Source of the DNA: Roseburia faecis
GTDB lineage: Bacteria; Bacillota; Clostridia; Lachnospirales; Lachnospiraceae
Length of the DNA: 64,000 nucleotides
Assembly (NCBI RefSeq): GCF_001406815.1
Contig: NZ_CVRR01000093.1
Span: forward strand, 1 to 64,000
Direction: 5' to 3'
In this document: positions 1-64,000 of the stretch, piece by piece
How the letters are laid out: each line of letters opens with the position of its first letter
Numbering within the stretch: position 1 is the first letter of the stretch
Position numbers and translations under genes: made by a program
Notes under the pieces: generated by a model
Databases searched by the model: none
What the model saw: only the letters and a program-made list of their open reading frames with translations
What the model was told of the DNA's origin: nothing

Positions 1-507
1 CAATGCTATCAGTACTTTTCTGGATCTTTTTATGTATTCAAAATATAAAATATCCCTCAGTTTCAGTTTGATCGACAGATACCCTTTTCCATTGCTATCA
101 GTCACTTTATAAAAATTCTTTTCTACTATGGCGTCCGGCAGTTGATTCAGAAGTTCCAATATCTGCAATTCCAATTTATCATATTCCAGTGGTTTACATA
201 GAAATGAAAATGCATGAACTTCGTTAATGACCTGCATACAATATTCTTCATAACTCGTAATATACACTAATTTCACATCTGGAAATTTTTCTTTCAATTT
301 TCTCCCCAGTTTAATACCATTCAGTTCTTCCATCGAAATATCTAAAATTCCGATATCAATACGACTGATATTTTCAAGCATTTGATTTGCAGACATAAAT
401 TTCTCTATATGATAAGCAATCTTTTGACTTGTAAAAATCTTATGCAGCATATTCACTGCACACTCAAGATCTGCTATATCGTCATCACAAACAGCAATTT
501 CCAGCAT
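1..507 (-). CDS. LytTR-family response regulator (partial, runs off left edge)
   Basis: The reading frame opens with MLEIAVCDDDIADLE, a receiver-domain start with the acidic CDDD pocket. It continues through GILDISMEELNGIKLG, where the phospho-acceptor region reads LDIS, and the switch region KLVYITSYEEY. The C-terminal part (RDILYFEYIKRSRKVLI) is the beginning of a LytTR DNA-binding domain, cut by the window edge. Such regulators act in the cytoplasm and bind paired direct repeats. The start at 507 follows AGGAAGAAGGTGAATAAT. It lies downstream of the agr-like cluster on the same strand and may bind the direct repeats at 764-797 and 6391-6423; that link is inference. Confidence 0.88.
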   Translation of the reverse strand, partial: MLEIAVCDDDIADLECAVNMLHKIFTSQKIAYHIEKFMSANQMLENISRIDIGILDISMEELNGIKLGRKLKEKFPDVKLVYITSYEEYCMQVINEVHAFSFLCKPLEYDKLELQILELLNQLPDAIVEKNFYKVTDSNGKGYLSIKLKLRDILYFEYIKRSRKVLIAL

Positions 508-614
508 ATTATTCACCTTCTTCCTATCTTCCTACTATATCGGTAATTTTTATCTTTCCATTAAATAAATATAAAGCACTCCGCATATTATCTAAATAAA
601 TATCATATATATAG

Positions 615-646
615 AAAATGTGCCATCATCTTGACGGCACATTTTT
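615..646 (-). terminator. Intrinsic terminator downstream of agrB
   Basis: A perfect 10-bp inverted repeat (AAAATGTGCC / GGCACATTTT) has an 11-nt loop and T-rich flanks on both strands, so it could work in both directions. It separates the agr-like genes and the repeat-driven promoter region from the regulator at 1-507. Confidence 0.75.
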
Positions 647-763
647 CATTGTTGATTTTGCTGTCAAAAAATCAATTATACAGACGATTACAAATACTAT
701 TGATAACTTTTTTACTACTTCACCATAACCATATCATTTTTCCTACTTTTTTCAATATATCTT

Positions 764-797
764 GCACGAAGTACGATTTTTTCAACACAAAATACGA
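764..797 (-). promoter_or_regulatory. Candidate LytTR operator (21-bp-spaced direct repeat)
   Basis: Read on the minus strand, TCGTATTTTGTG and TCGTACTTCGTG recur at a 21-bp period, two helical turns, as is usual for AgrA/LytTR-type binding sites. AT-rich, promoter-like sequence follows, and the terminator at 615-646 lies about 100 nt further on. No ORF with a ribosome site lies between them. The same core (GCACGAAGTA) recurs at 6391-6423. In the 508-878 gap only this site and the terminator are evident. Confidence 0.55.
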
Positions 798-878
798 CAA
801 AACGTAAATTTCTCCCCATCTTAGCCAATCTTATGTAAAAGCAGTCACAAATTTAATATATCATTTTAAGAGGATTTT

Positions 879-1463
879 CTATTGCACATATCGTTTCACT
901 GCAATCTTTCCCATAACCATAAATACTGCTACCAGGACTATACTTACATACCCAGCATAAAAATAATCTTGCAGATCCAGACAAAACAAAATGATAAGAA
1001 CACATACCTGCAATGCCGTTATGCAATGTGTTACCCTTGCATAATACTTTCTTTCTTCCTCATCAAGAGGTTTATTGATACTTTCCACTGGGGCAAGGAC
1101 AATAATAATTACCACTGCAAGAACTCCGATCAATAAAATCACGGCATTAGGAACATTTTTCATTACAGGCTCATATGTATAAACCGGAATAAATAAAATT
1201 GCCATTGATATCAAAAAACAGCCGATTCTACTCTTACAGTGGCTGCCCCCACTATAGCTTCTCAACGAGGCATAAAATAACAGGAAGACCAGAACAAGTC
1301 CCGGTCTCCCCGTCACAATGCCAAATATTCCAGAAGCCAAAAGGTTTCCTGCAACAACAATGCCATTTTCTATCCCATATTGGTACAGTTCTGCATCCTC
1401 TTTTTGCACAATCTCCTTTTGTATCAATATTTCATTTATCTTCTTTGCAAATTTAGCAATCAT
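879..1463 (-). CDS. agrB: AgrB-like peptide processing membrane protease
   Basis: This is a 194-residue polytopic membrane protein with the AgrB signature LRSYSGGSHCKSR near residues 68-80. It supplies the catalytic His (GGSH, about 74) and a nearby Cys; in known AgrB the His/Cys pair cleaves the C-terminal tail of AgrD and forms the thiolactone. Several hydrophobic segments follow. The start at 1463 has AAGGTGGT upstream. The agrD-like gene lies 14 nt upstream on the same strand, which supports the assignment. Length fits the family (about 190-200 residues). Confidence 0.9.
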   Translation of the reverse strand: MIAKFAKKINEILIQKEIVQKEDAELYQYGIENGIVVAGNLLASGIFGIVTGRPGLVLVFLLFYASLRSYSGGSHCKSRIGCFLISMAILFIPVYTYEPVMKNVPNAVILLIGVLAVVIIIVLAPVESINKPLDEEERKYYARVTHCITALQVCVLIILFCLDLQDYFYAGYVSIVLVAVFMVMGKIAVKRYVQ

Positions 1464-1477
1464 ACCCTGTTACCACC

Positions 1478-1642
1478 TTAAAATTTTCTAAGTTTTTTCG
1501 CATTATCCGGTAACTTGTCCTGTCCGAAAATAAACCAGCAGCAACGGTTCATATTGGTTGCAGTTACCGTAAGGGCAAGTGCTGCCACGCTGGTTAATGC
1601 TCCATGACTGAGTCGGTTCATCAATCTTCTTAATTTTGACAT
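1478..1642 (-). CDS. agrD: AgrD-like autoinducing peptide precursor (54 aa)
   Basis: The 54-codon frame starts at 1642, ten bases after AGGAGG. It encodes an amphipathic basic leader (MSKLRRLMNRLSHGALTSVA), a hydrophobic middle, a Cys-Cys-Trp core (NRCCWFIFG) and a charged tail with the conserved Pro (QDKLPDNAKKLRKF). This is the layout of AgrD: leader, macrocycle core, acidic/Pro recognition tail. The gene sits between the sensor kinase and agrB, where agrD always lies. Which Cys closes the ring (CWFIF or a longer peptide) cannot be told from sequence alone. Confidence 0.85.
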   Translation of the reverse strand: MSKLRRLMNRLSHGALTSVAALALTVTATNMNRCCWFIFGQDKLPDNAKKLRKF

Positions 1643-1745
1643 ATATGTATGTCCTCCTTTGCATTTGATGAATGCACTATATCATACTTTACAGGAAAAT
1701 GCGGCAAAGTGTAACAGATTGACATTTAAGTGTAACGCTTTGCAT

Positions 1746-3032
1746 TTATTCCTTCACTTCAATTCCATAGAGCATTGCTGAAACCTCAAATATATCCCCT
1801 TTATCTGTAAAACTTACCGTTCCATTGTATTTTTCTACCACTTTGCGGACACTCTGAACACCATGCCCATGTCGGATATTATCTTTCTTGGTTGTTTTCA
1901 GGCTTTTATTTTTCTTTCCTGTTTTGCTGTTTGTTATTACAAGAAGCAAAATCCCCGACTGGTACTTATTTTCAATCTTTACAAAACGCTGTTCCTCCGG
2001 CACCTTGCTACAGGCTTCTACCGCATTATCCACAAGATTTCCATACAATACACCTATATCCCCATGATCAAGCTGCATCTTCTTTGGAATACGAATAGAT
2101 GTTTCTACTTTTATCCCCCTTGCCTTTGCCCTGCCAAATTTAATGCGGAGCACAGAATCTACGATTGGATTATCAGAATACTGCTTTTCATCTATCTGCT
2201 CAAATTCTATGCACATCGCACCGATTTTCTCTGAAAGTTCATGCCCATCACTATTTTCCAACAGATGATACAGTTCATGCAATTTATGTTTCATATCGTG
2301 CTTTAACTTCTGCACTTCCTTATTCTGTTTTTCTGCTTCTTCATAATAGATGTCTTTATAGTGCATTTCTTCCCTGTACATTGCATCCTCATACTGTTTT
2401 TGCACAAGATAATTAAAACGTTCCATCATATACAGCATAAAATAATCTGTCAGGACAATGGAAATTACAATACTGGCACACATAAGCAGGCTTTTTTCAC
2501 TGCCAGCTTCCAATGACAAAAGAATAACAAAGCAGCAGTTCAACACCGTAAAGGCAAATACCATAACAAGCACACCCAAAATTTCTTTCGGAAAATCAGC
2601 AATCTGCATCCCTTTCTTTGAAATCAATTTTGACAGAATATACATCACATTTCCACGAACAAAGCTGCATATTACCATTACAAAATAATATTTATAACTT
2701 TCTCCCATATGAAAATTCATAGCATGGAGTAACAGCAAGGCTACAGGTTCAAACAGCATTCCAATACCCATGAATGTCACAATATTTATAATTCTCGTCC
2801 ACATTCCTGATTCATAATAAAATGATAACAGTATAAGCACAATCAAAAGAGTCGCAAGATTCAGATACGGATTTTTTATGCTACTGACAAATGTCCATAT
2901 AATTGCAGCAATGGTAAATCCAGCCCATATCCATACCTTTGATACTGGTTTCATTTTCTTATTGGAATGAAAATAATACATAAACACTGCCAGATCAAAC
3001 AGGCTGATGGCAAAGCGTATCACATATTCCAT
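1746..3032 (-). CDS. AgrC-like GHKL sensor histidine kinase
   Basis: The 428-residue protein has about six membrane helices in residues 1-210, then a coiled-coil linker and a DHp-like box with KLKHDMKHKLHEL (phospho-His about residue 245). A GHKL ATPase follows, with the N box (LYGNLVDNAVEAC) and G box (HGHGVQSVRKVV). This is the HPK10/AgrC architecture, which senses a cyclic peptide from outside. Its start lies just 3 nt after the regulator's stop codon, with AGGAGG inside the end of that gene, so the two are translationally coupled. The cognate regulator is truncated (see 3035-3620), so the pathway is probably broken or rewired. Confidence 0.88.
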   Translation of the reverse strand: MEYVIRFAISLFDLAVFMYYFHSNKKMKPVSKVWIWAGFTIAAIIWTFVSSIKNPYLNLATLLIVLILLSFYYESGMWTRIINIVTFMGIGMLFEPVALLLLHAMNFHMGESYKYYFVMVICSFVRGNVMYILSKLISKKGMQIADFPKEILGVLVMVFAFTVLNCCFVILLSLEAGSEKSLLMCASIVISIVLTDYFMLYMMERFNYLVQKQYEDAMYREEMHYKDIYYEEAEKQNKEVQKLKHDMKHKLHELYHLLENSDGHELSEKIGAMCIEFEQIDEKQYSDNPIVDSVLRIKFGRAKARGIKVETSIRIPKKMQLDHGDIGVLYGNLVDNAVEACSKVPEEQRFVKIENKYQSGILLLVITNSKTGKKNKSLKTTKKDNIRHGHGVQSVRKVVEKYNGTVSFTDKGDIFEVSAMLYGIEVKE

Positions 3033-3034
3033 CC

Positions 3035-3620
3035 TTAAACCATCCTCCTTACAAACTCCATATGTTTTTCTTTTAAATTCTGCTTATGGGAGCGGGCAAT
3101 CAGAAGTCTTTCTTCATTGTCCATCACTACTTCATCTCCATCAATCGCCCTGATATGCCCAAGATTGATGATATATGATACATGAATATGGGCAAAGACC
3201 TTATCATCAAGCTGTTTCCATATTTCTTCAGTTGTCATATTTGCCTTGAAATTTTCTGAGATCGTATGTATCACTGCCTGACGACCTTTCTTCTCAAAAT
3301 ACACAATATCATCGCAGCTAATACGAAACTGATTTTTTCGGAACTGAAAGACAAAGTCACGCTTTATCATATGAAGATACTGCATGGCTTTTAAAAGGAC
3401 GGACTCCAGCTTTTCCACTGTAATCGGTTTAGAAATATAGTCAAAGGTAATAACCTCAAAAACATCCATAACATACTGCGTATATCCAGTCAGGAATACA
3501 AACAATGCTTTGGCATCTATTTTCCGGATTTCTTTTGCAAGCTGCAAACCATTCATCTCCGGCATTTCAATGTCAAATATATACAGATGATAGACACTAG
3601 ATAAAACATAAGGTATTATC
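3035..3620 (-). pseudogene. AgrA-like LytTR response regulator, 5' truncated beside IS110
   Basis: The frame covers LYIFDIEMPEMNG (phospho-Asp about ten residues into the surviving part), the FLTGYTQYVMD switch region, and a complete LytTR domain (FVFQFRKNQFRISCDDIVY... ending VRRMV). The first ~35-50 receiver residues with the acidic pocket are absent. The frame meets a stop at about 3623 and then the IS110 left end. No missing 5' part was found beyond the element near 5271-5325, so an adjacent deletion or rearrangement is likely. The exact junction (3590-3620) is uncertain. Internal ATG 3565 has no ribosome site. The upstream promoter of the agr operon is presumably lost as well. Confidence 0.75.
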
Positions 3621-3819
3621 TCTTAGGATAGGACAAAGAATGTTCACCTCCTTGGGAAGTCACTTCTGTGACTGATACCTGCAATAAAGTCAATTAGTCC
3701 ATTCGACAGGGTTTTATGTTTTAGCTGGTTGGGAGCCTGAAGGCCATACCCGAATAACACGCTAGGTTGTGTACCTGCCAGATTGGAAATGGATTCCTAT
3801 CAGAAAGGGGCTATCGCTC
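3600..3819 (+). ncRNA. Candidate IS110 bridge RNA region
   Basis: The ~210-nt non-coding 5' end lies upstream of the transposase, where IS110-group elements encode the bridge RNA that pairs with donor and target DNA. A clear hairpin (AGTCAC TTCT GTGACT, 3658-3673) and further self-complementary stretches are visible. Fold and loops were not computed, so the identity rests on position and family knowledge. Confidence 0.45.
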
Positions 3820-5136
3820 ATGTCAAACAAAGTTATTTTTAATCTTGATGAACTATTCATCTCTGTTGGTATTGATGTCGGTGCTGATTTCTCATGGATG
3901 TCTATAGCACTTCCAAACCAACAATTCGTAGGAAAACCTTACAAAATCCTACATAACAGTATTGATTCCCTTACAACCGCTGTTTCTAAAATAAAAGAAG
4001 CAGAAGAGTTGTATTCTTTGGAAAGTCGCATTTTCCTCGAATCCACGGGAATTTATCATTACCCACTCTTCTGCTATCTTCGTGATAAGGGTTTTAACTG
4101 CTCGGTTATTAATCCTATCATCACTAAGAATAGCACAAATATCAACATACGAAAAGTACATAATGATCGTTTTGATTCTAAAAAAGCTGCTTTGGTTGGT
4201 TTGAAACCTGATTTAAAGGTTTCACTTATGCCTTCAGATCTTGCTCTAAACTGCCGTAACCTATGCCGTGAATACTACGATTTAATGGATAATCGCAGTG
4301 CCTATGTGAATAAGCTTCAGGGTGAATTACGCATGGCGTTTCCACAGTATCTTGGCATCTTTTCCAAGGTTACTATCAACACTTCTCTTACATTATTGGA
4401 GACTTATACCTCTCCATCAGCTTTTCTTAAAGCAGACAAACAAGAGATTATTGATATCATCAAATCCACAGCTCGATTTGGGCTTACATATGCTCAAAAT
4501 AAGTATAATGCCATAATTCAGGCGGCAACTGATGCAAATCAGTTTGGTTACATCATAGACAGCAACATCAAGCGTATTCGCCTTTATATCAGCTTCATAC
4601 GTAAATATGATGAAGAAATCAACAGCATTCTTGAATCACTCCACGAGCTTGTTGATGCTAATGAAGATTCTGACTTTGTCAAGCAGATTCATTTGATTGA
4701 AACTTTCAAAGGTGCTGGTTTCTTGTCTGCTGTATCCATTATGGGTGAGATCGGTGACTTTTCAGCATTTTCAAAGCCCAAACAACTTTTCGCTTATTTT
4801 GGTCTTGATCCATCAGTAAAGCAATCCGGTAAATTTGAAGGCACCAAGGTTCAAATGTCTAAGCGTGGTTCTGCCATAGCTAGACGTGTTATTCACACGT
4901 TAACATTACAAAGCATCAGTATCTCCCGTAATAGAGAAGCTAAAAATCCAGTTCTTCGTGAGTACTACCTCAAAAAATGTGACTCAAAACCAAAGCTCGT
5001 AGCAATGGGAGCTGTTTCACATAAGGTATGCAATATGATATTTGCAATACTCAGAGATAACAAACCATTCAAAATCATTGCTCCTCAGGAGCATATCAAA
5101 CAATACAATTCTGCTAAATGCGACATAGCTGCATAA
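3820..5136 (+). CDS. IS110-family DEDD transposase/recombinase
   Basis: This ~438-residue protein has an N-terminal DEDD (RuvC-like) domain: VGIDVGADFSW, IFLESTGIY and NDRFDSKKAALVG carry the acidic residues. A C-terminal Transposase_20 domain follows (FKGAGFLSAVSIMGEIGDF; SKRGSAIARR holds the likely catalytic Ser). The Met at 3820 follows AAGGGG and is preferred to the upstream GTG at 3769, which lacks a good ribosome site. The enzyme acts with a bridge RNA to move the element. No frameshift or stop is seen, so it looks active. Confidence 0.9.
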   Translation: MSNKVIFNLDELFISVGIDVGADFSWMSIALPNQQFVGKPYKILHNSIDSLTTAVSKIKEAEELYSLESRIFLESTGIYHYPLFCYLRDKGFNCSVINPIITKNSTNINIRKVHNDRFDSKKAALVGLKPDLKVSLMPSDLALNCRNLCREYYDLMDNRSAYVNKLQGELRMAFPQYLGIFSKVTINTSLTLLETYTSPSAFLKADKQEIIDIIKSTARFGLTYAQNKYNAIIQAATDANQFGYIIDSNIKRIRLYISFIRKYDEEINSILESLHELVDANEDSDFVKQIHLIETFKGAGFLSAVSIMGEIGDFSAFSKPKQLFAYFGLDPSVKQSGKFEGTKVQMSKRGSAIARRVIHTLTLQSISISRNREAKNPVLREYYLKKCDSKPKLVAMGAVSHKVCNMIFAILRDNKPFKIIAPQEHIKQYNSAKCDIAA

Positions 5137-5324
5137 AATACTATGAACCCAATGAATCAATATCTTTCAAAAAACGATATTTTCACCAAGGGGAAAGTCC
5201 GCCCTTTTTTAGTCAGAAAATAAAATAGATTTTTTCTCATTTAACTATTGACATTTATTAGCTGGACTTTCAGCGCATAATATTATATATCGATTATTAT
5301 AAGTTGATATAGTCAGTAAAGTCC

Positions 5325-6098
5325 TCAATTATCAATTGTACTTTTTATTATGTTTTCATTAAAAGTATTGGCAATATTTTCATAAGCAGCTATGGCAACC
5401 GCCCTATCTACTTCCGATAATACATTAACAGCCGATATATTATCATTAAAAGCCGCATCTTTTTTACTCTTTTGCATATTAATCTCTTCTATCTGTCTGC
5501 GCTTTTCTGCCGCCTCCTCACTGCGCTCTAAATATTGTCTACGCCGTTTAGCCTTCTCTTCATCTTCAGCTTTCATTTGCGCCTCTATCTTTGCTTTTTT
5601 TTCTGGTGAAACATCTCCACAAACATAATAGTGTGCAGTTCCATCCGGGTGAATAACCATACCATAAGATTGAATCTCAAACCCCCCGACTGCCATCTGC
5701 GCCTTCACAGTTGACTGCGAAGCAAAAAAATCCTGTATCATCTTTTCGTAATAAGCTGCTTTTTTGGGATCATTTGCCATTGTTTCCAAAACATTGGGTG
5801 CAATCACAATATTATTCATCCCATATGTCCCCGTCCCCAATGAATCCATACTCTTTTGATCACTTCCAACATTTTGGATCATTATATTCCCATACTTAGC
5901 CTTTAAATATTCAGTGTAGGTATCTACTTTTGAAACACTATTTTCATTTGGCTTCTGTACTTTCTCTGTATTATCACCCTCTTTAGCAGATAAAATCTTA
6001 TTGAAATCTAAATGATTGGCTTGCCCTGTCGTCTTATTCTGTTGATACCTATAATTCTGATTATAAGCATTAACTGAATTTTCAATGCCTAATCCCAT
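5325..6098 (-). CDS. DUF6033-like protein of unknown function
   Basis: The 257-residue soluble protein has a disordered N-terminus, a core with YTEYLKAKYGNIMIQNVGSD and DGTAHYYVCGDVSPEKKAKIE, and a long charged coiled coil (about residues 170-215). The core resembles the DUF6033 family of Lachnospiraceae, recalled from memory. It starts after GAAAGGAGTTAAT and is preceded by a short hairpin (6113-6138) that separates it from the AgrD-like peptide gene. Shared transcription from the operator at 6391-6423 suggests peptide-responsive expression. Function unknown. Confidence 0.7.
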   Translation of the reverse strand: MGLGIENSVNAYNQNYRYQQNKTTGQANHLDFNKILSAKEGDNTEKVQKPNENSVSKVDTYTEYLKAKYGNIMIQNVGSDQKSMDSLGTGTYGMNNIVIAPNVLETMANDPKKAAYYEKMIQDFFASQSTVKAQMAVGGFEIQSYGMVIHPDGTAHYYVCGDVSPEKKAKIEAQMKAEDEEKAKRRRQYLERSEEAAEKRRQIEEINMQKSKKDAAFNDNISAVNVLSEVDRAVAIAAYENIANTFNENIIKSTIDN

Positions 6099-6112
6099 AT
6101 TAACTCCTTTCC

Positions 6113-6138
6113 ACGGTTCTTCTGTCAGTCAGAACCGT
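6113..6138 (-). promoter_or_regulatory. Leader hairpin between agrD-like gene and DUF6033-like gene
   Basis: A perfect 8-bp stem (ACGGTTCT / AGAACCGT) with a 10-nt loop ends a few bases before the ribosome site of the gene starting at 6098. No T-run follows, so it is more likely an mRNA processing or stability element than a terminator. Confidence 0.4.
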
Positions 6139-6210
6139 ACCTGCTCTCTCCATCCGAAGCCCAAGCAGTAACCTTTAATTGATTTATTGGAATAACAGCT
6201 CTTTTACATT

Positions 6211-6327
6211 CTATGGCATTTTAGGCTGATAACCAATAAACAAACATGCTGAGTCTGCTTCCTTTTTGGCATTAACATATGCTGCTTTTGCAAGTAATCT
6301 CAGTGCTACATCATTAAGCTTTTTCAT
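6211..6327 (-). CDS. Second AgrD-like cyclic peptide precursor (38 aa)
   Basis: The 38-codon gene has a strong ribosome site (AAGGAGG) and encodes a basic helical leader (MKKLNDVALRLLAKAAYV) and a core ending ACLFIGYQPKMP. The C-x(4-5)-YQPK-x-P ending is typical of cyclic-lactone autoinducers of gut Clostridia, although the acidic tail beyond the Pro is missing. No agrB or kinase is adjacent, so AgrB at 879-1463 would have to process it, if anything does. The direct repeats at 6391-6423 lie just upstream with a TG-TAAGAT -10 element between. Confidence 0.72.
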   Translation of the reverse strand: MKKLNDVALRLLAKAAYVNAKKEADSACLFIGYQPKMP

Positions 6328-6390
6328 ATTTGAAAACCTCCTTATTTTTCTTTTTTATCGACAAGTATCTTACAACATTTCACCTTTTCT

Positions 6391-6423
6391 GCACGAAGTA
6401 AGATTTTTTTGCACGAAGTAAGA
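6391..6423 (-). promoter_or_regulatory. Candidate LytTR operator and promoter of the second agrD
   Basis: The 13-mer GCACGAAGTAAGA occurs twice exactly, 20 bp apart (6391 and 6411). On the minus strand a TGTTGTAAGAT extended -10 follows 17 nt later and leads into the peptide gene. The motif matches 764-776 at 12 of 13 positions, so one regulator probably serves both sites. Confidence 0.6.
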
Positions 6424-6612
6424 CTTTTTTATTCAAAAAAGCATAAAGTTATTCTTATTATAAAAAACTCATGACCTATATTTCAGCTCAAGAAAACTCA
6501 ACATATACTTCATATTTCATCTATTAAACGACGCATTGTTTCTATATTTTTATTATAAATAACCATATAACCGAACTAAAAGTAAAAAACATTTTCTTGC
6601 CCAAAACAGAAA

Positions 6613-6656
6613 AGTGGACGATTATTCTTTAACTGTGTAAAAAACAACCATCCACT
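6613..6656 (-). terminator. Terminator of the chemoreceptor fragment
   Basis: An AGTGGATGG / TCGTCCACT inverted repeat with an AT-rich loop is followed on the minus strand by TTTTCTGTTTT, just after the stop codon of the chemoreceptor fragment. Confidence 0.55.
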
Positions 6657-6673
6657 AAAAACTCTGTCTATTC

Positions 6674-7066
6674 TTATTGTCTTAATTTGAATACCGAAAC
6701 CATACCGCTAAGTGTTGTAGCCTGAGCTGTAAGTTCTTCACTCGTCGCTGATGTTTCCTGTGCCGCAGCCGAATTATTCTGAACAACTTCAGCAATTCTT
6801 TCTGCGGTTACCTCTACCTGTTCCATACTGTCTGCCTGTTCAATGGAAATTTCTTTTATTTTTTTCGCACTGTCTGCAATCGCCTGTATACCATCCACAA
6901 CTTCTCTCAATGAAGTTGAGGCTTTCTCTGCATACATATTTCCATCTCCAACCTCATGAATAGCTGCTTCAATAAGTGCTTTTGAATCCACCGCTGATTT
7001 TGCACTCTGTTCTGCAAGGTTTCTGATCTGATCCGCAACAACAGCAAAACCTTTACCACAATGTCA
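6674..7066 (-). pseudogene. Methyl-accepting chemotaxis protein, C-terminal fragment
   Basis: The fragment begins at GKGFAVVADQIRNLAEQSAKS, the end of the conserved hairpin tip. It continues through the C-terminal signalling helix (QADSMEQVEVTAERIAEVVQ, NSAAAQETSATSEELT), which carries the methylation region, to a natural stop. The sensor, membrane and HAMP parts are missing. Sequence upstream of about 7066 is unrelated, which marks a rearrangement junction. There is no start codon with a ribosome site, so this is a remnant, although the full gene must once have made a membrane chemoreceptor. Confidence 0.85.
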
Positions 7067-7446
7067 AGTGGTAAATTCAAAAAGGTCAAACACCATCAAA
7101 GAAAGCTATCTTTCGTAGTGCTTGCCCTATTTTCACCTTATTTTTATTCATGTTTTCTGTCTTGTATTGTTCGAGCGAGAGAATTGTAATATATTTTGTG
7201 AAGGTGCGAAATGGACTATATGACATTGAAAGTGGGTGCCGAGAAATAGGGCATGACATCTCACATGGTGTGTCGGCGGGCGTATTCCCGGCGCTGTGAA
7301 GATGGCTGGTGCTTGGCTGATTCCAAAAACTGCGGAGAATCCAACAGATCGGCGCTATAAGCCATTAGGAAAACCTTAATAATCTCATGTAAATCATAGA
7401 GAATGAAAACTTTATATCGGTTATACTTAATCAAATAGAGACTCAA
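7067..7446. other. 380-bp stretch without a recognisable gene
   Basis: This lies between the chemoreceptor break and the IS110 remnant. A short minus-strand frame (7261-7446) has no ribosome site and no recognised family. The segment is probably debris from earlier rearrangements. Confidence 0.5.
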
Positions 7447-7860
7447 AAAGTCCAGCTAATAAATGTCAATAGATAAATGAAAAATATTTTTCCTCTAAAA
7501 AAGGGTAGACTTTCCCCTTGGTGAAAATATTATTTTTCAAAAAGATATTGATTCGTTGGATTTGCAGTATTTTATGCGGCTATGTCGCATTTAGCAGCAT
7601 TGTATTGTTTGATGTGCTCCTGTGGCGTAATGATTTCAAAAGACTTGCTATCTCTGAGTATTGCATAGATTATGTTGCGTACTTTATGGGAAACGGCACC
7701 CATTGCTACAAGCTTTGGTTTTGAACTGCATTTTTTGAGGTAATAATCGCGAAGCACCGGATTCTTGGCAGCTCCTGTACGGGATGTACTGATACTTTGT
7801 AAAGTCAGTGTATGAATTACCCGTGCCGTAGATTTAATCGTATCAATAATCTCTAGTGAA
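7447..7860 (-). mobile_element. Decayed IS110 copy with internal deletion
   Basis: Inverted relative to the intact element, this retains the right end (AGCTGGACTTT through ACCAAGGGGAAAGTC) and the transposase C-terminus (QSISTSRTGAAKNPVL to KQYNAAKCDIAA). In the frame EIIDTIKSTAR is joined directly to VIHTLTLQ; in the intact copy these are about 400 bp apart and each follows an Ala-Arg pair. The N-terminal half is gone. It is non-autonomous and inactive. Confidence 0.85.
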
Positions 7861-7945
7861 AATATATATGCCCTCTTACGAACAATAACAAATTCTCTAG
7901 TGAAACTCAACAGGTACAAGGTAATACTTTACAGAGTGGTTTTAA

Positions 7946-7970
7946 ACTTCGGGACAATCTGCCCCGAAGT
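7946..7970. repeat. Left 25-bp palindromic copy flanking the cargo operon
   Basis: ACTTCGGGACAATCTGCCCCGAAGT forms an 8-bp stem (ACTTCGGG/CCCGAAGT). It matches 12098-12122 at 21 of 25 positions in the same orientation. Here it stands upstream of the operon promoter rather than after a gene. Confidence 0.65.
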
Positions 7971-7996
7971 CCAAAGAAAAATGTGTATCGTGCATA

Positions 7997-8025
7997 TTGA
8001 ATCTCTACATAGGAAGTTGTAAAAT
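7997..8025 (+). promoter_or_regulatory. Promoter of the cargo operon
   Basis: TTGAAT, a 17-nt spacer and TAAAAT lie 62 nt upstream of the first ATG, whose ribosome site is AAGGGGGAA. It is the only good sigma-A match before the operon. Confidence 0.6.
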
Positions 8026-8086
8026 ACATATATCGACAGCTACTTACTATTTTTTTGTGTATTTTGGGTAATAAGGGGGAATTTTT

Positions 8087-8581
8087 ATGTTTGATAGTTC
8101 TGATGTTCAATCTGTATTTTCAGGTAATATAGCCGAAGAATGGGAGAAAAAGTCACGCTATATTAACAGCCTTAACGGTAATGATAATATGATGATTCCT
8201 ACAATCAAGAAATATATAACCTCAACATCAAAGATTTTGGAAGTTGGTTGTGGGACTGGAAAATTGTTAAGTCAGATTGACGCACTAACTTTTGGCATTG
8301 AATTAACTGGAGTTGAAATGAGTAGCGATATGCTCCAGCAAATAGATACATTAAGATTTAAAAATCCTGTTCGGTTAATAAATGATAGTGTAGAAAATTT
8401 TATTGATGACAATAAATATGACATTATCGTAATGAAACAGGTATTACATCATATTGTATCAAGAGAGCAAGTTTTGAAAAAATTAGCTGGTTACTTAAAT
8501 CCAAATGGAGTCATTATTATAATGACACCAAATGACGGTTATCAGAAAAGCATTTTGCCGTTTAATCCTATGATGAGTTAG
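8087..8581 (+). CDS. Class I SAM-dependent methyltransferase, C-terminally short
   Basis: The 164-residue protein has motif I ILEVGCGTGKLL (about 50-61), an acidic post-I strand (GVEMSSDML), motif II around KYDIIVMKQVLHHI and post-II LNPNGVIIIMTPND. It then stops after ILPFNPMMS. Free-standing UbiE/Coq5-type enzymes usually run another 60-100 residues, so the C-terminal cap is missing. The next gene begins inside a second methyltransferase in another frame, so this looks like one side of a deletion junction. The substrate is unknown. Confidence 0.75.
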   Translation: MFDSSDVQSVFSGNIAEEWEKKSRYINSLNGNDNMMIPTIKKYITSTSKILEVGCGTGKLLSQIDALTFGIELTGVEMSSDMLQQIDTLRFKNPVRLINDSVENFIDDNKYDIIVMKQVLHHIVSREQVLKKLAGYLNPNGVIIIMTPNDGYQKSILPFNPMMS

Positions 8582-8613
8582 CAAAGACAATACTTTCATA
8601 TTATGACAAGTCT

Positions 8614-9126
8614 ATGGATAAAAAATCTATCTTAGAATTAGGTGTAGGAACAGGAGTATTAGGAGAACGTGTAAAAAGTCTTGTGCCAAGCACAGAAATT
8701 GACGGCTTAGATATATCTTCGGAAATGTTGAAAAGATCAAAAGAAAAGGCAGTATATAATCATTTGTATTTAGGGAGTGCAGATGAACATTTATATACCG
8801 AACAATATGCTTTTGTATATTCAGCATTTATGTTCCATAGCGTAAAAGGGCAGGACATTCTTCTCTCAAAAATTGCAGAGTGTTTAGTCAACGGTGGAAT
8901 GTTTATACTTGTGGATTTGATTCCAAATATGAAGATATTAGCTAATAACGCAGATTTTAATGCACATAGTATAAAGTATGAACATGGCGCCCCTGCTATG
9001 TATAAGACTTGTGCGGAAATGGTTGACTTAATCGAAAGTTCTCCTTTTGAACTTGTCGAATTGAAAAAATTAGGAATTAGTAAAGACTATAATCATTATT
9101 TATTCGCATTGAGAAAGGGGAAGTAA
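8614..9126 (+). CDS. Second SAM-dependent methyltransferase, N-terminally short
   Basis: The 170-residue frame starts right before motif I (SILELGVGTGVLGERV) and runs through an acidic strand (IDGLDISSEMLKR), motif II (AFVYSAFMFHSV) and a full C-terminal region ending HYLFALRKGK. In-frame codons before the ATG at 8614 read YDELAKTILSYYDKS, which looks like a methyltransferase N-terminus, but a stop at 8563 closes the frame. No clear ribosome site precedes 8614. Expression may depend on coupling to the upstream gene. It differs in sequence from the first methyltransferase, so it is not a duplication. Confidence 0.7.
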   Translation: MDKKSILELGVGTGVLGERVKSLVPSTEIDGLDISSEMLKRSKEKAVYNHLYLGSADEHLYTEQYAFVYSAFMFHSVKGQDILLSKIAECLVNGGMFILVDLIPNMKILANNADFNAHSIKYEHGAPAMYKTCAEMVDLIESSPFELVELKKLGISKDYNHYLFALRKGK

Positions 9127-9128
9127 AA

Positions 9129-9449
9129 ATGGAGCAGCTTTTAGAAAAAGTAAGATTATTACACATACAAAATGATTTTAAGAATAACGGTGGGGAAGAT
9201 AAGTATTTTAGAATGGCGTTGCTTATGGAAGAATTAGGCGAGATTTGTGACGCTCTCACAAAGCAAAAACCTAATTTTAAAGAAGAACACGCCGATTTAC
9301 TGATTTTGTTATTAGGAAATTGTGTGGCATACGATATTGATATTATTAAATTAACATCAGAAAAGTTAGATAGGCTTTTGAAAATGAAAGCGAGAACAGA
9401 CGGAAACGGTCATAGCCGTTTGATTACTGAGTTGGAGGAGAAAGAATGA
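9129..9449 (+). CDS. MazG-like nucleotide pyrophosphohydrolase
   Basis: This 106-residue all-helical protein carries the MazG metal motif: MEELGEICDAL (E-E-x-x-E) and, about 17 residues on, EEHADLLILL (E-x-x-D). Family members hydrolyse (d)NTPs or modified nucleotides to monophosphates in the cytoplasm. The start is three bases after the methyltransferase stop with GGGGAAG upstream, and the end overlaps the next gene by 4 nt, so it is firmly in the operon. The substrate cannot be inferred. Confidence 0.72.
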   Translation: MEQLLEKVRLLHIQNDFKNNGGEDKYFRMALLMEELGEICDALTKQKPNFKEEHADLLILLLGNCVAYDIDIIKLTSEKLDRLLKMKARTDGNGHSRLITELEEKE

Positions 9450-9964
9450 AAATTATGATAGCCGGAGCATGGGACGAAACAAATGAAAACTTGTTGTCCT
9501 CAGCGTTTCAAATTGCTAAAGTTGCCGCCGAAAAAAAACATATAATAATTACTGGCGGAGGAACAGGAATCCCTAATTCTGCTACGCATGGAGCATTAGC
9601 TGTAAACGGAATAAGTATTGCATATAGTAATGAGGGGCATTGTGAAGGCGGACATGAACCAGCTACTTTTCGCGTGGCGACTGAAATGGGTTGGGACGGG
9701 CGAAGTGTATTGGCTGTAAAGTCCAGCGACCTTCTTATTGTTATAGGTGGGTGTAATGGCACATTAAACGAAATAACCCTTGCATACCTTAATAATATAC
9801 CTATATGGGTTTTGGAAGATAGCAGCGAAATGATTTGTCGTTTAAAAAATTTTCTATATGAGGGAAAATATATTGATAAACGGAAAAATGTTGAAATCGA
9901 GTTTTTTAATTCAGCGCAAAGTATGATTGAAAAACTCAATTCCAAAAATATTTTACAAAACTAG
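9446..9964 (+). CDS. LOG-family (SLOG) Rossmann protein
   Basis: The 172-residue protein has the glycine loop IIITGGGTGIPNSATHGAL (about 34-52) and the second LOG motif VIGGCNGTLNEITLAY (about 95-110), in which the Glu sits where catalytic Glu occurs in phosphoribohydrolases. LOG relatives cleave nucleotide N-glycosidic bonds, and SLOG relatives bind nucleotide-derived ligands. The ATGA overlap with the MazG-like gene suggests a joint role in nucleotide metabolism or sensing. It is closer to the TIGR00725-type subgroup than to plant-type LOG, by recollection. Confidence 0.72.
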   Translation: MKIMIAGAWDETNENLLSSAFQIAKVAAEKKHIIITGGGTGIPNSATHGALAVNGISIAYSNEGHCEGGHEPATFRVATEMGWDGRSVLAVKSSDLLIVIGGCNGTLNEITLAYLNNIPIWVLEDSSEMICRLKNFLYEGKYIDKRKNVEIEFFNSAQSMIEKLNSKNILQN

Positions 9965-9975
9965 AGGAGAAAGAA

Positions 9976-10878
9976 ATGATATTATCCGTGTCAAGGAGAA
10001 CGGATATTCCGGGCTGCTATCCAGAATGGTTTATGAATCGGTTGCGTGACAAATATGTTATGACTAGGAATCCGATGAATTTTCATCAGGTTAGCCAGAT
10101 AAATCTTTCGCCAGATTTTATTGAGTGTATTGTTTTTTGGACTAAAAATGCAGTACCATTTATGGACTATTTAGAGGAATTAAATCGTATGGGATATATG
10201 TATATGTTCCAGTACACCATTACCCCATACGATAATACTCTTGAAAAGAATATATCTGATAAAAGCGACATTATAAAAAATGTATTGGAATTATCCGAAA
10301 AAATCGAAAAAAAACGAATCGTATGGAGATATGATCCTATTTTACTTAATGATACTTATACTGTAAATCGGCATATTGAACTATTTGAAGAAATGTGTAG
10401 TTTGTTATATACGGCAGTAAATCATGTTGTTATTAGCTTTATTGATTTATACCAGAAAAATAGAGGATATAGGTTATACGAATTAAGTACAGATGAAATA
10501 ACACATCTTGCACAAGCGTTTGGAGAAATAGGCGCAAAGTATAAACTTCCGATAAAGACTTGTTGCGAAAATTATGATTTGACGAAATTTGGAATAACTA
10601 AAGGTGCTTGTATTGACAGTGTTCTATTAGAAGAAATCTGTAATCGCCCATTACTATTAAAAAAGGCGACTGGACAAAGAAAAAACTGTCTTTGTGCAGA
10701 AAGTGTTGATATAGGTGCTTATCATACCTGTTTGAATGGGTGCATATATTGCTATGCTACCGATTATAAACGACTGAAAACTAAACAAAAGTGTTATGAT
10801 AAAAATAGTCAAATTCTATGCGACAAATTGGATTTTGGCAAAGATATTATAAAAGTACGCAAAATGAAAAAGTTATAA
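9976..10878 (+). CDS. DUF1848 protein with C-terminal cysteine cluster
   Basis: The 300-residue protein opens with the DUF1848 hallmark MILSVSRRTDIPGCYPEWF and contains VTRNP-like and CIVFWTKNA strands. Its C-terminus holds Cys-rich NCLCAES and HTCLNGCIYCYATDYK, which probably bind an iron-sulfur cluster. The TIM-barrel-like family is related to radical SAM proteins of the SplB type and has no assigned reaction. It sits 12 nt after the LOG gene with AGAGGAGAAAG as ribosome site. Confidence 0.8.
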   Translation: MILSVSRRTDIPGCYPEWFMNRLRDKYVMTRNPMNFHQVSQINLSPDFIECIVFWTKNAVPFMDYLEELNRMGYMYMFQYTITPYDNTLEKNISDKSDIIKNVLELSEKIEKKRIVWRYDPILLNDTYTVNRHIELFEEMCSLLYTAVNHVVISFIDLYQKNRGYRLYELSTDEITHLAQAFGEIGAKYKLPIKTCCENYDLTKFGITKGACIDSVLLEEICNRPLLLKKATGQRKNCLCAESVDIGAYHTCLNGCIYCYATDYKRLKTKQKCYDKNSQILCDKLDFGKDIIKVRKMKKL

Positions 10879-10899
10879 ATTTAGAGGGAGAGGTGGAAA

Positions 10900-12087
10900 A
10901 TGAAAGATAAAAGTTTAACGCGTGTTTCAGTCTTTCTTACCAGTCAAATAATCTCCTTATTTGGCTCTGCCATAGTGTCTTATTCTATTGTTTGGTATAT
11001 AACACTAAAAACATCATCAACAATGGCTCTTGCAATATCTATAGTTTGTACTTATATGCCGCAGATTGTTATTTCTATGTTTTCAGGAACGTGGGGGGAT
11101 AAATTCAACAAAAAAAATCTAATTATAATAGGCGATACGATTACTGGTATTTCTACATTGATACTAGCAATTTTATTTATAAATGGTTTTGATTCATTAT
11201 ACCTACTATACGGTGCTTGTGCGTTGAGATCGGTTGGTTCAGGAATACAAACACCATTAGAACACGCCTTTTTACCGCTGATTTGCCCTGAAGAAAAATT
11301 AACAAAAATAAATGGAATCTATGCTACTGCTTCATCAGCAATCAATATTTTATCTCCTGCTATGGCAGGTGTTTTATTAAATGTAATGGATTTTGGACAT
11401 ACCCTCTTTATTGACTGTATCACAGCACTATTGGCGATTATTGTACTATTAAAGCTAAAATATAAGAACACAATAAGTTCTAACAAGGATACAAGTACAC
11501 TGTCTGATTTTTTGGAGGGAGTAAAATATTTCAAGCAGCACATTTTCTTAGGAAGATTGATTTTATTTTATTTGCTTTTTTATTTCTTTATGTCAGCACC
11601 AGCTTTTTTAACGCCAGTATTGGTAAATCTTAAATTTAGCAGTAGTGTTAATGCTTTGGCAATCAATGAATTTGTATGGTCATTAGGAACTATGTTAGGC
11701 GGGATTTTGATTTGTTCTTTTAAAGAGTTTAATAAACTAAAATTCATGGCAATATCAGCATTGCTTTTTGGAGGTTTTATTTGTCTTTTAGGGGCGTCAA
11801 ATATTTTTAGTATATATATTCTTTTTATGCTATGCTCAGGAATATCTCTTCCTTTGTTCAATACATCAAATACTGTTTTAATACAAGAAAATGTAAAAAA
11901 AGAGATGTTAGGACGCGTTTTTGCTAACTTAAATATATTATCTACAATTTCTACGACAATAGGAATTACTGTTTTCGGAATAATAGGTAATACAATTTCC
12001 GTTGATATTCTTTTGATTTTAGTTGGAGCATTTATAGCAATATTGTCTATTTGGATATGGAAAATTTATCGTGAAAACAAAGTGTAG
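10900..12087 (+). CDS. MFS drug exporter (Mef-like)
   Basis: The 395-residue protein has twelve predicted membrane spans in two halves and the MFS loop motif GTWGDKFNKKNLIIIGD after helix 2. The layout and sequence style (SLFGSAIVSYSIVWYITLKT at the start) match the macrolide-efflux (Mef) branch, which exports small hydrophobic drugs with proton exchange. As last gene of the operon it suggests that the module handles, modifies or resists a small molecule. The terminator at 12091-12128 follows at once. Confidence 0.82.
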   Translation: MKDKSLTRVSVFLTSQIISLFGSAIVSYSIVWYITLKTSSTMALAISIVCTYMPQIVISMFSGTWGDKFNKKNLIIIGDTITGISTLILAILFINGFDSLYLLYGACALRSVGSGIQTPLEHAFLPLICPEEKLTKINGIYATASSAINILSPAMAGVLLNVMDFGHTLFIDCITALLAIIVLLKLKYKNTISSNKDTSTLSDFLEGVKYFKQHIFLGRLILFYLLFYFFMSAPAFLTPVLVNLKFSSSVNALAINEFVWSLGTMLGGILICSFKEFNKLKFMAISALLFGGFICLLGASNIFSIYILFMLCSGISLPLFNTSNTVLIQENVKKEMLGRVFANLNILSTISTTIGITVFGIIGNTISVDILLILVGAFIAILSIWIWKIYRENKV

Positions 12088-12090
12088 CAC

Positions 12091-12128
12091 AAAAAACACT
12101 TCGAGCCATCCTGCCCCGAAGTGTTTTT
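12091..12128 (+). terminator. Operon terminator containing the right 25-bp palindrome
   Basis: AAAAAACACTTCG / CGAAGTGTTTTTT forms a 13-bp stem with a run of T. Its inner 25 bp (12098-12122) is the near-copy of 7946-7970. Confidence 0.85.
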
Positions 12129-12241
12129 TGTTACGAAATAAATTAGAAATTCAAGAAAAGAGATAGTCTACTATTTATCATGCAAAAAAGGTACTCGCTA
12201 TAGAGCGTTTACGTTTTCCAAGCAAGTGTTCCGTAAATAAA

Positions 12242-12276
12242 AATCCCCATCCCTCGTTAATTGAGAGATGGGGATT
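12242..12276 (-). terminator. Terminator of the serine recombinase gene
   Basis: AATCCCCATCCCTC / GAGAGATGGGGATT is a 14-bp stem with one mismatch just past the recombinase stop. The left end of the ICE should lie between here and 12130, but no end repeat could be fixed by eye. Confidence 0.75.
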
Positions 12277-12281
12277 CACTA

Positions 12282-13934
12282 TTATACAATAATTTCCGGT
12301 ATTTCTCCGACAAAGTTATAAATGATTCTGACTTCCTGTACTTTCTGTCCGTCAATTTTCTTGACTTCACTCACCAGAATCTTGCTGATGAGTCGGTTCA
12401 ACACCGCTTCGTCCAGTTCCTCAATGGTTGCATAGCGCCGGATTTCTTTGATGAAGGTGCGGACCTCATTTTCCTGTTCGTCAGAGTGGCGCATCATCAA
12501 CATCAGGTCTTGCAGGCGCTTCTGGTTGGCTTCCTGCTCCTGTTCCAGCGTTGCTGTCAGCTTCATAAAACGCTGCTCAGTCAGGATTCCTTTCGCCTTA
12601 TCGGTATATAGGCTCAGGAACATCCCGTCAATTTCCTGATTCCTGCTTTCCAGCCGCTGACATTCCTTCTGTGTCTGGGAAGCATCTAGCAGATACCGCC
12701 GTTCCATCCGACTGCTCAGCCGCTGATAAAAAGCATCGGCATCTTTGAATGCAGTCTTTGCCAGTTCCTGAATATCTTTCAGCACAAGGTTATATAAATC
12801 TCTGGCTTCAATCTTGTGGCTGGTGCAGGCATTCTTGCCCAGCCGGTTGTAGGTCTAGCAAATATAATACGCCTTATCAATCGGCTCCCGAATCTCGCCG
12901 GTAAAACGGTTCTTTCCGGTTCTTCCAACCTTTTCATACCGCACCTGCATGGATTTTCCACAGGTCGCACAGTAAATGATGCCGTGGAACAGATTGTAAA
13001 AAGGACAGGAATTGCCTTTCATAATAGTTGGTCTACGGTCAATGATTTCCCGTACCTGCTCCCATTCTTCCGGGGATATGATTGCTTCATGGCAATCCTC
13101 GATAATTTCCCAATCCTCACGAGGGATAATGTCATAGGTGTTGGAGCGAATCCCTTTCTGATGTGTCCGGCAGACCAGATGTGCGCCCTTATAAAAAGGG
13201 TTTCGCAGGATATGGCTGATTCTTGCACTTCCCCATGAATAGTAATTCACGTCACATTCTGTGTTGCTCTTTACTCTGGTAATCGGGACTTTATCATCCA
13301 TAAGCTGCTTTGCGATCCGCATACAGCCCCATCCATCCAGCGCCATATCATAGATTTTGCGAATCACCGGCGCAGTTTCCGGGTCAAGGATCAAATGCCC
13401 CTTATCCTCCGGGTCACGCATCAAGCCGAGAGGCGGTTGTCCGCCGCAAAATTTTCCCTGTCTGGAACGGGTCATACGCCCTGCCAGCACCTTTTTGGAA
13501 ATATCCCGGCTGTACATATCGTTCAGGATATTCTTAAAAGGTGTAATGTCCATTTCCTGACGGGTCAGACTGTCCACTCCGTCTGTAATGGCAATATATC
13601 GTACATTGTGCTTTGGAAAAAAGATTTCAATATAGCTGCCAGCTTCAATATAATTTCTGCCCAGTCTGGACAGATCTTTGGTGATGACGCAGCCGATCTT
13701 TCCCGCCTCAATATCAGCAATCATGCGCTGAAAAGAAGGACGGTTGAAGTTACGGCCTGTATAACCGTCATCTACATAATACTCATACTGGAACATCCCG
13801 TTTTTTTCGGCAAAGTCCCGGAGCATAAGTTTCTGGTTGCTGATGCTCATGCTTTCATTATCGCCGCCATCCTCCAGAGAGATACGGCAGTAAAGAGCTG
13901 TGATTTTCTGATTAACTTGTTTTTTCCTGCTCAT
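12282..13934 (-). pseudogene. Large serine recombinase with in-frame amber codon
   Basis: One continuous 550-codon frame is split by TAG at 12857-12855. Before it lie the resolvase domain (ALYCRISLEDGGDNESMSIS with the catalytic Ser in the SIS motif; DLSRLGRNYIEAG), the recombinase domain (SWGSARISHILRNPFYKG) and a zinc-ribbon start (CATCGKSM...YYIC). After it the frame continues at once with TYNRLGKNACTSHKIEARDL, the coiled coil and the C-terminal domain. Homologues typically have Ser here, so one C-to-A change in TCG would give TAG. TnpX/TndX-like enzymes excise and insert elements. Without readthrough the product lacks the last zinc ligand and ~190 residues. Confidence 0.88.
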
Positions 13935-14012
13935 AGTGTTCTTCCATTCATTTCAAAAAATAAGTTCGATTGGAATATTATAACATATACATCCAAATTT
14001 TTCTACTTTAAC

Positions 14013-14047
14013 AAGGCGTACCACCATTTCTGATGATACGCCTTTAT
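14013..14047 (-). terminator. Terminator ending the long ICE transcript
   Basis: AAGGCGTA / TACGCCTT with an inner pairing loop and flanking T lies right after the coiled-coil gene at 14051 and before the recombinase gene. Confidence 0.75.
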
Positions 14048-14050
14048 TAT

Positions 14051-14971
14051 TTATCTAACTTTATCTTCACTAACCTTTGGCAGAGCCTTTCCTGCCTTTT
14101 CCTGCTTTCCCTCTGATGTCTTTCTAGCCTCAAATGCATCTGCATTATACTGATACTCCTGTGGTTCAGCGACCATCGGTGCGTATACAATCTCTGCTTC
14201 CACTCTCTCAGCTTCTGCCATCTCCGGCTCTGTCTGTTCCTGTGCTTTCGCATTCTCCATATGCTTTTCCTTATCAAGTTGCACATTCATAGCGAGATTA
14301 TCCAGCTTATCAATAGATGCATCCAAATGAAGTTTCATTGATACAAGCATCTTTTTCACTGCTTTCATCGGAGCAAGTACTGCCTTTGTAATTGGATGTT
14401 TCTGCTCTTTCTGAGAATAATCTACCTCCGGTTTGTCAGCAAAAGTACGGAATGCATTAGCTGCTGTCTGCCCGGCTTCACGAAATTCTTTTGCAAGAAG
14501 TGCTGTCTTTGCTATATCCTTATCCGTGGTCTTAATTGCGCCCCTTACATTTTCCCGGATATCAAGAAGCCTTTTCTTAATTCCTAAGAACTCCGACACC
14601 CTGTATAATGCAGTTCTTCCCTTTGCCTTTCCTTCATCAACTACGCTCTTTGCTGTAGATTTGACCTGTGCTTTCACTTCCAATACCTGCGACTTTATCT
14701 GCTCACGTCTGGTATTAAGTCGCTCCTGTGCTTCCGACAATGCCTTTTTAGCATTATTGACAAGTGTATCTTCCTGCATTTCTTTGATCTGGTTCTGCAT
14801 ATTGGTTAGTTCTTCCGTCATGGAATCAATCTTTTTCTCCAGTCCATCCACATAGCTGCATATCTCAAATACATCATTTGCCTGCTCTTTCATGGCATTT
14901 TTCTTTAATAATTCGAGAAGTTCCCTTATGACCTCCTCATTGGTAAGTGTTTTTCCTGCTTCCATATCCAT
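14051..14971 (-). CDS. Coiled-coil ICE protein (DUF6674-like)
   Basis: The 306-residue soluble protein is mostly long charged helices (ICSYVDGLEKKIDSMTEELT; ALSEAQERLNTRREQIKSQV), with a central conserved-looking stretch AGQTAANAFRTFADKPEVDY and a Pro/Glu-rich tail. It resembles ICE proteins filed as DUF6674, recalled with limited certainty. It is the last gene of the ICE operon. A GC-rich hairpin (GGGGCAGCC / GGCCGCCCC, 14995-15014) separates it from the SpoVG-type gene. Function unknown; a DNA- or membrane-associated scaffold is only a guess. Confidence 0.7.
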   Translation of the reverse strand: MDMEAGKTLTNEEVIRELLELLKKNAMKEQANDVFEICSYVDGLEKKIDSMTEELTNMQNQIKEMQEDTLVNNAKKALSEAQERLNTRREQIKSQVLEVKAQVKSTAKSVVDEGKAKGRTALYRVSEFLGIKKRLLDIRENVRGAIKTTDKDIAKTALLAKEFREAGQTAANAFRTFADKPEVDYSQKEQKHPITKAVLAPMKAVKKMLVSMKLHLDASIDKLDNLAMNVQLDKEKHMENAKAQEQTEPEMAEAERVEAEIVYAPMVAEPQEYQYNADAFEARKTSEGKQEKAGKALPKVSEDKVR

Positions 14972-15031
14972 TCTGTTTCCTCCATTCTGTAAATGGGGCA
15001 GCCTTGGCCGCCCCTGTTCTCCGATTGCTAA

Positions 15032-15721
15032 TTATCGAAAGGGTGTTGCCTCTTTGTCCTTCTCTTTATCGGGATTGCCATGATGTTTCTCAGCACTCTC
15101 CCTAGCTTTTTCATTGCTCTTATCCTTTGCTTTCTCATATTCCGAGATAATCTCATTATAGAGTTTTTCCCTGAAATCCTTTGTGACCGGATAGCAAACA
15201 TCCTGGTAAATAGGCTTACCCTGCTCATCCACCTGCTTTGTTTTATAAGAAGGCATTGATACAAAGATTTTCTCTTTGCCTTGCACGATATTGATGTTAT
15301 TTACGATGAAACTGTTTTCAAAATAAATGCGTGCAAGTCCCTTGATGTTACTGCCTTCCCTCTCATAAGGTGTCACAGTTACGGAAAACTCAGGCATTTC
15401 CTGTATTCTGTCCCGCTTCTGTGTCTCCTCTTTCTCCGGTTCCCTGATTCTTGCATAGGCATCAAGGATATTGGTATAGAGTTCCTCACGAAACTCTGCT
15501 GTGATAGGATTGCACACATCCTTATAAATCACACCATTGCTTTCATCACGCTCATTGGAGCGGTATCTAGGCATTGATACAAAAAGCTCTCCCTTGTCCT
15601 TATTCTCAAGGATTGCAATATTGGTAATCTTAAATGAATCACCAAATACTACTGTTGCAAATCCCTTGATATTGCTGCCCTCTTTTGCCCTTACTTCGTT
15701 TACTTTAATTGAATACTTCAT
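15032..15721 (-). CDS. Double SpoVG-domain protein
   Basis: Two SpoVG-like domains lie in tandem in 229 residues. Domain 1 (about 1-95) reads SIKVNEVRAKEGSNIKGFAT...FVSMPRYRS...DVCNPITAEFREELY. Domain 2 (about 108-205) reads SVTVTPYEREGSNIKGLARI...IFVSMPSYKT...DVCYPVTKDFREKLY. SpoVG is a ~90-residue nucleic-acid-binding regulator; each unit keeps the FVSMP and P-T-x-x-FRE landmarks. A Lys/Glu-rich tail follows. It lies in the ICE operon 3 nt after the gene at 15725. Tandem fusion implies a built-in dimer, possibly binding ICE DNA or RNA; that is inference. Confidence 0.82.
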   Translation of the reverse strand: MKYSIKVNEVRAKEGSNIKGFATVVFGDSFKITNIAILENKDKGELFVSMPRYRSNERDESNGVIYKDVCNPITAEFREELYTNILDAYARIREPEKEETQKRDRIQEMPEFSVTVTPYEREGSNIKGLARIYFENSFIVNNINIVQGKEKIFVSMPSYKTKQVDEQGKPIYQDVCYPVTKDFREKLYNEIISEYEKAKDKSNEKARESAEKHHGNPDKEKDKEATPFR

Positions 15722-15724
15722 ATG

Positions 15725-16189
15725 CTATTCCTCGCTCTCTTTTTGTTCTTTGTTTTGCTTTGGTATGATAAGCTCACACCAAAGCTGTTCTATCTGTTCA
15801 CAAGACAATCTGCCATTTAACCAGTTGCCAAGTGTAACGACCATTCCGTCCTGCTCATAGTATAATGAGTCAGCAGGAAAGGATGCTTGCATACTTTCAC
15901 CTGACTCATTAACGACAGAAGCATCGCTTCTGGAGTAGCCCGTTTCAATGTTCCCCTCATACACGATAGTCACATCAAAATCAGGCATAAATAATCCTTC
16001 CTCTGCATCCCATACACAGGCTATTCCCTGTCTGAGTGTCAGATTCAGGCTTTCGACATACACAGACCAGCCGCTTACGACTATCTGAAAGTCATCATCA
16101 ATCTCTGCAATATCATCCTCGATGTCGATTAGCTCTTCCATTTCTGATACTGCCTCTTCTATATCACCAAGTCGGTATCTCTTATTCAT
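15725..16189 (-). CDS. Hypothetical acidic ICE protein
   Basis: The 154-residue, strongly acidic protein has FQIVVSGWSVYVESLNLTL and DFDVTIVYEGNIETGYSRSD as the most structured parts and a lysine/glutamate-rich tail. No family is recognised. It overlaps the sortase gene by 8 nt and is followed 3 nt later by the SpoVG-type gene, so it is a fixed part of this operon. Confidence 0.68.
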   Translation of the reverse strand: MNKRYRLGDIEEAVSEMEELIDIEDDIAEIDDDFQIVVSGWSVYVESLNLTLRQGIACVWDAEEGLFMPDFDVTIVYEGNIETGYSRSDASVVNESGESMQASFPADSLYYEQDGMVVTLGNWLNGRLSCEQIEQLWCELIIPKQNKEQKESEE

Positions 16190-16799
16190 CCATCACCGCC
16201 TCCTTATAAATGCACCTGACCACAAAACGCATGGTCCCTTTCTGGGAACAGGTAAAAAGAGTTAATTCTTTTTCTGTACCCTGTGTCTTGATGCTGTTAT
16301 CATACGGATTTACTACCTCTGTCTCTGTTACCTCATAGATGTGCCTCAGTCCATTTTTGTCGGTTATCATCACTTCATCGCCTATGGATATCTGACTTAG
16401 TGGTGTAAAAAATGTGCCATATCTGCTGCCATTGTGACCGCATAACACACAGTTGCCACTCTCACCGATTCCTGCAGTCTCTTCTATATGACCAATCCCT
16501 GCATTAAGCACTTTACTTGTGGTTCCTTCCATTACCGGATACCTGATATCTAACCCCGGTATCTCAATGATGCCGATAACACCGCCTTCTTTAAGAATGG
16601 CTTCATCCTCTTCACTAATGGAGGTTTGCTCTTCCTCCACATCTGTTTCTTCATCGTAATCATCCTCCAATGTCTGCTCAAATTCACTTATGAGCTGTTC
16701 TGTCTGTTTTTCTCCGGTTGCCCGCCAGAAAAAAGGGACTGCCATAATGGCAATCCCTGCTGTAATCAGTAGTCCTGCGACCACTTTTCTTATGCTCAT
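16182..16799 (-). CDS. Sortase (class B/D-like)
   Basis: The protein has an N-terminal membrane anchor (VVAGLLITAGIAIMAVPFFW), an acidic linker and a sortase barrel with catalytic His in CGHNGSRYGTFF, Cys in LTLFTCSQKG (T-L-x-T-C type) and Arg in RFVVRCIY. The start at 16799 follows GGAGAGTGAG and is preferred over 16850. It works outside the membrane, joining LPxTG proteins to the wall or to each other. The ICE adhesin at 45297-50675 ends in LPQTG and is the obvious substrate, although the genes are 29 kb apart. Confidence 0.85.
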   Translation of the reverse strand: MSIRKVVAGLLITAGIAIMAVPFFWRATGEKQTEQLISEFEQTLEDDYDEETDVEEEQTSISEEDEAILKEGGVIGIIEIPGLDIRYPVMEGTTSKVLNAGIGHIEETAGIGESGNCVLCGHNGSRYGTFFTPLSQISIGDEVMITDKNGLRHIYEVTETEVVNPYDNSIKTQGTEKELTLFTCSQKGTMRFVVRCIYKEAVMDE

Positions 16800-16812
16800 A
16801 TTACTCACTCTC

Positions 16813-19800
16813 CTATCGTGTTCTGCCCTCTCTGTCGGATGGATAAGCACCTTTATCCTCTGCTACAATTGCTGCAGATTCCATCCTTTCATCTGCTTCT
16901 CTTTCTTCCTCCGGTCCGCTCAGGTCTGCATCCACAGCCTTTGCATTTTCAAGGTCAAGCTGGGCATTCAGTTCACACTGCCTTGCCAGTTTTTCATTCA
17001 GTTCCTCACTGTACGCAAATGGCTTATCATACTCTGCCTTTGATGCTTCAAGGTCATTCTGATACTGCTCAATCTTCTTTTCTAAGAAATCAATGTTCTC
17101 ATGGAGTCCATTGAACAGATTTTCCAGCTTCACCATACTGCCGACCGGACTGGTGGAAAGCTCTGCTTTATACTCTGTCTTTCCACGAAGCACCATATAA
17201 TTGATGCCAAGGAAGTTCTTTTCCACAAGCAGCTCAAATCCGTGGAATTTGCCGATTGCAGTTGTCTCTCCGGTCTTACATTTACTGATTGCTTCAAGCA
17301 TCATGGTTCCACCATCCACACGCTCTGTGTAGGTTGCTTTGCCTATGGTAATGGCAAATTCCGGATTATCAATCAGCTCTTTATCCCTTGCCTTTACATC
17401 CTCTCTTACATTGGCAAGCTTTTCGGTTGCTGTCTTAATGAGCTTCGGGTACTTAATCATAAAGTTGTCCTGAAGTCCATATCTCTGATTGTCATAGGAT
17501 GCCTTTAAGAGCTTTAATCTCTGGACATCATTGTCAATCTCCATCTTTTCCTTGATCAACGGATTACCGGTAGCAACCGCCTTAATCTCTGCATAGGAAA
17601 GTGTAGCCTCGTCGATATCCTCACAGCTTCGGCTTACAGCCTTGCTTGTCATGACCTGACTGATGAAACGCTGCTTATTTTCAACGAGCGACCAGTTGTA
17701 TGCATCAAAGGTTCCTTTGGTGACATATCTGTAGATTGCCACCTCTTCATTTTCGTTGCCCTGCCTGATGCCTCGTCCTTCCCTCTGTTCAATAGAAGAA
17801 GGCTTCCAAGGACAGTCCACATGATGCATTGCAACAAGGTGTGTCTGCACATTGACACCTGTTCCACACTTGTCCGTTGAACCGATAAGAACTTTCTTTT
17901 TACCTGTCCTCATCTCCTTAAAAAGTGCGTCCCTCTGTGCATCTGTCTTGGCATCATGGATAAATGCTATCTCACCTGCCGGAATGCCATACTGTATCAG
18001 TGTTTCCTTCAGATAATCATAGATGGTGAAGTCCTTATCCGGTCCCGGTGTGCCGATATCCGAAAAAATAAGCTGGCAGCCTATATGACCATCAGCATTT
18101 CCTTTCTCATATTCTTTCCAGACATTTTCAGCTACCTTATTGAGCTTTCCGTCAGGATTGTTTGGTGCATCTTTATCAATCAGCCTTGCATCTGTTCCGA
18201 GTAATCTTGCCTCATGGGTAATCTTTAGGAAGTTATCCACGCTTGGATCAACTCCACCGCCTCTGATACGCTCTGCCCTCACAACAAAGTCTTCCATGAC
18301 CTGCTTCACATACCAGTCAGGCTCCGACTCCACTATGATAGGCTTCCCGCCTCTGAGGGCTGGCACATCAAGGTCAAGCATGTCTGCGGTCTGCACATCA
18401 GCTACCTCACGGAAGATATTCATAAGCTCCGGCAGGTTTGTAAACTTATTGAAACGGCTCTTAAAACGGAATCCGCTTCCCTCTACAGTAAGCTCCAGTG
18501 CTGTTGTCACTTCACCGAAGTTCGCTGCCCATGAATCAAAGTGATAAATTCCCATCTCTTCAAGTGCCGCCTTCTGTAAGTAAAGTTGCATAACATACAT
18601 CTCACACATGGTATTGGATATCGGTGTACCTGTCGCAAATACAATACCTCTGCCATCATTTATCTCTGATAGATACTGGCATTTAAGCTGCATATCCGTT
18701 GACTTTTTCGCTCCACTGCTGCTGATACCGGACACATTATTCATCTTGGAAAATATGGCAAGGTTTTTAAAATTATGTGCTTCGTCTACCATAATAGAAT
18801 CTACACCCAGTTCCTCAAAGGTAATAAGGTCATCCTTCCTGCTCTCATCTGACAAGGATTTCAGCTGTTCCTCCAGCTTTTTCTTCTGGCTTTCCATCTG
18901 TTTTACAGTCCATCGCTCTCCGTTACGCTCCTTCATCTCATCAATCGCATAGCTGATTTCATCTATCTGCTCATTAAGCATTCTTTCTTTTCTCTCTGCG
19001 GAGATTGGGATTTTCTCAAACTGCGAGTGGGACATGATAATACAGTCATAGTCACCTGTTGCAATCCTTGATACAAACTGCTTTCTGCGGCTCTTTTCAA
19101 AATCACGCTCTGTGGCAACTAAAATATTTGCTGACGGATAAAGCCTTAAAAACTCTGATGCAGTCTGCCCGATAAGCGGCTTTGGAACAACCATGATTGT
19201 CTTATTGGCAAGTCCGAGTCTCTTCTGCTCCATACAGGCAGCCATCATCTCAAAGGACTTTCCGGCACCGACACAGTGTGCCAGCAGGGTGTTTCCTCCA
19301 AGAAGGATTCTTGCCACTGCATTTTTCTGGTGTGGCTTTAGCTCAATCGCCGGATTCATTCCCGGAAACTGTAAGTGACTTCCATCATACTCACGCAGGC
19401 GGATGTTATTGAATGTCTCGTTGTAATACTCCACATACTTCTGTCTTCGCTCCGGCTCTGCAAACAGCCACTCCTTGAACTTCTCCTTGATCATGTTCTG
19501 CTTTTCCCTTGCAAGCATTGTCTCATTCTTATTGACTTCGTAATGATACCTGCCATCACCGTCATCAATCCTGTCCCTGACTGTTACAGTTTTAAGATTC
19601 AGCGTATCCTCAAAAATAGAATAAGCATCCATGCGGCTTGTACCATAGGTCTTAGTAGCTGCCACTGAATGCTTATCCATGCTTTTATTCTCAATGAACC
19701 ATTCCATGCTCATCTTATTTAAGTGTACCTGAATGCCGGTATTGTAAAACTGGCTTCTGACCGCCCTTGCCCGTCTTGGTGTATTGAGAAGCTCATAGAT

Positions 19801-22800
19801 AAACTGCTCATAATCAAGCGGTTCAATCCATGTCGTGCCGATCTTTACATCAATATCCGAGGCTTCAATCCATTCCGGCTGCACCTTTTCAAGTGCTGCC
19901 ACATTGCCTGCAAATCTTTCTGCCTGTGGATTGTCTGTATCAGCAGCCATAGCCTTTGCCACACGAAGCTTGTCTCTCACATTTCCGGAAAGATACTCGT
20001 CTGCCGTCTCCCAGCCGATATCAGGATTATTCTCGTTGTAGCGGTCGGGATTTAGGAAAATCAATCCATCCAGTTCTTCCACAAGGACTGCCCTTCTAAG
20101 CTCTGCCAAAGCATCATCACTAAATGTTACCTCATCAGATGTCTGCCCGGACTTTTCTGCAAGCTCTTCCTTTGCATTAGTAATATCCGGCTCATAGATA
20201 GAAAGCATATAGGCAGGGTTTACATATCCAAATTCATTGACGGATACATTTAATGCTTCCACAGCAGTCTCAACCCTGTCTATGACAGTCTTTGCCTTAA
20301 TCGTCTGCTTATAAAACATATCCGCTTTTTTCACCTCCCCGTCTTCATTTACTTCCTCAAGACTGCAAAGAAGCGGGTAATCGCTGTCATCCCTGAAAGC
20401 TGTTCTGTTTGCTTTTGAAGTAATGGCTCCATACTGCTTTACAAAAGCATCATATTTTACATTAAGAAGTCTCTGTTTATCAGAAAGCTCCTCCTCGCTG
20501 CAGCCATCCATCTGGATATCAATCAGCTCTCTTGTTATCTGTCTGATTTCATCAAGGCTTCGGATTCGCTCCTCGGCAGTCTGTGATACTTCTTTTCTTA
20601 CCATCTCGGAATTTTCCCTGTAATAGAGCTTTCCTTCAAAAAATGTGTAAGTGTAGTTTCTCACATCCGGATCAGCCGGGATAACTTCCTTAGTCTGCTC
20701 CGCCTCATCTGCCACTCTCTCAAAATCTGTCATCTGTGCTTTGATATTACCGATAGCTTTGTTTAATGCTTCATACATATTGAAGTTCTCATCATCATTC
20801 ACACAGACTGTATATCTGCTGTCCTGTCCGTAAATCCTTGTGTCATACTCCATAGCCCCAAGCATCATTTCCGGATGCTCTGCAAAATAAGAGTTGACTG
20901 CAATGCCATTCCCAGTTACACCAAGGTGCACCCAGTCCGGCTCAATGTCAATCTTTCTCTCCCTCTTCTGCAAAAACAGGATATCTGCCGTCACTTCGGT
21001 TCCTGCATTGTCTTTAAATGCAGTATTCGGAAGTCTTACTGCTCCCACAAGCTCTGCCCTTTCAGCCAGATACTTTCGGATAGTAGGATTTGCCTTATCA
21101 AGTGTTCCCTTTGTGGTGATCACTGCAACCATGCCTCCCGGTCTTACCTGGTCAAGTGCTTTTGCAAGGAAATAATCGTGGATACGGAAGTTATACTTGT
21201 TGTACTTCGGATCAAATACCTTATAATCTCCAAATGGCACATTTCCGACAACCACATCAAAGAAGTTATCGGGATATGTGGTATTCTCAAATCCTGTGAT
21301 ACTGATATTGGCATTCTGATAAAGCTGCTTTGCGATTCTTCCCGAAATGCTGTCAAGCTCCACTCCATACAGCTTTGCTTCATGCACTGTTTCCGGCATA
21401 CTTCCAAAAAAGTTACCGATACCCATGGATGGCTCTAATACATTGCCGCCTCTGAAACCAAACTGGACAAGTGCCGAATTTATGCACATGGCAATCTCCG
21501 GTGAAGTGTAAAAGGCATTGTTTACTGTTGCCCTAGCTGCAGCATACTCTTCATCCGATAACATCTCTTTGAGTTCTTTGTACTCTTTGCTCCAGCCTGC
21601 GTTTTCCTCGTCAAATGCCTGTGACAGTCCGCCCCATCCGACAAACTTCGACAGAACTTTCTGCTCCTCCGGTGTGGCAATCCTGTTTTCTGATTCAATC
21701 TGCTTTAAAGTACGGATTGCATCCATATTCCACTGGTATCTGGTCTTGGCTCCGCCTTTTTCCATTTCCCAGAGGTTATAGTGGAAGTTGTGCTTTTTCT
21801 GCGCCGCATCATCTGAAACTACATGTCCATTCTCATCAATCTTTGTATCCCAGCCATTCGCTATTGCTCTTTTCCTGGTTTCAAGACGATTGGCTTTTAC
21901 ACTATCCTCGATATCAAAGAATCTCTTATAGACCGGATTCATCTTATCCCTGTCAGCCTTCTGCTTTGTCTCCTGATAATACTTCTTCTGGTCTTCTCCA
22001 CAGTAAAATGGCTGTTTTACCATATAGGATAAAATCTCGTATAACTCACGCCAGTCGAGTGCACCTTCCTTACGCACACCATTCCTGTTCTTATAGCTGA
22101 TCTTCACATACCCGCTTCTGATTGAGTACTCCACAAGACCATACTTATTGTTGGAATATGCTTTTCTTTCTGCATTATCTGTCCCTAATGCAATATCCCT
22201 GATAAGGTCAAGTTTATTGGGCATAAATGCAAAATCAGACTGCACCACATCCATAAGGAATGCCCTAAACGGAGTGTAGCAGCTGCAATCTGTTACAAGA
22301 ATCTCCGCCGCATCACGCAGGTCTTCATCAAGCTCTGCAATACGCCTTGCATAATCAATCGGTGTAATATACTGAAGCTCTGATGGATCTTTTTCAGTTG
22401 TTTCAGCTTCTATCTCAGCACCATATTCTGCCTGTGTTACCATTCGGTCTTCATCGGAAGCTTCCTGTGGTGTCATGCCATATGCAGATACATAATCTCT
22501 GTTAGAAGCATAGCTCTCCGGCTCATCCGGTATTGCATAATCATCAATCTCTGATTCTGCCTCTTCCAGTTCCACTTCCCGGTATTCGGCATCAATGACC
22601 TCATCATCCTCACGGAGTCCGTCCATCGCAAGCTCATCAATACGAGGTGTCTCAGGCTGGTATTCCCCTGTAAGAATAAGGACACCAAGCTCTTTTTCGA
22701 TATCTTTCCACGAAACATATCCTTCAACCTCTCCATCCTCATCTCGCCACTGAAAACGCAGTCCGTTCCCATGAAATGTGTCATATCCGTGCAGTCCCAG

Positions 22801-24345
22801 TCCGTCAACCGGCCAGCCTGCACCTCCCTGACCATACTCTGCTTTGATACGCTTTGCCCTGGTTCCTGCATCAATCTCCGTTTCAAAAATCTTACATACC
22901 CTGCCCTTGCCACCGATAAAGCCTGTACCTCTCATAAGCACCTGTTTGATATACTCACCTGGTACTGTTGCAGACTTTTTGGGATTCAGGTAATTGTATT
23001 TACCTGCTAATGCAGCTTTTCTGTCCTGCTCGAACTGACGCATAAACTGATTATTGTTTTCGTCCTCAGTATGAATGGTGCCAATGCTTGCCTGCCCGTT
23101 CTGGTCGAAAAAAAAGGAAGCCTGTGTATATTCGGCTTCCTTACTGACGCCCAATGAATTGATTTCATCAAGTTCCCTATTCAGTTCTGTATCATCTGAT
23201 TCTAGTGGAATCGCATCACTATCTGATTCAGTACCACTTCCTCTGCCTGCATCTTCGCCTGCTCTCTTATCTTCCACATCTCCATTGTCGATGACGGATT
23301 CTGTGGCTTGTGCTTCGCCAGATACTGCATCTCCAGCTGGTCGTACAGCTGATTCGCTTCCTCCTCTACCGCTGACATCTTCTCGTACATCTTCCCGAAT
23401 CTCATCAGCGTCTTGTATCTTGCCGGCTCGTTCTCCTTGAGATAGTTCATCGCCATCCTTCCGTATTTGCCCAGCTTCGTGAGATCCTCCGTCTCGTCCG
23501 GCATCTCTATCTGCGGATAAAGCAGTCCGTCCACTTCCTTGTAAGTCATTTCTTCTAACATATCCAATTCTCCTTTCGCTCTCGATTGCCTTTAAGTTAC
23601 GACTAAATTCTCTAAGAACACTACAGGAGACATCGCATACAATGGAACCAAGACGGTAAATGATCTCTTCGTCTTTGATATTTACGATCTGACTAAAATC
23701 CTGTTCTTGCACAGATAAGTCAAATCCGCATCTCGTCCCTACAGCATACATGACACTTGCATATACAAGCTGCTCCATGTCCATTTCCTGCTGTAAGCCA
23801 TTGCGTTTCTTACTTTCTTCCTTTATCACACTACCTGATAGCTGCATAAGCTCGGTCATCCGGTCTCCGAACTCTTCTTTTATTATAAGCCAAACATCTG
23901 TTCTTGTAAACTGTTTTAATATATTTTTTAGAGACTCCCTGTCGCTGTTATCGTACTGCTCAATCTGACCTTCTGATACAAGAAAATCCACATAATCCTT
24001 AAGATTTTCTCCCTCAAGGTCCCATGTCAGCTTAACATTCTTCCCTCCGGTGTCACTGATATCAAAGATATACCTCATGCGTGGATTCAGTGCCCTTGAC
24101 GGGAAGATGGCGCAGCCTTTCGCACCACGCTTTACATATCTTCCCACCTTTTTCCAGGTATCATAATCTGCCATGAGTGTGCTTTTTTCCGGAGGTCTCT
24201 GAGCTGTTACCATAACGATATTGTCAAATTCATAGCGGTATAACTGACCTGCAACCTTTAACACATCCTTCCAGCTCTTTTCTGATCTGGTGATGTTACC
24301 AATCTCAGAATCGTATATCGCTTTGACCTTCATATCAACGCCCAT
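16813..24345 (-). CDS. Giant ICE methylase-helicase (ArdC-like, N6 methylase, SNF2 domains)
   Basis: The 2510-residue protein starts with an ArdC-like ssDNA-binding domain ([31 protein letters not shown]) and has an acidic low-complexity linker (about 290-400). An N6-adenine methylase core follows at about 950-1130 ([16 protein letters not shown] motif [12 protein letters not shown] in place of NPPY). An SF2/SNF2 helicase lies at about 1640-2250 ([14 protein letters not shown] Walker [36 protein letters not shown] motif VI), then a coiled coil. Its start has GAGGAGG. Such proteins are carried by Tn1549-like ICEs and phages, probably to protect or process transferred DNA; the exact role is unproven. 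The NVPF motif is unusual. Confidence 0.9.
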
Positions 24346-24359
24346 ACCTTTGTCCTCCT

Positions 24360-24728
24360 CTACTTAAACATCTCTGCAAACAATCCCTTAAATAGCTTTA
24401 ACTCATCCTTATCCAGCTCGATTGCAAATTCATTGTCGATTACCTGTTTTTCGCATTTATCCTTTTTCTTTGCAATCTTACGCACCACACGAAGAAGCAC
24501 ATAGCACTCTTTTGATTTTGCAATGCTCTGTTTAAAGGTCAGCTCGTCCTCATCGACTGACTTCTGTGTCTGATAGATAATCTCTTTTAACTTATCATTG
24601 ATACCATCTACTTCCTCAAGGGAAATAATAACGGATGCCTTAGAAGCACCCGATCTGTCCCACTCCTTATGAAGTTCCTTTACTAAAAACTCCATGTTCT
24701 TAATTACTGTTGTTGAATCACTTTTCAT
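24360..24728 (-). CDS. Hypothetical helical ICE protein
   Basis: The 122-residue, mainly helical charged protein ([37 protein letters not shown]) has no recognised domain. It overlaps the DpnD/PcfM gene upstream by 4 nt and ends 15 nt before the giant methylase-helicase start, whose ribosome site lies in that gap. It looks like an accessory of the downstream enzyme. Confidence 0.65.
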
Positions 24729-24943
24729 CTTGCTCTTCCTCCGTTTTCTTTTAATGAAGAAGGGAGCTGACCTTCGCCTATAGGCGCAAAATCAACTCCC
24801 TTCATGTCCTCTGCTCCAAGGACTATCTGCTCTGCATAATACATATCCATTGCCTTATTGATGGCATCGTCAAGCGACTCTGCCTTTACTTTCTGTACTC
24901 GTGAAAGCACTTCCTTTATCTCAACATCAAATTCCTGTTCCAT
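24725..24943 (-). CDS. DpnD/PcfM-like small protein
   Basis: The 72-residue protein shows the family pattern EFDVEIKEVLSRVQKVKAES then AINKAMDMYYAEQIVLGAED. DpnD/PcfM proteins occur in conjugative elements next to DNA-modifying genes; their biochemical role is not established. The start follows GGGAGG, and the end overlaps the next gene by 4 nt. Confidence 0.72.
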   Translation of the reverse strand: MEQEFDVEIKEVLSRVQKVKAESLDDAINKAMDMYYAEQIVLGAEDMKGVDFAPIGEGQLPSSLKENGGRAR

Positions 24944-24970
24944 ATGATATCGCCTCCCGTAAAAATCTCA

Positions 24971-25867
24971 TCACCGGCTCTTTTCTTCCTTTACCTGTCT
25001 TTCCTTAAAGCCCTCATCGTACTTTCCATCTTCCAGCCTGTCGTAAAAACAGTCTTCTTCAATCGTTCCGAAATCCTCATACATCTGGTGAAGGAAATCA
25101 TTCTGCAGCTTCTTTGGCACATCATCATCCTTTGACATATCCTGATAAAAATAGAACTTCTGCTTTAGCTTTGCCCTGTAATCATAGATATCCTCTATCT
25201 TTTCCGGTGTGCCATACTCCCTCTTGTATGCCTTGAAATTCGTAGTTGAGAGTGTGGAACCTAGATAAATGCCATGCTCCCACGATACCCCGATTGTGGT
25301 ATTGTCCTTTGTAGGCTTCTCATCCTTCGGATAACGCTTATACTCTGTCGCACCAAGGGCAATTGTAAGGGAACCTGACTTCATATCCATCACCACAAGA
25401 TTTCTTGGTGATAATGCTTCAAGCACCATATAATCATGGTCATTGAAGTTATGAAATGTCTGTCCCCTTTCAAATGAGCGGTTCTCCATTTCATAATGCA
25501 GGTTAAAATCATCCACCCAGCCCTTATCGGTCATTCCAATCTCCTTAAGTTTTGCAACACATTCAGAAGAACTGGCTTCTTTATCAAACCGAAATTCTTT
25601 GGAATCGTTATAAAACCCCTGAAGAAAATGTCCCAGCTGAATATCATCCAGACAGAATCTCGCAGATACAGTTACATTTGCTGCCCTGTAATACTCTGCG
25701 AAGTTACCTGCTTCACCAAGTGTCCTTCCAAGCTGCAACAAATTGTCTGCAAGCTCTGACATGTCATCAACTGTTATAAAACTCTTATAATCATCCAGAG
25801 TCATCAGCATATTTGTCTCTGTTCCCCTGTCGTTTTCTGTTACCAGTAGCATATCTTTTAAATCCAT
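24971..25867 (-). CDS. Hypothetical ICE protein between NlpC/P60 and DpnD genes
   Basis: The 298-residue acidic soluble protein has DDYKSFITVDDMSELADNLL near the N-terminus and a Trp/Tyr-rich middle (GVSWEHGIYLGSTLSTTNF). No domain is recognised with confidence. A hairpin (AGAGAGGGC / CCCTCTCT, 25880-25903) separates it from the hydrolase gene. Conserved position among these ICEs suggests a transfer-linked role. Confidence 0.62.
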   Translation of the reverse strand: MDLKDMLLVTENDRGTETNMLMTLDDYKSFITVDDMSELADNLLQLGRTLGEAGNFAEYYRAANVTVSARFCLDDIQLGHFLQGFYNDSKEFRFDKEASSSECVAKLKEIGMTDKGWVDDFNLHYEMENRSFERGQTFHNFNDHDYMVLEALSPRNLVVMDMKSGSLTIALGATEYKRYPKDEKPTKDNTTIGVSWEHGIYLGSTLSTTNFKAYKREYGTPEKIEDIYDYRAKLKQKFYFYQDMSKDDDVPKKLQNDFLHQMYEDFGTIEEDCFYDRLEDGKYDEGFKERQVKEEKSR

Positions 25868-25917
25868 TCTTACCTCCAGTCTCAGAGAGGGACTATGCCC
25901 TCTCTGTAAATTTCCTG

Positions 25918-27885
25918 TTATGGTCTTCCTATCACAACAATCTTTCCTGTGCTTGCCACATCCCGGTAAACCACACCAAGATTTTCATTAAGTGCTTCTA
26001 CCACTTTGCCATTACCGACATATACTGCCACATGGCTGATGTTCTTATATCTTCCGTTGCTTGTAAAACTGTAGAAAATAAGGTCTCCCGGCTGTAACTC
26101 ATCAAAGGCGACTGTCTTTCCGGCTTCATCCAGTCCCTGTGCCTCCGCTGCCGCTGTGGTTGCACCGCCGTAACTAATATCCACGCCTGCATCTTTCCAT
26201 GAATAATAGGCTAAGGAACTACAGTCATAATAGTTACCGCTGTCTCTTAAATCCTGACTATAAGGAAAGCCAACTCTGTGAAGTGCATAGGAGCAGACTG
26301 TTTTCTGCTTGCTGTCTGTAATTTCGTTTAGGATGGCATTGATTTCATCCTCAGTCATGGAGCTTACTCCCGGACTTCCGCCTCCGCCGCCACTTCCGCT
26401 TCCAGCATATCCAAGCTGTCCCATAAACTCCGGACTCATGATCTGCTCAAGCATTTCCACCTGATCAGAATTAAATCCATAGACCGAAATCATATCCCGA
26501 TAAGATTTCAGCGTGACATTCACATACAAAACTGACTTCGTGGAAGTAGTTACATTGCCATCTGCATCTGTTTCTTCCACATCTTTCGTTCCTGTACTTG
26601 TAGTGTATGAACACATATCATTTACAACTGCCTGCAGCCAGCCTTTTGAAGTATCATTCATGACTGTTGCAGTATCTCCGACACCATGCTTGACCATATA
26701 GACTGCCATGATGTCATAGTAATTGCTTGGGTTTTCTTCCATACCTTCATAATCCACATATACAAGCTCTCCAAGGTCATATCCGGTATGCTCATTCACT
26801 TTCGTATTCACATCCCCGTTAAACTCCTGCACATAAGCACTCGTTACTGTCTGCACGGTATCTCCTGATTCAAGTGGTGGCAGGAATAAAGCAAATGGAG
26901 AATTGTAAAGGATTGCTATCACCGCTATAACCGGAACCGCAATCATGGCAACTACAAGAACAAGTAATAAAAGCACCAATCCGATAATCGGTGCAGCTGC
27001 CTTTACCCAGGTAATCGCTTTTCGCACAATCAGATCCTTTACCAGCTTTGCCACGCTGTCCGTCTGATTCTCCTGTGCTCTCATCTTATCCAGAAAGAAC
27101 TTTATCTTCCTGCTCCGGTTGGTCATCTTTTCATCCTTGACCTCTATGGACACACCTGCAGCATATCCGGCTGCCATGCCGATTGCCGTGCCAACTCCCG
27201 GTGCAACCGCTGTTCCTGCCGCCGTAGCAGCTGCCTTTGTCGCAGTTTTTGTTGCAACCTTAGCAGTAGTCTTTGCTGTTTCTTTTGCCGTCTCTTTAGC
27301 TACAGTCTTGGCAGTATCTTTGGCAGCTTTCTTTGCTGTCCTTTTTGCCAGCTTCTTTCCTGCCTCTACCTTCTTGATACGCTTTCTTGCCTCGGCTGCC
27401 GCCTTTTTCCTGAAAAGTGCTGCACCCTTGGAAGCAGTTCCGGTAACAGGTCGGCTTGATTCATATGCAAGATATGCTGCCTGCGATATCTCCTGCCCGC
27501 CCTCCACCTGCTCCGTTACTGCCCCAGCTGCAAGTGCTCCTGTTCTTCCTGCAATGTGAAGATTGGTGTTCTTGGTCTTGATGGAAGTTCCTGACTCTCT
27601 GATGTTACGCTTAAACCTAGAAAGACCTTTATCCTTAGCCTCCGATTGATGAATGGTACTCTTTCTATAAGTACGCTTTCCACCAGCACTTTTCTGAAGC
27701 ATTAATTTTGCAGATGCTTTTTTATCCATTTCATTGGCTTTAGCATCATGCACTTTCGGACCTCTCTCTACTGTATAGATGTTGCTGCCTTTAATCTTGG
27801 CACCCTTTGGCTCGTGGGCATGAATCTTGGCTTTCTCCTTGGTGTGAATGACCATTGGTTTGTCATCCACTTTCTTTATCTTCAT
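25918..27885 (-). CDS. NlpC/P60 peptidoglycan hydrolase of the transfer apparatus
   Basis: The start at 27885 (MKIKKVDDKP) follows AAGGTGAG. A long basic Lys/Ala-rich cytoplasmic N-terminus (with KETAKETAKTTAKVATKTA repeats) precedes a membrane helix near residue 310 (IGLVLLLLVLVVAMIAVPVI). An extracellular part with a Gly/Ser hinge (GSGSGGGGG) ends in an NlpC/P60 domain with Cys in NYYDCSSLAYYSW and His in NISHVAVYVGNG. By analogy with Tn916 Orf14/CwlT and VirB1/PrgK it opens the cell wall for the mating channel. The basic tail is unusually long. Confidence 0.88.
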   Translation of the reverse strand: MKIKKVDDKPMVIHTKEKAKIHAHEPKGAKIKGSNIYTVERGPKVHDAKANEMDKKASAKLMLQKSAGGKRTYRKSTIHQSEAKDKGLSRFKRNIRESGTSIKTKNTNLHIAGRTGALAAGAVTEQVEGGQEISQAAYLAYESSRPVTGTASKGAALFRKKAAAEARKRIKKVEAGKKLAKRTAKKAAKDTAKTVAKETAKETAKTTAKVATKTATKAAATAAGTAVAPGVGTAIGMAAGYAAGVSIEVKDEKMTNRSRKIKFFLDKMRAQENQTDSVAKLVKDLIVRKAITWVKAAAPIIGLVLLLLVLVVAMIAVPVIAVIAILYNSPFALFLPPLESGDTVQTVTSAYVQEFNGDVNTKVNEHTGYDLGELVYVDYEGMEENPSNYYDIMAVYMVKHGVGDTATVMNDTSKGWLQAVVNDMCSYTTSTGTKDVEETDADGNVTTSTKSVLYVNVTLKSYRDMISVYGFNSDQVEMLEQIMSPEFMGQLGYAGSGSGGGGGSPGVSSMTEDEINAILNEITDSKQKTVCSYALHRVGFPYSQDLRDSGNYYDCSSLAYYSWKDAGVDISYGGATTAAAEAQGLDEAGKTVAFDELQPGDLIFYSFTSNGRYKNISHVAVYVGNGKVVEALNENLGVVYRDVASTGKIVVIGRP

Positions 27886-27935
27886 TGTTCTCACCTTCTT
27901 TCTACATCCATTACCCAAAAATGGGTAAAAAAATA

Positions 27936-27962
27936 GCCATCTGGATGATTAGTCCAAATGGC
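27936..27962 (-). terminator. Terminator of the PBECR4-like gene
   Basis: GCCATTTGGA / TCCAGATGGC stem, followed on the minus strand by TATTTTTTT. It isolates the cargo gene from the transfer operon. Confidence 0.8.
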
Positions 27963-27974
27963 TTATGTAAAAAT

Positions 27975-28544
27975 CTATTTGATTCTATTGTAAAGAACTG
28001 TCTCTATTCTGGTTGATAAATCAATCTTTTTCTTATAAAGAAGTGTCCACGATGCTTGATTTTTTGAATAATCCATCTTTTCCTCTGGAAAAAATGAACG
28101 ACAGAAATAATTATCTCCTTCATCATTAGATAAAAACAAAAATAGATTCCTGCTCTCCACGTTGTTTTCCATAAGATAATCAGCCTCAATCATTGAATAC
28201 ATATTTGCTTTCTTATTATACTTAAACACAGTATCATTACTATCAATCATTTGTTCAAGCAATGGCAGGAAATGAACTCTTTGCTCTATCTTATTATAAA
28301 AATCTGATGACTCTATTTTTTCAATTGTAATTGTTCCATCTGCTATCTCATCAAATACTCTGCCTCTGTCTCGGCTCAATTCAGGTCTGTCTACCAGATA
28401 TTGTAATCCCATAAGATGAAAACAATCTTTTTTATCAAATGAAATTCTTAATGTAACTGAAACACCTTTTCTCCCTAGTACAAGCTCATATTCGGTTGAT
28501 AATAGCGGAATAAATGCATTTATGCAATCTAAAACATTCCTCAT
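27975..28544 (-). CDS. PBECR4-like nuclease-fold protein (candidate toxin)
   Basis: The 189-residue protein has the layout I associate with PBECR4 (BECR-fold nuclease of phages and ICEs): VTLRISFDKKDCFHLMGLQYL, then R-D-R-G-R-V-F-DEIADGTITIEKIESSDFY and KIEQRVHFLPLLEQM. BECR proteins include RNase toxins such as RelE, barnase and EndoU. The gene is AT-rich compared with its neighbours and has its own terminator. A separately promoted structured RNA with a terminator lies just upstream. The start follows GGAGAAC. The family call is from memory of the pattern, and catalysis has not been shown here. Confidence 0.5.
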   Translation of the reverse strand: MRNVLDCINAFIPLLSTEYELVLGRKGVSVTLRISFDKKDCFHLMGLQYLVDRPELSRDRGRVFDEIADGTITIEKIESSDFYNKIEQRVHFLPLLEQMIDSNDTVFKYNKKANMYSMIEADYLMENNVESRNLFLFLSNDEGDNYFCRSFFPEEKMDYSKNQASWTLLYKKKIDLSTRIETVLYNRIK

Positions 28545-28571
28545 TACAGTTCTCCACTACATCCTTAGATT

Positions 28572-28735
28572 AAGAAAGGCTCTGCATAAGCAGAGCCCTT
28601 CTAACATTTTCTTTCGAGGATTAACCTCTAGCCAGATTGTGGTAAATGTCAAACCCTTATAAAGCTCATAAGGCACTGCTCTCTGGCACAACACCTTACT
28701 TTGCCGCTTGGCAGACACTCAAGTTGCCTGTCTTT
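28572..28735 (-). ncRNA. Candidate structured RNA upstream of the PBECR4-like gene
   Basis: The ~165-nt non-coding transcript runs from a strong promoter to a perfect terminator. Visible helices include AGACA/TGTCT, GCC-AAGC-GGC, CCTTAT/ATAAGG, GAGG/CCTC and a long-range GCCAGA/TCTGGC around the third. No ORF with a ribosome site is present. I do not recognise a known riboswitch class in it. Confidence 0.5.
28578..28597 (-). terminator. Terminator of the structured RNA
   Basis: A perfect 8-bp stem GGCTCTGC / GCAGAGCC with a 4-nt loop, then TTTCTT, lies 34 nt before the start codon of the PBECR4-like gene. Confidence 0.8.
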
Positions 28736-28741
28736 AATATT

Positions 28742-28770
28742 ATATTACCTGTCATATGAAAATATGTCAA
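28742..28770 (-). promoter_or_regulatory. Promoter of the structured RNA
   Basis: TTGACA, a 17-nt spacer and TAATAT (running into TATAAT-like sequence) give one of the best sigma-A matches in the window. It lies just after the VirB4 stop and is independent of the transfer operon. Confidence 0.65.
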
Positions 28771-28796
28771 TCCAAAATTCATGACTTCATAAAGAA

Positions 28797-31169
28797 TTAA
28801 CATTTTTCATTTGCATGCTTTTTCATCTCAATTATCTCGTGAATGTTGGTATTGTACAGCTTATACAAATCCGTATCCTTACTTATCTGATTATCAAACG
28901 GAATCACCACAGAACCACACTTGATAAGTCCCATTCCAGATGCAGTATTGGTTACAAATCTAAGCTGTGCCTCTGATACTCCGATAACCTCCGCCATCTT
29001 GGAACTGTCTGTATTCGCCTGCTTTAAAAGTGCCACAAACTCAGAGTTTGCAAGCATTGTGGTTGCTGTGTAATTCTGCAACAGATCGACTACATTTTGC
29101 GTGATACCGGTACAAAGACCTCCCTGTTTTCTCACTTTCTTCCAGAGCTGCTGCAGATATTTTGCAGAATACTCGGAATTAAGTAAGACATGGAACTCAT
29201 CAATATAGAGCCATGTTGCCTTGCCTCTCTTACCATTCTCAACAATCCTGTTCTGAATGGACTCCATCATGACAAGCATTGTGATAGGACTAAGCTCTGT
29301 ACCTAAGTCCCTGATGCCATATACTGTGAATCTGTTATCCACATCCACATTTGTCTGATGGTTGAAGATGTTAAGTGAACCATTTACAAAAAGCTCCAAT
29401 GACAATGCAATGTCCTTTGCCTCGTCCTCCGGCTGTGCCATAAGGATATCGTAAAAGTCACTCATTACAGGGATATACTTCTCTTTGCTCCTTGCAATGT
29501 CGATATACAGCTTTCTCACACAGCGGTCAATGATTGACTTCTGTCTTGAATTTAAACTGTCTCCGATACACTGCTCACAAAGTCCAAGCATAAACTCGCC
29601 TTTTTCTCTTACCATTCCCTTTGAATCATTCGGGTCAAGGCTCCACACATCCATCTCCAGCGGATTCACATAGTTATCCGTGTAAGTAGACATATTTACT
29701 ACAGTTCCGCCATAAGTCTCAGCAATATCAAAGTATTCGTTCATTGGATCTATGACGATTATCTCATCATCACCCGACAAGAATACGCTGCCCATCTCCA
29801 TCTTGCAGAAAAAAGATTTACCGGAACCCGGCACTCCGAAAACGAATCCATTTCCGTTAATAAGCTTCTTTCTGTTGCCGATATTCACATTCTTGCTGAT
29901 CTGGTTGATGCCATAATAGTTGCCGGTGCTGTCATTAAGCTCCTGCACATTGAATGGCATAAGCACCGCAAGTGACTGGGTAAGAAGTGTACGCATTGTC
30001 TCCACCTGTCTTACTCCAATCGGAAGTGCTGTATTGAGTGCTTCCCTCTGCTTTAAGTAGTGTATATCAATCGTGCAACTGTTACGCTTTCCGATAGTCT
30101 CTACTGTCTCACATACACTCTCAAGCTCCTTCTTGCTTTCTGCCATAAGAATAATAGTTACTCCCACAAAGAAAAGGCACTGGTCATTCTCACGGACATC
30201 ATCCATGATTTCCTCAATCTCCTTTTTCTCCGTTCTCTTGGCATATGAAATTTCCGTAGAAAAATCGTTATTCTTATTACGGACTCTCTGCTGCTTAATG
30301 ATATCCGACTCAATACCAAGGTATTTCTTCTGAAGCACCTTTGTTGTCAGATCCTTTGGCACAGGCACCACATCAATGCTCGTGATGGAATGAACCGGAA
30401 GTGAAGTAATCTCATTGATGAATCTGTCTGATAAACTGCTCGGATACTTTTTGATGAAAAGTGCCTTGCAGAATTTACTCTCATCCTCAAAATGGTCCGG
30501 GAAATATTTCACCATGCCATTGCACAGATCATTTCTAAAATCTGCCCCGACCTTCTTTGCCTTTTTGATATCAAAATCAAAACTGCCCTCATCTCCAAGA
30601 TGATAATAGTCATAGAGCACTTTCAGTCTCTCATTGCCATTAAGTGGCACGATCTCTGCCCCAAGCTCAATGAAAGCCTTGTGTATCGTTGCCTCAAGGG
30701 TTGCAAACTGTGCCTTCGCCTCCTCAAAGTTCTTTCTCTCTATCGTGATCGTCAGGTATCTCTCCTGCTCAATCCCCTGTCTGCCCTCAATAATCTTCTC
30801 CTCAATGATGTCATTGTAGATTCTGCGGTAATTATTGAAGCCATCGTTTTTCTCAGCAATCAGAACCTTATCTCGCAAATCATCCATGTTTTTGTTCTTA
30901 TTGTTGATCGTAATCTTATAATTACAGTCCAGCGAATTTAAGAACTTGCAGTATCTCTCGAAAATGCCGATCTGCTCATCCTCGGTTGCTGTCGTGTAAT
31001 TGATGTCCTGAAAGCGGTAGCATTTGGAATACTTATTTTTGCTTACTTCAAAAATGCCGTTTTCAGCCACCGCCATAATCTCTATGGTTTCCTGAATGGA
31101 TTTAGGTGTCTTATACAAAGGCTCACTCGCCTTCTTTAATAACTTAAATCCGTCTGTAAATAAACCCAT
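28797..31169 (-). CDS. VirB4/TraE-type conjugation ATPase
   Basis: The 790-residue ATPase has Walker A GVPGSGKSFFCKMEMG (about 440-455) and Walker B TWLYIDEFHVLLNSEY (about 640-655), plus the C-terminal arginine-containing TGITQNVVDLLQ stretch. It energises assembly of the type IV secretion channel at the inner face of the membrane. The gene follows prgI, as in Tn1549/Tn916-like ICEs. The length is typical. A hairpin in the prgI-virB4 gap may set expression. Confidence 0.93.
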   Translation of the reverse strand: MGLFTDGFKLLKKASEPLYKTPKSIQETIEIMAVAENGIFEVSKNKYSKCYRFQDINYTTATEDEQIGIFERYCKFLNSLDCNYKITINNKNKNMDDLRDKVLIAEKNDGFNNYRRIYNDIIEEKIIEGRQGIEQERYLTITIERKNFEEAKAQFATLEATIHKAFIELGAEIVPLNGNERLKVLYDYYHLGDEGSFDFDIKKAKKVGADFRNDLCNGMVKYFPDHFEDESKFCKALFIKKYPSSLSDRFINEITSLPVHSITSIDVVPVPKDLTTKVLQKKYLGIESDIIKQQRVRNKNNDFSTEISYAKRTEKKEIEEIMDDVRENDQCLFFVGVTIILMAESKKELESVCETVETIGKRNSCTIDIHYLKQREALNTALPIGVRQVETMRTLLTQSLAVLMPFNVQELNDSTGNYYGINQISKNVNIGNRKKLINGNGFVFGVPGSGKSFFCKMEMGSVFLSGDDEIIVIDPMNEYFDIAETYGGTVVNMSTYTDNYVNPLEMDVWSLDPNDSKGMVREKGEFMLGLCEQCIGDSLNSRQKSIIDRCVRKLYIDIARSKEKYIPVMSDFYDILMAQPEDEAKDIALSLELFVNGSLNIFNHQTNVDVDNRFTVYGIRDLGTELSPITMLVMMESIQNRIVENGKRGKATWLYIDEFHVLLNSEYSAKYLQQLWKKVRKQGGLCTGITQNVVDLLQNYTATTMLANSEFVALLKQANTDSSKMAEVIGVSEAQLRFVTNTASGMGLIKCGSVVIPFDNQISKDTDLYKLYNTNIHEIIEMKKHANEKC

Positions 31170-31194
31170 GTCTCTAACCTCGCTTTCTTATAAT

Positions 31195-31225
31195 GAAAGC
31201 CCGCCGGGAACTTCACCCTGCGGGC
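31195..31225 (-). terminator. Hairpin between prgI and virB4
   Basis: GCCCGC / GCGGGC with a 15-nt partly paired loop, followed by TTTCATT on the minus strand. It is a weak terminator or processing signal in the only gap of this operon section. Confidence 0.45.
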
Positions 31226-31261
31226 TGTGTTCCCGACCTTGTGGTCAGATACTATTCGTTT

Positions 31262-31774
31262 CTAATGCATTGCCTTATATGCTGCAATGCCTGCTGCTGC
31301 TACAACAATTACTGCAACAAGACCAAGCAGCATGTTTCTCGTCTTTTTCTTCATCGCTTCAAACTCCTCCTGCTTCTTTACAGCCGAATCAGCTGTTACA
31401 GTCTCCGGTTCAGCCTTTCTGCCTTTCTTCTTTATCTGTTCATTCTGTTCTGCTTCTAACTGCTTTATTGCATGCTCTCCCTCTGTTGATACATAGGTAA
31501 GTGCCTTGTTGCCAAACATAAAATGCAGCTTCTTTCCCATATACTCGTAGAAATTCATCCCATTAAAGGAATAGAAACCACCAAGAGCAATCGGTGCCAC
31601 ACACGGGATTGCCACATAAGCAGAACCCGTAAGACCAATATACTTGTAAAGAAGAAGGACGATACCGCCACCGACCACTACGCTTGCAATGGAAAATATA
31701 AGCTGCCTTGCAGTAAGTCCCATCGCAACCGATTCCTGATAGCGGTCTATATCCTTGTTTACTTCGATTACCAT
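31262..31774 (-). CDS. PrgI-family membrane protein (VirB3-like)
   Basis: The 170-residue protein starts with VNKDIDRYQESVAMGLTARQ, the PrgI amphipathic start, then has two adjacent membrane helices (about 25-75), the NGMNFYEYM motif, a charged coiled middle and a third C-terminal helix. PrgI partners the VirB4 ATPase in the membrane platform of Gram-positive conjugation systems. Its place directly before virB4 is standard. The extra C-terminal membrane helix is longer than in minimal PrgI. Confidence 0.87.
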   Translation of the reverse strand: MVIEVNKDIDRYQESVAMGLTARQLIFSIASVVVGGGIVLLLYKYIGLTGSAYVAIPCVAPIALGGFYSFNGMNFYEYMGKKLHFMFGNKALTYVSTEGEHAIKQLEAEQNEQIKKKGRKAEPETVTADSAVKKQEEFEAMKKKTRNMLLGLVAVIVVAAAGIAAYKAMH

Positions 31775-31786
31775 TGTCCATGTCTC

Positions 31787-32197
31787 CTATCTTGATAAAT
31801 CCTTTGTTTCCGGCTTTCTTGTCATTCCAGTATTCGCCTCATACTTATCCATTCCATCCGGACACAGTTCCCTAAGCTTATCTACATTGAACAGATAAAG
31901 CGGATATTCGCAGAAACCGCTCCTTTGCGTGAATCCTGTAAACTCTCCAATGTCATTGTCTGTAATAAACTTTTCAATATCCGGCATGTCATTCACATTC
32001 AGATATCCGCAGTAATTTGGTGCTGCAACCGGCAAATTCACAGTCACATCCCCAAAAGGCTCCTCATATCCATCTTCATTACACATAAGACCGATAAACA
32101 TTGCCCTGCTATTCATATACTGCTGGATATCAAATGTCACCTGCGTTTCTCCGGTTATACTTGAATTATAAGTAACCTGTTTCTTTTCATTATCCAT
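31787..32197 (-). CDS. DUF4313 protein
   Basis: The 136-residue protein matches the DUF4313 pattern: EEPFGDVTVNLPVAAPNYC, LNVNDMPDIEKFITDNDIGEF and CEYPLYLFNVDKLREL. The family occurs in conjugative elements of gut Firmicutes between virB6 and prgI and has no known function. It is probably cytoplasmic. Confidence 0.78.
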   Translation of the reverse strand: MDNEKKQVTYNSSITGETQVTFDIQQYMNSRAMFIGLMCNEDGYEEPFGDVTVNLPVAAPNYCGYLNVNDMPDIEKFITDNDIGEFTGFTQRSGFCEYPLYLFNVDKLRELCPDGMDKYEANTGMTRKPETKDLSR

Positions 32198-32209
32198 TTC
32201 TGCCTCCTT

Positions 32210-33052
32210 CTATAATCCAAATGCCTTGCTTGTAAGTGTCTGTGCACCCTTCACGCTTCCAACAGTCATTGCTATCGTAAATGTCATTTCACACAGATAT
32301 ATAAGTGTCTGTGCCCAGTCAGCATAACTTCCTGTAAATGCCGGAAGTCCTGCATTGATAAATGCATTACATACCACAATCGCAAGTGCCATCGTTACTG
32401 CCTCAAACACACATGACAAGAAATATTTACAGTAGGTAGCCATTGTATGACTGACCATTCTGTTTCCTGCCATCGTGGAGCAGGCAATCGCACCAAGCGG
32501 CACAATAATCAGAATCTTTAAGAACCTGAAATACACGGTGTAGATGATAAAGAATCCACAGATAATAATGATGATTGCAAGCAAAGCTGTAAGTATCAGC
32601 ATTACCAGACTTTCACCAAATCCGAGTCCTTTAATGATATCTGCCTGTGTACTGTCAATGGCAAGCTGCGTCGTTGTCCCTGCAGATATAAGTCCTACCA
32701 GATTTCCTATGGAAGTAAAAAATGCTTTCATAATCGTGACATTATTTGCAACAAACCATTCTGCAAGTCCCAGTCGGATAAGCATACGCAGGATTGATTC
32801 AAACCTCATCTCATCTTTTACATCTATGCTTTCCGAGCAGAAACCGATAACAAAGAACAGCACAACGAGGGATGAACCGACCGCTACAAAGACCGGCTCA
32901 ATACCCTCAATAACTGCCCAAGGACCTCCGCCCTTGAAACTGACCGGTGACTGTCCAAGCATTGCAAAGACCAGGGATATCTGATTGTTCCAAAACCCAA
33001 ACACCGCCTCAAGAAGTGCAAGGATCTTGTCTCCAAGCTTAAAAATATCCAT
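32210..33052 (-). CDS. VirB6/TrbL-like channel protein
   Basis: The 280-residue protein has about six membrane helices (such as FVAVGSSLVVLFFVIGF, LIITALLAIIIIICGFFIIY-like and ALAIVVCNAFINAG) and a central FRFLKILIIVPLGAIACSTM loop typical of CD1107/TrbL-type proteins of Gram-positive ICEs. It forms part of the inner-membrane DNA channel and lies between Maff2 and DUF4313, the usual order. Confidence 0.85.
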   Translation of the reverse strand: MDIFKLGDKILALLEAVFGFWNNQISLVFAMLGQSPVSFKGGGPWAVIEGIEPVFVAVGSSLVVLFFVIGFCSESIDVKDEMRFESILRMLIRLGLAEWFVANNVTIMKAFFTSIGNLVGLISAGTTTQLAIDSTQADIIKGLGFGESLVMLILTALLAIIIIICGFFIIYTVYFRFLKILIIVPLGAIACSTMAGNRMVSHTMATYCKYFLSCVFEAVTMALAIVVCNAFINAGLPAFTGSYADWAQTLIYLCEMTFTIAMTVGSVKGAQTLTSKAFGL

Positions 33053-33104
33053 ACTTGTTATTCACCTCTTTCCTTTTACTAAAAGGGGAACTTTTTCCCC
33101 CATC

Positions 33105-33428
33105 TTAGAATCCTAAGAATGTCAGTACTGTTGAAATACCAGCCATCATGACACCTGCTACAATTCCTTTCAGTGCAGAGTTCATGGTAGATGAATCCTG
33201 CTGCTGGTAGGCTTGTGCGAACTCCATAACATTCTTTGCAAGAATAATGACACCAACCGCACCAATGACTGCAATGATAAGTGTCTTTAAATTCTCAAGC
33301 GGCTGTGTTACTGCGGAAGTACCTGTACCTGCTGCAAAACAAGTAGTGCTCATAAGCATTACTCCCATAAGTGCTCCGGATAATGCCGGAACGAATCTCT
33401 TCTTAAAGTGAATGAATCTACTCTTCAT
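33105..33428 (-). CDS. Maff2-family pilin-like membrane protein
   Basis: The start at 33428 gives a signal peptide (MKSRFIHFKKRF then hydrophobic VPALSGALMGVMLM, ending TTCFAA) and two membrane helices with the Maff2 motif NVMEFAQAYQQQDS then GIVAGVMMAGISTVLTFLGF. It is VirB2-like in size and place. Two good in-frame starts exist: 33482 (AAGGAG) and 33428 (GGAGG); I prefer the second because it exposes the signal peptide. A GGGGAA / TTCCCC hairpin after the gene (33079-33095) may limit readthrough into virB6 and so raise Maff2 output. Confidence 0.85.
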   Translation of the reverse strand: MKSRFIHFKKRFVPALSGALMGVMLMSTTCFAAGTGTSAVTQPLENLKTLIIAVIGAVGVIILAKNVMEFAQAYQQQDSSTMNSALKGIVAGVMMAGISTVLTFLGF

Positions 33429-33500
33429 ACCTTTCTCCTCCATCTGATTGTTGTTGGTTGTAATAATCTGTTCTTTTCTCATGTTGTTTGTCTCCTTTTC

Positions 33501-33540
33501 GATAAAAAAATAAGCCAGCAGGGATAATCCCTAACTGGCT
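33501..33540 (-). terminator. Terminator just upstream of the Maff2 gene
   Basis: AGCCAG / CTGGCT closing an inner AGGGAT / ATCCCT stem, then TTATTTTTTT. Its place between cargo and the transfer operon suggests either attenuation or a border left by cargo insertion. Confidence 0.8.
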
Positions 33541-33643
33541 GTTAAAAGTAACTCTATATGATCAGGCAATTCCTGTTGTAATGATTAAATCGGGCTTTCC
33601 CCGATGTGGTGTGCTTCAACCACCTCCTTTCAAGGCGCAAAAA

Positions 33644-33675
33644 AAGCACCTTAACCTTTATTGGCTAAAGTGCTT
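33644..33675 (-). terminator. Terminator of the GNAT gene
   Basis: AAGCACTTTAGCC / GGTTAAGGTGCTT stem followed by TTTTTTTG on the minus strand. Confidence 0.8.
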
Positions 33676-33730
33676 GTATTAGTTTAATATTAAATTGTTG
33701 TGAGTCAGACAAACTGGGAGTTGAAAGTTC

Positions 33731-34204
33731 CTATAATTTACAAATCATAATATATTCTTCATCATTTTCATCAATGATTTCAAATCCTACCTTCCAATAC
33801 ATACGGACAGCATAATTCATCTTTTGAACAGCTAATGATGCTTGTTTATATCCTTCTAGTTTTAATTTCACTAGCATCTGTTTCATTAATTCTGTTCCGA
33901 TACCATAGTTTCTATACTCTTTAAGAAGTGAAATTGCAAAAGACGGTGTTTCATTATCTATATGACCGTAATCATTCATAATCCGAACCCATACAGCACC
34001 AACAATTTCATCCGCAACTTGAGCAACCAAACATAAGTCTCCCTTGTTCTCACCAAAGTCCTTTACATATACCTGCAAATCTGGTTTGTTAATGATGTCT
34101 TTGGACGGTGCTGGAACACCTTCAGGAATAAAAATTGCCTCGTATAAAAAAGTATCTAATATCTTATTTTCATCTCGTTTTAATTCTCTTATTGAATAAT
34201 TCAT
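33731..34204 (-). CDS. GNAT-family N-acetyltransferase
   Basis: The 157-residue protein has the GNAT acetyl-CoA site in motif A (SLLKEYRNYGIGTELMKQML, with the R/Q-x-x-G-x-G/A-like YRNYGIGT) and motif B (ASLAVQKMNYAVRMYWKVGF). Such enzymes acetylate amines of small molecules, antibiotics or proteins; the substrate is unknown. The gene is AT-rich, starts after CGGAGG and has its own terminator. With yjdF it forms cargo within the transfer operon. Confidence 0.85.
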   Translation of the reverse strand: MNYSIRELKRDENKILDTFLYEAIFIPEGVPAPSKDIINKPDLQVYVKDFGENKGDLCLVAQVADEIVGAVWVRIMNDYGHIDNETPSFAISLLKEYRNYGIGTELMKQMLVKLKLEGYKQASLAVQKMNYAVRMYWKVGFEIIDENDEEYIMICKL

Positions 34205-34301
34205 ATAAACCTCCGATTTATTTTTATTTATAAATCAGTTGTCATTCCACACATAATGATTCCTCCGTTAAATATCGAATTGTGCAAAAGCCCAAGGGAC
34301 T

Positions 34302-34718
34302 TTAATGCCCCTTATGCTTTTCTCTTTTCTTTTGCTGTTTCAACTCAAACATTCGCTGTTCTTCCGCCTCTTTTTTCTTGCGGCTTCTCTCTTTACGCAC
34401 CTGTTTGTTCTGTTCCTGCTGTAATTTCAATGCCTGCTGTGATTTTGTGCCGATGCCTGTTTCCATCGTCTGCTTTTTCGCTTCTCGCTGCATCCGTTTC
34501 GGATTTCTTTTTATATCCTTTACAACAGTTTCAACAGCCGGACTGAATTTCAAACTGAAATAGTATTTTTGAATATATTCCTGCACTTCGTAATCCTTTG
34601 GTTCTGCACCAAATGTTACCTTCGCCACAGATAGTTTACCATCTTCAATACGTTCAAATACACCTACCCAAAATGGTTCTTCAAAATATACCGTCAGTTT
34701 TCCACTTGCTTTGTCCAT
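34302..34718 (-). CDS. yjdF: YjdF-family (DUF2992) protein
   Basis: The 138-residue protein begins LTVYFEEPFWVGVFERIEDG and has the typical VTFGAEPKDYEVQEYI and a highly basic Lys/Gln-rich helical tail. YjdF proteins are governed in many Firmicutes by the yjdF RNA, which binds azaaromatic compounds; the protein is thought to deal with such toxic ligands. The RNA element lies immediately upstream here (34740-34850). The start follows AGGAGGG. Confidence 0.88.
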   Translation of the reverse strand: MDKASGKLTVYFEEPFWVGVFERIEDGKLSVAKVTFGAEPKDYEVQEYIQKYYFSLKFSPAVETVVKDIKRNPKRMQREAKKQTMETGIGTKSQQALKLQQEQNKQVRKERSRKKKEAEEQRMFELKQQKKREKHKGH

Positions 34719-34739
34719 AAGAATCCCTCCTAAAATGAA

Positions 34740-34850
34740 TTGAACAAAGAATGGACAACCCGGAGGGGCAGGTTACTTACCCTATTTGCATAGGACGGCT
34801 GGGCTACCTACCAGCTCTAGTACATTTTTAATGTACATTGCGTTTTTATC
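34740..34850 (-). promoter_or_regulatory. yjdF-motif riboswitch (azaaromatic-responsive)
   Basis: The leader of yjdF contains AGAGCTGGTAGGTAGCCCAG, a CCTATGCAAATAGG hairpin and GGTAAGTAACCTGCCCCTCC, which I recognise as the conserved yjdF-motif core with AGGT/ACCT pairing. The CCCTCC stretch can mask the AGGAGGG ribosome site, which suggests translational control. Position directly before yjdF supports the call. Nothing else is evident in the remaining 34851-34970 gap. Confidence 0.78.
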
Positions 34851-34970
34851 TTTGTATTTATAATCAAGCCATATGGCACGATTAACTTATTCGGTCAATT
34901 CCGATTTGTAAAACACATTCTTTTTACATAGGCACAGTATACCACATTTCCTGTGCCTATGCGATATCAT

Positions 34971-37166
34971 TTAATGCTTCTTCCGATATGAACTCATCTT
35001 CTCCACAGTAACCTCAGGATAGAAGTAAGTAAGAATCGTTGCTTTCGGAACTCCTGCGGCAAGTGCTTTCTTCACTTCTTCCTTTTGCTCCGGTGTATAC
35101 GACCAGTGCAGCATTCGATTTGTGATGGTATCCTCCCATTTAGGCTTTTCCCTCTCAGGATTCCTTACAGGTTTAGCACCAGCACTTCCACTAGAAGCAT
35201 TGGCACTTTCTGTTGCTTCCGACTTCTGCGATTCATCGACATACTCAAGCTCATTTGCCTGTTCCCTGTCAATCTTTGCTTTCTGCTCTGCTTCATCCTG
35301 CATGGAGAATCTTCTGCTTAATTCCGCATCGCCAAGCATCATAAACTGCTCATAGGTAAGAGAATCTATATACACATTCTCTCCCTTATCCTTCAGCTTT
35401 TCATAATACTTAACTGCCTTGTCTGAAAGAATCTCAAATGGCGGACCGATAAGATTATCTGCTCCCCTTATCTGATGAACATAAGGCTCTCCCTTGCCAT
35501 CTGCTGTCTGGTTAAACATCGGATGATTGAATGGTATGAACTTATTGTCCATGATAGGATCAAAACCACGGATAAAGATAATACACTTTTTGTTATCCAG
35601 CTTTCTGACTTCATCGGGTGTGAACAGTTCTCTTCCTAATACATCATAGTTTCTTGAAAAGCTTCCCTGTCTGCCCTTTGTCTCTCCACTTGACTTCTTA
35701 TCAATCGTACCTTTTCCAAGCAGCTCTGACACGTATTTGTGTGTACTCTGCTCATTTCCACCAAGATAGATGAAAGTATCGCAGTTGCCGGGAATTGTCT
35801 CCCAGGTATCTTTAAAAAGTGCCTTTAGCTGGGCAAAGTTCTGAATGATGATAATACTTGAAATCTCACGGCTTCGCATTGTCGATAACAGCGAACAGAA
35901 GTCATCGGGCAATGCGACATTCGCAAATTCATCTAACATAAATGTCACATGGATTGGCAGTCTGCCTCCGCAGTTAAAGTCCGCCTGATAGTACAATTCC
36001 TGAAATATCTGCGTGTAGAGCATACCGATAATAAAGTTATAAGATTTGTCACTATCAGGGATTACACAAAACAGTGCTGTCTTTGTCTCACCATCTCCAT
36101 TGACTCCAATGCCGATATCAGAAAGATTCAGTTCATCCTTGGAGAGTAATCGTAAAACCTGCTTATTCTCAAGAAATGCAAGTCTTGAGTTGGCACTGAT
36201 GATAATGGAACGGACGGTATCTCCTGCACCTCTCATACATTTGTTGTACTGCTTTACTGCCGGATGATTAGCTCCAAGCGGAGAACTTTCCTCTAAAAAC
36301 TTCATACGCACATCCAGCTTTGATGCTTTTCCCTGTTCTGTAACCTCTGCTTCTCCAAGAAGTTTAAGTACTGTCTCAAAGTTTCTCTTTGCCGGCTGTA
36401 CCTCCAGCCACACATAATAAAAGATAGCCTGTAAGAACAATCCTTCCGCCTTTTCCCAGAACGGATCACTTGGTGTCGCTCCCTTTGGTGTCGTATTGCT
36501 GATAAGGTTTGTAATCAGCTTGACCACATCTGTTTCCTCTCTGATATAGGAAAATGGATTGTAACAGTCTGATTTATCCATCTCTAACAGATTTATGACT
36601 TTCACATTATATCCGTTATTCTTTAGCATCTGACCGCAGCTTCTAAGGATTTCTCCCTTTGGATCGGTACAGATAAAGGAACAGTTATGCGGCATCTGCA
36701 TAAGATTCGGCTTTACTTCATAAAATGTTTTTCCTGCTCCGGAACCACCACAGATAAGTATATTTCCATTGAGCTTGAGTCTCCTAAAATCCAGCGACAT
36801 CTTCACATTTTGGCTGAGTATCCGGTTGAAATTCTCATCCTTATCTGCAAGTATCTTGTTGACCTGCTTCGGATTTTCAAATCTTGCCGTACCAAATTCC
36901 TTACCGGGCATATAGTTTCTCTGACTGGTATAATACATGACAATAGCCATCGCATAGATACCTAATGCAATGGCTACTGCTTTTACTGTATTGGAATTGT
37001 AATAGTTGGCAAAGGGAACAGCACATACCTCATTGAATCTGTCCATAAATTCATTAAAGGCAATCCCTTCCGTCCACGCACCATTTATCAGATAACCAAG
37101 ATACCCGGCTAACACTGCACCCACAAGAATGAATATCAGTGAAGGCTTTTTCTTTGTTGTCTGCAT
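34971..37166 (-). CDS. VirD4/PcfC-type coupling protein
   Basis: The 731-residue membrane ATPase has two N-terminal membrane helices (FILVGAVLAGYLGYLI; AVAIALGIYAMAIVMYY), Walker A LICGGSGAGKTFYEVKPN (about 135-152), Walker B HVTFMLDEFANVALPD (about 400-415) and a charged C-terminal tail. It recruits the relaxase-DNA complex to the secretion channel and pumps the strand. PcfB, its usual partner, is the gene just upstream. Confidence 0.94.
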   Translation of the reverse strand: MQTTKKKPSLIFILVGAVLAGYLGYLINGAWTEGIAFNEFMDRFNEVCAVPFANYYNSNTVKAVAIALGIYAMAIVMYYTSQRNYMPGKEFGTARFENPKQVNKILADKDENFNRILSQNVKMSLDFRRLKLNGNILICGGSGAGKTFYEVKPNLMQMPHNCSFICTDPKGEILRSCGQMLKNNGYNVKVINLLEMDKSDCYNPFSYIREETDVVKLITNLISNTTPKGATPSDPFWEKAEGLFLQAIFYYVWLEVQPAKRNFETVLKLLGEAEVTEQGKASKLDVRMKFLEESSPLGANHPAVKQYNKCMRGAGDTVRSIIISANSRLAFLENKQVLRLLSKDELNLSDIGIGVNGDGETKTALFCVIPDSDKSYNFIIGMLYTQIFQELYYQADFNCGGRLPIHVTFMLDEFANVALPDDFCSLLSTMRSREISSIIIIQNFAQLKALFKDTWETIPGNCDTFIYLGGNEQSTHKYVSELLGKGTIDKKSSGETKGRQGSFSRNYDVLGRELFTPDEVRKLDNKKCIIFIRGFDPIMDNKFIPFNHPMFNQTADGKGEPYVHQIRGADNLIGPPFEILSDKAVKYYEKLKDKGENVYIDSLTYEQFMMLGDAELSRRFSMQDEAEQKAKIDREQANELEYVDESQKSEATESANASSGSAGAKPVRNPEREKPKWEDTITNRMLHWSYTPEQKEEVKKALAAGVPKATILTYFYPEVTVEKMSSYRKKH

Positions 37167-37172
37167 GGGCTG

Positions 37173-38291
37173 CTACCTCGCTTTCTTCGTGGTAACAGTT
37201 TTCTTCTGTGCTGTCTTTTTCTGCTGCTTCTGTACTTTCTCGTAACGCTCCCTGACAGATGACTCCACCTTGTCATAGTGAGTATAAAGCTCGGTTCCTT
37301 TCTGAGTTGTCACCACACGATTCTGCTCATCGTAGAGCTTATAATCCTTGGTTGAATCAAGGAAGGTAAGCATTGTCTTTCCACCATGAATCTCCATGAT
37401 GTTTTCCTTACGGAGCCATACATATTTTGCCTCTTCTCCCCATGTGCCGGGAACTCTGGTCTTAACAGCATGGTCATTCTCTTCTATAATCAGCTTCTTG
37501 CTGATAGTCACATCTGACAGGTTCGCATTCTTTGATGCCGCAACCGCCCTCATTCTCTCAGCAAGGTCCTGATAGCCTCTGACACGGTTGATAAATGCAT
37601 CCTTGTCCATCATGACTGTATGGGTGCCATCCTCATTCTTACTGCCAAGCACACCGATTGTCTCAAGCTGTCTGATAACACTTTCAGCCTGCTCACCATT
37701 GATACTGAAATTCTCCTTGACCTGATCCACACTGATAGCTTTCTTTTCCATTGCAAACATTCCGACCTTTTCGATCAGTCCGTCAATGGCAGAATTTACC
37801 TTATCCCCTTCTATCGTGTGGCTTTTCTCGTTTCCCTGCTGTTTCTTCAAAAAATCCATCAGCTTGCCAAGGGATTTTTCATCTCCATTCTTCAGATAAT
37901 CGTCAAATGTGGCAATCTTGCCAAACTTGAGTTTCTGTATCATCATATTCACACGTGGAACTGCCTCTGTATGAAAGATTACCTCACTCAGTCCGTCTTT
38001 CCTGTTGCAGTCCGGAAGTACTGAATAGAGTATTCCATACTTCTTTGCCATCTTTTCAACCTTTTTCATATCTTCGGTATTAAACTGTAACACCTGTAAA
38101 TCGCCACCTTTTAAGATCAGCTTTCTCATGGATGTCTTGCCAAGTGACTTTTCATAATCAAGCATCCCTTTTAAGAAATCTATTGCCTTCTGCATGGCAG
38201 CAATGCCGCCGCTTCCTACCTTCATGGCAATCTCAATGCCATCATAAGCTACACGGATGATCTGCACCGCTTCCTGAATCTCTTCTGCCAT
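37173..38291 (-). CDS. PcfB-like relaxosome/coupling accessory (DUF3801)
   Basis: The 372-residue protein opens with the PcfB/DUF3801 domain (RVAYDGIEIAMKVGSGGIAA; GKTSMRKLILKGGDLQVLQF; MKKVEKMAKKYGILYSVLPD). A longer C-terminal half with a winged-helix-like stretch (VDQVKENFSINGEQAESVIR) and a Lys-rich end follow. In pCF10, PcfB links the relaxase to coupling protein PcfC. It lies 6 nt before the VirD4 gene and overlaps its upstream neighbour by one base. The length is well above minimal PcfB, so it may be a fusion. Confidence 0.82.
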   Translation of the reverse strand: MAEEIQEAVQIIRVAYDGIEIAMKVGSGGIAAMQKAIDFLKGMLDYEKSLGKTSMRKLILKGGDLQVLQFNTEDMKKVEKMAKKYGILYSVLPDCNRKDGLSEVIFHTEAVPRVNMMIQKLKFGKIATFDDYLKNGDEKSLGKLMDFLKKQQGNEKSHTIEGDKVNSAIDGLIEKVGMFAMEKKAISVDQVKENFSINGEQAESVIRQLETIGVLGSKNEDGTHTVMMDKDAFINRVRGYQDLAERMRAVAASKNANLSDVTISKKLIIEENDHAVKTRVPGTWGEEAKYVWLRKENIMEIHGGKTMLTFLDSTKDYKLYDEQNRVVTTQKGTELYTHYDKVESSVRERYEKVQKQQKKTAQKKTVTTKKAR

Positions 38292-38695
38292 TATCGCACC
38301 TCCACTTTCTCTCTGACTGTTGTTTTAAGCGTTTCTGTCTCTGTAGTACGGATTTCCTCGGCTGATACATCAATACCATAAGCAGTCAAAATATCTGCCA
38401 GATGATTGATTGCTTTCTCCTCCTCGACACGATACATTTCAAGTGCCACAAGCAGGTTTTCCACCTGTTCCACCCATGCAGGCTTCATATCATATTTAGC
38501 CCTGTATGTGACCATAATCTCGTCCGACTCAGCCTTATCCGCTGAATGTGCCAAAGCTTCAATAAGAGAAATCGTGTCTTCCTTGCTGCCGCTTCTGAAT
38601 GCGAACTGGACAACAAAGTTTTTCTCTTCCTCTGTAAATTGATGCTCCACACCATTCATCTCTGTTACTGCTTCATTTACTACTGCTAAATTCAT
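38291..38695 (-). CDS. Hypothetical helical ICE protein
   Basis: The 134-residue acidic helical protein (VVQFAFRSGSKEDTISLIEA; LVALEMYRVEEEKAINHLAD) has no recognised family. It ends in overlap with the PcfB start codon, so it is translated in step with the transfer genes. Confidence 0.65.
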   Translation of the reverse strand: MNLAVVNEAVTEMNGVEHQFTEEEKNFVVQFAFRSGSKEDTISLIEALAHSADKAESDEIMVTYRAKYDMKPAWVEQVENLLVALEMYRVEEEKAINHLADILTAYGIDVSAEEIRTTETETLKTTVREKVEVR

Positions 38696-38704
38696 AAGTT
38701 CCTC

Positions 38705-39889
38705 CTAATCTGCCATGCTGTTTTCAAGCACAGCAATCTCAATGATCTCCTTCATCTTTTCCGCTGAAATGTTGTTGTTTATAAGCTCTACAAGCTGTGA
38801 CTCAGTAAGTCCCTTTTCTATTGCACTCTTAATCTGCACAAGCTGCGCCGGAACAAGGTCTCCCGATGCAACCAGCTTTACAATGTCTGCCCTTGACTTT
38901 TTCTTAAATGACAGTCTTGCAAAAAGGCTCACCACTCCGCTGTTGCTGCTCTTTCTCACACTTCTCTCAATCGGAAGTCTCTGCACCACATTTCCAGTAC
39001 CATCAACTACCGGAATCTGATAATAGACCGGAATCCCGTTTGCCACAGCCTGCATATTCTGAGGAACTGCAACTGTATCAACCATCTTTTTATCTGCCTG
39101 TGATACGGACTGGCTTTCCTGCGGCTCTGCCTTACTTTCTGCTTCTTTTTTATTCTCTGTGGCAACACTTATGATCTTATCTTCCAATGACTCTATTCTG
39201 TCTCCCATACGCTTCATCTCCTTATCCTTTTTCTCAATATCATCCCTGAGTCTTGCAATCGTACTGCTTGCCTTATTCAGTTCATTCTGCTGACTGTTGA
39301 TAAGAGCATCCTTATCCTGGTTCTCCTTGACTAGACGCTCCCTGACTTCCTCGTCATCTTTGGAAGTTTCTATTTCAGAAAGCTTCTTATTCAGGGCATC
39401 ATACCTTTCATTCTGATGATTGATCTTTGCAACCACTTCATCCATCTGAGCTACAAGACTTTTCACATACTCTAAATCCTGTGGCATCTGCTCTTTGGCT
39501 TTATTAAGCTTATCTAATACCACATCAAACATCCTGCGCATGTTTACTGCTGTATCATCTTTTTGGACTACCTCTCTGATTGCATCAATCGGCACACCTT
39601 TTTCATAGTAATCCAATGCTGTCTGCATCTTAGGTGCTGCCATCCTGCTATCTTTCAGCAGCGTTAACAACGCTTCTGATACACCCTTATGCAGACATTT
39701 TGATAACACCTTCATCTGCTCAATGTCATAACTTTTGTTAAGATACAGACCGATTTCATCATCAGTCAGTCCATATTCATAATCGCTTTTGACAAGAGCA
39801 ATAACCTCACTGTCCATATGCTTATTACGAAGAATCTGTATCTTTCTCTCAATCGCCATTTCACTTAATGGCTCTCTTTTTTCTTCCAT
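38705..39889 (-). CDS. Coiled-coil ICE protein near relaxase
   Basis: The 394-residue protein has an N-terminal helical repeat region (ALVKSDYEYGLTDDEIGLYL; CLHKGVSEALLTLLKD), a central coiled coil (about 135-250: ENQDKDALINSQQNELNKAS), a Gln/Pro linker and a C-terminal set of short helical repeats (SGDLVPAQLVQIKSAIEKGL). The DDEI/TESQ repeat style recurs at both ends. No family is assigned. The place between relaxase and PcfB suggests a relaxosome or transport scaffold. Confidence 0.68.
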   Translation of the reverse strand: MEEKREPLSEMAIERKIQILRNKHMDSEVIALVKSDYEYGLTDDEIGLYLNKSYDIEQMKVLSKCLHKGVSEALLTLLKDSRMAAPKMQTALDYYEKGVPIDAIREVVQKDDTAVNMRRMFDVVLDKLNKAKEQMPQDLEYVKSLVAQMDEVVAKINHQNERYDALNKKLSEIETSKDDEEVRERLVKENQDKDALINSQQNELNKASSTIARLRDDIEKKDKEMKRMGDRIESLEDKIISVATENKKEAESKAEPQESQSVSQADKKMVDTVAVPQNMQAVANGIPVYYQIPVVDGTGNVVQRLPIERSVRKSSNSGVVSLFARLSFKKKSRADIVKLVASGDLVPAQLVQIKSAIEKGLTESQLVELINNNISAEKMKEIIEIAVLENSMAD

Positions 39890-39918
39890 ATATGCCTCCT
39901 AACCACTAAAAAAACAGC

Positions 39919-41361
39919 CTAACGTATCGGCTGTTCTTTTCTGTCTCTTATTGTTTCTTTGTCATACTGCTTCTCTTCTGCCGAAGCTGATACAGTAAGT
40001 TCCTTCCATATTGATCTTCCAAGGCTAAGTTCCTTTGATACCGCCCGTTCTGCCTTACAGTCCTGTGCATACTTGCTCTCATATTTCTTTCTAAGACTCT
40101 CGACCTCTTCCACACTGTATCCCTGTGCTAAAAGTTCAGTGTTAAGCCTTTCCCATGCATTGTGCTCATCTTCAAAGAAGGTATCCCCACTCTGATAACA
40201 CGATTCCGCATCATTAAGCTCCCGGATCTGTTCAGCCTTGTCAAAAATATCTTTGAATCTTTCCTTAGCCTTATAGGTCTTACTCTTTTCCTTTGATGCT
40301 TCTTTCTTCTTATCCGTCAGATTATCAAGTACCGAAACAAGTTCTTCCGCACTCTCAATCTTATGCCTTACCAGAAATAGATACTGCTCCTGCAGCTTAT
40401 GCATCTTTCGGATATCATCCCTATACTTCCATACCTGACTGTATGGCTTCTTTTTCAGCTTTCCAATCCGGTAAAGCTTTGCATAATATCTTTTCTGCAA
40501 GCCTGACATCTTCGCCCTGCGGTATCTTTTGACATAGCACTTTACTATCGCTGCCTGTTTTTCCTCATTCTGTGACTGGTAAAAAGATAAATCTTCCTTA
40601 GCAATACGCTCCACAATAGCTTCCTGTGAATAATTCTCGCCAAGAGTCTTACATCTTCTGAATCTTGTCATCCCCTGTGGTCTGACTGCCAGATACTTTC
40701 CCTGCTTGACCTCATATCCTTTTTCCGACAGCAGTTCCAGAAATCCTCTGAAATCATTTGCCTGTAAAATGCAGGCATCCAAATCTCTTTTTATCATATC
40801 TGCCCACACAAAGCTGCCTTCACGATATTCGCTCCAATCCTTATAATTCTCGTGCTGTTTCTCTTTGCTGCCATCCTCCACATCTATAATGGAAAGACCA
40901 TACTCCTGACACAGCTTATTGGTAATCGGCTGGATATACTTTGCCCAGTCACCTTTCTCGTAGCGATACTTTTTCCCATCCACAAAGCTTACACTGTTAA
41001 ATACAATGTGTGAATGAACATGGTCTGTATTATCATGAACCACAAATACCGCTTCATAGGCATCGCCAAGATATTCTGCTACAAACTTCTGTGTTATCTC
41101 AAAAGCCCTGTCCGGTTCCACCTCATCCTCTTTGAAGGAAAGAATGATGTGATACCCCTGTCGCTTGTCTGTTTTTCCAAACTGCTTCTTTGTATCCATC
41201 ATCTGTTCAAAAGCCATATCTGCCTGACAGTTAACAGCTCCCACAAGTCTTCCTCTCTGAGTTTTCTCAGGATTCATCACATAATCCAGTGCCCGTTTCA
41301 AATGCCTTGCATGAAAAGAATTCCCGCTGTCCTTCATGTGAAGTATCTTACTGATTGCCAA
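39919..41361 (-). CDS. MOBP-type relaxase (MobA/VirD2 family)
   Basis: The 480-residue relaxase has the nicking domain: an early region with a catalytic Tyr candidate in RALDYVMNPEKTQRG, and the metal-binding HDNTDHVHSHIVFNSV (H-x-D-x-x-H-x-H, motif III, about residues 108-123). A helical, basic C-terminus follows. It nicks oriT and stays on the 5' end of the strand sent through the channel. The start overlaps mobC by 14 nt. The nick site is probably in the gap at 42207-42360. Confidence 0.9.
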   Translation of the reverse strand: MAISKILHMKDSGNSFHARHLKRALDYVMNPEKTQRGRLVGAVNCQADMAFEQMMDTKKQFGKTDKRQGYHIILSFKEDEVEPDRAFEITQKFVAEYLGDAYEAVFVVHDNTDHVHSHIVFNSVSFVDGKKYRYEKGDWAKYIQPITNKLCQEYGLSIIDVEDGSKEKQHENYKDWSEYREGSFVWADMIKRDLDACILQANDFRGFLELLSEKGYEVKQGKYLAVRPQGMTRFRRCKTLGENYSQEAIVERIAKEDLSFYQSQNEEKQAAIVKCYVKRYRRAKMSGLQKRYYAKLYRIGKLKKKPYSQVWKYRDDIRKMHKLQEQYLFLVRHKIESAEELVSVLDNLTDKKKEASKEKSKTYKAKERFKDIFDKAEQIRELNDAESCYQSGDTFFEDEHNAWERLNTELLAQGYSVEEVESLRKKYESKYAQDCKAERAVSKELSLGRSIWKELTVSASAEEKQYDKETIRDRKEQPIR

Positions 41362-41680
41362 TCTTTACCACCGCCTCGCTGACAGACTGATTCAGCTTTT
41401 TCATATATGTCACAAGCCGTTCCTTATCTTTCTTGGAATACAGCTGTGCATTGCTGTTAAATACAATCTGATTGATGTTAATGCCGATTCGGTTTATCTC
41501 ATTGATAAGCTCTTTAAGAAGTTTCCTTACTTCCGGATAATCATTTGGTTTCTGACTGATTAGAAGCCTGATATATTCGGCTTCATTCATTCCATTTGCC
41601 TTTGCCTTATCAGAAAGTACCTTCGCTTCCTGTGGCATAAGTCTTAGTGTTTTCCTTATACAATGAACTTTATCCGCCAT
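41348..41680 (-). CDS. MobC-like relaxosome protein
   Basis: The 110-residue protein has a ribbon-helix-helix-like N-terminus (KTLRLMPQEAKVLSDKAKAN, EAEYIRLLIS) and the MobC signature helix LLKELINEINRIGININQIV, followed by LVTYMKKLNQSV. MobC proteins melt oriT for the relaxase. It lies right before the relaxase and overlaps it. Confidence 0.87.
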   Translation of the reverse strand: MADKVHCIRKTLRLMPQEAKVLSDKAKANGMNEAEYIRLLISQKPNDYPEVRKLLKELINEINRIGININQIVFNSNAQLYSKKDKERLVTYMKKLNQSVSEAVVKIGNQ

Positions 41681-41684
41681 AGAA

Positions 41685-42206
41685 TCACCTTCCTCTCTTA
41701 CCCGTACTGTATTCTCTTACTCCTTCTGCTACTGTTACAGCAACTTTTTCCAGTTCTTTATTACCCAGCTGGGCAATAACCCTGTCTGCAAGCTCTGTGG
41801 CAACTTCTATAAGTTCCTTACCATAACTGGTTTTATCAAACAATCTGTCCAGTCTCTTTTCATCTGCTTTCAGACTTTCATACTTGCTCTGATACTCGTT
41901 ATAGTCGTTAAAATCCTTTGGATCACTCCTGTGTGCTTCCGCATCAAGTATCAGTTCATAGTTCCATTCACAGACAATATCTATAACATCATCTATCGGG
42001 TATGGTTCAATTTCACCATTCTCCTCAGCTACATCCTGCCTGTACATCTTCCCATCTGAATCTATGCCAATGGCATAATCATGTCCTTCCATATAGTTAA
42101 GCAGAATTGCAGCATCTTCTATCGAAGGGTTTAGTAAGATATCAAATGTGTCTGCCCAGGCAATAAGTTCCTCTGGTTCTGCGATTATTGTAAGTTCTTT
42201 ATCCAT
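41685..42206 (-). CDS. Hypothetical acidic ICE protein upstream of mobC
   Basis: The 173-residue acidic protein has a hydrophobic-acidic start (LTIIAEPEELIAWADTFDIL), a middle with NYMEGHDYAIGIDSDGKMYR and a helical end (LIEVATELADRVIAQLGNKE). No domain is recognised. It leads the mobilisation cluster, starts after GGGAGG and sits next to the candidate oriT. Confidence 0.65.
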   Translation of the reverse strand: MDKELTIIAEPEELIAWADTFDILLNPSIEDAAILLNYMEGHDYAIGIDSDGKMYRQDVAEENGEIEPYPIDDVIDIVCEWNYELILDAEAHRSDPKDFNDYNEYQSKYESLKADEKRLDRLFDKTSYGKELIEVATELADRVIAQLGNKELEKVAVTVAEGVREYSTGKRGR

Positions 42207-42285
42207 TGCTTTCCTGCACCTCCCTTATCCGTGTTTTGTATATCTCTTCCACCCACACGCCTGTCTGAATCTCTTAGGTTTACGG

Positions 42286-42347
42286 CTAGATACGCATTAG
42301 AGACATCTCTGTCCTAATGCCATCTAGTTAGGGAGAAAATCTCCCTA
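42286..42347 (-). other. Candidate oriT: two adjacent hairpins upstream of mobilisation genes
   Basis: CTAGAT and GCATTAG pair with CTAATGC and ATCTAG (42286-42327), and TAGGGAG pairs with CTCCCTA right beside it (42329-42347). The hairpins lie in the non-coding gap upstream of the hypothetical gene, mobC and relaxase, the usual place for oriT. The nick site could not be read by eye. Confidence 0.4.
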
Positions 42348-42363
42348 AAACCCTCTGTTTATG

Positions 42364-42583
42364 AAAGTGGGGGCGCTTTTTGCCCCCACTTTGCTACTTT
42401 GGGGGCGCTTTCTGCCCCCATTTTGTTATTTTGGGGGCGCTTTCTGCCCCCACTTTTATTTTTGCTTTCGTCCGGATTTTGTCGTGTCCAAATTGTGGGG
42501 GCACTTTTTGCCCCCACTTTGACATTTTGGGGGCGCTTTCTGCCCCCACTTTGCTGTTTTGGGGGCGCTTTCTGCCCCCACAC
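42364..42583 (-). repeat. 32-bp-period array of GC-rich hairpins (six copies, one missing unit)
   Basis: GGGGGC(G/A)CTTT(T/C)TGCCCCC starts at 42369, 42401, 42433, 42497, 42529 and 42561. Spacing is 32 bp exactly; the unit expected at 42465 is replaced by unrelated sequence. Each copy forms a 6- to 8-bp GC stem with a 7-nt loop. An 86-codon frame crosses it but cycles through all three frames of the repeat and is not a believable protein. Confidence 0.85.
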
Positions 42584-42599
42584 ATCAAAATCCGTTTTC

Positions 42600-43577
42600 T
42601 CATGCCCTGACTGGTTCATCTGCTCGCTTATTCATCCTGTTCAGATTAAGCTTTGCCGCTACAAGCCACTCGTTGTAATCCTTATATCCGGCAGGTGGCG
42701 GACAGTCTTCTACCTCATATCCAAGCTCATAATACTTTCTCATAAGTTCAGCTGCTGCTTTTCTCCCCGGCTCATCTCCATCAAGGCAGAACCGGATGGA
42801 AGTAATCTGCGGATGTTCCCGAAGAAAAGTCTCAAGTGGTGCATCTGCAAGCATCCCAAGTGCCAGCTTATTCGATTCATAATCTGCGAAGATATCGACA
42901 TAACTCATAAGGTCGATTGCAGCCTCAAATACTACAAGCTCTGTACTGTTAACATTTACCACATTAAATCCATAGTTTTTATCATTTCCTGTGACATCAC
43001 ACTTGAATGGCTTGCCCTGCTTATCAAACACTCCCCGCATACTTGCAAATCTTGTCACTCCATTTTTATCATTTCCTTTGAAAACAACATTGTGGTAATG
43101 CCTGCTCTCATAAATCAGTCCATCTTTTAAAAACAGATCTATGACAGTCCTGCTGATTCCTCTCTCCTGATTCAGATATGAAATAAGATAGGAATTATCT
43201 CCTGCCAGTTCCGGTAGGACAAATGGCTTTCTCTCCTCTGCCTGCTTCTGCGATACCTGATGAACAAGAGGCTGCTTTACAGGCTTCTCAATTCTTCTGT
43301 ATCCTGCGAAATCTAAAAGCCAGAACACAGCCTCTTTTACACTCATTCCACAAAATACCCGTAAGAAATCTATCTGTGAGCCGCCATTGTTGCCTTTGTC
43401 AAACTGCCTTGACCATCTGTACCAATGGCTTCTGTTATAGATACGGATGGAATCCATCTCCTTTAAAGTGTGGTATTTGCCAATCCTCTTTACTGTATAC
43501 CCAAGGCTTTCTGCTACTGCACACAGGTCAACACTCTTTGCTATGGCAAGCTCTTCATCCGTAAATCTTCCATCCAT
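42600..43577 (-). CDS. DUF3991/Toprim primase-like protein
   Basis: The 325-residue protein has an N-terminal CHC2-like DUF3991 region (AKSVDLCAVAESLGYTVKRI; GGSQIDFLRVFCGMSVKEAV) without the zinc cysteines of DnaG. The C-terminal Toprim domain has TELVVFEAAIDLMSY (catalytic Glu) and IRFCLDGDEPGRKAAAEL (DxD). Such proteins are thought to prime or process the transferred strand. The hairpin array begins 17 nt after its stop. Confidence 0.85.
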   Translation of the reverse strand: MDGRFTDEELAIAKSVDLCAVAESLGYTVKRIGKYHTLKEMDSIRIYNRSHWYRWSRQFDKGNNGGSQIDFLRVFCGMSVKEAVFWLLDFAGYRRIEKPVKQPLVHQVSQKQAEERKPFVLPELAGDNSYLISYLNQERGISRTVIDLFLKDGLIYESRHYHNVVFKGNDKNGVTRFASMRGVFDKQGKPFKCDVTGNDKNYGFNVVNVNSTELVVFEAAIDLMSYVDIFADYESNKLALGMLADAPLETFLREHPQITSIRFCLDGDEPGRKAAAELMRKYYELGYEVEDCPPPAGYKDYNEWLVAAKLNLNRMNKRADEPVRA

Positions 43578-43581
43578 GCTT

Positions 43582-44121
43582 TCACCTTGCCTTTCCCTGC
43601 TCTGCTACAAGCGGTGACTTGATATCAAGTGTCCGGTAATCTGTGCTTAGTGTAATCTTAGGATTATCAATCATGCCTTTTTCCCTGAAACTGAAAAATT
43701 CACGATTGTCTCCACCGACTATGATATGGTCAATGAGCGGTATTCCCATCAGTTCACACAGCTTGTTCATGCGGTCTGTCATCATCGTGTCTGCCTTGCT
43801 TGGGAATACATTCCCGGATGGATGACAATGGATTAACATCATGCTTGCCGCATTGCTTAGGATACTTGATTTAAACAGCTCTCTCGGATGTGCCATTGCC
43901 TCATTTAAAGAACCCACACTTGCAAAATGCACATTGATAGGTTTTAAATCTGACCTTAGATTGACCACACACACTACTTCCCTGTCAAACTGGCACATAC
44001 AGTCTCCCATGACAGCAGCTATATCCGCCGGATTGTTAAAGGTGTGCTCCGAATAAATCGGAGCATCCTTTACAAGTCTTACCGAAACCACATCAAGCTT
44101 GAAGTCATTCTTCTTTGGCAT
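43582..44121 (-). CDS. RadC/JAB-domain protein
   Basis: The start at 44121 follows GAGGAGG. The protein carries the JAB/MPN metal site in LIHCHPSGNVFPSKADTMMT (H-x-H-P-S-G-x(6)-D) and the following LCELMGIPLIDHIIVGGDN. RadC-type proteins are common on mobile elements and are suspected metallo-hydrolases linked to DNA processing. It is in an operon with the primase-like gene (4-nt gap) and overlaps a 37-codon gene upstream. Confidence 0.85.
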   Translation of the reverse strand: MPKKNDFKLDVVSVRLVKDAPIYSEHTFNNPADIAAVMGDCMCQFDREVVCVVNLRSDLKPINVHFASVGSLNEAMAHPRELFKSSILSNAASMMLIHCHPSGNVFPSKADTMMTDRMNKLCELMGIPLIDHIIVGGDNREFFSFREKGMIDNPKITLSTDYRTLDIKSPLVAEQGKAR

Positions 44122-44218
44122 CAGACACCGCCTCCTCTCCAAACTCGACACGGATAACAAAGTCACCTTTCTGGCTGTTTATGAGAGCAATGAGTTCTTC
44201 CATTGTAAGTTCCTGCAT
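44105..44218 (-). CDS. 37-residue hypothetical protein overlapping radC
   Basis: A start after TAGGAGGCAGTT gives MQELTMEELIALINSQKG then DFVIRVEFGEEAVSDAKEE. It overlaps the RadC start by 17 nt and carries that gene's ribosome site, so translation is coupled. It may be only a coupling leader, but the ribosome site and codon use look genuine. Confidence 0.6.
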   Translation of the reverse strand: MQELTMEELIALINSQKGDFVIRVEFGEEAVSDAKEE

Positions 44219-44227
44219 AACTGCCTC

Positions 44228-45223
44228 CTATCTGGACTTTTCCTTCTCATCATATACAAGGGGAGGTTCTGCAACGATACCATCAAGTCTCTTGTTTGGT
44301 GTATCAGTTGCAAGGGTGAGTTTTCTTAAATCCTTATCATAGTGATATACCTGATTGGAAAGTCTCTCGTCCAAAGACACCTCCTGCATGTTTACCTCGA
44401 CTACCATCTGTGCAAGCATCTCAGGGCTTCCCATATCTGAAGATACTGCAATAACCTCATGCACACTCGAAGGGAGAATATAAAGGTCACTCTCTAAACT
44501 CTCTGCCAGCTCATGAAGCTCATTCTCATAAAGCATGGATGCTGCACCATTGATACCCTTTTCATTGGAAATCACCCACATCGTCTGCTCCGGTGGAATC
44601 TCGGCTATCATCATATCTGCAATCTCCTGTGGCATCCCATCCCTTGCGAACATTTCTCTCATAATGTCATTCATGCTTCGTACTACAGGTGGGAAGAGTC
44701 TTCTTGTGTTTTCCGCTGCACACTTAAAGAGCTGTTCCTCACTCATTCCAAGTCTTTTTGCAAATTCATTTGTAATTTTTGAACTCTGCACCGCATCCTT
44801 ATCTGCACTGATTATTACCTTATACACAATAGAAAGATCCTGGAACTCTCTGTGCGGCACCTGCTCCAAAAATGTCTTATTCTGCTCTGTATTGATGAGC
44901 TGGAATACAATCTTCTCGTTAGCATCCCTCATAATGCTGTCCACATCAACATCCGGAGCCTGCTCATATGCCCTTTCCATGAAGTCACATGCAGCCATAA
45001 GTGTTTCCTCAAGATCACCACAGTCCTGATACTTCTTATACATGTCATTGATATAAATCGTAGGCGAAATGTTCCTGCCTTCTTCTCTTAAGATGATGCC
45101 ATCAAGAGTCACATTCACCTTTTCCACTGGCTCTGCCACAAGTTCCACTCCTTTGAACTTCTCAGGCATATAATCCATAAACTTTTCTTTTACTACTTCC
45201 TTAAAAATCTCGTAATTCATCAT
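44228..45223 (-). CDS. DUF5688 protein
   Basis: The 331-residue protein matches the DUF5688 pattern: YEIFKEVVKEKFMDYMPEKF, then REEGRNISPTIYINDMYKKY, and the C-terminal LYILPSSVHEVIAVSSDMGS. The start at 45223 has AGGAGG nine bases upstream, which rules out the longer frame from 45268. The family is frequent in ICEs of gut Firmicutes; its function is unknown. The adhesin terminator stands just before it. Confidence 0.82.
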   Translation of the reverse strand: MMNYEIFKEVVKEKFMDYMPEKFKGVELVAEPVEKVNVTLDGIILREEGRNISPTIYINDMYKKYQDCGDLEETLMAACDFMERAYEQAPDVDVDSIMRDANEKIVFQLINTEQNKTFLEQVPHREFQDLSIVYKVIISADKDAVQSSKITNEFAKRLGMSEEQLFKCAAENTRRLFPPVVRSMNDIMREMFARDGMPQEIADMMIAEIPPEQTMWVISNEKGINGAASMLYENELHELAESLESDLYILPSSVHEVIAVSSDMGSPEMLAQMVVEVNMQEVSLDERLSNQVYHYDKDLRKLTLATDTPNKRLDGIVAEPPLVYDEKEKSR

Positions 45224-45244
45224 ATTACGGTTCCTCCTTAATCT

Positions 45245-45285
45245 AAAAAAGCAGGGAACATAAGTCACTGGCTTACATTCCCCGC
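45245..45285 (-). terminator. Terminator of the adhesin gene
   Basis: GCGGGGAATGTAAG / CTTATGTTCCCTGC stem with a 7-nt loop and TTTTTT. The GTAAGCCA...CTTATG core is shared with the terminator at 50843-50882. Confidence 0.85.
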
Positions 45286-45296
45286 AAGGTTAATTG

Positions 45297-48200
45297 TTAC
45301 TGTTTATTCTTTTTCTTTCTTCCACGAAGTCCTACTCCGACACCAGTAATAAGTGCAAGTGCACCGATTCCAAGATAAAGAAGCGGATTTGCATTGTCGC
45401 CTGTCTGTGGAAGCTTAGGCTCTGTCGGTACATTGACAAGCTTAAGTGTTGTTACAACAACTTCCGGTGCATTGTCATCATATCGAAGAGTTACATCGTG
45501 AGCTGTTTCATCAAGGATATATCCGTCAGCTGCTTTTGTCTCAACTACTGTATAATGGATATCTTCCTTAAATGAACCATCCTCATTGTAAGTACAGATA
45601 GGAAGCTCCTTGCTCTCTGCATGACCATTCTTGTCAGTAGTGAGTGTATCAAGCACCTTTCCGTCCTTATCCCTTACTTCAAATACAACACCCTCGATCG
45701 GCTTTCCGGTTACTTTGTCAGTTTTCTCAATGACAATCTTACCGACTGCCTGTTCATCTTTCATGGATACCTTCTGGATTTCTGCTGTCTCCTTTACTTC
45801 AAAGGTTACATCACTTGCCACCTTATATCCATATGGTGCAGATTCCTCTCTGAGTGTGTACTTTCCGACAGGAAGTCTCTCAATCATATGAGTCTTTCCT
45901 GCCTCTGATGTCCAGCTCTCAACAAGCTTTCCATCAGCATCAATAACCGAAAGCTTTGCTCCAGGTAATTCTTTCTTGCCTGTGATATCAGTCTTTGAAA
46001 TTTCTACCTTGATCGGTGCATTTTCAAATGCTGCCTTAAACTCGATAACCTTTACCTTATCTCCCTGATATGAAGCATCCACATCAAAAATCTTATCAGA
46101 CTTCACATAGCCCTTTGGTGCCTCAATCTCTTTGACATAATACTGTCCAAGTGGAAGGTCAGAGGTAAATGTTACTTTGCCATCCTTTCCAGTAACACCT
46201 CTCTCAATCTGTGTATCTGCTTTGACAATGACTTTTCCATCTTTATTTACGATATCCTCTTTCGCAAATAAGCCGAATACTGCACCTTCAAGAGCATTCT
46301 TCGTCTCTGAATCAGTCTTTGTGACAGTAATCTGCACCTTCTGTCTCTCATTGGTTACATCCATTCCCGCAAATACAACCTTTGTATTCTGGTCGATATA
46401 AGAAAGATCTGCATCAATCGGTGTATCATCCAGCACAAATCCATCTAATGTCTTTGTCTCTACAAGATAATACTTGCCAAGTGGAAGGTCATCAATTCTT
46501 GCAATGCCCTTATCGTTCGTAACAATGGTTGCTACCTTGTCACCAGCTTTGTGGTATACAGTTCCAAGTCCGTCTGCACTCACAATATCCTCTTTTGCAT
46601 ATACATCAAAGGTTACTCCTGCGAGACTATCCTTGAAGTAATTGAAAATGAAATCATACCAGTGTCCCTTCATAAGAGTGGTATCTGTTACAAACTCACC
46701 ATCCTTGTTGATTACGATAGAACCTGTCGGAACCTCGTCCTTCATCTCGACATGCTGCACATCGCCTGTATCCTCTACTGTAAACTGAATATCGGTTGCT
46801 TTCAGGTATCCGTATGGAGCAAACTCCTCACGAAGTGTGTAAGTCTCGCCAACTACAAGCTTCTTAATTACATGTGCTTCCTTAGCGTCAGATGTCCATG
46901 TGTCTACCACATTTCCATCCTTATCAAGTACAGTAAGTGTTGCACCTGTAAGCTCTGCACCGCTTGTGATATCTGTCTTTGTAAACTCAAAGGTTGTAGG
47001 AGTGTTTTTATACTCGCTGTTATATACGGCAGTCTTCACATCCTGTCCCTGATATTTTGTATCAAAGTTTACTGCTTCCTCATTTGTCACATATCCGGCA
47101 GGCTTTACAAGCTCCCTTGCAACATATTTTGCAAATGGATAATCCTTAACAAAAGCTATCTTTCCATTCTCATCAGATGTTGCTTTCTCAAGAAGTGTAC
47201 CCTTTTCGATGATGACCTTTCCGTCAACATTCTTGATATCCTCGTCTGCATAAAGACCAAATACTGCACCTGCAATCGGTGTATTATCTTCTGCATCAAG
47301 CTTAGTCACTGACATATCAAGCTTCTGTCTGTCATCTGAGAAAGTAAGGCTTTCCTTGATAACAGGTGTCTTATCATCCACATATGTGAATGTCACTTTC
47401 TGCTCATTCGGATTTAATACATATCCGTATGGAGCTTCCACTTCCACAACTCTGTACTGTCCAAGAGGAAGATTCTTAGCTGTTGCCTTTCCATCCTTGC
47501 CAGTTGTAAGAGTTGTCACAAGGTCTCCCTTGCTGTAATACTTAATGCGGTTTCCGGCTGCATCCTTCTGGTTGTCTGCTGTGTAAATATCCTCGGCAGC
47601 ATATACTTTGAATTTTGCTCCGGCAAGTGAGCCTTCCTTATAAACAAACTCTTTCTCATATGAGCTTGCAAGAAGTCCACCCCTGAATCCGTCAAGTACC
47701 TCGCCCTTCTTTTCTACAGTCAGCTCTCCGACTGCAGGGGCATCGGAATATTCCACGGTAATGATTGCATCATTTGTATCACCATCTGTCTCAAATGCTG
47801 TGTCAGTATCAACAGAAATGTTGACATACTTATCATTTACAACATATCCAAATGGTGCAGACACTTCCTCAATGCGGTAGTTACCGATTTTAAGTGCTTC
47901 CGGTAAGATTAAATCTCCGTCCTCATCAGTAAAGAATGAAGTATGCTCTACCTTTGACGGATAAGTTGTGTACTGGGTTACATATTCGTTCTTATCAATA
48001 TTAAAGATCTTAAACTCTGCGTTTGGTACAAGTACTGTCTGCTTTGTATCGGAATCCTTCTTGATTACACGAAGCTTTGCTGTAAACTCTCTGTCCAAGA
48101 AAACTCTCCATGTCTGAGGCTCTGTTGGATGATTCTCCTTTATCTTTACCTCAAATGGCTTGATTGTCTTCATGTTATGCGGAGTCTTTGATTCAACTAC

Positions 48201-50675
48201 CACATAAGTTCCATAAGGAATTGCAATGGAAACTGCATGTCCCTTATCATCGGATGTGATTGTTGTTGCTCCGTTTTCCCCGATTACCACAGGAGTAGCC
48301 TTATCAAAGTCATAACTTCCATCTGCCTTTACGGATAAAGAAGATTTTAAGTATGCTGTGAACTCTGCACCTGCAAGCAGTCCTGCTTCAGTATCATCGC
48401 CATTGTCAGATACCTTGATAAGCTGGAATGGCTGCTTGATAACCTGCTCTGCTGAGGTTGTGCTTCTTGATACCTCTGCTACAAGGTCTCCCTCATAGTC
48501 ACATACTACATCGTGCTCCTCTTCGTCTAAGAGATACCCCTCTGATGGAATGATTTCTTTCACATAATAGTTTCCAAGGTAAAGGTTATTGACCTCTGCC
48601 TCGCCATTCTTATCTGTTGTAAGAGTTGCAACTAAGTCCCCTGCTTTAAATACAACACCTGTTGCTCCGTCCGGATGCACGATATCGTTTCTTGCATAAA
48701 GACCATAAACTGCACCTTCAAGGCTTGCATCTCCCTGGGCAACTGCCTTGCCTGATTCCTTGTCTACCTTGTAGATATGAATCTTTGCTGTAGTTCTGTC
48801 ATTTACAAATGTGTGGCTGAATGATGCCTTTGCCTGTGTTTCAGGTAATACATTGAAATTGAAGCTGTAAACATCTTTACTGTTTCTAATATACGCATAT
48901 GGTGCCTGTGTCTCTGAGATATAATATCCGTTTGAAATAGGCAGATCCACGCTGTAGCTTGCACTTCCATCCTCACCTGTGGTTACTGTCTCAAGGGCTG
49001 TACCCTTTGTCACAATCACCTGTCCGGCATAGTTCTTGATGTCGTTTCCGGCATAAAGTGTGTACTTACCGCCATCAAGAGGATTTTCTGTATCAGAATC
49101 TTTCTTTACTACAGATACATCCGCTTTCTGTCTGGTATTCTCGACAGTAGTAGACTCATACTGTACTGTTACAGTCTGGTCCTTGTACTCAATCATTACA
49201 GTCTGTGGAGTTGTATTGATGGTATATCCGTCAATGCTCTTAATCTCTGTTACCACATAAGTTCCAAGATGAAGGTCAGATAATACCACCTGTCCGTCAT
49301 TTCCTGTGGTAAGGCTTTCTGCCACAACATCGCCAGCACTATACACCTTTGTACCATCTGCCTTGTAGATATCTGCTCCTGCAGTTACCTTAAAGGTTGC
49401 TCCGGAAAGCTTCTTTTTCTCATAAGTGAAATTGCTTCCATTCCATGAGCTAAGCACCTCACCCTCTTTGTAGATTGTGATTGCTCCAAGCTGCTCTTTA
49501 TCTGTTGCAGAGATTCCCGTTGTCTGTCCCGCTTTTACAGTAAGTGTATGAACCTTACCTGAAAGGACATATCCCTTTGGGGCTGTAATCTCTTTCACAT
49601 AATAAGTGCCTGCAACAAGTGCAGCTGACTTTGCATATCCATTTCCATCTGTTGTCATGGTCTGTACTCTGTTAGTGCATCCGCTGTCAGAATAGATTCC
49701 ATAGACTGCACCGGAAAGCTTCACTCCGCTTGACTCATCTGTCTTTGTAAGCTCACCATATCCGATGTTCTCTGTCTTGACCTTGATATAGGCTTTGACA
49801 GGATCTGCTGTCGGTCTTTCAGAAATAAACTCCTGATATCCGCTCTTTCCGGTAAGCCAGAATACACAGCTTGATGTTGTCTCTACCTTGCCAGCATTGG
49901 ATGCGAATGTTCCTGTTGTAGCTGTAGTATTCACGCTCGTTGAAGAGATTGTAATACTGTTGCCATTCTTATCAACAGAATATCCACTGATGCCAAAATC
50001 AAAGTCTGATAAGACACCATTGCTGTCAGATAATGTTGTTTCAAATCTCTGACTTCCCTCATTCCACTTTAATTCATAAGTTGGTGCCTCACTGGTTCTG
50101 CGTGATGCAAAACTTGGAAGTGTTGCATTGTAGGAGCTGCTGATATTGTCCCTGAGTCTCTCATAATAGCTGTATGAAGAATCAGGACTTGGTGCTGTGT
50201 TGCAGAGCTTTCTCGCTGCCGAATCACCACTTCCAGTTCCAAAGATATCTGCTACAATTACCCATACCATTGCCTGAGTTGCGATATACTCATCGCACTG
50301 GCTGTTGCTTGGAGCCGCCTTTTGTGTACTGTTAAACCCATAATAAAGGCAGTAACTTAAAAGCTTTCTCTGCTGTTCTGACATTGATGTGCTCGCATCA
50401 TCGTAGCTGTTCATAAGCTGACCGCCATCTGCTCTTAATCCGAAATTCATACAATATGCAGAATTTCCGTCAAGAATTGAATACAGAATCTTGCCATGAT
50501 TATATCCGGGCTTCAGCTCACTTACTTCTCCGGAATTTTTGACTGACGCATTCCAGAACGCAATATTTGCCTGCGGACTGGCTGCAAATGCTGTTGTACC
50601 ATTCGTAAAGAGTGTTCCAACCAGTGTGAGCATAGCCATAAATCCTGCCATAAAACGCTTTAGTTTCTGTTTCAT
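45297..50675 (-). CDS. Giant LPxTG adhesin with thioester domain and ~13 Cna-B/SpaA repeats
   Basis: The 1792-residue surface protein has a signal peptide (MAGFMAMLTLVGTLFTNG, cut near TAFA-AS). A thioester (TQXA-type) domain at about 40-160 has Cys in SAYCMNFG and the Gln in YIATQAMVWVI. About 13 Cna-B/SpaA repeats follow, each starting like VTKTDSETKNALEGAVFGLF, with Lys and the E of YYVKEI/YVVTEI positioned for isopeptide bonds. The end is a sorting signal LPQTG, hydrophobic helix and RGRKKKNKQ. The thioester could bond covalently to host or cell surfaces, and the sortase at 16182 should anchor it. It probably promotes mating contact or host adhesion. Confidence 0.9.
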   Translation of the reverse strand: MKQKLKRFMAGFMAMLTLVGTLFTNGTTAFAASPQANIAFWNASVKNSGEVSELKPGYNHGKILYSILDGNSAYCMNFGLRADGGQLMNSYDDASTSMSEQQRKLLSYCLYYGFNSTQKAAPSNSQCDEYIATQAMVWVIVADIFGTGSGDSAARKLCNTAPSPDSSYSYYERLRDNISSSYNATLPSFASRRTSEAPTYELKWNEGSQRFETTLSDSNGVLSDFDFGISGYSVDKNGNSITISSTSVNTTATTGTFASNAGKVETTSSCVFWLTGKSGYQEFISERPTADPVKAYIKVKTENIGYGELTKTDESSGVKLSGAVYGIYSDSGCTNRVQTMTTDGNGYAKSAALVAGTYYVKEITAPKGYVLSGKVHTLTVKAGQTTGISATDKEQLGAITIYKEGEVLSSWNGSNFTYEKKKLSGATFKVTAGADIYKADGTKVYSAGDVVAESLTTGNDGQVVLSDLHLGTYVVTEIKSIDGYTINTTPQTVMIEYKDQTVTVQYESTTVENTRQKADVSVVKKDSDTENPLDGGKYTLYAGNDIKNYAGQVIVTKGTALETVTTGEDGSASYSVDLPISNGYYISETQAPYAYIRNSKDVYSFNFNVLPETQAKASFSHTFVNDRTTAKIHIYKVDKESGKAVAQGDASLEGAVYGLYARNDIVHPDGATGVVFKAGDLVATLTTDKNGEAEVNNLYLGNYYVKEIIPSEGYLLDEEEHDVVCDYEGDLVAEVSRSTTSAEQVIKQPFQLIKVSDNGDDTEAGLLAGAEFTAYLKSSLSVKADGSYDFDKATPVVIGENGATTITSDDKGHAVSIAIPYGTYVVVESKTPHNMKTIKPFEVKIKENHPTEPQTWRVFLDREFTAKLRVIKKDSDTKQTVLVPNAEFKIFNIDKNEYVTQYTTYPSKVEHTSFFTDEDGDLILPEALKIGNYRIEEVSAPFGYVVNDKYVNISVDTDTAFETDGDTNDAIITVEYSDAPAVGELTVEKKGEVLDGFRGGLLASSYEKEFVYKEGSLAGAKFKVYAAEDIYTADNQKDAAGNRIKYYSKGDLVTTLTTGKDGKATAKNLPLGQYRVVEVEAPYGYVLNPNEQKVTFTYVDDKTPVIKESLTFSDDRQKLDMSVTKLDAEDNTPIAGAVFGLYADEDIKNVDGKVIIEKGTLLEKATSDENGKIAFVKDYPFAKYVARELVKPAGYVTNEEAVNFDTKYQGQDVKTAVYNSEYKNTPTTFEFTKTDITSGAELTGATLTVLDKDGNVVDTWTSDAKEAHVIKKLVVGETYTLREEFAPYGYLKATDIQFTVEDTGDVQHVEMKDEVPTGSIVINKDGEFVTDTTLMKGHWYDFIFNYFKDSLAGVTFDVYAKEDIVSADGLGTVYHKAGDKVATIVTNDKGIARIDDLPLGKYYLVETKTLDGFVLDDTPIDADLSYIDQNTKVVFAGMDVTNERQKVQITVTKTDSETKNALEGAVFGLFAKEDIVNKDGKVIVKADTQIERGVTGKDGKVTFTSDLPLGQYYVKEIEAPKGYVKSDKIFDVDASYQGDKVKVIEFKAAFENAPIKVEISKTDITGKKELPGAKLSVIDADGKLVESWTSEAGKTHMIERLPVGKYTLREESAPYGYKVASDVTFEVKETAEIQKVSMKDEQAVGKIVIEKTDKVTGKPIEGVVFEVRDKDGKVLDTLTTDKNGHAESKELPICTYNEDGSFKEDIHYTVVETKAADGYILDETAHDVTLRYDDNAPEVVVTTLKLVNVPTEPKLPQTGDNANPLLYLGIGALALITGVGVGLRGRKKKNKQ

Positions 50676-50703
50676 GTGCTCTTTCCTCCTTAAATCTCAA
50701 TTA

Positions 50704-50838
50704 GTTCAGAGCCTATTCGCAAAATTGCCTACTGCAATTTTTGCTCATGTGGCGTATCCGCCAAATAAAATTTCAAAATCAGTCTTAGAAATGCAAGCAT
50801 TTCACAACCGATTTATGAAATTTTGCTTGGCTCTGAAC
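50704..50838. repeat. 135-bp MITE-like palindromic element upstream of the adhesin
   Basis: The perfect 10-bp ends GTTCAGAGCC / GGCTCTGAAC enclose nested hairpins (GCAAAATTGC / GCAATTTTTGC, TGGCG / CCGCCA, GAAATGC / GCATTTC, AAATTTC / GAAATTT). It has no ORF and lies between the lipoprotein terminator and the adhesin ribosome site, that is, in the adhesin leader or promoter. Confidence 0.6.
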
Positions 50839-50842
50839 GGGT

Positions 50843-50882
50843 ACAAAAAAAGAAAGACATAAGTTTATGGCTTACATCTTTC
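50843..50882 (-). terminator. Terminator of the lipoprotein gene
   Basis: GAAAGATGTAAG / CTTATGTCTTTC stem and TTTTTTTG on the minus strand. Confidence 0.85.
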
Positions 50883-50908
50883 TTCCTTCTGCTTCTATTC
50901 GTTTTTAT

Positions 50909-51697
50909 TTATCTGTGACATCGAAACTCGTAATAGTCTGTGCCGCCTGTCGTGTAAACTCCATCATAACTGATGTAGAATACCGGATCTGTTTCCAAAA
51001 GTAACATACTTGCAATATATTCTGCGATTGCATCCTCAGATGATAACCGCTGTCCATCAATTGTACTTGCTTTGTTGAGGTCTGTCTCTACAAACACACT
51101 ATAATAAGAGCCTTCCATACCATCGTAAGGATAATACTCATTGTACTCTTCCTGCGTGATACTGCCGTCATTCAAATGATTCTGTAAATTCTGCTGTGTG
51201 GTAATCATCCCTCCTGCCTGACACTTTGCTGTTGCAAGTGACACAACATTCTGTGGACTGTACGCCACAGATGCAGGCTGTGGATTGCTCACATTGTCTT
51301 TCGGACTGTCTGTAGTCTGACCACCATTACCTGCATTACTCTGATTTCCACCAGCTTCCTCATTATCATTTACAGGAGCTTTCTGTTCCGGCTCGTCATT
51401 CTGCTCTGACTTTTCTTCCTGCTTTGAATCAGTTTCATTATCAGCGGACCGGTTATCTTCTTTATCAATCTTCTCTTCTGAATCTTTAACCTCGGCAATA
51501 TCTTTCTCTGTCTCTTCACTTCCAACTTCGGTTGTGACCTCTGTGACAGCTTTCGTTGCCATTTCTACTTCTTCAGTTGGCTTTACGCTTTCCGTCTGTT
51601 TCTCTGTCTGATTATCAGCCTTTTCCTTACCACCATTACAGGCAGCCATTGAAAAGACCAGTACTGCGGATAATAAGATAATACTTATCTTCTTCAT
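50909..51697 (-). CDS. ICE-encoded lipoprotein
   Basis: The start at 51697 gives a lipoprotein signal (MKKISIILLSAVLVFSMAAC, lipobox SMAAC). A long Glu/Thr/Asn-rich disordered stalk (about 25-150) follows and then a small C-terminal domain (VVSLATAKCQAGGMITTQQN; GSYYSVFVETDLNK; DPVFYISYDGVYTTGG). It should sit on the outer face of the membrane. No family is recognised. It is close to the adhesin, so surface exclusion or mating contact are possible roles. Confidence 0.75.
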   Translation of the reverse strand: MKKISIILLSAVLVFSMAACNGGKEKADNQTEKQTESVKPTEEVEMATKAVTEVTTEVGSEETEKDIAEVKDSEEKIDKEDNRSADNETDSKQEEKSEQNDEPEQKAPVNDNEEAGGNQSNAGNGGQTTDSPKDNVSNPQPASVAYSPQNVVSLATAKCQAGGMITTQQNLQNHLNDGSITQEEYNEYYPYDGMEGSYYSVFVETDLNKASTIDGQRLSSEDAIAEYIASMLLLETDPVFYISYDGVYTTGGTDYYEFRCHR

Positions 51698-51834
51698 AGT
51701 AATCACCCATCCCTTCTCCGCAAGAGGGACGGGCTTTGTGTTCCGTGCCATCCACCCTTGCGGTGAACTATTTATCTGTAATGCACGGGACACATAGGAC
51801 TGTCCCGTATTCTGTGCATCTTAAACTCCTTTCA

Positions 51835-51918
51835 TTATACCAGCTCTCTTATTTTAAAGAAATACTGCATAAGTCGTCTGTTTTTCTTATAATTCAAGAA
51901 TAAACCCTTTGCCTGCAT
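51835..51918 (-). CDS. 27-residue basic peptide
   Basis: A strong ribosome site (GAGGAGGTGAG) precedes MQAKGLFLNYKKNRRL then MQYFFKIRELV and stop. It lies in the operon after the small hydrophobic protein. It is too short for a family call; it may be a leader peptide for the lipoprotein gene. Confidence 0.45.
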   Translation of the reverse strand: MQAKGLFLNYKKNRRLMQYFFKIRELV

Positions 51919-51934
51919 ATATGCTCACCTCCTC

Positions 51935-52108
51935 TCAAAATGTGCCCATTCTTACGAATGAAAGAAATACCCTTGCCACCATAGCGAATAGAAGAAGAAT
52001 TATTCTGGCAAGTCCTAAGACCAGCTTCAAAGCTCCAAGAATTATCCTTAATATCCACTTGAGTATCTCTAAAATTACTGTTCCTACGGCTCCCATAACT
52101 CTTCTCAT
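51935..52108 (-). CDS. Small hydrophobic membrane protein
   Basis: The start at 52108 (AAAGGAGACTG upstream) gives 57 residues that are almost wholly hydrophobic with spaced Arg/Lys (ILEILKWILRIILGALKLVL then GLARIILLLFAMVARVFL). It would form one long or two short amphipathic membrane helices. It lies 5 nt after the ParR-like gene. It resembles small membrane peptides in general, without an assigned family. A toxin-like or membrane-tether role is a guess. Confidence 0.6.
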   Translation of the reverse strand: MRRVMGAVGTVILEILKWILRIILGALKLVLGLARIILLLFAMVARVFLSFVRMGTF

Positions 52109-52113
52109 AATAA

Positions 52114-52560
52114 TCAGTCTCCTTTCGACATCCATCCCATTGCAAGTCCTGCAACATCTGCATCGTCCATAACATCTTCTGTAGGTTCTAGTGCTTCACT
52201 ATTGGCTGCCTGCATTATTACCGGCTGACCAACATTCATCCCGGATATCACTCCGCCTAACAGCCTTATGACCTCTTTCCTAGCCTCATTGGTTGCTGCT
52301 TCAATGACTTCTTCCTTAATGTCATCAATATCTTCTGACCGGATATATTCAGCCCTCTCTTTTTCTTTCTTCTTGATAACAAAAGTTTCTTTTCCATAAT
52401 TATCAATGTAGAACTGAATCGCATCTATGATGAACTGATTCTTAGATTTGAAAATCTTCGGATCAAGGTTCTGAATCACATCATTGATTTTCACATGCTG
52501 AGGATTGCTCATGTTAAGGCGGACAGAAGTTTTTACTTCATATTCAAGTCTTCTTCCCAT
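52114..52560 (-). CDS. ParR-like DNA-binding adaptor
   Basis: The ~148-residue protein has a ribbon-helix-helix-type N-terminus (TSVRLNMSNPQHVKINDVIQ then KSKNQFIIDAIQFYIDNYG) and a long acidic C-terminal part with a conserved GGVISGM patch. This is the layout of centromere-binding partners of ParM-type filaments. The start at 52560 is six bases after AGGAGG. It follows the ParM-like gene by 11 nt, the standard order parM-parR. Confidence 0.75.
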   Translation of the reverse strand: MGRRLEYEVKTSVRLNMSNPQHVKINDVIQNLDPKIFKSKNQFIIDAIQFYIDNYGKETFVIKKKEKERAEYIRSEDIDDIKEEVIEAATNEARKEVIRLLGGVISGMNVGQPVIMQAANSEALEPTEDVMDDADVAGLAMGWMSKGD

Positions 52561-52571
52561 CATCTGCCTCC

Positions 52572-53492
52572 TTATGATAATCGCTTAGTGCTTTTAAGTC
52601 CCATTGTGGCAAGCTGCTCATATCCTCTTGCATTTGCCTTTACATCAAGGTTATAGGAAATGTTCTTAGCATCATGACTACCAAAATTCTTCATCACAAC
52701 TGCCCCGCCACCGACAAATACAATCGGTGTAGTCTTTAAGTTATACCCAAACTCACGGATTGAGTTATATACCTTATCAACAAAATCCTCTATCTCTGCC
52801 TTGATAATGGCAAAGTATTCATCATCAATATCTGACCTGCCATATCGCATGATGTTCTGTATCTCTGACTCGTCTACCTCTCCGTTAAGCTGTCTTACAC
52901 ACTGTTCATTGATAGAACGCATACAGGTAATAAGACCTTTTGGTATCGTCACACACTTTGATTCATCCGGTGACTTGTTGATTACGGGCATAATGTCGAT
53001 TGTCCAGCTACCGATATCTACTATCAGCGTTTTCTTTGCCATTGTAGGAATCTTGTCCACTACTGCTGCATAACACTGAGGGAATACTGCCACATCATCC
53101 ATTTCAATATAATACGGCTCATTCTCATATTTGAAGCTTACACGCTTATTCTTTGTCAGGTACTTGATAAAATCATTCTTCTCTGCTCCAAACCTTGTAA
53201 GTGGTAGTCCTACGGCAAGGAATACCTTTGCCTCTGCAAGACCTCTTCTTTTAAGTTCCTTAGCAACTGCTGCAAGAGTGAGAAGATAAAAGCTGTCATC
53301 TTCGACCTTTGTATCCTTTACTTCCTGCCTCACAGTTCCAACCTTATAGAACTTTCCTTCATACTCAAGTACATCGCCGAAAAGCGCCGGAGTTGTTGTA
53401 ATCTCCTTAACACCTGTGACAAATACCTGAGAGATTGTTTTCATCATTGACCAGCCATGATCAATGCCGATTACTTCTAACTTGTTATTCAT
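52572..53492 (-). CDS. ParM/StbA-like actin ATPase
   Basis: The start at 53492 (AAAGGAGTGAAAGG upstream) gives ~306 residues of actin/Hsp70 fold: phosphate-1 loop VIGIDHGWSMMKT, phosphate-2 TLIVDIGSWTIDIMPV (about 165-180) and adenosine motif TTPIVFVGGGAVVMKNFG (about 270-287). ParM filaments push plasmid copies apart when bound to ParR at a centromere. In an ICE the pair would stabilise the circular form after excision. A centromere array has not been located with certainty. Confidence 0.88.
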   Translation of the reverse strand: MNNKLEVIGIDHGWSMMKTISQVFVTGVKEITTTPALFGDVLEYEGKFYKVGTVRQEVKDTKVEDDSFYLLTLAAVAKELKRRGLAEAKVFLAVGLPLTRFGAEKNDFIKYLTKNKRVSFKYENEPYYIEMDDVAVFPQCYAAVVDKIPTMAKKTLIVDIGSWTIDIMPVINKSPDESKCVTIPKGLITCMRSINEQCVRQLNGEVDESEIQNIMRYGRSDIDDEYFAIIKAEIEDFVDKVYNSIREFGYNLKTTPIVFVGGGAVVMKNFGSHDAKNISYNLDVKANARGYEQLATMGLKSTKRLS

Positions 53493-53550
53493 GTTCCTTT
53501 CACTCCTTTTCTGTATTGTCTGCATTATTGTTTTGCAAAATTTCATATAA

Positions 53551-53730
53551 TTACCCACACCCTTTCAAGTGCTCGGTTTTGTCAGATGCAGGAATATCAT
53601 CTGACCTGCCATAAAAATGCTTTCTCATTAATTCCTCATACAGTTCATCACTCTCTGCCTTAACTTTCATAAGACAGTAGAGAACCACTGTACTAATAAT
53701 GATTACGAACCAAATTAACACCTTGCCCAT
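53551..53730 (-). CDS. Small single-span membrane protein
   Basis: The start at 53730 follows GAGAGGAGTGG and gives 59 residues: one membrane helix (VLIWFVIIISTVVLYCLM) and a charged cytoplasmic tail (KAESDELYEELMRKHFYG). It is the first gene of the ICE operon, right behind the terminator-like leader at 53755-53807. No family is assigned. Confidence 0.65.
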   Translation of the reverse strand: MGKVLIWFVIIISTVVLYCLMKVKAESDELYEELMRKHFYGRSDDIPASDKTEHLKGCG

Positions 53731-53754
53731 TCGACCACTCCTCTCAAATAAAAA

Positions 53755-53807
53755 GAGGACCAAACCAGCTGATGGAGTATTCCATCTCAAGTGCTAATTT
53801 AGTCCTC
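53755..53807 (-). terminator. Leader terminator T2 before the first ICE gene
   Basis: GAGGACTAAATTAGC pairs with GCTGGTTTGGTCCTC (12 Watson-Crick and 3 G-U pairs), encloses a GATGGA / TCCATC hairpin and is followed by TTTTTATTTG. Its 5' arm is also exactly complementary to the 3' arm of T1 (53957-53968). Confidence 0.75.
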
Positions 53808-53955
53808 ACTAAATGTTTTTGATATAAAATTGTACCTAATCTAAGCACACAGATTCACTCTCAGACTGATTGCGGACATCTGTGATACTGACTTGGATTT
53901 TCGGTTTAATATTGCAGCGCTGCCCTATCTTTACCGCTAAAATGGTATAAAAATA

Positions 53956-54011
53956 AGGACTAAATTAGGCATAACCCCTTGATTTTACTGGGTTTCATCT
54001 AACTTGGTCCT
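53956..54011 (-). terminator. Terminator T1 downstream of metA
   Basis: AGGACCAAGTTAG pairs with CTAATTTAGTCCT (one mismatch, one wobble), encloses an AACCC / GGGTT stem and runs into TTATTTTTAT. It begins 17 nt past the metA stop. Between T1 and T2 a CACAGAT / ATCTGTG stem and promoter-like TACAAT/TATATC sequence are visible. Confidence 0.7.
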
Positions 54012-54027
54012 ATTATAACTCAAACAC

Positions 54028-54960
54028 CTATTTCCCAATGATTTCATCGGTATTGATAAACTCATACGGTGTCTGCTGGTAAACGTAATAATTCAGCCAG
54101 TTTGCATAAAGGATATTTCCATGTGACCGCCACTGCAGCATCGGCCGCTGCGTTGGATCATCATCCGGATAATAATTACACGGAAGCGTGATCGCAAGTC
54201 CCTTCTCCCTGTCACGCTTATATTCACTGTCTAATGTCATCCGGTCATATTCCGGGTGTCCCATCACAAAAATCTGGCTGCCATCCTGATTGATTACCAG
54301 AAAAACCCCCGCCTCTTTTGATTTTGCCAGAATGGTCAGTTCTTCATGCTTTAAAATATCTTCCTCCCGGATCTCGGTATGCCGGGAATGTGGAGCATAA
54401 AAATAATCATCAAATCCGCGTACCATCGGAATCTTGCGATTCATTACATGGTGCCGGAATACCCCGAACATTTTCTGCTTTAGATCATATTTTTGGATTC
54501 CGTAATGATAATAAAGTGCAGCCTGCGCCCCCCAGCACAAATGCAGGGTGGATGTCACATGCTTTTTGGACCACTCCATAATCTCACACACTTCATCCCA
54601 GTAATCGACTTCTTCATATTTCATCTGTTCCACCGGTGCACCGGTAATGATCAGCCCGTCAAAATACTGGTTCTTAATTTCCTGAAACGTCTGATAAAAC
54701 TTGTTCAGGTGGCTCTTTGAAGTATGGGTGGATGCATGGGATGCCGGTGCAAGCAGCGATACGTCTACCTGTAACGGGGTGTTTGACAATGACCGGAAAA
54801 TCTGCAATTCCGTCTCTTCTTTCAGTGGCATCAGGTTCAGAATCACGATATTGATCGGACGAATATCCTGATGCATCGCACGGGACTCATCCATTACGAA
54901 AATATTTTCCTGTTCGAGGATCTCCTTTGCAGGCAGATCACTTTGTGTTCTGATTGGCAT
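54028..54960 (-). CDS. metA: Homoserine O-acyltransferase (MetA)
   Basis: The 310-residue enzyme has the MetA core: [16 protein letters not shown] near the start, nucleophile Cys in [14 protein letters not shown] (about 142), and the His and Glu of [20 protein letters not shown] (about 235-237). It activates homoserine with acetyl- or succinyl-CoA as the first committed step to methionine. Substrate choice cannot be called by eye; Clostridial homologues often use acetyl-CoA. It follows ligA by 8 nt, so the two share a transcript, and it is the chromosomal gene next to the ICE. Confidence 0.93.
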
Positions 54961-54968
54961 AACTTTTT

Positions 54969-56939
54969 CTACCTCCCACCAAATTGTTCTATAAATGTAT
55001 CTTCGGAAATAATCGGAATTCCCAGTTCTTTTGCCTTACGATTCTTAGATGATGCGGATTCCACGTCATTGTTGACAAGATATGCCGTCTTTTTTGAGAC
55101 ACTTCCTGTCACTTTTCCGCCCTGGCTTTCTACATAGGCCTTAAATTCATCCCTGTTTTTATAGTGATGCACATCTCCGGTGATCACAAAACTCAGTCCC
55201 GCACAGCTTCCGGAAGAAGTATCCTGCACTTCTACATGTTCTATCGAAAGTTCATGAAGCAGATCCTCAAACCCACTGTGGTTTTTTTCATTCTGATACC
55301 AGGTTACAATTGATCGGGAACGTTCCGCTCCGATCCCCTCAATATCCTCAAACCCGTCCCCCTGATGCAGACGTTGCAAAAAGCCTTCAAAACCAATGGC
55401 GGCAACAATTTTTTTCCCGGCATCCACACCGATCAGCGGTATGCACAGGGCAAATATAAAGTTCACCGGATGTACCTGCCGGCTTTTTTCAATGGACTGT
55501 TCCATATTTGCCACAGATTTTTCACCAAAGCCCTCCATCTGGCTGATCTCCCCGAAATGCTCTTTCAAACGGAAAATATCCGCAAATTCATGGATAAATC
55601 CCGCATTCATAAAACGGAGCATCGTCTGAATGGAAAGACCGTCAATATCCATCCCCCACTTGCTGACAAAACGGGTAAATTTCTTGACATTTTTGGCTGT
55701 ACAGTCCGGATTGGTACAATGCAGGGTCTTTGTGCCACTGTTTTCACTCACATGAACTTTTGTCGGTGCATGGCACACCGGACACTGGGATGGAATCTCC
55801 GGAGCACCTACAGCATCTTTTACCGCAATACATTTCGGAATGATCTTATTAGCTTTGATCACAGAAAGTGTGCACTCTTTTCCAATCCCCAGACGCTCGA
55901 TCTCACTGATATTACATAGCGATGCCCTGGATACTGTCGTTCCCTCAATCTGTACCGGTTCAAACACGGCAACTGGGGAAATTGTTGATACCGCACACGA
56001 CCATTCGATATACTTTAGTTTTGTATCTACAGCCTCATCCTGCCATTTGAACGCAAAACCGGCACGTGTCGCATGATGCCCGGTCACGCTTCCCGATGCC
56101 GCATAATCCGTATCATCATAACAGATCACCAGACCATCTACCGGAATATCCATTTTTCCGCTCTCTACAAGTTTCGTCCATCGGTCAATGGCTTCCGGAA
56201 GTTTTTGGGCGGTTGTCGCTTCCCTGTCTACCACATCAAATCCCAGTTTTTCCAGAAAGTGCATCCGCTCTCCCCACGATACCATCGGCTCATCCAGATG
56301 CACCAGTGTAAATGCATGAAACCTGACATGGCGTGCCTTCACTTCTGCCGGATCTTCCAGATTCAGCGTTCCGGATGCCAGATTTCGCGGATTTGCATAT
56401 TTTTCATCGTCATCCTCAATCATGTCGTTGATCTGTGCAAAATCTGTATAGGATATGGCAGCTTCTCCTCGCACAACCAGATGCCCCTGATACGAAATCT
56501 TTTGCGGGAATCCTCCGATCGCACCCTTTAAAAATGTAATGTTGGTACCCAGGTTTCCATTTCCTCTGGTAAGAATTTTTACAAGATTTCCGTTATCATA
56601 CGTCAGAACCAGCGTAAGTCCGTCCAGTTTCCATGACAGCCAGATCGGATAAGCTCCCGCCCATTGCTGCAGTTCTTCCACCTGTTTGGTCTTCGCCAGA
56701 GAAAGTGCCGGATACTCATGCGGTTCTTTTTGTCCGCTTCCGGATTCTTCATATCCGGCATTCTGCGTCGGGCTGTCCTTTATAATATATCCGGTTTTTT
56801 CTTCCAGCGTGGTAAGCTCATCAAACAAAGCATCCCACTCATAATTTGGCATGATTTCATCCTGTCCGTTATAATACGCAGCTGATGCTGCATTCAACTG
56901 TTTTACCAGTTCTTCAATCCGTTGCTTTTCTGTTTCCAT
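54969..56939 (-). CDS. ligA: NAD-dependent DNA ligase
   Basis: The 656-residue ligase has the adenylation motif [13 protein letters not shown] (Lys about 102), the OB fold and a four-Cys zinc site (CPVCHAPT ... [11 protein letters not shown]). Helix-hairpin-helix repeats ([35 protein letters not shown]) and a C-terminal BRCT ([38 protein letters not shown]) follow. It seals nicks with NAD+. The length is near the usual 660-670. Many Clostridia have more than one such ligase, so it may not be the only copy. Confidence 0.93.
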
Positions 56940-57762
56940 TTTTGTTCTCTCTATCTATATGATGATTTACCACCGTATACGTGCCATGTATGGCAGAATT
57001 GCGTGGTTTTCGTTTTGATTTTTGTGGTTTTTCCATTGGTCGCACGGGCTGATTGCTCGAATGTGCGATCAACTGTTTTAACTTTTTAAATTCCTCCGGT
57101 GTAACATCCCGGTACTTTCCTGATTCGAGATCTCCCAGTTCAATATTCATGATCCGTACACGTACCAGTTTCTGTACACGGTACCCAAAATATTCACACA
57201 TGCGTCGGATCTGTCGGTTTAATCCCTGTGTCAGAATGATCCGGAACTGTTTTTTTCCTGTCCGTTCTACCCTGCATTTGCGCGTTGTCGTGCCAAGTTC
57301 CACAAGCGGAACACCGTTTGCCATACCATGCAGAAATGCATCCGTCACCGGACGGTTCACGGTAACAAGATATTCTTTTTCATGCATATTTCCCGACCGC
57401 ATAATTTTGTTGACAATCTCACCGTTATTCGTCAACAGCAACAGTCCTTCCGACTCTTTATCCAGACGCCCGACCGGATAGATCCGTTTCGGATAATGCA
57501 GGAAATCAATCACATTATTTTTTTCCCTTTTTTCCGCCGTGCAGACAATACCCGCCGGCTTGTTAAGCGCGATCAGTATCATTTCTTTTTCTTTTTGTAC
57601 CGGTCTTCCACAGAAACAGACCTCCTGTCCATCCGATACATGATCCCCCATCCGCGCGGTTTTTCCGCCGATGGTTACATTTCCTGCTTCAATCTGGCGA
57701 TCTGCTTCTCTTCTGGAGCATACCCCTGCTTCACTTAAAAATTTATTAATTCTGACTTCCAC
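56914..57762 (-). CDS. RsuA/RluB-family rRNA pseudouridine synthase
   Basis: The 282-residue protein has an S4 RNA-binding domain (RINKFLSEAGVCSRREADRQ then EAGNVTIGGKTARMGDHV) and the synthase core with catalytic Asp in YPVGRLDKESEGLLLLTNNG. ILTQGLNRQIRRMCEYFGY and a basic C-terminal tail follow. It converts a uridine of rRNA, most like RluF/RluB in sequence. It overlaps the ligA start by 26 nt on the same strand, so the operon runs rlu-ligA-metA. Confidence 0.9.
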   Translation of the reverse strand: MEVRINKFLSEAGVCSRREADRQIEAGNVTIGGKTARMGDHVSDGQEVCFCGRPVQKEKEMILIALNKPAGIVCTAEKREKNNVIDFLHYPKRIYPVGRLDKESEGLLLLTNNGEIVNKIMRSGNMHEKEYLVTVNRPVTDAFLHGMANGVPLVELGTTTRKCRVERTGKKQFRIILTQGLNRQIRRMCEYFGYRVQKLVRVRIMNIELGDLESGKYRDVTPEEFKKLKQLIAHSSNQPVRPMEKPQKSKRKPRNSAIHGTYTVVNHHIDRENKNGNRKATD

Positions 57763-57780
57763 GTTTCTTCCCTGTCTGAC

Positions 57781-57809
57781 AAAAATCGCGGAGACCTCAC
57801 AGCCTCCGC
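57781..57809 (-). terminator. Terminator of the SH3-domain protein gene
   Basis: GCGGAG / CTCCGC stem with a 10-nt loop and ATTTTTGT on the minus strand. Confidence 0.8.
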
Positions 57810-57827
57810 TTCTTTATGATGTCTTTA

Positions 57828-59126
57828 TTATTTTACCGTTTTTATTAAATCGCTCTTGATGTATCCGGTTTTTCCCTGGAACTTCACCTTCGTCCATTCT
57901 CCCTTGGTGCCAAGTTTCTTTAATTTTACGCCCGCATCTACTTTTCCAAGAAGTTCTCCATCTGTACTGGCGGTTTTACGCACATTGCAGATATCCTTCG
58001 TTTTTACGGTTCCCTTGCCGGAACCTGACTTGGAAGATACTTCCTTTACAAATTCGCTCTTTACATATCCGGTTTCTCCCTGGAATTTTACCTTGGTCCA
58101 GTCACCTTCCGTTCCAAGTTTCTTCAGTTCCACACCAATATCCACTTTTCCGAGGAGCTCACCATCCGTACTCGGGCTCTTTCTGACATTACAGATATCT
58201 TTTGTCTTGACCGTACCGGTAGATTTCTTGGAATCGCTCTTTTGGGTATCTTCCTTCTTTTCCGTAGACTCCGTTGTCTGGGTTTCCTCGGTCTTTTGAG
58301 TTTCTTCTTTCTTTTGAGTTTCTTCCTGTTTCTTTGTCTCTGTGGTCTGGGTTTCCTGCGTCTGGCTTTCCGTCTCTGTCGTCTGGGTTTCGGTATTGCT
58401 TACAATCGTTTCTCTCCATTTTGCCATGGCATTTCGAAGTGTTCCACCCACCATATTGGCAAGTTTTTCATCACTCTTTACAGCTTCATTATAGCTTGTC
58501 TGCACCTCTTTCTGCAGAGCAACCACTTCATCACTCTTCTCATATGCCAGAATCAGGGAATACAGATTTGCATCCAGATCCTGATCCAGGAAATTGAAAT
58601 TGTATGCAGAGTATATGTTATTGATGATCAGATTTCCCTTTCCGTCTCTCTCCACATAGAAGAAATCCATTCCCGGTGCCGGAGTATCCACACCTTTGAA
58701 TTTCAGATCATAGCATACAGATACCAGATAAGAATCATCGGTTGCCCCCTTTGTGGAATAACAGGTGATGTTCTGATAATCCTCATAATACTCAGAAAAC
58801 GTCGTGATATAACTCTTTTCATTGTCACTGAGCGGCTGTGCAATCATCTCCAGCGAATCCGTATCTCCACCGGCATATGCCGCATAATAATTTTCCATCA
58901 GTGTCACAAGTTCCGCATCTGCATCCTTCTGCAGCTTACCAATTTCCTGATATTCTGTAGTCTGTGTCACTCCCTGTGTACCGTTTTGTGTCTCTTTCTG
59001 ATCTTTCTGCGGACCGGTACACTTTACCAGAATCACAACAAGAATCACAAATAAAACAGCTGCGCAAAAATATCGTCTATATTTCACAAAAAAGTCTGTA
59101 AACTTTTTTAATTTTTCATTCTGCAT
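57828..59126 (-). CDS. Membrane-anchored protein with two bacterial SH3 domains
   Basis: The start at 59126 (GGAGGGTTC upstream) gives a short cytoplasmic N-terminus and a membrane helix (YFCAAVLFVILVVILVKC). A globular part (VTLMENYYAAYAGGDTDSLE, GMDFFYVERDGKGNLIINNI), a Thr/Glu/Gln-rich linker and two nearly identical SH3b repeats (KTKDICNVRKSPSTDGELLG and KTKDICNVRKTASTDGELLG) follow. SH3b domains bind cell-wall peptides. It is probably outside the cell and tethered to the membrane. The repeats are about 85 percent identical, which marks a recent duplication. Confidence 0.8.
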   Translation of the reverse strand: MQNEKLKKFTDFFVKYRRYFCAAVLFVILVVILVKCTGPQKDQKETQNGTQGVTQTTEYQEIGKLQKDADAELVTLMENYYAAYAGGDTDSLEMIAQPLSDNEKSYITTFSEYYEDYQNITCYSTKGATDDSYLVSVCYDLKFKGVDTPAPGMDFFYVERDGKGNLIINNIYSAYNFNFLDQDLDANLYSLILAYEKSDEVVALQKEVQTSYNEAVKSDEKLANMVGGTLRNAMAKWRETIVSNTETQTTETESQTQETQTTETKKQEETQKKEETQKTEETQTTESTEKKEDTQKSDSKKSTGTVKTKDICNVRKSPSTDGELLGKVDIGVELKKLGTEGDWTKVKFQGETGYVKSEFVKEVSSKSGSGKGTVKTKDICNVRKTASTDGELLGKVDAGVKLKKLGTKGEWTKVKFQGKTGYIKSDLIKTVK

Positions 59127-59190
59127 ATGAACCCTCCATAAAAATGCATCTTTCCATTTATGATACCACACCTCATACTATTCGTCCAGT

Positions 59191-59220
59191 AAAAAAGCGG
59201 TGCATGACGCACCGCTTTTC
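59191..59220 (-). terminator. Terminator after tRNA-Arg
   Basis: AAAAGCGGTGC / GCACCGCTTTT, an 11-bp perfect stem with a 4-nt loop, lies 45 nt past the tRNA 3' end and upstream of the SH3-protein gene. Confidence 0.85.
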
Positions 59221-59265
59221 CTGTCGTTCCATGGGTAAGTTGTTTCCTTGCCACATAGCATAAAC

Positions 59266-59337
59266 TGCACCCGGCGGGAATCGAACCCGCATCTCAGGAG
59301 TCGGAGTCCTGCGTTCTATCCATTATACTACGGCTGC
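59266..59337 (-). tRNA. tRNA-Arg (anticodon CCG)
   Basis: The 72-nt cloverleaf has anticodon stem CAGGA / TCCTG with loop CTCCGAC (anticodon CCG) and T arm GCGGG TTCGATT CCCGC. Acceptor GCAGCCG / CGGGTGC has a G-G mismatch at 4-69, where the usual sequence is GCACCCG. CCA is not encoded. Confidence 0.9.
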
Positions 59338-59392
59338 ATAGCACTCTTATTTCACAAGTGCCTTTTTACTATATCACACTTCAAATTTAGAG

Positions 59393-60157
59393 TCAATCCA
59401 CACTTTGATGTAAAATATGAAGTATTTCTTCCAGCTGCTTTACCGGAAGCTGCCCCGGTGCGCTCGCCTGCCCGCCTGCGCCAAATGTCACACACGATCC
59501 GAAAAACTCTCCGGCCACGCGGGAAATCCCCCCTTTTACACCCATGGACATGGTAATCAGCGGATGATCCGGATGGTTTTCATGAAAGCGGTTGGTCTCC
59601 TCCAGCAAATGCAATACATCCCACATATTCTGCGGCATAACTGCCAGTTTCACGACATCTGCGCCACTCTCACGGATCTGTTCCAACAGCATGCGGATCA
59701 CCTCCGGGTCCGGCGTCTGTTCAAAATCATGATGGGAAGCAATCACATATACTCCCATCTCCTGCAACCTCGCTATTTCTTTCTGCGGATTTTTTGCTTC
59801 AAAATATTCCACATCAATAAAATCCACGACATCTGATTCTGCCGCCACCTGATGAATATCATAAATATCCGCCGCGGAAAGTGCTTTGCACCCTCCCTGA
59901 TTTTTAGAACGGAAGGTATACACCAGAATACTTTCCTTTATGATATGTTTCATTTCGTTTAATATTTCGCGGATCGCATTCGGACTTTCCACGTTTTCAA
60001 ACGCATCCACACGCCACTCAATCATTTCCGTGTGTGCTTCTTCCAGCCTTCTGGTTTCTCTTAAAATTTCTTCTTTCGAAGACTCCATGACCGGCACACA
60101 CACGAGCGGTTTCCCTTTTCCTATAATCTTTCCTTTTATACAAAGCAGATTTTCCAT
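59393..60157 (-). CDS. aroD: Type I 3-dehydroquinate dehydratase
   Basis: The 254-residue TIM barrel has the early EWRVDAFEN, the catalytic His in YVIASHHDFEQTP (about 143) and the Schiff-base Lys in GADVVKLAVMPQN (about 170), then MSMGVKGGISRVAGEFFGS. It dehydrates 3-dehydroquinate to 3-dehydroshikimate in the shikimate pathway. The promoter TTGTTT-N17-TATAAT lies at 60192-60220. It is divergent from the DAHP synthase of the same pathway, so the 150-bp gap may hold shared control. Confidence 0.93.
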   Translation of the reverse strand: MENLLCIKGKIIGKGKPLVCVPVMESSKEEILRETRRLEEAHTEMIEWRVDAFENVESPNAIREILNEMKHIIKESILVYTFRSKNQGGCKALSAADIYDIHQVAAESDVVDFIDVEYFEAKNPQKEIARLQEMGVYVIASHHDFEQTPDPEVIRMLLEQIRESGADVVKLAVMPQNMWDVLHLLEETNRFHENHPDHPLITMSMGVKGGISRVAGEFFGSCVTFGAGGQASAPGQLPVKQLEEILHILHQSVD

Positions 60158-60191
60158 CTCTGCACCTCCTGCTGTGTTGTAATTCTCTGTT

Positions 60192-60220
60192 ATTATATTC
60201 TAAAAGCCCGAAAGAAACAA
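60192..60220 (-). promoter_or_regulatory. aroD promoter
   Basis: TTGTTT, a 17-nt spacer and a perfect TATAAT on the minus strand. Confidence 0.65.
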
Positions 60221-60234
60221 CCGATTCCTGTTAT

Positions 60235-60263
60235 TTGACATTTTTCCCGTTTTCCATTAAGAT
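60235..60263 (+). promoter_or_regulatory. DAHP synthase promoter
   Basis: A perfect TTGACA, 17-nt spacer and TAAGAT on the plus strand, 45 nt before the start codon. The start codon follows GATAGGAG. Confidence 0.75.
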
Positions 60264-60307
60264 AGTCACGGTATGTGATATCCGAACTTAAGAGATAGGA
60301 GAAAAAA

Positions 60308-61342
60308 ATGAGTTTTGAATTTTTAAACCAATTACCGACTCCGGCAGACATTAAGCGCGATTATCCGCTTTCCCCGGAGCTTCGTGAATTAAAAAAACAC
60401 AGAGACCTCATGATCTCTGATGTAATTACAGGTAAAGATTCACGTGTCCTCGTAATCATCGGACCGTGTTCTGCAGATAACGAAGATTCTGTATGTGATT
60501 ATGTGAGCCGTCTGACCAAAATCCAGGAAGATGTCAAGGATCAGGTCATCTTAGTTCCGCGTATTTACACCAACAAACCACGTACAACCGGCGAAGGCTA
60601 CAAAGGGATTGCTTCCCAGCCAGATCCGGAAAAAGCTCCGGATATGATCGAGGGTCTGATCGCCATGCGTAAAATGCACATCCGTGCAATCGAAGAAAGC
60701 GGTCTTACCTGTGCCGATGAAATGCTTTACCCGGAAAACTGGGGATATGTCGAGGATCTTCTCTCCTACGTTGCCATCGGAGCACGTTCGGTAGAAGATC
60801 AGCAGCATCGTCTGACGGTCAGTGGTTTTGATGTCGCTTCCGGAATGAAAAATCCTACCAGTGGTGATTTTTCTGTTATGCTCAATTCTGTATACGCGGC
60901 ACAGCATCCGCATCATTTCGTTTATCGCGGATACGAGGTGGAGACAACCGGAAATCCTCTGACTCACGTGGTTCTTCGCGGTGCAGTCAGCAAGCACGGC
61001 AATACCACCCAGAATTATCACTATGAAGATCTGATCCGTCTTCATGAGATGTACGAAAAAATGGATGTCATCCATCCGGCAGCCATCATTGATACCAACC
61101 ATTCCAACTCCGGAAAGAAGTTTAAGGAACAGATCCGTATCGCAAAAGAAGTGATGCATAACCGCCAGCTTTCTTCCGATATCCGTTCTCTGGTAAAGGG
61201 TCTGATGATTGAAAGTTACATCGAAGAGGGAAATCAGTCTATCGGAGATCATATTTACGGAAAATCCATTACCGATCCTTGTCTCGGATGGGAAGATTCC
61301 AAACAGCTGATCTATGACATTGCGGAGATGAACGCAAAATAA
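60308..61342 (+). CDS. DAHP synthase (class I, AroF/G/H type)
   Basis: The 344-residue enzyme has class I-alpha landmarks: VLVIIGPCSADNEDSVCDYV, RIYTNKPRTTGEGYKG (PEP site), GARSVEDQQHRLTVSGFDVA, and metal ligands in IIDTNHSNSGKK (His) and the LMIESYIEEGNQ stretch (Glu). It condenses PEP and erythrose-4-phosphate, the first step of aromatic amino acid synthesis. Which amino acid inhibits it cannot be read reliably. It has its own promoter and terminator. Confidence 0.94.
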   Translation: MSFEFLNQLPTPADIKRDYPLSPELRELKKHRDLMISDVITGKDSRVLVIIGPCSADNEDSVCDYVSRLTKIQEDVKDQVILVPRIYTNKPRTTGEGYKGIASQPDPEKAPDMIEGLIAMRKMHIRAIEESGLTCADEMLYPENWGYVEDLLSYVAIGARSVEDQQHRLTVSGFDVASGMKNPTSGDFSVMLNSVYAAQHPHHFVYRGYEVETTGNPLTHVVLRGAVSKHGNTTQNYHYEDLIRLHEMYEKMDVIHPAAIIDTNHSNSGKKFKEQIRIAKEVMHNRQLSSDIRSLVKGLMIESYIEEGNQSIGDHIYGKSITDPCLGWEDSKQLIYDIAEMNAK

Positions 61343-61365
61343 ACAGTTTTTGTCTGAAAACAAAA

Positions 61366-61405
61366 ATGGAGTGTAAAAAGTGTTCCTTTTGCACTCCATC
61401 TTTTT
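61366..61405 (+). terminator. DAHP synthase terminator
   Basis: ATGGAGTG / CACTCCAT stem, A/T loop, then CTTTTTAT. Confidence 0.85.
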
Positions 61406-61414
61406 ATAATTTTT

Positions 61415-61951
61415 TTATAATTTTTCTACAACAAAACGTAACAGCCGGATTCCAACAGATGCCTCCAATACACATCCAAGAAGTACCAGTACCGCAACTC
61501 CCATCCCCCATGCCAGCCGCAGCAGCCATGGATTTTTCCGGTTATAAAACCTGTGCGGTTCTACCAGCAGTAAAAGCGCAAGCGCTGCAAGATACAAAAT
61601 TCCATGTGGCAGCCACGATACCAGAAAAAAAACAATTCCAAGAATCCCCATATTCATCACACAGGCAGCAAAAAATACCCCGCCGGTAAAATAAATCAGG
61701 CAGCGCAATAATAATGGCAGAATTGCTTTTAAAGCAGTAAGGGAAAGGATTGCAATAATCACAAACACTTTTCCCCTTTCCCATAAAATATTTGCCAGAA
61801 GCGGCAAATACCCGGTATCCGATGCCGCAAATGCTTTCATATGATACGCATTTAAAAATCCATAAGTCGTAAAATATTCATATCCAAACAGACAGGTACA
61901 TAAAATTCCCGCCAGGCCAAAACAGATTCCAATCGCCAGTTCCTTTTTCAT
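61415..61951 (-). CDS. SpoIIM-like membrane protein
   Basis: The 178-residue protein has about five membrane helices (ELAIGICFGLAGILCTCLFG; LLALLLLVE-type helix near 125). The central FFLVSWLPHGILYLAALALL resembles the H-G-x-x-E/L segment of SpoIIM, a forespore engulfment protein. In Bacillus the order nudF-spoIIM is also seen, which supports the call here (62-nt gap). Sequence match is weak, so the assignment is by layout and context. Confidence 0.55.
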   Translation of the reverse strand: MKKELAIGICFGLAGILCTCLFGYEYFTTYGFLNAYHMKAFAASDTGYLPLLANILWERGKVFVIIAILSLTALKAILPLLLRCLIYFTGGVFFAACVMNMGILGIVFFLVSWLPHGILYLAALALLLLVEPHRFYNRKNPWLLRLAWGMGVAVLVLLGCVLEASVGIRLLRFVVEKL

Positions 61952-62012
61952 AAAAATTCCTAAAACTCTTTTCTTTTCAGCCTATGCCCTGTCCGTTTTC
62001 TTTATTCCATTT

Positions 62013-62579
62013 TTATAAATCCAGATGTTTTCCCATTCCGCCTTTTTTTGCTGCCGCATATGCCATAATTGCAGCAATGGTTTTTCCATCCTGAATTTTC
62101 CCTTCATAGATCATATCGCACAACTCTTCCAGTGTGTAAATTTCCACATCAATGGATTCCGCTTCATCCAGATGCCGGGTTCCCACTTCCAGATCGGTAG
62201 CTACAAAAATATCAACCGCCTCATCACAAAATGCCACCGTCGTACGCAGGGATAATAAATGTTTCACATTCGTGCTGCGGTATCCCGTTTCCTCTTCCAT
62301 CTCCCGTGCCGCACAATACGCCGTATCTTCCGTCTTACTGTCCCGACAGCCGGCCGGAATTTCAAGTGTTTCTCTCTCCAGCGCATTGCGGTACTGACGC
62401 ACCATCACAATTCTTCCATCCTTCATAACCGGAAGAATGGCGGCTGCGCCCATACGATGGGATACAAAATCCCACTCTGCTTTGTTTCCATCCGGAAGTT
62501 CCATCGTATCTTTGTAGATATCCAGAATTGCTCCCTTGTATACCAGTTCTCTCTTCAATCGTTTTACATGCTCTACCAT
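62013..62579 (-). CDS. nudF: NudF-type ADP-ribose pyrophosphatase
   Basis: The 188-residue Nudix protein has the Nudix box GCRDSKTEDTAYCAAREMEE then ETGY; the spacing from the first Gly to Glu is one residue longer than canonical, while the REMEEETGY core is intact. The N-terminal ILDIYKDTMELPDGNKAEWD and the aromatic VRQYRNALERETLEIPAG are typical of ADP-ribose hydrolases. It removes ADP-ribose as AMP and ribose-5-phosphate. No clear terminator lies between it and the SpoIIM-like gene, so they may be cotranscribed. Confidence 0.88.
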   Translation of the reverse strand: MVEHVKRLKRELVYKGAILDIYKDTMELPDGNKAEWDFVSHRMGAAAILPVMKDGRIVMVRQYRNALERETLEIPAGCRDSKTEDTAYCAAREMEEETGYRSTNVKHLLSLRTTVAFCDEAVDIFVATDLEVGTRHLDEAESIDVEIYTLEELCDMIYEGKIQDGKTIAAIMAYAAAKKGGMGKHLDL

Positions 62580-62827
62580 ATTTCAAACCTCTCTTTCCTG
62601 TCCGAACATCATCCCCGGATATTTTTCATCGTTCACAGTTTCTTCAAATTTGTAACATATCCATTTCACACTTTTCCGGTATAGTGAAATCATCAAAAGG
62701 AACCAAAACCTTTCGATCATTTTTTTTCATAATCTGGCCAGTGCAGCCGTGCTGTACTGGTCCCTCCTTTTTATTCTATACGTCCCATGAAATCCCAATG
62801 TATTTATTTTACAACACATTATGATAT
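62580..62827. other. Non-coding gap between rny and nudF
   Basis: This holds a plus-strand hairpin GGCCAGTGCAGC / GCTGTACTGGTCC (62737-62764) followed by CTCCTTTTT, and upstream TATAGT-type promoter-like sequence near 62682. It could be a small plus-strand RNA with a terminator, or the leader of nudF. No ORF with a ribosome site was seen. Confidence 0.35.
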
Positions 62828-62870
62828 AAAAAAGGCTTAATCCCGCTTTCCGCGGTCTTAAGCCTTTTTA
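62828..62870 (-). terminator. RNase Y terminator
   Basis: AAAAAGGCTTAA / TTAAGCCTTTTT with a GC-rich inner stem, right after the rny stop. Confidence 0.88.
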
Positions 62871-62885
62871 AGTTCATTTTCACAA

Positions 62886-64000
62886 TTACTTCGCATAGTC
62901 AACAACACGCGATTCCCTGATCACATTTACCTTGATCTGACCCGGATATTCCAACTCAGTCTCAATCTGTTTTGAAATATCTCTGGCTAAAAGAACCATA
63001 TCCGCATCGCTGATCTGCTCAGGAACAACTAAGATACGAACCTCTCTACCTGCCTGAACTGCAAAAGATTTTTCTACACCCTTATAGCTATTTGTAATAT
63101 CCTCAAGCTGCTGTAAGCGGTTTGAGTATGTTTCCAAAGTTTCTTTTCTCGCACCCGGACGTGCAGCGCTGATGGTATCGGCTGCCTGCACCAGACATGC
63201 AATCAGACTCTCCGGCTCCACATCACCGTGATGTGCTTCCACTGCATTGATGACAAGAGGTGATTCCTTGTACTTTCTACACAGTTCCACACCCAGCTGG
63301 ATATGGGAACCTTCCATATCATGATCTACAGCCTTACCAATATCATGTAATAATCCCGCACGTTTTGCCATACGGACATCCTCACCGATTTCTGCGGCGA
63401 GTAAACCTGTCAATTGTGCGACCTCAATCGAATGTTTCAATGCATTCTGTCCATAACTGGTACGATACTTCATTTTGCCCAAAAGCCGGACAAGCTCCGG
63501 ATGAATGCCGTGGATGCCGACTTCTAATACAGCAGCCTCGCCTTCTTCACGAATCATTGTCTCTACTTCTTTTTGCGCTTTTTCAACCATTTCCTCGATA
63601 CGAGCCGGATGAATCCGTCCATCCACGATCAACTTTTCAAGTGCAATTCTTGCAACTTCTCTTCGAATCGGATCAAAGCTGGAAAGGATAACTGCTTCCG
63701 GCGTATCATCAATGATCAGATCTACTCCTGTCATCGTTTCAAGTGTACGAATATTTCGTCCTTCCCTACCGATGATACGGCCTTTCATCTCATCATTCGG
63801 AAGCTGTACAACAGAGATTGTGGTTTCAGCAACGTGATCCGCAGCACATTTCTGAATTGCAGTAACTACATAGTCCTTTGCCTTCTTGTTGACTTCTTCC
63901 TTCGCCTGCGCTTCCATTTCCTTGATCATCTTCGCAGTGTCAATCTTCACATCTTCTTCCACGGTCTTTAAGAGGTATTCTTTTGCCTGTTCAGAGGTTA
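62886..64000 (-). CDS. rny: RNase Y (partial, runs off right edge)
   Basis: The C-terminal ~371 residues are present. They include a KH domain ([20 protein letters not shown]) and an HD phosphodiesterase domain ([35 protein letters not shown] with the His-Asp pair; [12 protein letters not shown]). RNase Y is the membrane-tethered endonuclease that starts mRNA decay in Firmicutes. The N-terminal membrane helix and coiled coil lie beyond the window; the frame is open to its last base ([18 protein letters not shown]). The terminator at 62828-62870 ends the gene. Confidence 0.95.

Follow-up and report, generated by a model that had tools for sequence, protein, structure and literature searches.

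The 64,000-nucleotide stretch of Roseburia faecis DNA analysed here (the window) belongs to contig C92 of a 3.33 Mb genome in 100 contigs (G000), and contains a border at which the chromosomal gene metA meets an ICE. Four short arms with mutually exclusive pairings lie close to this border. The locus raises the question of which neighbour the arms belong to, whether they form an attenuator and what could choose between their alternative folds.

Four arms on the minus strand

The original prediction named four arms, two hairpins with T-runs and a perfect match between the two inner arms, and all of these are found in the window.

54010-53999, minus strand: arm 1, GGACCAAGTTAG, pairing with arm 2
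53968-53957, minus strand: arm 2, CTAATTTAGTCC, followed by the T-run 53956-53947 and forming the candidate terminator T1 with arm 1
53914..53923, minus strand: palindrome GCAGCGCTGC, between arms 2 and 3
53805-53794, minus strand: arm 3, GGACTAAATTAG
53769-53757, minus strand: arm 4, GCTGGTTTGGTCC, followed by the T-run 53756-53745 and forming the candidate terminator T2 with arm 3

A repeat search returned arms 2 and 3 as a 13-nt pair with 100% complementarity and arms 1 and 4 as a 20-nt pair with 75% complementarity. Helices 1:2 and 3:4 are imperfect (mismatch, bulge, G-U), whereas 2:3 is perfect. The minus-strand RNA folds 4.85 standard deviations better than dinucleotide shuffles (z -4.85; 0/200 equal), and the DNA-level fold of the leader gave z -4.51, again equalled by 0/200 shuffles. 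T-runs follow arms 2 and 4 on the minus strand only; the plus strand carries no such runs, as judged by eye. The imperfect helices are missed by a mechanical terminator scan, which reported no site between 53500 and 54300; its rule accepts loops of up to 8 nt, and both hairpins here are longer-looped and internally structured. A promoter scan of the same interval gave two weak sites, a count not above shuffles. The palindrome (8-10 bp) is kept palindromic in relatives though its centre varies (CAGCGCTG, CGGCGCCG, CGGGCCCG, TGAGCTCA).

Four arms of this kind could be set by a ligand or a ribosome, such that a factor and not the start site of the RNA chooses between 1:2 plus 3:4 and 2:3. Possible factor sites are the conserved loop of hairpin 1:2 (CCAGTAAAATCAAGGGG), the palindrome and a GAGGTGA-like stretch before arm 3. 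Such control is highly improbable, given that the Rfam scan found no match at the gathering score in the window's leader (nor in L096, L101, L120, L014, L115, L070 and L117), that no conserved leader ORF was seen by eye and that, as described below, the start site alone shifts folding in most leaders. The two sub-threshold Rfam matches of the window's leader were both to snoRNA models, and inspection of the stretch between arms 2 and 3 as promoter, leader ORF or protein site found nothing. A known riboswitch, a T-box and the Clostridiales-3 RNA were rejected because the leader has no Rfam match.

The leader is the right end of the element

The arms had been thought to span the point where chromosome and ICE meet. 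The border is instead placed at about 54027-54028, outside arm 1, because the leader recurs beside unrelated genes and metA in nine relatives lacks the arms. It is thus well supported that all four arms lie inside the ICE and constitute its right end, and are not part of the metA operon.

54027..54028, minus strand: putative crossover core GG, where metA joins the right end of the ICE, overlapping the last base of the metA stop codon

The sequence common to other insertions ends near 54027-54028, at most about 20 bp outside a TATAAT box, and in two elements (G002, G343) joining both parts of the interrupted gene restores its reading frame. A search of the interval in 62 genomes of the same genus (own included) gave matches in 10 genomes, two of them of only 23 nt. 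The match in G004 covers 289/291 queried bases (100% as rounded) and its neighbour is an HTH gene, not metA; diverged copies stand beside still other genes in G002, G005, G003 and G007. The metA loci of 9/9 relatives (gene plus 1.5 kb on each side) contain no 12-nt arm, which eliminates an attenuator proper to the metA operon; the stray 7-mer GGACTAA occurs near metA in L131, L135 and L136. In G009, the last 29 metA codons are duplicated about 59 kb from the full gene (C1:1481734-1481820; 1540880-1541809), as if another element had inserted there, and the metA 3' end may be a hot spot.

The own genome holds a second, diverged copy with all four arms on contig C16, which adjoins a stretch 79% identical to the window's VirB4 gene over 632 bases. 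Among 299 genomes of the family (own included), 55 match, many of the matches being limited to 22-30 nt of inner-loop sequence from hairpin 1:2, and a pattern search of the fetched family loci gave further complete four-arm leaders. The leader thus travels with the element, whatever the insertion site, in the manner of an ICE-end insulator of the Tn916 T1 type. A MITE or small transposon of about 250 bp was discarded, since the viewed copies have a host gene outside and element genes inside. The inner loop AACCCAGTAAAATCAAGGG also occurs without arms in other genomes (L012, L013, L121, L124, L125); in L124 one copy sits in a hairpin with a T-run just after a tRNA-like sequence (by eye).

From the right end, the actin-like, relaxase, coupling-protein and VirB4 genes all run leftwards.

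53551..53730, minus strand: first gene of the ICE operon, coding for a 59-aa peptide that by eye looks membrane-like, with an assumed ATG start; no Pfam match
52572..53558, minus strand: second gene, actin-like (ParM/ALP type); PF17989, E 4.6e-12
52114..52563, minus strand: 149-aa protein without a Pfam match, ParR-like in its position only
39919..41361, minus strand: relaxase (MobA/VirD2-like); PF03432, E 9e-38
34971..37166, minus strand: coupling protein (VirD4/TraG type); PF02534, E 2.1e-56
28797..31169, minus strand: VirB4/TraG P-loop type ATPase; PF19044, E 1.2e-14

Within the ICE, a drum RNA (window 28599-28709) occupies the gap that follows the VirB4-like gene, and an azaaromatic (yjdF) riboswitch lies at 34735-34859; in L111 this riboswitch also occurs in the host flank of a right end. 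At 12282-13934 lies a second, stop-split serine recombinase gene (PF00239/PF07508, then PF14287) beside an MFS-like gene; it differs from the recombinase at the element's left end (contig C19).

For the comparative work, 39 distinct loci were tried and 29 leaders fitted; the ten misfits include L110 and L118, which are four-armed by eye. All four arms were recognised by pattern in the 23 of these 29 leaders that were used, 16 of subfamily A and seven of subfamily B. The six left out are near-duplicates (L099, L092), truncated (L008, L103) or without arm 3 (L015, L016).

A promoter split by integration

The TATAAT box next to arm 1 has a partner at the other end of the element.

54012..54017, minus strand: -10 box TATAAT, right-hand half of the predicted circle-junction promoter, abutting arm 1
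G000:C19:18708, on another contig than the window: -35 box TTGACA, left-end half

In G002, the right end breaks into a flavodoxin gene, the rest of which is found at a distance of about 90.5 kb, and in G004 the halves of the HTH gene are about 83.6 kb apart. The far end of the element carries a serine recombinase gene directed outwards (by eye), with an A/T-tract and TTGACA next to the crossover; the own left end, on C19 at 18708, adjoins a 516-aa recombinase (PF00239, PF07508). When the ends are joined at the crossover, TTGACA-N17-TATAAT results in 10/10 elements with both ends found (G000/window, G343, G004, G002, G359, which is strain GAM79, AP018536, as well as G253, G005, G206, G237 and G335), a count that takes the two flanks in G005 as putative parts of one gene. 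The core dinucleotide is putative, and shifting it within the shared bases leaves the joint unchanged except in G335, where the alternative gives a spacing of 16.

Five of the ten elements (G002, G004, G343, G359, G206) have both ends on a single contig; in the other five the ends are on different contigs. Seven of the ten left ends were located without the TTGACA pattern, two through the gene halves (G002, G004) and five through the recombinase (G000, G343, G206, G237, G335); the remaining three (G359, G253, G005) were found by a pattern that includes TTGACA. The left end of G004 was read separately, as the locus named in the joining script gave none. The C-terminal identity of the recombinase to the window-type query is 34% in G206, 33% in G237 and 31% in G335. 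A first left-end pattern, TTTTTTTG..TTGACA-N8-GG, gave only 3 matches in 29 genomes; its core distance of 8 was wrong and should be 6. The pattern TTGACANRNGCAGG occurred at 32 places in 14 genomes, of which 8 were accepted on the basis of an A/T-tract plus a recombinase gene or gene half, L157 and L143 were viewed and rejected, and 22 stand outside the accepted count. Among 30 recombinase loci viewed, the gene is followed by the A/T-tract and TTGACA in 12 (including G000, G343, G206, G237 and G335); L195 is degenerate, with TGGGACA replacing TTGACA, and 17 are without such an end. The A/T-tract behind TTGACA (e.g. AAAAAAATAAAATTTTTTTTG) is alike in the accepted left ends, e.g. L158, L159, L176 and L186, and occupies the position of a promoter UP element in the circle.

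In the integrated state, host DNA occupies the -35 position. At spacings of 16-18, it matches at most 3/6 bases of the box in 27/29 right ends; the best match is 4/6 in the other two (L070, L075). An extended -10 (TGn) is common among the right ends and might allow weak firing in the absence of a -35. The target genes vary, namely the metA 3' end, HTH, flavodoxin, tyrosine integrase, aldo-keto reductase and SpoVA-like genes (flanks by eye). As far as can be seen by eye from the right-end flanks, the ICE family seems to enter sequence coding conserved gene motifs: Fic HPFxD, flavodoxin GFPIWW, HTH WENG, tyrosine integrase HxxRHT and aldo-keto reductase YID. Judged from the sequences, it is well supported that circularisation makes a consensus promoter which integration splits; its activity is predicted.

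Covariation of the candidate terminator helices

The 16 subfamily A leaders were aligned for a covariation analysis, in which the shuffles ignore the kinship of the sequences. In helix 3:4, five pairs have changed on both sides and the covariation score was reached by 0/500 shuffles; a second measure, further pair types, was reached by 58/500. An arm-swap test with 15 leaders (L107, near-identical to L014, was dropped) counted the permutations that pair as well as the native combination. There were 21/5000 for 1:2, 0/5000 for 3:4 and 3189/5000 for the negative control 1:4. The whole-strand minimum-energy fold, a nested hairpin of 1:4 and 2:3, was accordingly rejected as the selected structure, 1:4 being without covariation. 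It is well supported by these patterns that 1:2 and 3:4 covary as helices of candidate inward-reading terminators.

Helix 2:3 behaves differently. Its arm-swap signal is weak (196/5000 as good), and of 192 cells in the alignment 188 are paired; the departures are mostly G-U, with ten one-sided changes against four unpaired cells, and there is no double compensatory change in the 192 cells. On the alignment, 2:3 is a nearly invariant 12-bp match, which is conservation and not covariation. Since it uses the same bases as 1:2 and 3:4, it is mutually exclusive with both. The attenuator logic of the original prediction is hence supported by the covariation of 1:2 and 3:4 together with the near-invariant 2:3 in other ICEs.

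The same data can be read more simply. Helices 1:2 and 3:4 could be ordinary terminators that shut host transcription out of the ICE, 2:3 a by-product of hairpin duplication, and the circle RNA might escape T1 only, or be carried through by a processive antiterminator encoded elsewhere. The similarity of the four arms suggests duplication, the match 2:3 is without double changes, and a terminator of this kind opened by a processive RNA is known from Tn916, where, in the available text, T1 is an insulator opened by canT (PMC11658703). Against a mere by-product stand the lower variability of arms 2 and 3 compared with arms 1 and 4 and the mostly G-U nature of the departures in 2:3. Moreover, arm 2 is a perfect match to arm 1 in three elements that lack arm 3. 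In these (L109, L111, L112), arm 1 and its loop are followed by the perfectly complementary arm 2 CTAACTTGTCCC and a T-run, and GGACTAA does not occur in the next 900 nt (about 620 nt in L109, to the locus end). The folding results given below also bear on this reading, which on balance is unlikely.

Subfamily B and other leaders

The seven subfamily B leaders (L002, L115, L117, L122, L088, L070, L075), some of them next to subtilase-like genes, differ in arm 1 (GTGTCAAG and similar), and an A-rich stretch, without a T-run, follows arm 2. T1 is no terminator in this subfamily. Start dependence of 2:3 was seen in 3/7. An inner copy, AACTTGACACTA, complementary to arm 1, is present in L002 and L115 and in the two ends without arm 3 (L015, L016). 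The right end of G335 (L118) has neither a pairing arm 1 nor a T-run after arm 2 (by eye).

Some related ICEs carry another RNA in place of the four arms. The Clostridiales-3 RNA (RF02942) stands before the actin-like gene, replacing the four-arm leader, in 9 of the 12 loci scanned with Rfam (of 48 related loci). It lies at about 2.2-2.8 kb in each of L048, L049, L062, L066, L074, L078, L083, L085 and L090. The carriers include ICEs with a 99% identical actin-like gene, and the flanks of these loci are unlike the element end described here (by eye). The RNA may be an alternative insulator or antiterminator; a literature search found no text on it.

Three proposed roles of arm 1

The 5' half of arm 1 coincides with two further elements.

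54006..54011, minus strand: discriminator AGGACC, which is the 5' half of arm 1 and the distal part of the recombinase half-site; predicted to be untranscribed from the circle promoter
54005, minus strand: predicted first base of RNA made from the circle promoter, seven bases past TATAAT, at the usual sigma-A spacing

Sigma-A promoters usually start 7 +/- 1 bases after the -10 box, and the 7th base after TATAAT is A in 23/23 leaders examined. Because the start is predicted at this base, the circle RNA would lack the GGACC of arm 1.

The recombinase role is suggested by an inverted copy of the 5' half of arm 1 in the left end, at equal distance from the core. The copy is identical at 8/8 positions in G002, G359 and G005 and at 6 or 7 of 8 in six others; G206 gives 2/8 with the core of the script and aligns if the core is CA (by eye). 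Native pairs agree on average at 6.3/8 positions versus 4.65 between groups (78 pairs), a contrast that is modest because the groups share GGAC-like letters. The caveat of the original prediction, that the arms may be copies of a recombination site, consequently fits arm 1 only. Arms 2 and 3 stay GGACTAAATTAG-like when arm 1 turns GTGTCAAG or TTGTACAAGG and are therefore unlikely to be further recombinase sites.

This bears on the idea that the arms act as DNA, binding the recombinase, a directionality factor or a ParR-like protein at a centromere upstream of the parM-like gene, with the hairpins incidental. The inverted half-site copy and the actin-like gene that follows the leader would suit it. 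It is nonetheless very unlikely, as arms 2 and 3 do not track the recombinase site, the T-runs lie on the inward strand and the covariation of 3:4 is of the base-pair type.

Folding depends on the RNA start

In computed structures of the 16 subfamily A leaders, hairpin energies range from -17 to -27 kcal/mol for T1 and from -21 to -32 kcal/mol for T2. With the RNA starting at the circle start, helix 1:2 falls to -7 to -13 kcal/mol, a loss of 8 to 17 in 16/16 leaders; for the window, T1 amounts to -17.4 kcal/mol with the whole of arm 1 versus -8.8 kcal/mol from the circle start. The shortened 1:2 stem stops about five bases short of the T-run in these models, which should abolish T1.

RNAs ending 6 nt past arm 3 were folded with either start. 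With 30 nt of host flank, 1:2 prevails over 2:3 in 14/16 leaders (not in the window and L104), and from the circle start the probability of 2:3 is 0.77 to 1.0 in 16/16. Scanning the start position gave a median probability of 2:3 of 0.03 at the first base of TATAAT and of 0.96 three bases before the predicted start. In 13/16 leaders, the value is still under 0.5 at base 4 and exceeds 0.8 at base 12, counted from the start of TATAAT. The exceptions are the window and L102, with 0.96 throughout when the host flank is absent, even if arm 1 is whole, and L104 (0.59 to 0.77), which on this model has almost no switch. Shuffling the six letters of the discriminator raised the median probability of 2:3 in read-through RNA from 0.002 to 0.85 (16 leaders), while shuffling the host flank gave 0.06 versus the native 0.002 (16 leaders). 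The folding change thus falls in or next to the untranscribed discriminator in 13/16 leaders, which speaks against 2:3 being a by-product of duplication.

The second step is less uniform. With arm 4 included, the circle RNA at equilibrium prefers T2 in 12/16 leaders, as ordinary terminators would, and read-through in these leaders would therefore need kinetic trapping, in which 2:3 forms first and lasts. Of the other four, L009 flips with arm 4 included, and its discriminator is responsible (shuffled: probability of 2:3 0.93). In L006 the flip is complete only when the RNA begins at the predicted start, and the read-through state is independent of the discriminator letters. L102 prefers 2:3 under every start tried. 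The read-through RNA of the window's whole leader takes the terminator form at starts -40 to -20, a mixed form at -10 and the 2:3 form at -60 and 0. In the models of the window's own copy, the T1 step appears clearly start-dependent and the T2 step ambiguous; the latter again fits two ordinary terminators. Two terminators downstream of the element's own perfect promoter would, however, silence the element, so that some bypass is needed.

Proposed mechanism and its meaning

The locus can be understood as the right end of an ICE that a large serine recombinase mobilises, and two coupled devices at this end would tie the transfer operon to the circle. Through the first, the circle alone would join TTGACA-N17-TATAAT into a promoter firing into the operon. 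The second would act on the RNA. A transcript reading in from the host, e.g. from metA, has the whole of arm 1 and would form 1:2 (T1), leaving arm 3 free to pair with arm 4 (T2). The circle RNA, starting about 5 nt inside arm 1, would be without the lower stem of T1, so that 2:3 could form and T2 would be delayed or prevented. As an outcome, host read-through would be stopped and the element's own transcript would pass.

It is probable, on the strength of the folding models, that a split promoter and a start-sensing attenuator together insulate the integrated transfer operon and open it after excision. Somewhat more tentatively, with chances just short of even, one six-base stretch would hold a triple role, such that the geometry of the joint tells the RNA whether it is circle-born or host-leaked and a widespread ICE family of gut Lachnospiraceae gates its transfer operon without a protein regulator. 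We infer the start site, termination, antitermination and the effect on transfer. A switch appears better supported at T1 than at T2, and better in the relatives than in the window's copy. The suggestion of the original prediction that read-through from ligA-metA is switched is retained in another form: the device is portable and independent of metA, it more likely blocks host read-through than modulates it, and the split promoter, the ON state, had been missed.

ICEs need silence in the chromosome, yet a very long transfer operon has to be on after excision, and the proposed mechanism offers a protein-free rule for this, recognisable in the sequence itself. If true, it would help to explain why ICE insertion beside expressed genes is tolerated. 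It would also provide a signature of Lachnospiraceae ICE ends, with TTGACA marking one end and TATAAT together with arm 1 marking the other, and would point to a function for the Clostridiales-3 RNA and other leaders that precede related operons.

Comparison with known systems

A literature search, with most subscription journals outside its coverage, found no report of an ICE in which a split promoter leads into a start-sensing attenuator. Parts of the arrangement have precedents. Attenuators of the trp type have four arms, with 1:2 plus 3:4 set against 2:3. The leader described here shares the four arms and the same pairing alternatives; unlike in the trp type, no leader peptide was found and the RNA's own 5' end is proposed as the input. 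In IS10 and IS50, RNA from outside carries an upstream arm missing from the element's own transcript, and only the outside RNA forms an inhibitory hairpin. Here, too, the outside RNA alone has the full upstream arm and is predicted to fold the inhibitory hairpin. The read-in protection of IS10/IS50 acts on translation of the transposase, whereas the ICE leader would act on transcription termination and adds a second terminator.

The promoter half has a counterpart in Tn4451/Tn4453, whose circle-junction promoter, according to work by Lyras and Rood in 2000, reportedly drives the recombinase gene tnpX. Both cases involve a large resolvase and a promoter made by circularisation; as in the Tn4451 type, the -35 and -10 boxes lie at opposite ends and reach their proper spacing only in the circle (10/10). 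The Tn4451/Tn4453 promoter reportedly drives tnpX, and the one predicted here is directed into the transfer operon and then the attenuator.

Tn916 is insulated by an end terminator, and canT, an antiterminator RNA working in cis, acts after excision (Wirachman and Grossman 2024, PMC11658703, available portions). As T1 does in Tn916, a candidate terminator at the ICE end would shield the integrated genes from host promoters here, and the circle's own transcript would escape. Two differences emerge from the same portions of that report (PMC11658703). The Tn916 promoter Porf7 is whole and is parted from its operon by integration, whereas here the promoter itself is split at the attachment site. 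Escape in Tn916 relies on a processive cis-acting RNA (a 452-bp fragment), and here it is proposed to follow from the start position of the RNA. Circle-dependent promoters for int are described for ICEKp1 and ICEclc in the accessible text of PMC13023037. Like P3'end of ICEKp1 and Pcir of ICEclc, the predicted promoter of the element described here would reach the gene of the other end only in the circle; stem-loops in the leader lower host-derived RNA in those systems (PMC13023037, same text) and are predicted to do so here. P3'end and Pcir drive int and, in that text, are described at the 3' end and not as two halves (PMC13023037), in contrast to the predicted promoter of the Roseburia element, which is divided between its two ends.
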